Origin: Planctomycetaceae bacterium
GTDB taxonomy: Bacteria > Planctomycetota > Planctomycetia > Pirellulales > PALSA-1355
DNA length: 33,392 nt
Assembly: GCA_003153375.1 (NCBI GenBank)
Contig: PLYM01000225.1
Coordinates: forward strand, 1-33,392
Reading direction: 5' to 3'
A program made the position numbers and the translations under genes. The notes beneath the pieces were generated by a model. It had not been told where the DNA came from. It saw only the letters and a program-made list of their open reading frames with translations, and searched no databases. Positions 1 through 33,392 of the stretch are shown in pieces. Every line of letters starts with the position of its first letter. The first letter of the stretch is position 1.

Positions 1-2
1 TG

Positions 3-899
3 GCGATCGTGATCTATAGCGCCGGTGGCCACGCCCCCAGTTGGGAAAAGTTCGTCAATGACGGCGTCTGGGAGGCGATTCGCGTGCCGCTCAAGGGAGC
101 CTGGTTTCAAACCTTGATGCACATCGCCGTCACCTCGTTGTGGATCCTGCCGGTGATTCGCGCCAGTGGCGCAGTGCGAATCGCCTATATGATCTTCTCG
201 GCGGCGTTGCAGGTCGTGCTCTCCTACTGGTTCTACTTCGACTGGGTGCACACCGGCTGCATCGATGGCGGACCGCTGGGCTTTTTGACCTGGACCCTGC
301 CCACGATGGTCGGCACCTTGGCCTGCGACGCCGTGACCGTGGCCGACGGCCGGGCACGCGTGGGCAAGATGTTCGTCTGGTCGGCAATCCTGATGGGCCT
401 GGGCTATCTGCTCTCCTGCCCCACGACGCTCTATAACGTGCCCGACGAGCAGATCGAAAGCCTCAAGAGTCAGCAGCGCGCCGAGGATGCCGTGGTGCCC
501 AGTCGCGAGCGTCTCGACACGCACACGATCACCTGGGCCGAGCCGCCGTTCATGCCGCCGCCGGACAATGAGCACCGCAAGGAAAACTACTGGATGATGA
601 GCCAGCGCGCCGCCACGCTGTCGTATCACGTCTTCGGCGCCGGCTTCTCGCTCGCCGTGTATGCGCTGTTCTATGTGATCTGCGACATCTGGGGCCTGCG
701 TCTGGGGTTGTTCCGCACGCTCGGCACCAACGCCCTGATCGGCTACATCCTGCACGGCATCGTGGGCGACGCCGTCGAACACTTCATCTCTCGCGACGCC
801 CCGTTATGGTACGTCGCGGCCGGTTTCTGCCTCTACTTCGGCATTACCTATTTGTTCATCCGGCATCTGGAGAAGAGCGGGATCTATCTGAAGCTGTAA
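3..899 (+). CDS. Membrane acyltransferase-like protein (COG4299/DUF5009-like), 5' end cut off
   Basis: The frame is open from the first bases of the window, so the true start lies upstream; an internal GTG at 9 is only the first visible start-like codon. The visible part has several hydrophobic segments (around residues 35-75, 85-105, 120-135, 205-230, 240-260, 265-285) joined by a hydrophilic loop at about 140-200. The motif LGTNALIGYILHG near residue 240 resembles the end of the heparan-alpha-glucosaminide N-acetyltransferase-like inner-membrane family (COG4299), which has about ten membrane segments and is common in planctomycetes and Bacteroidetes. Acyl transfer to a sugar is therefore a family-level guess. 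The catalytic N-terminal half is not in the window, so activity cannot be judged. It converges on the sialidase-like gene, and an inverted repeat separates the two. Confidence 0.7.
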   Translation, partial: AIVIYSAGGHAPSWEKFVNDGVWEAIRVPLKGAWFQTLMHIAVTSLWILPVIRASGAVRIAYMIFSAALQVVLSYWFYFDWVHTGCIDGGPLGFLTWTLPTMVGTLACDAVTVADGRARVGKMFVWSAILMGLGYLLSCPTTLYNVPDEQIESLKSQQRAEDAVVPSRERLDTHTITWAEPPFMPPPDNEHRKENYWMMSQRAATLSYHVFGAGFSLAVYALFYVICDIWGLRLGLFRTLGTNALIGYILHGIVGDAVEHFISRDAPLWYVAAGFCLYFGITYLFIRHLEKSGIYLKL

Positions 900-916
900 G
901 AACAGGCTGGAGGCTG

Positions 917-965
917 GAGGCAGGAGGAAAGACAACTTGTTCTCGTCCCTCCGGCCTCCTGCCTC
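917..965. terminator. G-rich inverted repeat between convergent genes, possible bidirectional terminator
   Basis: GAGGCAGGAGG (917-927) is matched exactly by CCTCCTGCCTC (955-965), an 11-bp stem with a 27-nt loop. The left arm is preceded by a related copy, GGCTGGAGGCTGGAGG, from 905. It sits in the 72-bp gap between two genes ending at 899 and 972. There is no U-tract, so a factor-independent terminator role is uncertain. Confidence 0.5.
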
Positions 966-971
966 TGAACC

Positions 972-2153
972 TTACTTCCCATCGCCCGCGCGAATCCAAT
1001 CTTCGGAAAACGCGGCGTGCTTCATGCTCTTGCCGCCTTCGACGAAGTAGCTGTAGACGGCGTGGATGCGGCCGTCGGCGCCTTGGATGATGGCGGGATA
1101 GTGGTAGGAACCCTTTTCGTGCCGCTCGAGATGCCGCGTGGCGCTCCAGGTTTTTCCTTCGTCGTCCGAGACCGAAACCGCCAGGCTGTTGCGCTTTTGC
1201 GTGGTGTCGTTATAGATCAACACCCAGTGGCCGTTGGCCAGCCGCACGGCGTCGAGACCCGAGCCGGGGTTCGGCAGGTCGGCCGAGGTCACCGGGCCCC
1301 AGGTCAGGCCCTGGTCTTTCGACTCGCAGACTCGCACCTTGTCGAGCGGGCCGTTCTCGCGCATGTAGGCAACGAGCGACCCGTCCTTGCGTTCGAGCAC
1401 GGCGGGCTGGATGTTGCCGAAGCCGATCAAGGGCTCGCTGGCATACCACGAGCGGCCGTCGTCGTCGCTGACGGCCATCAGCGAAAACGAATAGGTGTCG
1501 CTATAGAGCGGCAGCAGAATGCGGCCGGTGCTGAGCACGGTCGGCTTACAGCGCGGCTGCCAGCCCATCCGCTGCGAAAGCTTTTGGCCGAGCAGTTTTT
1601 CGAGGGAATCGAAATAGGCTTGCGCCTTCTCCGGAATCTTCTCGCCGCGCTCGGCCAACCGTTGGCTCAAGAGCGTCATGGCTTTGTCCTTGAAGTCGGC
1701 CGGCTTGAGCCAAATCACGTCCTGCCAATCCCACTCGGGCGATCCGGGTGCCAGGTAATTGTGCGACGTGCGATAGATCGTTAGCGCCGACTCCCAGTGG
1801 TTGTCCAAAATGATCGGCCAGAAGAGCCACAGCTTCTTCTGTTTGTCGATCATCATGCAGGTGTTGCAGTCGGGGAAATGGCGATTGTCGGCCATCGTGA
1901 ATGGCTCGCTCCAGGTGCTGGCGCCTTTGGCCAGCCGCGCGCCGAGCACCGACACGTCATCGGCCGAGCGCTCGCCCGAGCCGCGATACCAGGAGACCAA
2001 CAACTGCCCATCGGGGCACTCGACGATGCCCGGGGCGTGGTTGTGCTGAGGGTTCAAGGGGAAGATCAGTTCTTCGCTGTAGTCGGCCGCGACGAGCGCA
2101 CTGGCCGACCAGGCGCAAGCAACGATAGCCAGGCAGCAGGCCACGGGCTTCAT
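972..2153 (-). CDS. Secreted sialidase-like protein (BNR/Asp-box beta-propeller)
   Basis: A 393-residue exported protein with a signal peptide at residues 1-23 (hydrophobic core, then SALVAA). Three Asp-box (BNR) motifs of the S-x-D-x-G-x-T/S-W type are visible: SDDDGRSW near 229, SKDQGLTW near 278 and SDDEGKTW near 329. That is the pattern of six-bladed sialidase (GH33-like) propellers. The early PGIVECPDGQLLVSWYRG stretch matches the usual first strand of planctomycete exo-alpha-sialidase-like proteins. Planctomycetes have many such genes, and few have a proven substrate, so true sialic acid release is not established. I chose the ATG at 2153 because a GAGG lies nine bases upstream and the signal peptide starts there; an upstream in-frame ATG at 2162 abuts the GAGG. 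The gene is transcribed away from the ABC ATPase at 2345. Confidence 0.82.
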   Translation of the reverse strand: MKPVACCLAIVACAWSASALVAADYSEELIFPLNPQHNHAPGIVECPDGQLLVSWYRGSGERSADDVSVLGARLAKGASTWSEPFTMADNRHFPDCNTCMMIDKQKKLWLFWPIILDNHWESALTIYRTSHNYLAPGSPEWDWQDVIWLKPADFKDKAMTLLSQRLAERGEKIPEKAQAYFDSLEKLLGQKLSQRMGWQPRCKPTVLSTGRILLPLYSDTYSFSLMAVSDDDGRSWYASEPLIGFGNIQPAVLERKDGSLVAYMRENGPLDKVRVCESKDQGLTWGPVTSADLPNPGSGLDAVRLANGHWVLIYNDTTQKRNSLAVSVSDDEGKTWSATRHLERHEKGSYHYPAIIQGADGRIHAVYSYFVEGGKSMKHAAFSEDWIRAGDGK

Positions 2154-2258
2154 CAGGTGCATCCTCAAGTGGTAGGTGAGTCGGTGGGGGTGTGGTTCAA
2201 GGCCGGCTTCAATGGTATCATCCAGCACAGGCACCGTACACGGTTGCGCCGCCGGCGG

Positions 2259-2272
2259 GAGCGGCGCCGCTC
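2259..2272. promoter_or_regulatory. 14-bp perfect palindrome in a divergent promoter region
   Basis: GAGCGGCGCCGCTC is fully self-complementary and lies in the 190-bp gap between the divergent sialidase-like and ABC ATPase genes. This is a typical place for an operator, but GC-rich palindromes arise easily by chance in this genome. No regulator is encoded next to it. Confidence 0.25.
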
Positions 2273-2344
2273 AGGGTGCGATAATCCACTAGCGGCAACA
2301 GGATTGAGACGGCAACGGAACGAGACGGCTTGCCCGCACGCGAA

Positions 2345-3289
2345 ATGCACCTGGTCGACGTCCAACATCTCAGCCGCAGCTTTGGCAACGTGCGAGCCTT
2401 GCGCGACGTCACGCTCTCGCTCGAGCCCGGCACCATCGGCCTGATCGGCAACAACGGGGCCGGCAAGTCGACGCTGCTCAAGGTGCTGCTGGGCCTGCTC
2501 AAGCCCGACAGCGGCGGCGGCACGATCATGGGCTGCGACATCAGTCATGGCACCTCGGAATTGCGAGGCCGCGTGGGATACATGCCCGAGGCGGCCGCGA
2601 TCGTGCCGATGCTCAAGGGGGTCGAGTTCGTCACGTTCGGCGGCGATCTCTACGGCATGCCGCACCGCGATGCCCGGCGCCGGGCGCACGAAGTGTTGAA
2701 CTATGTCGGCCTGGGCGAGCTGCGCTATCGACGGCTCGAGGAGTATTCCGCCGGCAATTTGCAACGGCTCAAGCTGGCCGCGGCCCTGGTTCACGATCCG
2801 CAGTTGCTGCTGCTGGACGAGCCGACCAACGGGCTCGACCCGGCCGGACGCGTGGCCATGCTGCAATTGCTCGAGGACCTGATTGCCGAAACCGGCAAGA
2901 GTATCTTTCTGTGTACGCATCTGCTGGGCGACGTCGAACGGCTTTGCCGGCAGATCGTCGTGCTCGACCGCGGCACGGTCGTCCGCGCCGGCACGATGTC
3001 CGAGATGCGCGACCAGGTGAGCAACCGCTACGAACTGAGCTGGATGGGCCCGGCGCCGGCGTTTCGCGCGGCGCTCGTCGTGGCGGGGGTGGAGTTCGCC
3101 GATCCGACCGACGAAGGCCAAACGAAAGTGATGACCGTCGTGCCGGCCAACTTCAGCACCACGACGTTTTTCGAGATCGCCCGCGCTGCCGGCGCGGTCT
3201 TGACCGAGCTCAAGGCCGACGAAGAGAATCTGGAACGATTGTTCTTTCGCGTTACCGAACAGGCGTCGCAGACCTCGGCGGCCGTCTGA
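2345..3289 (+). CDS. ABC transporter ATP-binding protein
   Basis: A 314-residue cytoplasmic ATPase that should power the permease encoded 36 bp downstream. From the ATG at 2345: Walker A GNNGAGKST (35-43), a Q-loop region near PEAAA (81), a divergent signature YSAGNLQRLKLA (134-145) in place of LSGGQ, Walker B LLLLDEP (154-160), D-loop GLDP, and the switch His in CTHLL (His191). The last 90 or so residues form a C-terminal extension typical of ABC-2 exporter ATPases. A TTG at 2330 is also in frame, but the ATG gives the usual N-terminus running straight into the first strand. No good ribosome-binding site is visible for either. The substrate is unknown. Confidence 0.9.
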   Translation: MHLVDVQHLSRSFGNVRALRDVTLSLEPGTIGLIGNNGAGKSTLLKVLLGLLKPDSGGGTIMGCDISHGTSELRGRVGYMPEAAAIVPMLKGVEFVTFGGDLYGMPHRDARRRAHEVLNYVGLGELRYRRLEEYSAGNLQRLKLAAALVHDPQLLLLDEPTNGLDPAGRVAMLQLLEDLIAETGKSIFLCTHLLGDVERLCRQIVVLDRGTVVRAGTMSEMRDQVSNRYELSWMGPAPAFRAALVVAGVEFADPTDEGQTKVMTVVPANFSTTTFFEIARAAGAVLTELKADEENLERLFFRVTEQASQTSAAV

Positions 3290-3325
3290 GCGATCCCGCA
3301 TACCTCGCCCGCAAAGATCCCTTGC

Positions 3326-4216
3326 ATGCAAATCGACCAGGCTCACTACCACGGCTGGCAAGGCCAACTGCAATCGCCCTGGGTGGCGTGTTTGGCGATC
3401 GTGCGCGTGGCGCTGCTGCAGGTGTTTCGCAACAAGGCCTATTGGTTCGTGCTCGCGCTGGGCATGCTGCGCTTTCTGGCCTTCTGGACGATCATCTATG
3501 CGGTCACGCAGCTCTCGCTGCCCCCGGACATGCGGCAGCAGTTCCTCAAACTGTTTGGCTTTAGCGCCAACGTCGATGCCGACCAGAACAACGGCTACAT
3601 CATGTTCATGGCGGGCCAGGGCGTGATCGTGATGATTCTCTTGGCCTTTTCCGGCAGCCTGCTGGTGGGATCCGACTTCCGGCTCAACTCGCTGCCATTT
3701 TATCTCTCGCGACGCATCGACAAGCGCCATTACATTGTCGGCAAGCTGCTGGCGGTGAGCAGCGTGATCGCGATCTTGACCGTGCTGCCCGCGCTGTTGC
3801 TGTTCTTCGAGTATGGCATGTTCACCGCCTCGACGGCCTACTGGGTCGACAACTGGCGGATCGCCGTGTCGGTGTTGGCCTTCGGGTCCGTGATCTGCGT
3901 GGTCAACAGCATTCTGCTAGTGACGATCTCGGCCTATTTGCAGCGCATCGTGCCCATCACCATCACCTGGGCCAGCATCTTTCTGCTGTTGGGCCGCCTG
4001 GGCGACCTGTTGCAATGGTCGACCAAGGACGACTTTTGGTTTCTGCTCGACCCGTGGCGCGACATGCGGCTGGTGGGCCGATTGTGCTTTGGCACCTTCA
4101 ATCGAGACATCGACCGCGAGCTGGCCTGGTGGGCGCTGTTGATTCTCACGTCGCTGTGTACCATTTCGCTGGCCGCCCTGGTGCGCCGCGTGCGTGCCGT
4201 TGAGATCGTCGAGTGA
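3326..4216 (+). CDS. ABC-2 type transporter permease
   Basis: A 296-residue integral membrane protein with about six hydrophobic segments (roughly 45-65, 100-122, 147-168, 180-205, 210-225, 268-287), the usual layout of an ABC-2 exporter permease. The stretch after the second segment, SDFRLNSLPFYLSRRIDKRHYIVGK, carries the conserved R-x-I-x-x-x-x-Y-x-x-GK pattern of the family's coupling region. It follows its ATPase by 36 bp in the same direction, so the two almost certainly form one transporter. Its stop codon lies four bases from the stop of the oppositely oriented permease. Confidence 0.87.
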   Translation: MQIDQAHYHGWQGQLQSPWVACLAIVRVALLQVFRNKAYWFVLALGMLRFLAFWTIIYAVTQLSLPPDMRQQFLKLFGFSANVDADQNNGYIMFMAGQGVIVMILLAFSGSLLVGSDFRLNSLPFYLSRRIDKRHYIVGKLLAVSSVIAILTVLPALLLFFEYGMFTASTAYWVDNWRIAVSVLAFGSVICVVNSILLVTISAYLQRIVPITITWASIFLLLGRLGDLLQWSTKDDFWFLLDPWRDMRLVGRLCFGTFNRDIDRELAWWALLILTSLCTISLAALVRRVRAVEIVE

Positions 4217-4224
4217 CGCGTCAC
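4213..4224. other. 12-bp palindrome joining two convergent stop codons
   Basis: GTGACGCGTCAC is a perfect palindrome. Its left half holds the TGA of the rightward permease (4214-4216) and its right half the TGA of the leftward permease (4221-4223). The two genes therefore end in mirror image with four bases between them. This may be coincidence. Confidence 0.4.
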
Positions 4225-4987
4225 GTCAGGTCGCGATACTCGCGTCGCGAGAAGACGATCAAGGCCAGCAGCAACCCGGCCACGGCGATGCCGGCCAGGG
4301 CCCACATGGCCGTCTCGGGCTCCAACGGCTGAAACCATTCGGGGTCGGGCGACTTCAGCCCCTCCGGCGCGCCGGCCGAATACATGATCGACCGCCCGTA
4401 ATAATTCACCGCCACGCGCTTGACGATGCCCGGCAGGTTGCCCAGCAGCACTTCCATGAACAGCGCATAGATCAGCGCGATGATCGTCGAGTGGCGAAAC
4501 GCGACGGCGAACAGGTGAAACAGACAGACATAGGCAAACGTCATCGCCAACAGCGCGGGCAGGTACAGCGAAAACGCCATCTGCCCCACCTCACCCGAGA
4601 GCCGGCAGTAGAGCCAGAAGCTACCGACCACGAGCCCCAGCACCAGCGGCAGCGTGGCCGTGAACTTGGCCAGCAGCACCAGCGCTCGCGGAATCGGCCG
4701 CACCAGCAGGAACACGAGCGTGCGATCCTCGCGATCACCGCCCAGACTGGCCGTGCCATAGGCCAACGCGCAAATCGGCACCACGAACGAGGCGAAGACC
4801 AGGATCATGAACTCACTGAAGTCGCGAAACTCCTTGAACGAATACTCATGATGGCCGCGATGGTAGTACAGGCGCAGCACGAGCAGCAAGCAGCCCGAAA
4901 GCGGCAGCATCACCATCATCGTGCTGGCCGACCACAGCAAGCGGCGAAAAGTGAGCGAAGTGAGCGTGGTCCACGCGCGCAGCAACT

Positions 4988-4991
<4 letters not shown>
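4221..4991 (-). CDS. ABC-2 type transporter permease (second pair)
   Basis: A 256-residue membrane protein with about six hydrophobic segments (roughly 18-38, 58-80, 105-128, 138-165, 168-185, 230-248). The motif GDREDRTLVFLLVRPIPR is the typical ABC-2 permease coupling segment, and the loop before the last segment is soluble. The start at 4991 is fixed by overlap: its ATG shares four bases (ATGA) with the stop of the upstream ATPase gene, a sign of coupled translation. The much longer open frame reaching upstream on this strand is an alternate frame of the ATPase gene and is not coding. The substrate is unknown. Confidence 0.87.
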
Positions 4992-5959
<968 letters not shown>

Positions 5960-6022
5960 CGGTCGCTCGTCGGGGAGCCGCGAGGGTTTTCGAAGTGCCG
6001 AGCAACTCGATGGTTCGATGCT

Positions 6023-6108
6023 GGGTGGCACTGCTGGCTTGTCCAGCAGTGAGAACCGCCGCGGATCCGCCAACAGGAGCACTGCTGGACTAGCCAGCAG
6101 TGGCACCC
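6023..6108. repeat. 86-bp imperfect palindrome made of two inverted hairpin units
   Basis: Left unit: CACTGCTGG (6029-6037), loop CTTGT, CCAGCAGTG (6043-6051). Right unit: CACTGCTGG (6080-6088), loop ACTAG, CCAGCAGTG (6094-6102). The right unit reverse-complemented equals the left apart from one loop base. Between them lies the 10-bp palindrome GCGGATCCGC (6061-6070). Outside them GGGTG (6023-6027) mirrors CACCC (6104-6108). All parts share the centre 6065.5. It lies in the 282-bp non-coding gap between the lipoprotein gene and the ABC ATPase; I see no gene in that gap. Confidence 0.85.
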
Positions 6109-6241
6109 TCTAGACGCACCGGACTCCAAGATTGCCCTGCGTAACTCCGCCCATGTTACCCGCTGGGGCAAGGAGGACACCAGGGGCGCACCGAGGGGCG
6201 CAATGGGTCGCGACGAGCGGAGAACCGGGGAATGTGGCGGG

Positions 6242-6802
6242 TCAGAAGGACCGCGGCTGGCCTTCGATTTGTTCGGCGACGGCTGGCTCGGCTGTGGCGG
6301 GCCCGGCTGTGCTGGACTCGACGGCTGGCGACTCGACCACGGCGGGTTTCTGATCTGCTTTCCGCAGGCGGCCAAAGCGGCGACGCGGCGAGATGACTTC
6401 TTGACCTTCGATCACGTCGACTGAGCGCACGGCGCGGCGATCGTCGTAGGTCACTTCCACTTTCACGTCCTTGCCGTCGGCCAGGCTCTCGGCGGGTATT
6501 CCGACCACCTCCCACAAGCCGCCCGTGGCAACGTCGGCCGCGCCGTGAACCAGCGCACGGCCGGCCTTCACGGCCTTGGTATAGCCCTGCTTGAAGGAAA
6601 AGATGTCGACCGTCGCGCCATCACGCTCTTCGGTCCACAGGGGAGCGCCGAGTTCGCAAATCAATCGCGTGCGCGGCGTGCCGGGCGTGAGCACCGTCAA
6701 ATCCTTCTTGCCCGGCTGCTGCGTGGCTTTGATGGCCGCGCAGCCCGAGCCCGTCAGCAGCAGGCCGACTAATGCGACGGCTGCCCAAGAACTCCGGCAC
6801 AA
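6242..6802 (-). CDS. Lipoprotein with SmpA/BamE-like region
   Basis: An exported lipoprotein of unknown role. A hydrophobic stretch ends in the lipobox LLTGSGC, which would be cleaved before the Cys and lipidated. The following GTPRTRLICELGAPLWTEERDG resembles the SmpA/OmlA (BamE-like) pattern of G-x-x-R-x-x-V-x-x-x-x-G-x-P, often found in small outer-membrane lipoproteins. The rest is a moderately charged region with VKVEVTYDDRRAVRSVDVIEG, then an Ala/Pro/Glu-rich tail. The start is unclear. The frame is open back to a GTG at 6898, but a TTG at 6802 puts a short lead in front of the lipobox (Cys about residue 21). No clear ribosome-binding site supports either, so I give the shorter form. 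Confidence 0.62.
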   Translation of the reverse strand: MCRSSWAAVALVGLLLTGSGCAAIKATQQPGKKDLTVLTPGTPRTRLICELGAPLWTEERDGATVDIFSFKQGYTKAVKAGRALVHGAADVATGGLWEVVGIPAESLADGKDVKVEVTYDDRRAVRSVDVIEGQEVISPRRRFGRLRKADQKPAVVESPAVESSTAGPATAEPAVAEQIEGQPRSF

Positions 6803-7038
6803 GAATGAGTAGTGCCCCGTGGCGGAAGCTGGCAAACGTGTCTCCTCGGGTATCGGGGGCGAAACTGTAGTCGCGCACTCGCGCAAGGTCAACGCCACAC
6901 GGGCGAATCTGGGACCTGTTCGCAGCTAGCACAGCGCGAAAATTGCCGAATTTCCAGCGCCGGAGGCCATCGGCTCGCTTCGCTGCGCCGGTCGCAGAGA
7001 CGTAACGATGCGCGCAGTGCATGCAGCAGGACGCGACC

Positions 7039-7245
7039 ATGGCCCATGATTCTGACCAGCGGTCGTGCCATTGGCCATCGGGGCCCGTGCCGCCCCCGGG
7101 GCAGAAGCACGGCGATCGGTTCCGCCTCGACGCGCTCGACGCCGAGTTAGCACTCGGGCCGGGCATGGATCGCGACGCGCTGCTGGGCGCGATGGAAGGA
7201 CACGTCCTCGACCAGGGCGAACGGATCGGCCTCGACGGGCGCTAG
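7039..7245 (+). CDS. Small hypothetical protein
   Basis: A 68-residue frame starting ATG GCC, with AGGA eight bases upstream. Third codon positions are mostly G or C, as in the confident genes here. The product is hydrophilic, with an acidic second half (LDALDAELALGPGMDRDALLGAMEGHVLDQ), and has no membrane segment or recognisable domain. It is followed about 20 bases later by a stem-loop and T-rich run that would fit as its terminator. It could still be a chance frame; I do not recognise it. Confidence 0.4.
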   Translation: MAHDSDQRSCHWPSGPVPPPGQKHGDRFRLDALDAELALGPGMDRDALLGAMEGHVLDQGERIGLDGR

Positions 7246-7261
7246 TCGCGTGTCATCAACA

Positions 7262-7316
7262 CCACAGCCCTGCCAGCCTGACAAGACGTCAAGCGTGCAG
7301 GGCTGCGGTTCTTTTC
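7262..7316 (+). terminator. Probable intrinsic terminator
   Basis: CCaCAGCCCTGC (7262-7273) pairs with GCAGGGCTGcGG (7297-7308), eleven pairs and one mismatch around a 23-nt loop, followed by TTCTTTT. It lies between the small rightward frame ending at 7245 and the leftward lipoprotein gene ending at 7344, so it may serve both. Confidence 0.6.
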
Positions 7317-7343
7317 GTGATCCTTCGAACGTCGAGCCGTTCG

Positions 7344-7859
7344 TTAGCGCGTGTACGTGGCGCTCGGAGTCGCGGCGTTATACGTGCCCATTGGCGGAGC
7401 GGGCGACGTATAAGGCGAAGCTTGCGGTTGAGCATACGGCGAAGCCTGCGGTTGACCGTAGGGCGACGTGGCCGGTGCGGTCGGGGCGGCCTGAGCGGCC
7501 AGATTGTTGGCCACGCCCGGCGTCATGCCACTGGCATAGCCCGCAGTGGCGGCAGGCGCCGCGGTGTAGGCCGTCGGCGCGGCCACAGTGGGTTGGCTGG
7601 CCGGGTACGGAGTCACCGGGTAGTTCGTGCCCGGATAAGTCGGCATACTGCTGGCGGTTTGGCCGGCTGGCGGCATGGTGACGGTGGGCGCTTGCGGCGA
7701 GGCCGGGTTGAACGAAGGCGCCGGTGGCGCGTTGGCCAGGTTCGAGGCATCGGTCTTACTCTTCGTGCCACCGTGCCAGCTCGGCATGGCGCAGCCCACA
7801 AGCGCGGCGAGCGTCACGCTGACAATCGCTGCTTTGATCGAGGTATACGAAATTCGCAT
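7344..7859 (-). CDS. Pro/Ala/Thr-rich lipoprotein
   Basis: 171 residues. A signal peptide at 1-22 with lipobox AALVGC marks it as a lipoprotein. The mature part is low complexity, rich in Pro, Ala, Thr, Ser and Tyr, with short repeats near the C-terminus (SPYGQPQA / SPYAQPQA / SPYTSPAP). No catalytic domain is visible. Such proteins are usually surface or periplasmic spacers, but the role is not known. The start is well supported: a GGGGGGAG run lies about seven bases before the ATG. The 225 bp between this start and the next gene (7860-8084) hold no gene that I can support. Confidence 0.78.
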   Translation of the reverse strand: MRISYTSIKAAIVSVTLAALVGCAMPSWHGGTKSKTDASNLANAPPAPSFNPASPQAPTVTMPPAGQTASSMPTYPGTNYPVTPYPASQPTVAAPTAYTAAPAATAGYASGMTPGVANNLAAQAAPTAPATSPYGQPQASPYAQPQASPYTSPAPPMGTYNAATPSATYTR

Positions 7860-8084
7860 GGAACACTCCCCCCGTGATTACGTCTGGCGGAAGACAGGAT
7901 CGCGGCCAAAGCCGTTGCGCTTTGGGCGATGCCTTGTCGGCGTGGAAATGGGTCTTGGATTTGATTTTCGGACAGGCCCTGGCAGCTTGGGACAGCCGGG
8001 CGGTGATGCCTGCCTGTAGTCGTTATTCGGACCGTGCCGGCGGGGTTCCTGACACAATCCGAAAATTTTCACCAGCCGGACGCG

Positions 8085-9167
8085 TTAGGCGCGATTCTGG
8101 GAAAAACGCGCCAACTTTTCCTGAAAGCCACCCCGTGCGAGCACCTCGCGATTCACCACGTTATCGGGCACCTCACCCGCGGCGGCCCGCAGCAGCCCCT
8201 CCAGCATCGCCCGGCTCGTGGCCGCGAAAACGTCGGTGGTCGAAGCGGACCAATGGGGGGTAAGGATCACATTTTCAAGTTGCAACAAGGGGTCATCGAG
8301 CGGCAAGGGCTCGTGCTCGTAGACATCGAGCGCGGCCCCAGCAATCTGGCGCGACTCGAGCGCGGCGATCAGCGCCGGCTGATCGACCAACTCGCCCCGG
8401 GCGACATTAATGAAATAGGCTGTACGTTTCATCCGCGCGAATTGCTCGGCGCCGAAGAAGCGGTGATTGTCAGCCGTCAGCCGCGCGTGCAGGCTGACGA
8501 AGTCGGCCGCCGCCAACAGCTCTTCGAGCGACGTGAGCTGCACGCCCAGGGCCGCGGCACGCGCGCCCTCGGCGTGCGGCGAGTAGGCCAGCACGTTCAT
8601 TTCGAACGGCGCCGCCAAGCGTACCAGTTCGCGGCCGCTGTGCCCCAGGCCGATGATACCCAGCGTGCGCCCTTGAATCTCGCTGCCCATTGTCTCCGAC
8701 TGCAAATCCCAGCGACCCGCGCGGGTGATGGCCTGTTGCTCTGGCAAGCGCTTGGCCAGGGCCAGCATGAACAACAGCGCCGACGAACCGGTCGAGTGAT
8801 TCAACGCCAGCGGAGCATTGAACAACGCCACGTCGTTCTCGGTGCAGGCCGCCACGTCGATCTTGTCGTAGCCGGCGCCCGATCGGCCGATCACGACCAA
8901 TTCGCGCGCATCCTCGAGCGCCGCGCGCTTGACCCAGGGCCGCAAGACCACCAAGGCATCGACGTCCTGCAACTGGTCGCCGGTCACTTCCAGCGAATAG
9001 AACCGCTCCCAATAACTGGCATCGCCGGGCGTGGGCGATTGCTCGGTGAGAAAATGCGTGACGATGTGCGGCGCGTCGGCCAAAGACGACAAATCGAGCT
9101 CGCCGTAAGCGCTCTGGCCTCGATCGTTGAGAAAGTCGCCCGTCCAGGCAACGCGAAACGTGCGCAA
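8085..9167 (-). CDS. D-isomer-specific 2-hydroxyacid dehydrogenase
   Basis: 360 residues, the normal length for this NAD(P)-dependent family, which interconverts 2-hydroxy acids and 2-keto acids in the cytoplasm. Visible features: the substrate-side loop GRSGAGYDKID (94-104), the Rossmann motif GLGHSG (173-178) and the catalytic triad Arg257 (NVARGE), Glu286 (EHEPL) and His305 (TPHWSAST). The exact substrate cannot be read from the sequence. It starts 12 bp after the stop of the enolase-superfamily dehydratase, so the two are almost surely co-transcribed. The pairing suggests that it handles a keto acid or hydroxy acid from sugar-acid breakdown. Confidence 0.92.
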   Translation of the reverse strand: MRTFRVAWTGDFLNDRGQSAYGELDLSSLADAPHIVTHFLTEQSPTPGDASYWERFYSLEVTGDQLQDVDALVVLRPWVKRAALEDARELVVIGRSGAGYDKIDVAACTENDVALFNAPLALNHSTGSSALLFMLALAKRLPEQQAITRAGRWDLQSETMGSEIQGRTLGIIGLGHSGRELVRLAAPFEMNVLAYSPHAEGARAAALGVQLTSLEELLAAADFVSLHARLTADNHRFFGAEQFARMKRTAYFINVARGELVDQPALIAALESRQIAGAALDVYEHEPLPLDDPLLQLENVILTPHWSASTTDVFAATSRAMLEGLLRAAAGEVPDNVVNREVLARGGFQEKLARFSQNRA

Positions 9168-9179
9168 GCGGGATCACCT

Positions 9180-10334
9180 TTACTCGTTTTGCGTCAGGTT
9201 CGTGCTCCACGTGGCATCCCACAAGCCGGGGAACGCGTGGGCCACGTAAGGATGCGCCGCGATCGTTTCGAGATCCAACTCGACACCCAGGCCCGGCTCG
9301 TCGGTCAGTTGAAACTCGCCGTTGTGCAGAAAGCTGCGGCCGGACACCAAATGATTGCGCCAGGGAACGTCGAACTCGCCAAAGGCCTCCTGAATCATGA
9401 AGTTGGGCGTGCCGATGTCGAAGTGCAAGGCCGCGGCCAGCGCCACGGGGCCGATCGAACAGTGGGGCGCGACGCGAACATCGTTCATCGCCGCCAGCGC
9501 CGCGATTTTCTTGCTCGTCAGAATACCACCGCAGTGGCAGATGTCCATCTGCACCACGTCGACCGCCCGCAGTTGAATCATCCGCTGAAAATCGGCCTCG
9601 GTCATCAAGCGCTCGCCGGCCGCGACGGTCAACCGCGATTGCCGCTTGACTTCGGCCAGCAGCTCGACGCGTTCGGGGCTCACCGGCTCTTCGCACCAGG
9701 CGGGAGCATAAGGCTCGAGCAGCCGCATCGCCTCGATGGCCGAGCCGGCCGAAAGCCGCCCGTGGAACTCGATCATTAACCCCACTTCGGGCCCGACCGC
9801 TTCGCGCACTTTGGCGACGCATTCGATGCTCTGGGCCAGTTCATCGCGCGACAGATCTTTCCAGGCGACGCCAAACGGATCGAACTTCATCGCCCGATAG
9901 CCACGACCGACCACTCCGCGGGCCAACTCGGCAAAGTCGGCGGGGATTTGCGCGCCGCCGTACCAACCGTTGGCATAGGCCGGCAGGCATGCGTGGTAAC
10001 GGCCGCCCAGAAGTTTGTAGACGGGCTGCCGGCAGGCCTTGCCCACCAGGTCCCAGAGCGCGACCTCGGCCCCGCTGATGGCGGTCATCACGGTCGAGCC
10101 GCCTTGATACTGATCGCGCACCAGGTAGCCGGTGATGCGCTCGATGTCAAACGGATCGCGACCGAGCAGCCGGGCTTCGAGCCATTCGTGACAAAGAGTC
10201 TGAACCGTCTTTTCCTGCCACTCGAGGGTCGCTTCACCCACGCCGGTCAGCCCGGTATCGGTGGTGAGTCGAATGAACAGGTAATTTCGCAAGCCCGCGT
10301 TGGCCAGAAACGTTTCGAACCGCGTGATCTTCAT
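9180..10334 (-). CDS. Enolase-superfamily sugar-acid dehydratase (galactonate dehydratase-like)
   Basis: 384 residues, matching the mandelate racemase/muconate lactonizing enzyme family. Positions line up with the D-galactonate dehydratase subgroup: metal ligands at Glu189, Glu215 (CEEP) and Glu241 (GERL), acid/base His191 (EFHGR) and His291 (PHCS), and Glu316 (IQEA). Family members remove water from a sugar acid such as galactonate to give a 2-keto-3-deoxy acid. The first metal ligand is Asp in the enzymes I know best and Glu here, so substrate and activity should not be assumed. The start is the ATG at 10334, with no strong ribosome-binding site. The neighbours (PSD1 protein 49 bp upstream, dehydrogenase 12 bp downstream) suggest a sugar catabolic operon. 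Confidence 0.9.
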   Translation of the reverse strand: MKITRFETFLANAGLRNYLFIRLTTDTGLTGVGEATLEWQEKTVQTLCHEWLEARLLGRDPFDIERITGYLVRDQYQGGSTVMTAISGAEVALWDLVGKACRQPVYKLLGGRYHACLPAYANGWYGGAQIPADFAELARGVVGRGYRAMKFDPFGVAWKDLSRDELAQSIECVAKVREAVGPEVGLMIEFHGRLSAGSAIEAMRLLEPYAPAWCEEPVSPERVELLAEVKRQSRLTVAAGERLMTEADFQRMIQLRAVDVVQMDICHCGGILTSKKIAALAAMNDVRVAPHCSIGPVALAAALHFDIGTPNFMIQEAFGEFDVPWRNHLVSGRSFLHNGEFQLTDEPGLGVELDLETIAAHPYVAHAFPGLWDATWSTNLTQNE

Positions 10335-10383
10335 GATGGCAGATGACGCTCGTCGGACTGCGCGGGGGGATGGCCGAGCGGCC

Positions 10384-13300
10384 TTAGCCCTTGGTAATGG
10401 TCTCGTCGAGATTCAACAGCAAGTTGCCGATCGCGGTCCAGGCGGCCAGCTCGGCCGGATCGACGTCGGCCGGCCGGGGCGATTCGCCCACGCTGATCAA
10501 CCGCGTGGCAGCCACGGGGTTCTGCCGAAAGCGAGCCAGGTTCGCATCCAGGATGCGCGAGAGCACGGCCAGCTCCTGATCGCTCGGCACGCGAGCCGTG
10601 CACAGCCGGAAGGCGAACCGCAGCCGGGCCGCGGTATCGGCGCCGCCTGACTGGATGGTGCGCTGCGCCAACACGCGGGCGGCCTCGACATAACTGGGGT
10701 CGTTCAGCAGCACCAAGGCTTGTAGCGGTGTGTTGGTGCGCGCGCGGCAGTCGGTGCAGACTTCGCGATTCGGAGCGTCGAACGAAAGTTGCGGCGGGTA
10801 GGGAATCGAACGCTTCCAGTAGGTGTACATCCCCCGGCGATAGAGATCGGCCCCCTTGCTCTGCTGATAGCGGTCGCCGCTGGTGAGCTCGTCCCACAGC
10901 CCCGCCGGCTGATAGGGCGACACGCTGGGACCGCCCAGGGTGCCGTTGAGCAAGCCGCTGATGCTCAGTGCGTTGTCGCGAATCATCTCGGCATCCAGAC
11001 GGAACCGCGGCCCGCGCGCCAACAGGCGGTTGTAAGGATCGTGCTCCAGCAATCGGGCATCGACCCTGGCCGACTGCCGATAGGCGGCCGAGGTGACGAT
11101 CACCCGTTGCAAGGCTTTCACGTTCCAGCCCGAGTCGATGAACTGGCCGGCGAGCCAATCCAGCAGCGCCGGATGGCTCGGTCCATCGCCGCGCGAACCG
11201 AAATCGTCACTGGTCTTGACGATGCCGGCGCCAAAGTATTGTTGCCAATAGCGGTTCACCGTCACCCGCGCGACCAGAGGATTGCCGGGATCGACGAGCC
11301 ACTGGGCCAAACCCAGTCGATTGTCGGGCGCCCCTAGCGGCAGCGGCGGCAGGCTCTCGGGCACGCCGCGCGTCACCTGCTGCCCCTTGGCGCGAAAATC
11401 GCCCCGCGTGAGCACGAAGGTGTCGCGCATTTGTGGATTCTCTTGCATCACCATCGTCACCGGCACCGCGCGCTGCAGATCGCCTTCGGCTTTACGCAGT
11501 TCTTCGAGCTGCGCGTTGAGCGGCTCGAACAGCGGGCGGGTCTTCGTATAGGCGAACTGCACGAAGTAGTCTCGCAACTGCGCCCGCTGCGCGTCGTTGC
11601 GCTGTTCGGTGGCCAGCTTGAGCACGTCTTGCAGCGGCTGCGGCAGCTTGCTCTTGGGCCGGGCCTTTTCGGCCAGCTCCCAAGACGGCTGCGTGTCGAA
11701 TGAGCGCGCGCCCTGGGGCGTGCGGTTGATAACGCCGGCCTTGTCCCAATAGACACGTCCACCCACCTGCGAAAACGCCATGCCGCTCACCGAGTCACCG
11801 ACCGCCAGCCCCACTGCCGCGGCGTCGACTTCCAACCGCACCCAGCGACCCGTCTCGGGCAGCGGGCCACGCGGCAGCCGGCTGGGCGTGCCGTCGGCCC
11901 CGCCCACCTGCGGGCTCGAGCCCCAGTAGGCACGGTGTTCCCAGTTGCCGTCATTGAATTGCAACACGACGCTCTGCGGCGGATTGTTGGGATCGAGATA
12001 AACGTGCGCGAACAGCGTGTCGCCCTCGGCGATCGTCAGGCGGTCCTTGGCATTGATGAAAAAATGTTGCGCAAAGCCGGTGGCCACGCGCGTGCTGGCG
12101 CGGCGACCACTCAGCACCGGCTCGGGCGATTCGACCCAGCGCCACGAAGCATCCCCCTCGGTTCCATCGGCCAGCGCGCCGCGCGGCAGCCCGTCGTCGA
12201 CCCACACAAATTCCTGCCGAGGCGTATCGGCCATGCGTGGATCGGGCGGATCGATCGTGGCCGCGGCCACTTCGGCTTTCAGCCGCCCTTCGAGATCCGC
12301 GATCTGCCGGTGCAGCGAATCGATCCGCGCCGTTTGCTCGGCTGTGGGAATCTGCAAGTTCGGCACCGGGCTGCCCTGCCGGGTATCGAGACCCAACTCG
12401 GGAATGTTGTTGAAATAAGCGTAGAGGCGATAAAAGTCGCGCTGCGTGAACGGATCGTATTTGTGGTCATGGCACTCGGCGCAAGCCAGCGTCGTGCCCA
12501 GCCAGACCGTGGCGGTCGTGGTGACGCGGTCGTTGGCGTACTTAGTCAGATATTCTTCGGGATCGGCGCCCCCTTCGCTCGTCACCATCACGTTCCGGTG
12601 AAAGCCGCTGGCGATCCGCTGATCGACCGTGGCGGCCGGCAGCAGGTCGCCGGCGATCTGCTCGACCGTAAAGCGATCGAAGGGCATGTTGCGGTTGAAG
12701 GCATCGATGACCCATTCGCGAAATTTCCAAATATTCCGATGATCGTCGACGTGATAGCCGTTGGAGTCGGCGTAGCGGGCCAGGTCGAGCCACTTGATCG
12801 CCATCCGCTCGCCATAATGGGGCGACGCCAACAGCCGATCGACGACGCGCTCGTAGGCCAGTTCGCCCGTGTCGGCCAAAAAAGCATCAATCTCGGCCAG
12901 CGTCGGCGGCAACCCCGTGAGATCGAAACTCACGCGGCGAATCAACGTGGTCTTGTCAGCCACGGGCGAAGGCTTGAGCCCTTCGCGGTCGAGCGATTGA
13001 AGAATGAACGCGTCGACGCCATTGCGCGGCCAGGCCGAATCACTGACAGCCGGCAGCGCCGGGCGCTCGACTTTCGTGTAGGACCAATGCCCCTGCCATT
13101 TCGCTCCCTGGGCGATCCACTGGCGCAGGCGCTCGATTTGCTCGGGCTTGAGCGATCCGGCCACGTCGGCCGGGGGCATGCGGCTGTCGTCCGTCGCCGC
13201 GACTCGCGTCAAAAGCTCACTGTGCTCAATTTGGCCGGGCACGATTGCGTGCTGGCCCGACTCGAGTTTCGCCCGCGCGTCCGCCTCGCGATCGAGCCGC

Positions 13301-13545
13301 AGGCCGGCCTTGCGTTTCCCCTCGTCAGGGCCGTGGCAGGCGTAACAGTGATTCAGCAGAATTGGCCGGATATCGCGGTTGTAGTCGACCGTGGTCGATG
13401 CGCCGGCGGCATCGCCGGCATGCGCCGCAGCGAGCGCCGACGTGACGAAGATCGCGGCCAACAACGCCGCACTGAGCAGCGCCAAATTAAATATTGGCGG
13501 CGTGCCAAGCACGATCGAGGAAGCTGAAGTCTTGCGGTCTGACAT
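10384..13545 (-). CDS. PSD1 (planctomycete cytochrome c)-DUF1549-DUF1553 protein
   Basis: About 1053 residues from the ATG at 13545; a TTG at 13578 is a weaker start. An N-terminal hydrophobic export segment precedes a cytochrome c-like PSD1 domain with haem motif CYACH (about 67-71). Then follows DUF1549 (about 175-380), including the second CxxCH in CAECHDHKYDPF (about 355-366). A beta-rich insert (about 460-620) looks like a carbohydrate-binding jelly roll. DUF1553 (about 740-1000) includes NPLVARVTVNRYWQQYFG. This architecture is greatly expanded in planctomycetes and is thought to act in the periplasm on polysaccharides, perhaps with redox chemistry; that is inference from the family. 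It leads the unit containing the dehydratase and dehydrogenase. Confidence 0.93.
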   Translation of the reverse strand: MSDRKTSASSIVLGTPPIFNLALLSAALLAAIFVTSALAAAHAGDAAGASTTVDYNRDIRPILLNHCYACHGPDEGKRKAGLRLDREADARAKLESGQHAIVPGQIEHSELLTRVAATDDSRMPPADVAGSLKPEQIERLRQWIAQGAKWQGHWSYTKVERPALPAVSDSAWPRNGVDAFILQSLDREGLKPSPVADKTTLIRRVSFDLTGLPPTLAEIDAFLADTGELAYERVVDRLLASPHYGERMAIKWLDLARYADSNGYHVDDHRNIWKFREWVIDAFNRNMPFDRFTVEQIAGDLLPAATVDQRIASGFHRNVMVTSEGGADPEEYLTKYANDRVTTTATVWLGTTLACAECHDHKYDPFTQRDFYRLYAYFNNIPELGLDTRQGSPVPNLQIPTAEQTARIDSLHRQIADLEGRLKAEVAAATIDPPDPRMADTPRQEFVWVDDGLPRGALADGTEGDASWRWVESPEPVLSGRRASTRVATGFAQHFFINAKDRLTIAEGDTLFAHVYLDPNNPPQSVVLQFNDGNWEHRAYWGSSPQVGGADGTPSRLPRGPLPETGRWVRLEVDAAAVGLAVGDSVSGMAFSQVGGRVYWDKAGVINRTPQGARSFDTQPSWELAEKARPKSKLPQPLQDVLKLATEQRNDAQRAQLRDYFVQFAYTKTRPLFEPLNAQLEELRKAEGDLQRAVPVTMVMQENPQMRDTFVLTRGDFRAKGQQVTRGVPESLPPLPLGAPDNRLGLAQWLVDPGNPLVARVTVNRYWQQYFGAGIVKTSDDFGSRGDGPSHPALLDWLAGQFIDSGWNVKALQRVIVTSAAYRQSARVDARLLEHDPYNRLLARGPRFRLDAEMIRDNALSISGLLNGTLGGPSVSPYQPAGLWDELTSGDRYQQSKGADLYRRGMYTYWKRSIPYPPQLSFDAPNREVCTDCRARTNTPLQALVLLNDPSYVEAARVLAQRTIQSGGADTAARLRFAFRLCTARVPSDQELAVLSRILDANLARFRQNPVAATRLISVGESPRPADVDPAELAAWTAIGNLLLNLDETITKG

Positions 13546-13707
13546 CGGCACAGGCAGGAGCTGGGGCGGGAGGGACAACCACCGGGCAGATGCGTGCTAT
13601 TACAACACGCCTGGCGCGGCTTGTCCATCACCGGAAAGCGTCCTGCCAAACCCCAAAATCGCGGCGCCGAACGTGGATCGTGCGACGTGACGTGCCGAGA
13701 CGGCGGT

Positions 13708-14433
13708 TTAGCTGCTGGCGGAGATCGCCAGTTCCATATCGCCTTCGCCATCGCCTTGCTGACGATTGGGCACGCCGGCGGCCAGCACGGTCCCGCCGCT
13801 GGCAAAGCCCTGGTCGGCCCGCTCGGTCCACATGATGTCGACCACGAACGAAAGCTGCTCGTCGCCGGTGCCCAACTTGAACGTCAGCAGCGCCATCGGC
13901 GAGTCGAGCGGCGAGGCATGTTCGAAGGTCACGGCCCGCGAGGAGAACTGGCGCACCGACCCGATCATGTTGCGGCCGTTCTCAAAGGCTTGCGTCGGAG
14001 ATTGCTCGTCGATCGCCATGATCTCGATCGGATAGCCCGCCAGCAGTTGTCCGGCTTGCGAGCGCGTGCCCATGGTGGACTTGAGCGGTTTGCCGCGTCG
14101 CTGCCGCAAGGCGTGCGCCGTCAGCCGGCCCAAAGCTTCGTTGATCGAATCGACCGCGGCGGTGTGTTGATTGACGCGGGCCAGGCCGCCTTCGGCCCGA
14201 GCGCGCATCCGCCGCTCGTGGCGCCGTCGTTCGCGAACGTCGCGTGCTGATTCGACCGTGCTCAACCCCACCGCGGCCGCCAACCCAAAAGCGCCGATGC
14301 GGGCCCACAGGGGCTGCCATCTCTGGTCGAGCGCGTGACCGGCGGCGGCCGCCAACAAACAAACACTGAGCCAGGCAATCAGCGTTGGCACCGACGGGAT
14401 TCCGCGGGCCTGAACACGTTCGCAGTGGTTCAT
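13708..14433 (-). CDS. Membrane protein with degenerate PilZ-like domain
   Basis: 241 residues. The start at 14433 is supported by GGAGAG seven bases upstream. Two hydrophobic segments (about 15-33 and 43-60) anchor the N-terminus. A basic linker (RDVRERRRHERRMRARAEGG) and a short helical region follow. The C-terminal 100 residues read like a PilZ fold (IGSVRQFSSRAVTFEHASPL, then a PMALLTFKL strand and a FVVDIMWTE strand). The canonical RxxxR c-di-GMP-binding motif is not evident, so it may be a PilZ relative that does not bind the nucleotide. The role is unknown. It precedes the PSD1 gene by 163 bp in the same direction. Confidence 0.65.
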   Translation of the reverse strand: MNHCERVQARGIPSVPTLIAWLSVCLLAAAAGHALDQRWQPLWARIGAFGLAAAVGLSTVESARDVRERRRHERRMRARAEGGLARVNQHTAAVDSINEALGRLTAHALRQRRGKPLKSTMGTRSQAGQLLAGYPIEIMAIDEQSPTQAFENGRNMIGSVRQFSSRAVTFEHASPLDSPMALLTFKLGTGDEQLSFVVDIMWTERADQGFASGGTVLAAGVPNRQQGDGEGDMELAISASS

Positions 14434-14648
14434 CGAGCAACTCTCCACAGAATGGGGCACGTGACAAATCTACGCCACCTGAGGCGGCGGTCAAATCTCC
14501 TAGGACAAAACTGGCCGAAGCCCTTGCGAATGCGGGGGCGCCGTACCTCGTCGTCGCCAACGAGCACTACGGCGCGCGGGACAAGCGGTGCCATGATGGC
14601 TCGTTTTCCGCGGAAATCCTGACCCTCGAAGCGTGCCCAGCGTTGTGT

Positions 14649-14676
14649 TTGACATCGTCCACAATTGACATAGAGT
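14649..14676 (+). promoter_or_regulatory. Candidate sigma70-type promoter for the calpain-like gene
   Basis: TTGACA (14649-14654), a 16-bp spacer, then TAGAGT (14671-14676). Transcription would start near 14683, leaving a leader of about 150 nt. The 399-bp gap 14434-14832 holds no convincing gene, and its AT content rises around this site, which fits a promoter. A second TTGACA lies at 14665. Confidence 0.4.
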
Positions 14677-14832
14677 TCTACTGGTCAGTCCTTTCTCAGG
14701 CGTGCGATCCGCTGGATCGGCGCAAGCTGTCGCTTCGCTTCATCCCTGCTGTCGGAAACGTGCTCACTTAACTCTCTCGTGATCGCGGTGCGCGCTGGAG
14801 CGTCCGCGGATGCGCCGTTGGAGAACTAATTC

Positions 14833-16152
14833 GTGCCTGTTCAGAAACCGCTGGGCCGTTTGCCGCTGAGAATCGAATCGCTGGAAGCACGCGAATTGAC
14901 GGCGGCCGATATGTGCAGCAGCTATCGCGGCACAGCCCTGCTGGGCAGCACTCTGGGGGCCACCGATCCAGGGCTGTTTGGCGCCGTCGGCACCAGCCTG
15001 TTGTCGGCTGCCACGTTGAAAGGCACTACCCCCACGACGGCCGTCGTGACCAAGCCGACGGCCGCGCCGGTGACGACGACCGATTGGTCGGCCACCACCC
15101 TACACGACGCGGCCCTCGTCAGCCTGCTGCGACAAGACACGCTCGATAACGTAATCTCGCGCAGCGAGATGCTGGGTATCTTCACTCAGGTGGAGAAAGA
15201 CGGCACCGTCTCGGTCAACGAGTTTGCCGATCTCAAACAGATCGTCGCCAAGACGTCGTTCTTCACCAGCGACAACTACGTCGACGTGCTGGCCTCGGAT
15301 GTCGTCAACGGCAACCTGGCCAACGCCCATTATCAAGGCACGACCTTGGGCAATCTGGCCGCCGGATCAGGCTCGGTGCAGTTGACCAAACTCGTCGACA
15401 AGTGGTTCCTGGGCATGGATCATCCGACCACGATGAGCGGGGTTAGTTATCAAACCGCCACGGGCAGCCTGTTTCCCCACGCGCCGGTCTATACCGACGT
15501 GCGGCAAGGCATGATCGGCGATTGCTACTACCTGTCGAGCCTGGCCGAGACCGCCCTGCTCACGCCCAGCGTGATCACCAACATGTTCATCAACAACGGC
15601 GACGGAACTTACACGGTCAGCATCAACCACAGCGGCAAGGCGGACTACGTAACCGTCGACTCGCAATTGCCGGTCGACCGCAGCGGCTACTATGCCTATG
15701 CCAACATGGGCACCAACATCAGCAACAAGACCGTGCCGCTGTGGGTCGCCCTGGCTGAAAAGGCTTACGTCCAATTCAACGAATCAGGTTGGCTGCGCAC
15801 CGATCCCAGCAGCGTCGGCCGCAACAGCTATGCGGCCATCTCGGGTGGATACATGTTCCAGGCGCTGAATCAGATCACGGGCAAGGCCGGCGCCTACAGC
15901 GCCGTGAGCCCCACGACGTTCACCACGGCTTACAACTCTGGCAAATACATCACGTTCGGGTCCGTCGATCGCCCGGCCGATGGCAGCGTGGTCGGCGACC
16001 ATGCCTACGCGGTCGTGTCCTACAACAAGACCACGCAGCAAGTCACGTTATTCAACCCCTGGGGCATCAACAACGGCTACGCTCCGGGACTGGTGACCCT
16101 CAGTTGGGCGCAAATGCAGCGCGACTTCTTCGCGATGGAATACACGGTCTGA
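14833..16152 (+). CDS. Secreted calpain-family (C2) cysteine protease
   Basis: 439 residues with a complete papain/calpain-type triad: Cys231 in QGMIGDCYYLSS, His390 in VGDHAYAV and Asn408 in LFNPWG, plus the oxyanion Gln225. The N-terminus has no ordinary signal peptide; instead PLRIESLEARELTAAD resembles the LEPR-type segment that starts many exported planctomycete proteins. A Thr/Ala/Val-rich linker (55-85) follows. Residues 95-195 form a probable pro-region containing SEMLGIFTQVEKDGTVSVNEFADL, which looks like the second half of an EF-hand. Bacterial calpains are otherwise poorly known, and the substrate is unknown. The GTG start is supported by GGAGA about nine bases upstream. It converges on the transglutaminase-like gene 37 bp away. 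Confidence 0.9.
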   Translation: MPVQKPLGRLPLRIESLEARELTAADMCSSYRGTALLGSTLGATDPGLFGAVGTSLLSAATLKGTTPTTAVVTKPTAAPVTTTDWSATTLHDAALVSLLRQDTLDNVISRSEMLGIFTQVEKDGTVSVNEFADLKQIVAKTSFFTSDNYVDVLASDVVNGNLANAHYQGTTLGNLAAGSGSVQLTKLVDKWFLGMDHPTTMSGVSYQTATGSLFPHAPVYTDVRQGMIGDCYYLSSLAETALLTPSVITNMFINNGDGTYTVSINHSGKADYVTVDSQLPVDRSGYYAYANMGTNISNKTVPLWVALAEKAYVQFNESGWLRTDPSSVGRNSYAAISGGYMFQALNQITGKAGAYSAVSPTTFTTAYNSGKYITFGSVDRPADGSVVGDHAYAVVSYNKTTQQVTLFNPWGINNGYAPGLVTLSWAQMQRDFFAMEYTV

Positions 16153-16189
16153 GCCACGGGCGCGGCGACTCTGGAATCGCTCGAGGCCT

Positions 16190-16879
16190 TCAGGACCCGC
16201 TGGCTTCGGCTTGGACTTCGGCCTCGAAGTCGCCCGGCAGCGCCGTGCCGCCGCTGGCGAAGGGGCGAATGTTCGGATAGACGTCGACGAACTTCTCGAC
16301 GACCGCCTCGTAAGGCAAGTCGGCGAAGGCGCCGTAGTCGTGCAAGTATTCCATGTAGCGATTGCCGGCCAGATCGAAGGGATGGTAGATCGAGTCGTGT
16401 CGGCCGTCGAAATCGAGCGGGGCCAGTCGGGCCTTCTCGCACAGCGTGCGATTGAACGCCACCGTGTCCTTGACCCACCGACCTTCGAGATAGAGCTCGT
16501 TGAAGCCGTGGTAATAGAAGACGTTGGTGCCCAGGAACTCGAGCAGTTTCCGGGTGGCCAAGTGATTGCAGACGTCGGCGTATCCCAAACGGCAGGCAAT
16601 GCCCTGCGAACGGCAGAGCGCGGCCAACAGCACGCTCTTGGGCACGCACCACGACTCACCGGCCGCCAACACGCCACTGGCCCGCATCGACTCGCGTTCG
16701 AGTCGCAGATTGTAGGCCGTGTAGCGGATGCCGTCGCGAACAGCATAGAACAGCCGGCACGCCCGCTCGATTTCATCGGTGATGCCGCCCACCACTTCGC
16801 GAGCCAACGCCACGAGGCTCGGTTCGTCCGAATTCACGAACCAGGTCGGGGCCAGATACGGTGCCAAGTCTTCGGACAT
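16190..16879 (-). CDS. Transglutaminase-like cysteine peptidase-fold protein
   Basis: 229 residues with no signal peptide, so probably cytoplasmic. The triad of the transglutaminase-like superfamily is in order: Cys78 in GESWCVPKSVLLAALCRSQG, His124 in YYHGFNELYLEGRW and Asp138 in VKDTVAFN. Bacterial members act as proteases or amidases, or cross-link proteins; which applies here cannot be told. The N-terminal 70 residues are helical (ERACRLFYAVRDGIRYTAYN), as is normal for the family. It ends 37 bp from the end of the calpain-like gene, on the opposite strand. No strong ribosome-binding site is seen before the ATG. Confidence 0.87.
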   Translation of the reverse strand: MSEDLAPYLAPTWFVNSDEPSLVALAREVVGGITDEIERACRLFYAVRDGIRYTAYNLRLERESMRASGVLAAGESWCVPKSVLLAALCRSQGIACRLGYADVCNHLATRKLLEFLGTNVFYYHGFNELYLEGRWVKDTVAFNRTLCEKARLAPLDFDGRHDSIYHPFDLAGNRYMEYLHDYGAFADLPYEAVVEKFVDVYPNIRPFASGGTALPGDFEAEVQAEASGS

Positions 16880-17015
16880 GCGCGATAGGACGGTAAGTGC
16901 TCAGCGGGGCGTCAGAACGCGTCGTCCCTCAATTCTAGCTGGCTGCGGCCCTCGGGCGCAGGGGTGGCGGGTGCGGTTGGGCAGCGGCGCGCGATGAAAG
17001 TTCGCCAATCGCCCG

Positions 17016-17909
17016 CTAATTTCGCCACACGCAGACGACACGAAAGCCAATATGATCGTGCCGGCGTTCGGGCTCGAACCGCAGGCGAAAGGCCGACCGG
17101 CACGGCCAGCCCTTGTCGGCCCAACAGCCGCCGCGGCGGACGCGCGAAATGCTGCCGTCGCGATTTACCAGCGCCGTGGCCCGCGCGGAGTACAAGTCAG
17201 GATCAACCCCGCCCGGCAACTGGAGACGATGCCAATCGCGGCACCATTCGAACACGTTGCCGTGCATGTCGTGCAGGCCCCAGGAATTGGCCGGATAACT
17301 GCCGACCGGCGCGGTCCGCTGGAGTGACGGCCCCGGCTCGCCGCCGTTGTAAGGCTCTCCCTGAAAGTTTGCCTGCTTGCTGCTCAGCTTGTCGCCGAAC
17401 GACGTGGCCGTGGTTGTGCCGGCGCGGCAGGCGTACTCCCACTGGGCGTCGGTGGGCAGGCGAAACTCCCATTCGCTCGACAAGTCGCCGGCCGCGCGCG
17501 CCATCTTCGTCAGCTTGTCGCAGAATCCTTCCGCCTCGGCGAAGTTGATCGTGTAGACCGGAAAATTGTCCCCCTCGCCGGCGGTTCGCTGGCCGGGAAA
17601 CTCACCGACCACACGCTTCCATTCCCCTTGGGTCACTTCGTACTTGCCGATCCAAAATCCCTTGGAGAGCGTGACTTGCACCTGGTCTTCGCCCGGTCGC
17701 CGCTCGGGTTCACTGGGCGGACTGCCCATCGTGAATTGGCCCGCCGGACACCAGCAGAGCCTGACGTCCAAGACCTGCCGCTCGTCGCCAGCCTTGGAAC
17801 CGGCGAACGTATCGGATCGTGTGGGCTCGGCGCTGGCCGCGGCGCCCAGCGCGCCAAACCCGCGGATCGCGGTCCCAATCAGTGCGACGACTATCAGCAA
17901 TCGCTGCAT
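17016..17909 (-). CDS. Exported SUMF1/FGE-fold protein, probably not a sulfatase activator
   Basis: About 297 residues from the ATG at 17909; an ATG at 17918 and a GTG at 17930 are alternatives. A signal peptide (1-26, ending AAASAEP) precedes a formylglycine-generating-enzyme-like fold: CPAGQFTMGSPPSE, KYEVTQGEWKRVVG, FRLPTDAQWEYACRAG, GLHDMHGNVFEWCRDW, then RVRRGGCWADKGWPCRSAFR near the end. In true FGE the catalytic cysteines lie in a C-x-x-x-x-C arrangement after RGGS. Here one Cys follows RGG directly and the other is seven residues on, so sulfatase activation is unlikely. Many planctomycete SUMF1-domain proteins have unknown jobs. The start lies just after the stop of the haem-motif protein at 17933, so the pair is co-transcribed. 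Confidence 0.85.
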   Translation of the reverse strand: MQRLLIVVALIGTAIRGFGALGAAASAEPTRSDTFAGSKAGDERQVLDVRLCWCPAGQFTMGSPPSEPERRPGEDQVQVTLSKGFWIGKYEVTQGEWKRVVGEFPGQRTAGEGDNFPVYTINFAEAEGFCDKLTKMARAAGDLSSEWEFRLPTDAQWEYACRAGTTTATSFGDKLSSKQANFQGEPYNGGEPGPSLQRTAPVGSYPANSWGLHDMHGNVFEWCRDWHRLQLPGGVDPDLYSARATALVNRDGSISRVRRGGCWADKGWPCRSAFRLRFEPERRHDHIGFRVVCVWRN

Positions 17910-17932
17910 CGAGCACATCGGCCGGCCCACGC

Positions 17933-18922
17933 TCAGCGGCTGCGTGACAATCCCATCACGGCCCAGGCGCTGCCGGCGCCGGTGATGGGGATCAGACTTT
18001 TAGATCCTTCGCCGCCCGGTTTGGTCGGCCGCGAGGTCATCGGCCACGAACCGTCCGTGCGTTGCGTGCTGGCGAGGAACTGCTGCCCGCGCGCGATCGT
18101 CGGATGGTCGGGCTTGAAACTGGCATGGGCCAGGGCATAGAGTACCTGGCCGGTTGCCCAGGCGTCACTGGGCATTTCCGGAGCCTGGCTCCAGCCGCCG
18201 TCGGCATTCTGCCGCGACTGGATGCGGGCGGCCAGCGGTTCGATCTCGGCGGTTGGCCGGCCGAGCCGCTGCCACAGAACCAGGCGGATGGCGACCGACT
18301 GCGGATCATCGTCACTCTTCGTGTCGAGAAGCCATTGAACACCCTTGTCGCGGGCGGCTTTGGCCGACTCGTCGCCTGCCGCGGCCGCGGGCAACAGCGC
18401 GAGCGTCGCGAACACCGTGGCGCGCTCGTCGGAGTTGCCGAAAATCGGCGGCCGGGTGTCGGGCCACGAAGCCCAGGAGCCGTTCTCGATCTGATCCCCC
18501 TTGACCGTCGTCAACAAAAGTTTCAAGCACTCGCTCGAAGCGGCGTCGGGCTGGGGATTGGCTTCCAGGGCTAGCGCGTACGAGATGGGCTTCTCATTGA
18601 GCGCGCGAGGGATGCCCGGCGGTCGCGGCAAGCTGGTTTTGCCGTCGCCACTCTCGGCCATCCATTGCGTCAACTCGGCCAGCACGGGTTCGTCGACGGC
18701 ATGGTCACGCAATTTAGCTTCGCGCATTGCCCAAACGACGAGGGCCGCATGGTGGCACGAGGCGCAGTGATGCTCGTTCTTCCAGGCCAAGGCGTCGCTG
18801 GTGAGAAACGCCAGCCCACGATCGATCGTGGCATCGACGCTCGAGGGCTCAGCCCTAGGCGCGTCGGCCAGCGCCACGCGGGAAGTGGCCAACAGAATCA
18901 GAGCTACGACGAAATATCGCAT
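17933..18922 (-). CDS. Exported alpha-toroid (squalene-cyclase-like) protein with CxxCH haem motif
   Basis: 329 residues. A signal peptide (1-19, ending VALADA) is followed by a probable c-type haem site, Cys53-Ala-Ser-Cys56-His57, inside NEHHCASCHHAAL. The remainder has repeats typical of alpha/alpha-toroid prenyltransferase and squalene-cyclase folds: GSWASWPD near 155, QNADGGWSQ near 240 and QRTDGSWPM near 290. No DXDD or similar catalytic motif of triterpene cyclases is evident, so the fold may be structural or redox related. The start is well supported by GGGGAG eight bases before the ATG. It is the first gene of a two-gene unit with the SUMF1-fold protein. Confidence 0.82.
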   Translation of the reverse strand: MRYFVVALILLATSRVALADAPRAEPSSVDATIDRGLAFLTSDALAWKNEHHCASCHHAALVVWAMREAKLRDHAVDEPVLAELTQWMAESGDGKTSLPRPPGIPRALNEKPISYALALEANPQPDAASSECLKLLLTTVKGDQIENGSWASWPDTRPPIFGNSDERATVFATLALLPAAAAGDESAKAARDKGVQWLLDTKSDDDPQSVAIRLVLWQRLGRPTAEIEPLAARIQSRQNADGGWSQAPEMPSDAWATGQVLYALAHASFKPDHPTIARGQQFLASTQRTDGSWPMTSRPTKPGGEGSKSLIPITGAGSAWAVMGLSRSR

Positions 18923-19091
18923 CGCGCAAACTCCCCTGGCGTCATGTTGGATCAGGCCAACGTTACGGTCGGCGACGCTCTTAGGCCCAACGCAAAAAGT
19001 TCCCGGCGCGGCTTAGTATATCCTGCCGCTGGGCGGGATGCGACAGCCTGGACGTTCGCCAGGTATTGAAAGGGGGCTCGGCTTGAAAAGT

Positions 19092-19120
19092 TTGGCAGCG
19101 GGTGGCCGAATCGGTAGAAT
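19092..19120 (+). promoter_or_regulatory. Strong sigma70-type promoter candidate for the double-HMA gene
   Basis: TTGGCA (19092-19097), a 17-bp spacer, then TAGAAT (19115-19120): five of six consensus bases in each box at ideal spacing. The predicted start is near 19127, leaving a leader of about 47 nt before the ATG at 19174. Confidence 0.6.
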
Positions 19121-19173
19121 TCGGGCGTTGATGGCGGTCGCGGCAACTCGGTTCCAAACCAGGGAGAGCAATC

Positions 19174-19707
19174 ATGAAGTCCACAAGTTTTTTGACGGCA
19201 GTGGCCGCTTTGGCGTTCTTGAACGTGGCGGCGCGGGCCGGCGAAGTGAAGATCGACGGCGTACACATCTGCTGTGGACAATGCGTCAACATCGCCCAAA
19301 AGACCTTGAAGGACGTCGCCGGAGTGAGTGACGCCAAGGCCAGCAAGGACTCGGGCACGATCACGCTCACCGCCGCCGACGATAAGGCGGCCGCCGCCGC
19401 GATCGACGCTTTGGCCAAGGCCGGTTTCCGCGGCAACGCCAAGCACGGCGACAAGGTGTTAGATTTCCCCGGCTCGAATGCTGACAAGGGAGCCAAAGCC
19501 GACGCGATCACAATCACCGGCGTCCACCTCTGCTGCCCGGCCTGTTACGGAGCCGCCGAAAAGGCGCTCAAGAGTGTCGACGGCGTCACGGCCGTGGCTT
19601 CGGACAAGAAGACCAAGACGCTCGAAGTGACCGGCAAGGGCGTCGACGTCAATGCGGCTCTCGCAGCGCTGTTTGCCGCCGGCTTCCAGGCCTCGGTGAA
19701 AAAATAG
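19174..19707 (+). CDS. Exported protein with two heavy-metal-associated (HMA-like) domains
   Basis: 177 residues. A signal peptide (1-22, ending AARAG) precedes two copies of an HMA-like beta-alpha-beta-beta-alpha-beta domain at about 24-90 and 110-177. Each has a three-cysteine site where HMA domains have MxCxxC: HICCGQC (Cys33, 34, 37) and HLCCPAC (Cys120, 121, 124). The Met is replaced by His-x-Cys. Classical HMA domains carry Cu(I) or other soft metals, so periplasmic metal binding or buffering is likely; the metal is not known. AGGGAGAG before the ATG gives a strong ribosome-binding site. The gene is divergent from the haem-motif gene across a 251-bp gap that holds its promoter. Confidence 0.85.
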   Translation: MKSTSFLTAVAALAFLNVAARAGEVKIDGVHICCGQCVNIAQKTLKDVAGVSDAKASKDSGTITLTAADDKAAAAAIDALAKAGFRGNAKHGDKVLDFPGSNADKGAKADAITITGVHLCCPACYGAAEKALKSVDGVTAVASDKKTKTLEVTGKGVDVNAALAALFAAGFQASVKK

Positions 19708-19812
19708 CTCACGCAGTAGTGTAGCGGCGTATCTGCCCGGCGTACTCCGTGCGCCTGCGGTTGGTCCGTGGGCCGTTGCTTGGTTCCGTTTCGGAGTTCT
19801 TCAGCGGAAGGG

Positions 19813-21684
19813 ATGACTGCGCGCATGGGCACACGATCGCTTGCCGTGTTGCTGTTCTGCCTGTCGACGTGCATCGGGGCGCGAGGCGCTGAGCCTTCGG
19901 CCAAGCCCGCTGAAGAACGGAAGCAAAACAACCTCGCCGCGGAATTGCTGCGCGCCTCGACCGGATCCAAGTCGGGCGAGTCGTTTCGCGTGAACAGGAA
20001 AAAAGCGGGCTGGATCTTTGTCTCGACGCGTTGCCAGGGAGCGGGCACGGCTAAGATCGTGCTCGATCCGGCCGGAGGTAATGACCTATTGATCGACCAC
20101 ACTACCGAGCACGGTGCGCGCGACGAGGCGATGCGGTGGGTCGCGGCCGGCGAGCACGAGATTCGCGTGCAATGCGGCGGCGAGTTGAAGCTTGAAGAAC
20201 TGGTGGTCAAGTCCATCCCCGAACTGATGCACTGCGGCCTGGGCTTCGATCCGGCGATCAAGTCCTACGGCCATTACGACATGGACTTCCTGCGGCGCGA
20301 CATCCTGCCCAACGTCACCACGCTGATCGTGCCCAGCAACATTCAGCTGCCGCCAGCCACGGTCGAATCCTGGCATCGCCAGGGCAAACGGTTCGTGGCC
20401 GAAGTCGGCATCGACAGTCGAGCCAAGACGGCCGACGAGCACCTGCAATTCTGGACCGGCTTTTACGACCGGGCCCCCTTCCTGGACGGCCTCATCATCA
20501 ATGAGTTCATCGTCAACGCCGAAACCGTCGACCGAGACAAGCTAAGCCCCGAGCGACGCCAGAGGCTCGACGACGAACGCGCGCGGAACCGCACTTGCGA
20601 GACGGTCTTCAAAACGATGCGGGCAACGGACCGTTTGAAGAATAAATCGCTCTTTACCTACATCGGCGGCAGCGGCAAGAAGCTGAACCAGGACGTGCTC
20701 GGCGCGACGTTCGCACCCACCGTGGTCGATTGCGACTATCGCATCGCACTCGAGCGATACCTGCACGAAATGTCGAGCGAGGAGCGCTCTCAACAAGCCC
20801 TGCAAACGTTTGTCGAGGGTATCAACGATTGGGAAGCCAAAGCGCCGGGAGTGAAGGAGAAAATGATCATCGCCTTTGGCTTGTTCTCGATGCCCCCAGG
20901 CGGCATCAACAAGCAGCCCAACGTCGACTATCACGTTTGGATGGATCAGCAGATGAACGTCGTGGCCAACCATCCCTCGCTGGCGGGCATCGCCGGCATC
21001 GAATGGTGGACGAGCATTCTGGCCGACGAAGAGACAACGCGTTTTGTCGGCAAGCTCTATCGACATTATGCGCTGGAGGGCAACACGACGCTATTGACCC
21101 ACGATCCGCTGTTTCTCAGCCATGTGCAGAACGCGGACTTCGAGCGCGGAATCGAGGGCTGGAAACTCGAGCCGGCGGCGGAGGACACGATCGCGGCCAA
21201 GAGCTTTCCACGCTATGGCCGCATTGAAGGACGCTTCATGGGCCTCGGTCGGCCCGCCGATCCCGAGCACATCGGCGACACCTTTTTGTGGATGAAACGC
21301 AGCGAGCGCGGGCCGAACCGGTTTTCGCAGACGATCAAGAATCTTGAACCGGGCCGCCTCTATTCGCTGAAAATGTTTACCTGCGACTACAACGATCTCA
21401 TCCATCCGCAAACGAGGAAGCAGGACGACGCGCAAAAATTCATCGGACGCGTGACTTTGGAAGGCGTCGAGCTGGATACGAAGCGTTCGTTCACGGAAAT
21501 GTATGCGTCTTCGCCCGAACCACCGGTGCCAGTCTGGATCACCTATCATTGGAAGGTGTTCCGCGCGACGCAGCCGACGGCCACGCTGGTCGTATCGGAT
21601 TGGGCTGACGACCAGCAGTCTGCCGGCCCGTTCGGCCTGGAGCAGACGTTCAACTTCCTGGAACTGCAACCCTATCACGAATGA
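19813..21684 (+). CDS. Large exported protein, possible TIM-barrel glycosidase with C-terminal jelly roll
   Basis: About 623 residues from the ATG at 19813 (ATG 19825 and GTG 19768 are alternatives). A signal peptide (ending ARGAEP) is followed by a beta-rich N-terminal part (50-150). A middle region (about 160-420) carries acidic residues at strand ends: FLDGLIINEF and GIAGIEWWTS. That arrangement recalls (beta/alpha)8 glycosidases. A C-terminal domain begins with VQNADFERGIEGWKLEP, the usual opening of a carbohydrate-binding jelly roll. I cannot place it in a named family, and the enzymatic role is inference. It starts about 105 bp after the HMA gene in the same direction; no promoter is clear in between. 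Confidence 0.82.
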   Translation: MTARMGTRSLAVLLFCLSTCIGARGAEPSAKPAEERKQNNLAAELLRASTGSKSGESFRVNRKKAGWIFVSTRCQGAGTAKIVLDPAGGNDLLIDHTTEHGARDEAMRWVAAGEHEIRVQCGGELKLEELVVKSIPELMHCGLGFDPAIKSYGHYDMDFLRRDILPNVTTLIVPSNIQLPPATVESWHRQGKRFVAEVGIDSRAKTADEHLQFWTGFYDRAPFLDGLIINEFIVNAETVDRDKLSPERRQRLDDERARNRTCETVFKTMRATDRLKNKSLFTYIGGSGKKLNQDVLGATFAPTVVDCDYRIALERYLHEMSSEERSQQALQTFVEGINDWEAKAPGVKEKMIIAFGLFSMPPGGINKQPNVDYHVWMDQQMNVVANHPSLAGIAGIEWWTSILADEETTRFVGKLYRHYALEGNTTLLTHDPLFLSHVQNADFERGIEGWKLEPAAEDTIAAKSFPRYGRIEGRFMGLGRPADPEHIGDTFLWMKRSERGPNRFSQTIKNLEPGRLYSLKMFTCDYNDLIHPQTRKQDDAQKFIGRVTLEGVELDTKRSFTEMYASSPEPPVPVWITYHWKVFRATQPTATLVVSDWADDQQSAGPFGLEQTFNFLELQPYHE

Positions 21685-21734
21685 TCGCGTGAGGCATGCG
21701 CATTCAAGGGATGATCTCGCCATTCCACGCGATC
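21683..21734 (+). terminator. Inverted repeat after the large exported protein
   Basis: GATCGCGTG (21683-21691), overlapping the stop codon, pairs exactly with CACGCGATC (21726-21734) around a 34-nt loop. No T-run follows, so it is a weak terminator candidate. The remaining gap to 22038 has no gene that I can support. It holds a tandem TTCGTGCAA (21801-21818) and two copies of CGAGTTTTTG (21824 and 21855). Confidence 0.35.
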
Positions 21735-21973
21735 GCTTCGTCTCTCACATCACCCCCTGCCCCTCACCCATTCCGCTGCCCGACGTGGACCAAGCAGCAG
21801 TTCGTGCAATTCGTGCAAGTTGCCGAGTTTTTGGCCACGGATTCCCGCTGTCGGCGAGTTTTTGTTCAAATGACGCGTCGCCTGGGACGAATCATTTGCA
21901 GCTTGGTGGCAGCCCCAGATTTCGCAGAAAGGGGGGCTACGATTCTGAAACTTGGTTCCTCTCGAGCGGGTAG

Positions 21974-21988
21974 CACTATGGGGTAGTG
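21974..21988. promoter_or_regulatory. Possible MarR operator
   Basis: CACTA (21974-21978) and TAGTG (21984-21988) form a short inverted repeat 50 bp before the marR start. MarR proteins often repress their own gene from such sites. The arms are short, so this is a weak call. Confidence 0.25.
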
Positions 21989-22038
21989 GTCACTTCTGAG
22001 GTATCTCTCCGGCATTCTATTCAACGGGACCAACGACC

Positions 22039-22509
22039 ATGCGCTTGGACTTTCCCGAGCTTGATGATGCGAAGCTAGGCGAAATGGCACGGACTTGTGC
22101 GTGCTTCAATTTTCGCAAAGCGTCGAGAAGCGTAACACAGTTGTTTGACCAAGTGTTGTCGCCCAGCGGTCTGCGGTCCACGCAACTGGTGATTCTGATC
22201 ACGGGCAAGTTGCTCGGTCCCAGCAGCATTGCCCGTTTGGCTCGCGAGTTGGTGATGGACCGTTCGACGCTAACGCGCAATTTGAAGCCGCTGCTGACGA
22301 TGGGCCTGTTGCAACTCTCGAAGCCGGCCAACGGCAAGCATAAAGCCGTGGAATTGACCGACGAGGGACTGGCCGCGCTGGCCAAGGCGGCTCCGCATTG
22401 GGAACAAGCCCAGACCCATTTGGTCAGCCAATTCGGCGACGAGCGCTGGAACCGGCTGATGACCGACCTGGCCGCCATCGTCGACGCAACGCGCACCAGC
22501 GCGATGTGA
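22039..22509 (+). CDS. MarR-family transcriptional regulator
   Basis: 156 residues, the usual MarR length. The N-terminal helix TCACFNFRKASRSVTQLFDQ is characteristic of the family's dimer region. The winged helix-turn-helix spans about 50-115, with recognition helix MDRSTLTRNLKPLLTMGLL and wing KPANGKHKAVELTDEG. Members usually bind as dimers to palindromes near their own promoter and respond to small ligands or oxidation; two Cys in CAC near residue 20 might matter. The gene stands alone: the next gene is convergent and begins its own unit, so its targets are not evident. The ribosome-binding site is weak. Confidence 0.92.
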   Translation: MRLDFPELDDAKLGEMARTCACFNFRKASRSVTQLFDQVLSPSGLRSTQLVILITGKLLGPSSIARLARELVMDRSTLTRNLKPLLTMGLLQLSKPANGKHKAVELTDEGLAALAKAAPHWEQAQTHLVSQFGDERWNRLMTDLAAIVDATRTSAM

Positions 22510-22528
22510 AACGGCATCGAGAACGCCC

Positions 22529-22542
22529 GCGATCGCGATCGC
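22529..22542. other. 14-bp GCGATCGC-type palindrome
   Basis: GCGATCGCGATCGC is a perfect palindrome in the 46-bp gap between the convergent marR and dCTPase-like genes. It may form a short stem, but no T-run follows. Confidence 0.3.
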
Positions 22543-22555
22543 CCGCAATAGCGAG

Positions 22556-22936
22556 CTAGACTCCGCCCGCGGGGCGTGAGTCGCCTGCGCCCCAGCGACC
22601 CCGATACTGGTCGGCTGGATATTTCTGGGCGTTCTTCAGCATCTTGCCGCGCACCGCGTCGGACAGGTCAATGTTCAACGCGTTGGCCATCGCCAACAGA
22701 TAGCAAAGGCAATCGGCCAGTTCCTCGCCCACGGCGGCCCGCCGCCCGGCGTCGTGCGCAACGGCGCGCGATTCTTGCGGGTCGAGCCACTGGAAGTGCT
22801 CCATCACTTCGGCGACTTCGACCGCCAGGGCAATGGCCAGGTTCTTGGGGGTGTGAAACTGATGCCAATCGCGCTCGCTGACAAACGCTTCCATCAAGCG
22901 CCGCAAGTCGTCGATCGTGGTCGTCTTGTCCGACAT
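22556..22936 (-). CDS. MazG-like nucleotide pyrophosphohydrolase (dCTPase/RS21-C6 type)
   Basis: 126 residues. ERDWHQFHTPKNLAIALAVE near 21-40 is characteristic of the RS21-C6/dCTP pyrophosphatase subgroup. The metal-binding ExxE (Glu40/Glu43 in EVAEVMEHFQW) and ExxD (Glu72/Asp75 in EELADCLCYL) are both present, so the enzyme is likely active. Family members cleave (d)NTPs to the monophosphate and pyrophosphate and help clear damaged or excess nucleotides. The ATG at 22936 lies four bases after the stop of the receiver-like gene (22941), so translation is probably coupled. The C-terminus has a short Gly/Pro-rich tail (GAGDSRPAGGV). Confidence 0.88.
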   Translation of the reverse strand: MSDKTTTIDDLRRLMEAFVSERDWHQFHTPKNLAIALAVEVAEVMEHFQWLDPQESRAVAHDAGRRAAVGEELADCLCYLLAMANALNIDLSDAVRGKMLKNAQKYPADQYRGRWGAGDSRPAGGV

Positions 22937-22940
22937 GATC

Positions 22941-23900
22941 TCACTGAGGTTTGACCATCGCGCCGGCACGGGTAGCCGCGCAATCGAGTCGATAGCGCTC
23001 GGCCAGGTGAACCAGGACTTCCAACACCAGCAGGTCGGCGCGCGTCATGACATGCCGCGCGCTGCGACTGCCCAAGCCGCGCACCAGCTCTTCGAGCACC
23101 TGGACGTGAAGCTGCATCGTTTGCGGCGCGGTCACGCCGCCGGCGGCCAACAACTCGGCAAGCGCCGCCATCTCGCCTGACAAATTGCCCGAACCCATGA
23201 TCACGTGGGCCCGCAAAAGCTCTCGGTAGTGATTGACCAGTGCGCCATCCAAGGGCGCGGGCTGCGCGGCGCCGGCCGCCAGGCGCCCAATCGCGGCGTG
23301 CTGATCGCCGGCCGTGTCGACCGCGACCGGGTCGTCGCCCGAGGAGCCGGTGGCATCGCGAATCAGTTCGCGCTGTTGGGAGAGCAGGTGTTCCGTCTCG
23401 CGACTTTCCTGGTGCGTCCGGTGCCGCGCGGCCTGCGACAAGCGGCGATTCTCGCGCAGCAGGTTGTGCCGCTCGGTCGCGCGGGCCACGATCCACAGCA
23501 GCGTTCGCGTGGTCGCGGTGTTGACGCACAGGTAAGCGTCGGCGCCCACCTCGTAGCACAGCGCGGCAATCTCCTGCTCGCTGGCCTGGCCCAGTACGAT
23601 CAGCGGCTCTTCGGCGCCGCCAGCCCGCAGACCGTCCAGCAGCGCCAGCGCGTCGAGTTCGTCGGGATCATGACTCACCAGCACGGCGTCGAACACTACT
23701 TCGCGCAACCGCGCCACGCCCTCGGCCGCTCCGAAGGCTTCCTCGAGCGAGACGGCGCAGGCGCTGTCGCTGGCAAAGGCCTCGGCCAGCCAGGCCCCGG
23801 TGCGCCGCGGCGTGGTGATGTAGAGCACGCGCATCCTTGGCGGAAGAAATCCCCACGGGGTTGCCGGCAGGCGCGTCGTTTCCTTCTGCGAAGTGCTCAT
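22941..23900 (-). CDS. Degenerate response-regulator receiver protein
   Basis: About 319 residues from the ATG at 23900; the frame is open to 23999, and ATG 23837 (MRVLYIT) is an alternative. Residues 24-140 have the receiver alternation (VLYIT, VVFDAVLVSHDP, EPLIVLG, GADAYLCVN), but the key residues are lost. The phospho-acceptor position holds Ser76 (VLVSHD), the N-terminal acidic pair is absent, and the conserved Lys after GADAYL is replaced. It is a pseudo-receiver that probably cannot be phosphorylated in the usual way. A helical, charged coiled-coil stretch (144-182) and an Ala/Leu-rich C-terminal helical domain (about 200-310) follow, with no output domain I recognise. It is coupled to the dCTPase-like gene. 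Confidence 0.78.
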   Translation of the reverse strand: MSTSQKETTRLPATPWGFLPPRMRVLYITTPRRTGAWLAEAFASDSACAVSLEEAFGAAEGVARLREVVFDAVLVSHDPDELDALALLDGLRAGGAEEPLIVLGQASEQEIAALCYEVGADAYLCVNTATTRTLLWIVARATERHNLLRENRRLSQAARHRTHQESRETEHLLSQQRELIRDATGSSGDDPVAVDTAGDQHAAIGRLAAGAAQPAPLDGALVNHYRELLRAHVIMGSGNLSGEMAALAELLAAGGVTAPQTMQLHVQVLEELVRGLGSRSARHVMTRADLLVLEVLVHLAERYRLDCAATRAGAMVKPQ

Positions 23901-24097
23901 CGCGTATGTCTGACGTCGGAAGCTGCTGAATACGGCCATGCGCCCACGTTGCTGGCGCGGCGGGGGCGCATCGTAACCAATCACCGCCCGAGGGGTCAAT
24001 CGCGGAGCAAACTCGCCGTTGCTGGCGCTGTTTGACCTCCAGGCAGCACCGCCGCGGGTGGCGTCTTAACTGTGTGTTGCCGGATAATACGGTCGGC

Positions 24098-24103
24098 TAT
24101 AAT
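24098..24103 (+). promoter_or_regulatory. Perfect -10 box placed for a leaderless transcript
   Basis: TATAAT (24098-24103) ends six bases before the ATG at 24110, so transcription would begin at or next to the start codon. The -35 region is poor (TTGCCG at 24077 with a 15-bp spacer, or TGTTGC at 24075 with 17). No ribosome-binding site is visible. Confidence 0.5.
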
Positions 24104-24109
24104 GCACGA

Positions 24110-24340
24110 ATGGCTAAACGGCACATTATCCACGGCCTCCTTTGGTCGCTCATGGCCTCGGCAACAATCGCGCTCGTTTCGTGGTCCGTTTGGATGACAC
24201 CTGCCCTCAGCAAGGGTCATATGCCGCGACCGAACCCATACGAGACCGCCATAATGTGGATCGGGACCGCCGCATTCGTTGCGACACTTGTTGAGATCGC
24301 TGCTGCTGCCACAGCGTTCGCCAACGCATCGAATCGCTAA
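24110..24340 (+). CDS. Small two-segment membrane protein, probable leaderless gene
   Basis: 76 residues. A short basic start (MAKRHIIHG) leads into a hydrophobic segment at about 8-30 (LLWSLMASATIALVSWSVWM). A polar loop (SKGHMPRPNPYET) follows, then a second segment at about 46-70. I do not recognise the family. The frame uses less GC-rich third positions than its neighbours, which may indicate recent arrival or low expression. A perfect -10 box directly before the ATG and the lack of a ribosome-binding site are the main reasons to accept this start over the longer frame from 24032. It ends 131 bp before larC. Confidence 0.55.
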   Translation: MAKRHIIHGLLWSLMASATIALVSWSVWMTPALSKGHMPRPNPYETAIMWIGTAAFVATLVEIAAAATAFANASNR

Positions 24341-24383
24341 CGAGACGCACGATCTTGCATCACCTCGCCCGCGCGCCGTCCCT

Positions 24384-24411
24384 TTGGCTTCTTGTCGCCG
24401 TGCGATAGAAT
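24384..24411 (+). promoter_or_regulatory. Promoter candidate for larC
   Basis: TTGGCT (24384-24389), a 16-bp spacer, then TAGAAT (24406-24411). The -10 box is the same as in the HMA gene promoter. The predicted start near 24418 leaves a leader of about 53 nt. Confidence 0.45.
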
Positions 24412-24470
24412 GCCCGGCTTGCCAGATTGGATATCCCGAACGCACGACGCGAGACACGAAAGCAGCAGCC

Positions 24471-25634
24471 ATGAAGATCGCCTATCTCGATTGTGCCAGC
24501 GGCATCAGCGGCGACATGACGTTGGGAGCGCTGGTCGATGCCGGCGTGGACCTGGCCGTGCTCAACGCGGGCATTCAGACGCTGGGGCTGCCGGGCGTGC
24601 GGTTGGTGGCCACGCCGGTCAAGAAAAAGGGCTTTCGCGCCACGCAGATCACGGTCGAGCACGAACCCGAACACAAGCATCGACATCTGCACCACATCAC
24701 GGCCATGATCGACGGCAGCGTGCTCTCGGCTCCGCAGAAGGACCTGGCTCACCGCATCTTTCGCCGGTTGGCCGAAGCCGAAGCCAAGGTGCATAACTCG
24801 ACGATCGAAAAAGTACACTTTCACGAAGTCGGCGCGGTCGACTCGATTGCCGACATCGTCGGCGCGGCGATCGGCTGGGACCTGCTCGGCGCCCAGCGGA
24901 TCGTCTGCTCGCCGGTGCCCACGGGCAGCGGGTTCGTCGAGATCGCCCACGGCCGCTGCGCCATTCCCGCGCCGGCCACGGCCGAACTGCTCAAGGGCAT
25001 TCCGCTGGCCGAGTCGCGCGTGTTATGCGAGTTGACCACGCCCACCGGCGCGGCGATTCTGGCCACCCTGGTGAACTCGTTCGGCCCCGTGCCGGCCATG
25101 ACGATCCAGCGCATTGGCTATGGCTCGGGCCAAAAGGATCTGGAAGAGCAAGCCAATCTGCTGCGACTGCTGGTGGGCGAAACGGCCGACCAGTCGAGCG
25201 ACGAACAACTGTGGGTCGTCGAGACCAATCTGGACGACATCAGTGGCGAGGTAGTGGGCCACGCGATCGCCCAGTTGTGGACGGCCGGCGCGCTCGATGT
25301 CTACGCCACCGCCATCCAGATGAAAAAGAACCGGCCCGGCATCCTGCTCAGCGTGCTCTGCCCCGCCGAATTGGTCGCGGCGGTCGAGGGCATTCTCTTT
25401 CGCGAAACGACGACACTCGGCATTCGCCGCCATGCCGTCGAGCGCCGCAAGCTGCGGCGTGAACCCCATCGCGTCACTACTCCGTGGGGCGCTGTCGAGG
25501 GCAAGCTCGCCCATCTGGACGGACAACCCTCGCGGTTTTCGCCCGAGTTCGAAGACTGCCGCCGAATCGCCGAGCAACACGGCCTGCCGCTGCAAACCGT
25601 GATCGACGCGGCCCAGGCGGCTTGTCGGCCTTAG
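24471..25634 (+). CDS. larC: Nickel-pincer cofactor biosynthesis protein LarC
   Basis: 387 residues in one frame, the full length of the LarC family; in Lactobacillus plantarum the gene is split by a programmed frameshift, which is not needed here. LarC inserts nickel into the pyridinium dithiocarboxylate precursor to make the cofactor of lactate racemase and related enzymes. Visible marks: MKIAYLDCASGISGDMTLGA, a His-rich stretch (64-75, EHEPEHKHRHLH) likely to bind nickel, and the signature VHFHEVGAVDSIADIVG (116-132). ETNLDDISGEVVGHA and an ATAIQMKKNRPG segment mark the C-terminal domain. LarB, LarE and LarA are not in the window. The stop codon overlaps that of the convergent gene. Confidence 0.93.
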   Translation: MKIAYLDCASGISGDMTLGALVDAGVDLAVLNAGIQTLGLPGVRLVATPVKKKGFRATQITVEHEPEHKHRHLHHITAMIDGSVLSAPQKDLAHRIFRRLAEAEAKVHNSTIEKVHFHEVGAVDSIADIVGAAIGWDLLGAQRIVCSPVPTGSGFVEIAHGRCAIPAPATAELLKGIPLAESRVLCELTTPTGAAILATLVNSFGPVPAMTIQRIGYGSGQKDLEEQANLLRLLVGETADQSSDEQLWVVETNLDDISGEVVGHAIAQLWTAGALDVYATAIQMKKNRPGILLSVLCPAELVAAVEGILFRETTTLGIRRHAVERRKLRREPHRVTTPWGAVEGKLAHLDGQPSRFSPEFEDCRRIAEQHGLPLQTVIDAAQAACRP

Positions 25635-26449
25635 GGAGCGGCGCTTCTTCGGGGGCGCGTCAGCTGTTCCACCGTGATCTTCGCGGGCGGAAGTTCGCGA
25701 ACCTCGTCGTCCCGAATCGTGATGGGCAATTTCTTTTCCACGTAACCGACGACTTCCTGCCAGATCGTCAACTCGTGATCGCCCACCGGCAAGTTTTCGA
25801 GCTTAAAGGAACCGTCGGCCGCGGTCATAACCGCGTAGGGGTGGTCCACGACGAGCCAATAGGACGCGGCGGCCGGTTGAAAGTTGCTCAACAGCCTGAG
25901 GGGAAAAGGCTCTCGCTTCTGCGGCGTCCATTCGGCCGGCTTGTCGGGTGTCACAAGCCGATTGAACGGCTCGTTCATCACCGTGTCGTTATAAAAATTC
26001 GCCGGTCCGTCGGGTGAGAGCATCCGCACCTTCTGGCCAACGTCGACAATCAACTCGCGCGGCGAGAAAATATGGTCGTGACACACGACCTCGATCGGCT
26101 TCTGCACGCGATCCGTCGGCGCAGGATGGATTCGGGCCGGCTTCTTCCTGAGATATACGAACGCGTTTTTCACGCCGAGCGTGCGGGGATCGATCGGCAA
26201 GGCATGATTCGGCACCGTGCCGGTCACGCGTGGTGTGATTCCGCGCAGGTTCTTCTGGATTCTGATCGGTGCATAGAGCTTCAAATCCTCTCGATAGCTC
26301 TTGAGAGCGGGATCGTTCAAGTCGCCCTCGAACACCACGCGGCCCGAGACGCCACCCCAACCTTGGTTCGCCGGCGCGGCTGTTTCTTGAGCAAGAACCG
26401 CTGACCAGGAAAACGCCAGCACAAGCAACCAAGCCAGGCATTGGAGCAT
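25631..26449 (-). CDS. Exported cupredoxin-like protein with carboxypeptidase-regulatory-like end
   Basis: 272 residues from the ATG at 26449 (TGAGG six bases upstream; a TTG at 26461 is weaker). A signal peptide (1-20, ending AVLAQE) is followed by a beta-rich domain (30-105) with GVSGRVVFEGD and KNAFVYLRKKP. Residues 118-165 resemble the cupredoxin-like part of a large planctomycete family: IEVVCHDHIFSPRELIVDVGQKV. HPYAVMTAADGSFKLENLPVG (203-223) is a carboxypeptidase-regulatory-like motif ending in LTIWQE, where relatives usually have WHE. The complete copper-ligand set is not evident, so metal binding is uncertain. The role is unknown. It converges on larC, with the two stop codons overlapping. 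Confidence 0.8.
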   Translation of the reverse strand: MLQCLAWLLVLAFSWSAVLAQETAAPANQGWGGVSGRVVFEGDLNDPALKSYREDLKLYAPIRIQKNLRGITPRVTGTVPNHALPIDPRTLGVKNAFVYLRKKPARIHPAPTDRVQKPIEVVCHDHIFSPRELIVDVGQKVRMLSPDGPANFYNDTVMNEPFNRLVTPDKPAEWTPQKREPFPLRLLSNFQPAAASYWLVVDHPYAVMTAADGSFKLENLPVGDHELTIWQEVVGYVEKKLPITIRDDEVRELPPAKITVEQLTRPRRSAAP

Positions 26450-26531
26450 GGGAAACCTCAATCGCTGAAAGCCTGAGGATGTCGCCGAAACGCTCAGTCA
26501 GCTTCCAGTATAGCCGACAGCGTCACGCGGA

Positions 26532-28619
26532 TCAGCGATTCTGCTCGGAAGTCGACCTGACCAGAGCCCGCCATTGGGCCACGGACTCCTCCTTGCCAAA
26601 CACCGGCTCCTGGCAGGCGAAGTGTTCGCAGACGAACACGGTGGGTTCTGCGCTACCGACGTCTTTGCCGGCGAACAGTAGAGCCAAGGCCTTCGACTCC
26701 TCGGCTATCCGATCGGCTCGGCGGCATGCCAGCAGCTTGTTGGGCACGAAACGATGCCGCAGATCGGCCAACGCAGCAGCTGTCTCGGCCTGCCGCACAT
26801 CGCCCACGACCACGATCTCGGGCGTCGGCCCCAGAAAGAAATCCAGCGCCAGCAGCATTTGGCCGGTGCCGCGTGGTGCCTGCTGCATCAGCGCCACGGC
26901 TGCCCGTAGAGTGCTTTCGGCCGTGCTCAGATAATCGTCTCGGCCCGTCAGCTTTCCCAATCGCAACAGCACCATCGCGGCCATCGAGTTGCCGCTGGGC
27001 ACGGCGTTGTCGTACAGATCCTTGGGCCGCGTGATCAGCGTCTCGTGGTCGCTGGCGGTGAAAAAGAATCCGCCCAGGGCAGGGTCGTGGAACAATTCGA
27101 GCATTTGATCGGTCAATTCGGTCGCCGCATCAATCCAGCGCTCGTCGAAATCGGCTTCGTAGAGGCTGACCAAGGCGTTAGCCAGACACGAATAGTCGTC
27201 GAGATAGGCGGCCAGCTTGGCCTTGCCTTGTCGCCACGAGTGCAGCAGCCGGCCATCGGCTTGCATCTGCCCCAGGATAAAATCAGCGGCCTCCGCGGCG
27301 GCGGCCAGATAGCGCGGCTCGTCGAGCACGCCGGCGGCCTGGGCCAGGGCGTCGATCATCAATCCGTTCCAGGCCACCAGCACCTTATCGTCGAGCGCCG
27401 GATGCACGCGTCGTTCGCGCTCGGCAAGCAACTTGGCCCGACCGTCGCCCAATTCGCGCGCCAGCTCGCCGGTGTCGCGCCCCAACACCTGGGCGCACTG
27501 GGCCAGGGTTTTAGGACGATTCAGAATGCTCTGCCCATGCTCGAAATTGCCCTCGGGCGTGACGTCGTACACATAGCTGAACGTACGTGCCGCCGCCGCG
27601 CCCAGAATCGCTTCGATTTCCCCGGGAGTCCAGACGAAGAACTTGCCCTCTTCCCCCTCGCTGTCGGCGTCCTGCGTGCTATAGAACCCGCCGGCGGGGT
27701 CCGTCATTTCGCGCAGCACATAGTCGCAAATTTCGCGCGCCACGTGGGCGTGTTCGGCATCGCCCGTGATGCAATAGGCATCCAGATAACAAGGAACCAA
27801 CAGCGCGTTGTCGTAGAGCATCTTCTCGAAGTGCGGCACGAGCCACCGCTCGTCGACCGAATAGCGATGAAAGCCTCCGCCAAGCTGATCGTAAATGCCG
27901 CCGGCCGCCATGCGGTCGAGCGTCATCGTCAGCATGTGCAACAGGTCGTCGCCGCCGCTTCGGTGCCAACGGTGCGCGAGCAATCGCAGGTCCATCGGAT
28001 GCGGAAACTTCGGAGCCTCGCCAAAACCGCCGTAGGTCCGATCAAACGATCGCGAGAGCGCGGAGGCCGCATGATCCAGCAGGCCCGACTGCAATTCGCC
28101 GTGCTCCAATTGCGGCGCGGCGATCTGCTCCATGTGTTCGGTGAGCGATTCGGCCTGATCGAGCGCCTGCTGCCGGCGATTCTTCCAGGCGTCGGCGATG
28201 GCCGCCAAGACCTGGTCGAAGCCCGGCATGCCGCCGCGCGCGGTCGGAGGCCAATAGGTGCCCCCATAGAACGGTTTCAGATCGGTCGTCAGGAAGACCG
28301 ACATCGGCCAACCGCCGCGCCCGGTCATCAACTGCACCGCGTTCATGTAGATCTGATCCAGATCGGGCCGCTCCTCGCGGTCGACCTTGATCGCAATGAA
28401 ACCCTCGTTGAGCAGCCCGGCAATCCGTTCATCCTCAAAACTCTCGTGCTCCATCACGTGACACCAGTGACAAGCCGAGTAGCCAATCGAAAGAAAGATC
28501 GGCTTATCCTGACTGCGCGCCAGCCCCAGTGCCTCCTCCCCCCACGGATACCAGGCCACCGGATTCCCGGCATGGCCCAGCAAGTAGGGACTGGTCTCGT
28601 TGGCAAGGCGGTTGGACAT
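26532..28619 (-). CDS. DUF255 thioredoxin-domain protein (YyaL/SPATA20 family)
   Basis: 695 residues, full length for this family. The N-terminal thioredoxin-like domain begins [25 protein letters not shown] and carries the CxxC site Cys50-His-Trp-Cys53 in [37 protein letters not shown], also strongly conserved, follows. The rest is a six-hairpin alpha/alpha-toroid with glycosidase-like motifs ([32 protein letters not shown]). The family is widespread, and its function is still unclear despite annotation as a cellobiose epimerase or thioredoxin relative. No signal peptide is seen. The ATG at 28619 lacks a ribosome-binding site: the bases before it are CCCCTTCCTC, the end of a pyrimidine-rich repeat. 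Confidence 0.93.
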
Positions 28620-28625
28620 GAGGAA

Positions 28626-28718
28626 GGGGTTAGGGATTGGGGTTCAGGGATTGGGGTTTAGGGACTAACGGGCGTGAATAGCCTTTTCCCTAATCCCTAA
28701 CCCCCATCCCCTAACCCC
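28626..28718. repeat. Telomere-like G-tract/C-tract inverted array
   Basis: On the + strand, G-runs at 28626-28629, 28633-28635, 28639-28642, 28647-28649, 28653-28656, 28661-28663 and 28670-28672 are spaced by 3-4 bases, giving GGGGTTAGGGATTGGGG and similar. C-runs at 28688-28690, 28695-28697, 28701-28705, 28708-28711 and 28715-28718 form the mirror array (CCCTAATCCCTAACCCCC). The two halves can pair as a long imperfect hairpin, and each fits a G-quadruplex pattern on one strand. The array fills the gap between panB and the DUF255 gene, both read leftward. Confidence 0.85.
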
Positions 28719-29518
28719 TACTTAAACGTTTGTTCCGGAGTGGGAAATTTGCTGCTGCGGACGTCGTCGCGGAAGCGGGTGACGGCGTCCGTGATGGTGT
28801 GCTGCAGATCGGCGTAAGCTTTGACGAAGCGCGGGACGTAGCCACTGGTCAGGCCGAGCAGATCGTTCGTGACCAGGATCTGTCCGTCGCACCCGCCGCC
28901 GGCGCCGATGCCGATGGTCGGTATTTGCAACTGGGCCGTGATCTTCGCAGCCAAGGGAGCCGGTATGCACTCGAGCACGACGGCAAACGCGCCGGCCTGC
29001 TCGGCGGCCGCGGCATCGGCCAGCAACTTGTCCTCATCGCGCTGCACCTTGTAGCCGCCCAGTTGGTGCACGCTTTGGGGCCGCAGCCCGCAATGCGCCA
29101 TCACCGGAATGCCTGCCGACACGAGCCCGGCGATGACCTCGGCCTGATCGGTGCCCCCTTCCAGCTTCACGGCCTGGCAGCGGGTTTCCTTGAGGATGCG
29201 GCCGGCGTTGTCGATGGCCTTCCAGACGCCCAAGTGAAAACTCGGAAAGGGCATGTCGACCACGACCAGGGCATGGTGTACCGCGCGACCGACCATCTCG
29301 GCGTGATAAATCATCTCGTCCAGCGTCACCGGCAGCGTGTTGGGGTGTCCCTGCACGACCATCGACATGCTGTCGCCCACCAAGATGCCCTCGACCCCGG
29401 TGGCATCGAGCAGACCGGCCATCGTGTAATCGTAGGCCGTGAGCATCGTGATCTTCTGGCCCGCGGCTTTCATGGCCCGAAACTTCGGGATCGTCATCTG
29501 ACTCGGTTCATTCGGCAT
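28718..29518 (-). CDS. panB: 3-methyl-2-oxobutanoate hydroxymethyltransferase
   Basis: 266 residues, normal for PanB, which transfers a hydroxymethyl group from methylene-tetrahydrofolate to 2-oxoisovalerate, the first committed step of pantothenate and coenzyme A synthesis. Visible: ITMLTAYDYTMAGLLD, the metal site Asp49 in LVGDSMSMVV and Asp88 in VVVDMPFPSF, substrate residues in AVKLEGG (116-122), the catalytic Glu in VLECIPAPLA, and GIGAGGGCDGQILVTNDLLGL. I chose the ATG at 29518; the frame runs to 29563, and an ATG at 29497 is also possible. No other pantothenate gene is nearby. Its stop codon (TAG, 28718-28720) touches the G/C-tract repeat. Confidence 0.95.
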   Translation of the reverse strand: MPNEPSQMTIPKFRAMKAAGQKITMLTAYDYTMAGLLDATGVEGILVGDSMSMVVQGHPNTLPVTLDEMIYHAEMVGRAVHHALVVVDMPFPSFHLGVWKAIDNAGRILKETRCQAVKLEGGTDQAEVIAGLVSAGIPVMAHCGLRPQSVHQLGGYKVQRDEDKLLADAAAAEQAGAFAVVLECIPAPLAAKITAQLQIPTIGIGAGGGCDGQILVTNDLLGLTSGYVPRFVKAYADLQHTITDAVTRFRDDVRSSKFPTPEQTFK

Positions 29519-29805
29519 CGGAGAAGGCGCCCTCGGTCGAATCGAAAAAAAGTCGCACGCCAAGCGGCATTGTTACCCTCAAGGCTCCGCGAGGCAACTT
29601 GAGCCCGCCGGCAGCAAAGGAGGCAACGGCTCACGAAAAATGCCTTGTCCCGGCCCATTTCCCGGCATCCGGCCAGGGGTTTGCGGGCCAGCACTCCATT
29701 TCCCTCAGCCCGTCGACAAGGTATCTTAAACACAGGGAACAGGTTCGGCCACCGCGATCGCTTGTGCCGGTGTGCCCGAATTGGACAAAGGCGGAGGAGC
29801 ACCAC

Positions 29806-30636
29806 ATGCGCTTCGAGTCTTTTTTGACGCATGGACGGTCCGCGGACGGGCCGATTCTCACGGTCTGGCAGCGCGTCGGCGTCGGCACGGGCCGCAGGGT
29901 CTGGCAGGCTTCGTTGATCGGCCTGACGGTGTGGTCGGCCGCTGCCCACGCTCAGGCTCAGTTTCAGCCGCCGCAGAACGCGCGCGAGTATGAAGACACC
30001 GGCACGCTCGAAGGCGTGCAGGACCACTACGTCAAGTTCCGCGACTCGAAGAACGACGCCTGGGTGCTGGAGACCGGTGACCACACGACCGTCGAAGTAA
30101 CCGGCGAGGCCGAGCGCGATTATCTCCACTCGCCGGCGTTGCACGTGCAGTTCACCGGCCAGGTCGACAAGAAGGGCACGCTGCAGAAGGCGATCGAGGA
30201 AGTCAAGATCTGTGCCGACGAAGGCAAGGCGGCTCAAGGCGTGTTCCAGCCCGGCGAAGGCGACGCGCCCGATAAACCGGTGCGCGGCAACATGGCGGGC
30301 AAGTTTGTCTTCAAGGGCCGGCTGGTCAGCTTCAAGGATGGCCAGTTGACCATTATGGCCGGCAGTCGCAAGATCACGGGCAAGGTCAGCGACGGCGTGG
30401 CCGTGACCGTAAATCTCGACGACCCGAATCTGGCCGAGGCCGGCGACACGGTCAAGGTGAAAGCCTGGTACTACGACAAGGGCCGCCCGGTGACAGCGCT
30501 CAACCAACCGGGGCAAGCGATGGCCGAAGAGATCAAGATCACGCTGGCCAAGCCGTTGGCCTTCACCGGCAAGAAGCCGCGGACGACCGAGAAGCCCGCC
30601 AAGGCGACGGCCAAGTCGGGCCGCCTTTCGAAATAA
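29806..30636 (+). CDS. Exported protein of two similar beta domains, function unknown
   Basis: 276 residues. The start is firm: GGAGGAG lies about eight bases before the ATG. A long N-terminal lead (about 50 residues) ends in a hydrophobic signal segment WQASLIGLTVWSAAAHAQAQ. Two related beta-rich units follow, at about 63-140 (TGTLEGVQDHYVKFRDSKND) and 165-260 (KFVFKGRLVSFKDGQLTIMA). Each closes with a Lys/Glu-rich strand (AIEEVKICA; AEEIKITLAKPL). The tail is basic (KKPRTTEKPAKATAKSGRLSK). It looks like an exported small-barrel protein of a planctomycete-specific type; I cannot name a function. The 287-bp gap before it holds no gene that I can support. Confidence 0.8.
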   Translation: MRFESFLTHGRSADGPILTVWQRVGVGTGRRVWQASLIGLTVWSAAAHAQAQFQPPQNAREYEDTGTLEGVQDHYVKFRDSKNDAWVLETGDHTTVEVTGEAERDYLHSPALHVQFTGQVDKKGTLQKAIEEVKICADEGKAAQGVFQPGEGDAPDKPVRGNMAGKFVFKGRLVSFKDGQLTIMAGSRKITGKVSDGVAVTVNLDDPNLAEAGDTVKVKAWYYDKGRPVTALNQPGQAMAEEIKITLAKPLAFTGKKPRTTEKPAKATAKSGRLSK

Positions 30637-30696
30637 CGGCGCCCGCCAGCAGGGATGTCGGCCGCAACCAAGACGGCGGCAACCAGGCGGCGCGGT

Positions 30697-30972
30697 CTAG
30701 ATGCCAATCTCGGCCAGCGCGTCGACGATGCCACCCAGCGCGGCCGCCAGCTTGGGGTGCGATTGCTCGTACTTGTGAACGGAGTCGCCGAGACGCCGCA
30801 TCAACGAGCCGTGCTCTTCGCCTCGTAGCGGCGGACCATCGAGTGCCGTGCGAGCGGCTCCCATCATGGCTTCCAGGTTCTTGGCGAACTGGGGATCGCG
30901 CCGGCGGACTTCGTCGAGTTGCCCTTGAACCTGGTCCAGGGCTTCCCGCAACTTCTCTCGCTCGTCGGGCAT
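30697..30972 (-). CDS. DUF4404 family protein
   Basis: 91 residues. The ATG at 30972 has GGGGGAGAG about seven bases upstream, so the longer open frame back to 31161 is rejected. The product is helical and charged: MPDEREKLREALDQVQGQLDEVRRRDP, a spacer, then RRLGDSVHKYEQSHPKLAAALGGIVDALAEIGI. The HP-x-L-x-x-x-L-x-x-x-x-D-x-L-x-x-x-GI ending is the DUF4404 hallmark. It is a small cytoplasmic protein, probably a coiled-coil dimer, with no known function. It lies between two exported-protein genes and seems to be its own unit. Confidence 0.85.
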   Translation of the reverse strand: MPDEREKLREALDQVQGQLDEVRRRDPQFAKNLEAMMGAARTALDGPPLRGEEHGSLMRRLGDSVHKYEQSHPKLAAALGGIVDALAEIGI

Positions 30973-31099
30973 GAAATCGCTCTCCCCCAAGTTGACTGAT
31001 AGCTCCGCCTTGCGCCGCCAGTGCGCATTGTACCCGGTAAGCGGAACTCGCAAGGGGTTCGCTGGGCAATCCGGCCACCCGGCGACTGCGCGCGAGCGC

Positions 31100-31149
31100 A
31101 AAAAAAACCGCGGTGTCCGGCAACCCCCAGGGGCTACCGAACACCGCGG
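31100..31149 (-). terminator. Intrinsic terminator of the first CARDB-like gene
   Basis: Read leftward: CCGCGGTGTTCGG (31149-31137), a G/C-rich loop region that can pair further (CCCC/GGGG), CCGGACACCGCGG (31120-31108), then eight U (31107-31100). Twelve of thirteen stem bases pair. It begins about 30 bases after the stop codon at 31180. Confidence 0.9.
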
Positions 31150-31179
31150 CACGCTACTCATCAGACAGACAAGACTCGC

Positions 31180-32364
31180 TTAGCGGGCGTCGCGGTCGAC
31201 CACCACGACGTTGTTGGCCTTGTCGGTCTCTTCGATCGAGTTATCCGTATCGACGGCCACCATCAGCTTGTCGAAGGCCGCGGGCTGATCCGTCGAGACA
31301 CTCACGATCTGCATCGCGGCGAGCGGCAGTCGCAAGGTCACCTGCCGCGATTGGCCAACCGCCATTCCGGCCACGTCAATCGTGGCTTGGGCTCCATCGG
31401 CCACTTTGCCTTCCAGGGCGGCGTACATTCCGACCCGGAAGGGACCGGCCGCCGCGGTGCCTTGGTTGCGGAAGGTCACGCTGTAGGCCGGACCGGCGAC
31501 CAGCGTCGCGGGCTGGACCATGCGGACATCTTCGACCACCAGGTCAGCCATTCCGGTCGCTTGAGCCATGGCCGGGGCCATCACCGGGGCCGGTGCGTCG
31601 GCGAAGCCAGCGTCGCCGCCGCCACCGCCACCGAATCCGCCGCCACCGAAGCCACCGAGCAGGCCGCCCAATCCACCGCCGAGCCCGCCGCCACCGCCTT
31701 GGTTGATCGTGGTGTTGTTGGTCGTGGTGTTGCCATTGTTGTTGCCGGTGTTGCTGGTGTTGCCCACGTTGCCCGTGCCGTTGCCGGTCGAGCTCGTGTT
31801 GCCGTTGCCGTTGCCGTTGGCCGTGCCGCCGGTCGTGGTGCCCGTACCCGTCGTGCCGGTACCTTTCGTCGTACCGGTGCCCGTCGTACCCGTGCCCTTG
31901 GTGCCCGTGCCGGTCGTGGTGGTGGTGTTGCCGTTGGCGTTGCCGGTGTTGCTCGTGTTACCCGTGTTGCCAATGCCGTTGCCGGTTTGGCTCTTGTTGC
32001 CGTTGCCATTCAGGATGCCGCCGTTGCCATTGCTGGCCAGCTGCGTCTGCTTTTGGCTGCCGAGCTGCTTCTTGGACGACGTCTGGCTGAACAGAGACAG
32101 GGGGGTCGAGGCCGTCTTGCTCGATTTTTGGGTGAACTTCTGGGCGAAGCTGCCATTGCTGAGCTTGCTGCTCTGCATCTTGACGCTTTGAATCTTGTTG
32201 TTTTGCATCTTCTGGACAGGTTGACTCATCTGGCGGGGAGCACTGCTACTGTGGGCATGAGAGTGGCTCATTCCGCCCTTGGCAAAAGCCGCCTGGGGGG
32301 CCAACATGCCGAGGACTGCCACAACCGCGAGTTTCTTCTGCAATTGGTTCATGAAAGAGGCCAT
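31180..32364 (-). CDS. Exported Gly/Asn/Thr-rich protein with C-terminal CARDB-like domain
   Basis: 394 residues from the ATG at 32364; ATG 32352 and GTG 32373 are alternatives. A signal peptide (ending PQAAFAKGG) is followed by a Ser/Gln/Lys-rich segment (about 35-110). A long low-complexity region (about 115-260) is built from GNGNT, TGTGT and NTSNTGN units, then a run of Gly. The last 130 residues form a CARDB-like adhesion fold: ADLVVEDVRMVQPATLVAG, TFRNQGTAAAGPFRVGMYA and a final VDTDNSIEETDKANNVVVVD, whose acidic spacing resembles a calcium site. This suggests a surface or extracellular protein. A paralogue lies directly upstream. A strong terminator follows. Confidence 0.85.
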   Translation of the reverse strand: MASFMNQLQKKLAVVAVLGMLAPQAAFAKGGMSHSHAHSSSAPRQMSQPVQKMQNNKIQSVKMQSSKLSNGSFAQKFTQKSSKTASTPLSLFSQTSSKKQLGSQKQTQLASNGNGGILNGNGNKSQTGNGIGNTGNTSNTGNANGNTTTTTGTGTKGTGTTGTGTTKGTGTTGTGTTTGGTANGNGNGNTSSTGNGTGNVGNTSNTGNNNGNTTTNNTTINQGGGGGLGGGLGGLLGGFGGGGFGGGGGGDAGFADAPAPVMAPAMAQATGMADLVVEDVRMVQPATLVAGPAYSVTFRNQGTAAAGPFRVGMYAALEGKVADGAQATIDVAGMAVGQSRQVTLRLPLAAMQIVSVSTDQPAAFDKLMVAVDTDNSIEETDKANNVVVVDRDAR

Positions 32365-32477
32365 CGTACACACTCACTTTCTTTGTTTTGGGAGGCTTTT
32401 TGGACCCGGCGGACATCGCACAGGTCTCGCTCTACCAGTCCAAGCGTGAGCGCCTCCGAAGTGTTACAAACGGGCTC

Positions 32478-32527
32478 AAAAAAAACCGCGGTGCCCGGCC
32501 ACCCCAGGGGGCAACCGAACACCGCGG
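32478..32527 (-). terminator. Intrinsic terminator of the second CARDB-like gene
   Basis: Read leftward: CCGCGGTGTTCGG (32527-32515), a G/C-rich loop, CCGGGCACCGCGG (32498-32486), then eight U (32485-32478). It begins 39 bases after the stop codon at 32566. It matches the terminator at 31100-31149 closely, including the flanking CACGCTAC. Confidence 0.9.
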
Positions 32528-32565
32528 CACGCTACGCATCAGGTTAACAAGACTCGCTTGCCGGG

Positions 32566-33392
32566 CTACCGGGCCTCCAGGGCGTCCCGGTCGACCACCG
32601 CCACGTTGTTGGTCTTGTCGGTCTCTTCGATCGAGTTATCCGTATCGACGGCCACCATCAGCTTGTCGAAAGCCGAGGGCTGGCTGGACGAAACGCTCAC
32701 GATCTGCATCGCCGCAACTGGCAGCCGCAGCGTCACTTGCCGCGATTGACCAGCCGCCAGGCCGGCCACGTCAACCGTGGCTTGGGCTCCGTCGGCCACT
32801 TTGCCTTCCAGGGCGGCGAACAGCCCCACCCGGAAGTGGCCAGCCGCTGCGGTGCCTTGGTTGCGGAGGGTCACGCTGTAGGCCGGGCCTGCAATCAGCG
32901 TCGCGGGCTGGACAGCGTGGATGTCTTCAACCACCAGGTCAGCCGATCCCGTCGCTTGGGCCAAGGCCGGAGCCGGGGGAGTCATGTCGGCCATGGCCGG
33001 GGCCATCATCGGAGCCGGTGCATCAGCGAAGCCGGCGTCGCCGCCGCCACCGCCACCGAATCCGCCGCCACCGAAGCCACCCAGACCGCCACCTAACAGC
33101 CCACCACCGATTCCGCCGCCACCACCACCTTGGTTAACCGTGGTGTTGTTGGTCGTGGTGTTGCCGTTGTTGGTGCCCGTGTTGCTGGTGTTGCCCACGT
33201 TGCCCGTGCCGTTGCCAGTCGAGCTCGTGTTGCCGTTACCGCTAGCGGTGCCACCCGTCGTGGTCCCCGTTCCCGTGCCGGTTGCGGCCGTGCCCGTGCC
33301 CTTGCCACCCGTGGTAGTGTTGCCGTTACCGTTGCCGGTATTGCTCGTGTTACCCGAGTTGCCAATCCCGTTGCCGGTTTGGCTGACGTTGC
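32566..33392 (-). CDS. Second Gly/Asn/Thr-rich CARDB-like protein, 5' end outside the window
   Basis: The frame is open to the window edge, so the signal peptide and start are missing; a GTG at 33198 lies inside the repeat region and is not the start. The visible part has GNGNT/TGTGT/NTSNTG repeats, a Gly run (GGGGGGIGGGLLGGGLGG) and a CARDB-like domain starting SADLVVEDIHAVQPATLIAG and ending VDTDNSIEETDKTNNVAVVD. It is clearly paralogous to the gene at 31180-32364 through both the repeats and the C-terminal domain, and adds a short insert (MMAPAMADMTPPAPALAQ). A role at the cell surface or outside is likely but unproven. Confidence 0.85.
   Translation of the reverse strand, partial: NVSQTGNGIGNSGNTSNTGNGNGNTTTGGKGTGTAATGTGTGTTTGGTASGNGNTSSTGNGTGNVGNTSNTGTNNGNTTTNNTTVNQGGGGGGIGGGLLGGGLGGFGGGGFGGGGGGDAGFADAPAPMMAPAMADMTPPAPALAQATGSADLVVEDIHAVQPATLIAGPAYSVTLRNQGTAAAGHFRVGLFAALEGKVADGAQATVDVAGLAAGQSRQVTLRLPVAAMQIVSVSSSQPSAFDKLMVAVDTDNSIEETDKTNNVAVVDRDALEAR

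Follow-up and report, generated by a model that had tools for sequence, protein, structure and literature searches.

What is the array of G-runs mirrored by C-runs that lies between panB and a DUF255 gene in a planctomycete, and does it serve the genes that it touches or only itself? The window, i.e. the whole stretch of 33,392 nucleotides that was analysed, comes from a Planctomycetaceae bacterium (contig PLYM01000225.1). Its own genome is called G000 below; among the relatives used for comparison, G001 belongs to the same genus and G002 to another genus of the same family.

An array of inverted heptamers between panB and DUF255

The array is real and non-random. On the forward strand, a G-rich arm of six heptamers (28625-28665; GGGGTTA, GGGATTG, GGGTTCA, GGGATTG, GGGTTTA and GGGACTA) is followed by a spacer of about 22 bp without any ORF (28666-28687) and by a C-rich arm (28688-28719; CCCTAAT, CCCTAAC, CCCCATC, CCCTAAC and CCC) that is its reverse complement and comprises four to five heptamers. 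The units are degenerate and the period is 7 bp in both arms. Segments 28625-28656 and 28688-28719 are 84% complementary across 32 nt, so that the ends of the array can form a stem. Furthermore, the fold predicted for this region as RNA reaches -55.8 kcal/mol compared with -37.3 for shuffled sequences (z = -5.0). The motif TTAGGGNTT occurs twice in the window for 0.18 occurrence expected and GGGGTTAGGGATT, with at most two mismatches, five times for 0.24 expected, all of these occurrences being within the array.

Both neighboring genes are on the reverse strand: panB (28718-29563; Pfam PF02548) and a gene encoding a DsbH-type thioredoxin-domain protein (26532-28619; DUF255, Pfam PF03190). In the leftward transcript, the stop codon of panB is made by the G-rich arm of the array itself (TAG of TAGGGG, 28720-28718) and the end of the C-rich arm is 5 nt from the ATG of the DUF255 gene (28619). 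No site resembling an intrinsic terminator, with a T run behind a short GC-rich stem, was detected in 28400-28900, and a search for sigma-70 promoter signals found none. Elsewhere in the window, Pfam identified a PSCyt1/PSCyt2/PSD1 protein, which is indicative of a planctomycete. Near the window end (31180-33198), two adjacent Gly/Asn/Thr-rich proteins have similar C-terminal parts, an apparent duplication.

A sequence-only reading of this locus had proposed a telomere-like array with quadruplex potential that replaces the ribosome-binding site of the DUF255 gene. This interpretation is partly supported. The array is present where it had been placed, its two halves are able to pair, and its five C-runs are found in 28688-28718. 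Among the seven G-runs that had been counted, six are in phase within 28626-28664, but the seventh GGG is out of phase and belongs to the spacer. The G-rich half was said to come after the panB stop; it does abut it, but the stop codon itself lies within the arm. Similar arrays are present across the genome and the lineage, whereas their absence would have counted against that reading. By contrast, the resemblance to telomeres is not supported, the period being 7 and not 6 and the array being located between genes and not at a replicon end. A telomeric repeat was also rejected because other arrays built in this way, in the window and in the genome, use AGGCTGG, AGGATGA or GTGGTTA. Finally, the absence of a Shine-Dalgarno sequence upstream from the DUF255 gene is not due to the array, because no obvious one precedes the array-free orthologue of G001 (GGGCACCCGCCATG) either.

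Heptamer arrays and PF05635 genes

In G000, another pair of inverted arrays (C254:61474-61944) has GGGGTTA/GGGATTG arms like those of the window array and encloses an ORF (C254:61556-61873) whose product belongs to PF05635, 23S_rRNA_IVP (E = 4e-32, and 1e-32 in a second Pfam search). In nine related genomes, the sequences on either side of 30 PF05635 genes were compared, and most of these genes lie within inverted short tandem arrays whose unit is nearly always different. In an independent test, named genomes were searched for related proteins with protein sequence as the only criterion, and the best 80 loci, from more than 20 phyla, were analysed with a detector that is free of any assumption on the unit. 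Inverted period-7 arrays bracket 64 of these 80 genes, compared with none of 278 shifted positions in the same loci (Fisher p about 5e-56). Other controls at the 80 loci gave 0 to 6 hits for other periods (6 for period 8), 9 for a direct arrangement and 1 for a mirror arrangement. By inspection, the 16 unbracketed loci have mostly 8-bp arms, decayed arms or contig ends; inverted arms with a period of 8 and not 7 were found at L260, L268, L270, L276, L308 and L324.

The 64 bracketed loci carry 54 distinct units and represent 18 named phyla; candidate phyla and an archaeon are among their sources. The complementarity of an arm with its own partner (mean 16.6/18) exceeds that between loci (11.4). 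The G-rich arm is on the 5' side at 53 of the 64 loci and the order is reversed at seven of them. The window array has the commoner orientation, its G-rich arm (28625-28665) being 5' of its C-rich arm (28688-28719); its spacer of 22 bp holds no PF05635 ORF and its location is intergenic, not inside a 23S rRNA gene.

An Rfam scan of 20 PF05635 loci found no rRNA match, some of these loci being beside tRNA genes. For instance, the PF05635 genes of L089, L091 and L102 adjoin tRNA genes or lie between them. Two PF05635 genes are only 2.5 kb apart in G007 (C70:34908-37733; L085 and L076), with units GTGGGGA/GTGGGGT and GTGGACC. Another planctomycete gene (L296, JACRIP010000419.1) has unusually long arms, each of more than 220 bp, with GGTGGAC as unit.

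Of 39 genomes from the order, 28 have PF05635. A preliminary scan of 39 relatives with a single unit (GGGNTTNGGG) was a poor measure of the arrays, its reversed control being identical to the pattern, and the unit-free detector was used instead. The densities given below rest on sampled sequence and not on whole genomes, and this detector overlooks arms that have decayed and may produce false calls in GC-rich sequence. In G000, 10 inverted heptamer pairs were found in the 513 kb sampled, which corresponds to an estimated 130 pairs in the whole genome (63-240, 95% range). They form four unit groups (GGGGTTA, GGAGGCT, AGGATGA and GTGGTTA). Other PF05635-bearing planctomycete genomes have 11 pairs in 715 kb, which gives 21 pairs in 1.23 Mb with G000. 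PF05635-free planctomycete genomes showed no convincing pair in 1,017 kb, the detector making only two false calls in GC-rich DNA. The densities differ even with these false calls counted (p = 1.8e-4). Hence, we demonstrate that arrays of this layout are dispersed, that they are present around nearly all PF05635 genes and that, among planctomycetes, they are nearly restricted to genomes bearing this gene. With genomes taken as the unit and phylogeny uncontrolled, the link is weak: pairs occur in 5 of 10 PF05635-bearing genomes and in none of 10 PF05635-free ones (p = 0.03, or 0.14 when the two false calls are included).

In G000, pairs without ORF far outnumber PF05635 genes, two of which were found. 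Therefore, the short form is the common form and the window array is typical. The solo arrays of G037 fit the link with PF05635 less well, since their most frequent unit (GGGGTTA type) differs from the unit that flanks the PF05635 genes examined.

Carriage by phages was rejected since none of 50,697 phage records matches the four-helix-bundle PF05635 protein. This protein is encoded by 41 plasmids, mostly cyanobacterial. For instance, plasmid pANA02 of Anabaena sp. 90 (L330, 42789-46133) carries a PF05635 element between cas6 and cas4 in a type I-D CRISPR operon. The very long 5' array of this element counts some 40 units (GGTGACA/GGGAACA) or more. The proximity of IVP genes to cas genes was noticed earlier (PMC3936711). 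The tree of PF05635 proteins requires 38 changes of phylum for a minimum of 21; clustering by phylum is present and, with so few columns in the alignment, the tree does not prove transfer.

Dispersal, turnover and origin of the arrays

The window array is probably an ORF-less copy, either non-autonomous or internally deleted, of a dispersed selfish element related to the intervening sequences (IVSs) of 23S rRNA genes. Such an element would end on both sides in arrays of about 4-6 degenerate units of 7 bp, inverted relative to each other, and its full form would carry a single gene, PF05635, between them. In G000, the junction between arm and spacer (AGGATGAAAACG) occurs 26 times and its reversed control never. 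Therefore, the copies of this genome share sequence beyond the repeat unit, as propagated copies should. Furthermore, we demonstrate one pair of filled and empty sites: at the copy L337:1653-1786, 146 bp separate the flank matches in G000 but only 24 bp in G002. The same flanks are 129 bp apart in G001. This is the only clear empty site, and the 24-bp state of G002 may result from a precise deletion instead of representing a site that was never filled. The window contains a second inverted pair, located between convergent genes, with arms at 904-927 (forward strand; unit AGGCTGG) and 948-965 (forward strand; CCTCCGGCCTCCTGCCTC). In the three relatives compared, its flanks are about 1 kb apart, hence this site is not comparable.

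Our data also demonstrate that units are replaced jointly in both arms at orthologous sites. For instance, orthologous PF05635 loci of one genus have GGGGTCA/GGGGTCG units in G011 versus GGGATTC in G028; since they differ in both arms, the unit has changed in the two arms together. The same joint replacement distinguishes the panB junction of G000 from that of G002. In addition, the number of 3' units varies between PF05635 orthologues of Nostoc plasmids. What is constant in this class is the architecture, short tandem arrays inverted with a period of 7 bp, while their sequence can change freely.

These observations have to be weighed against an origin in place, without any mobility, by replication slippage and by template switching at hairpins, the PF05635 genes having been captured by such palindromes. 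The almost free variation of units among loci, the joint change of both arms and the variation of copy number between near relatives such as the Nostoc plasmids would all be expected from such a process. The elements encode no transposase, recombinase or reverse transcriptase, which also counts against a mobile element. However, an origin in place would account poorly for the bracketing of nearly every PF05635 gene sampled, for a single arm-spacer junction in 26 copies of G000, for the filled and empty states of one site, and for the lack of convincing pairs in PF05635-free relatives. We therefore regard it as unlikely.

A selfish element of this kind would persist as a hairpin, in RNA like the 23S rRNA IVSs that are processed by RNase III and perhaps also in single-stranded DNA. 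The pentameric four-helix-bundle protein would act in trans on the stem or on its ends; a protein that reads a stem by its shape would tolerate any unit sequence, which agrees with the variability of the units. Re-insertion would depend on host or third-party enzymes. Slippage in steps of 7 nt, together with template switching by which one arm of the hairpin is copied from the other, could maintain complementarity and period while the sequence drifts.

An alternative with a very low probability is that the array is a regulatory switch in cis, based on competition between a G-quadruplex and an RNA hairpin, that governs either termination downstream from panB or the translation of DUF255. Both arms fit the G3 quadruplex pattern, the predicted hairpin is strong, the array abuts the panB stop as well as the DUF255 start, and the G-rich heptamer repeats of Xanthomonas and Nostoc have been described as quadruplex-forming (PMC4692102). 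However, the quadruplex potential noticed in the sequence-only reading is not kept in relatives: the junction of G002 has the same flush layout with units GTGGTCA/GTGGCCA, hence without GGG, and that of G001 has no heptamer array but a different palindrome. Gene order at the panB junction is different in G003. Moreover, a G3 quadruplex motif is present in an arm at only 10 of the 64 bracketed loci and lacking at the other 54, and the quadruplex was thus rejected as a conserved feature. Arrays are also found between convergent genes (904-965) and beside unrelated genes. At the panB-DUF255 junction, the array is most probably intergenic baggage that is tolerated, and its influence on the expression of DUF255, if any, would be secondary.

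Least probable of all, by a small difference, is that a known transposase, such as a Y1 (RAYT-type) enzyme of family PF01797, moves the arrays as REP/BIME palindromes or MITEs: short dispersed palindromes are typical RAYT substrates and PF01797 genes are present in G000 and in the 10 relatives tested out of 10, but they are equally present in PF05635-free, array-poor genomes (10 in G003, 6 in G024 and 4 in G004), the PF01797 copy C185:851-1189 of G000 has no bracketing pair but only one unpaired array about 280 bp away, and the copies lack the conserved terminal sequences that a sequence-specific transposase would require. Since the presence of PF01797 is independent of the arrays, this transposase was rejected as their partner.

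Proposed selfish hairpin elements compared with known systems

Our search, which covered open papers, found no earlier report of a link between heptamer arrays and PF05635. What appears to be new is this link between arrays and IVP and the status of the window array as an ORF-less relative of an IVS-like selfish element; the class may deserve a category of its own. The S23/IVP family of four-helix bundles has solved structures (2GSC, for the S23 protein XCC0516, and 2RLD, relatives of the PF05635 protein with five chains each in the PDB) and, to our knowledge, no known function. Likewise, we know of no previous explanation for heptameric repeats in intergenic DNA of bacteria. The link gives each of them a testable context, i.e. 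a protein for the repeats and, for the protein, a hairpin that it almost always occupies. We consider it an even bet that these elements form a widespread selfish class, aided by the S23/IVP pentamer, whose identity is a geometry (7-bp periodicity and inversion), which is the source of many heptamer repeats and of which 23S rRNA IVSs are the branch inserted in rRNA genes. If so, the GGGAATC repeats of Xanthomonas and the GGGGATT repeats of Nostoc may be remnants of one class of elements, and 23S rRNA genes would be only its best-noticed insertion site.

The closest known system is the 23S rRNA IVS. The IVS of Coxiella burnetii has been described as a selfish element that is scattered and was acquired horizontally; complementary ends flank its S23p ORF and its RNA is cut out by RNase III (PMC4990558). 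The S23-family protein of Xanthomonas has been described as a homopentamer of four-helix bundles (PMC4990558). This IVS resembles the elements described here in having one small PF05635 ORF between complementary ends that form a stem; its ends have been presented as a 28-bp stem, in a passage that does not mention heptamers (PMC4990558). Unlike IVSs, the present elements are located in intergenic DNA, in operons, on plasmids and beside tRNA genes, their ends are heptamer arrays of variable sequence and many copies have no ORF.

The G-rich heptamers of Xanthomonas and Nostoc (GGGAATC and GGGGA(C/T)T, with 70 inverted pairs in one Xanthomonas genome and 75 in another) are also degenerate, intergenic and arranged in inverted pairs, but they have been treated as quadruplex-forming simple repeats and not tied to mobile elements (PMC4692102). 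That study searched for these G-rich units only (PMC4692102), whereas here the unit was left free and the arrays are linked to PF05635. The TAACTGA repeats of Beggiatoaceae are intergenic heptamers as well, patchy across phyla and perhaps horizontally transferred; unlike the present arrays, they have a fixed unit, nearly all are direct sets with a single inverted repeat, and they were proposed to be translational signals (PMC4679880).

The PF05635 protein shares a related four-helix-bundle fold with the bAvd proteins of diversity-generating retroelements, the match to their family (PF22296) being weak (E = 1e-5). bAvd works with a reverse transcriptase and with template and variable repeats, none of which was noticed beside the elements read here. 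Like MITEs and REP/BIME sequences, the ORF-less copies are palindromes of small size, dispersed and non-coding, which probably rely on a protein supplied in trans. However, MITEs and REP/BIME sequences conserve their terminal sequence within a family, whereas the present elements conserve period and inversion instead. Recognition through these two properties, and not through a terminal sequence, would set such an element apart from most mobile elements.
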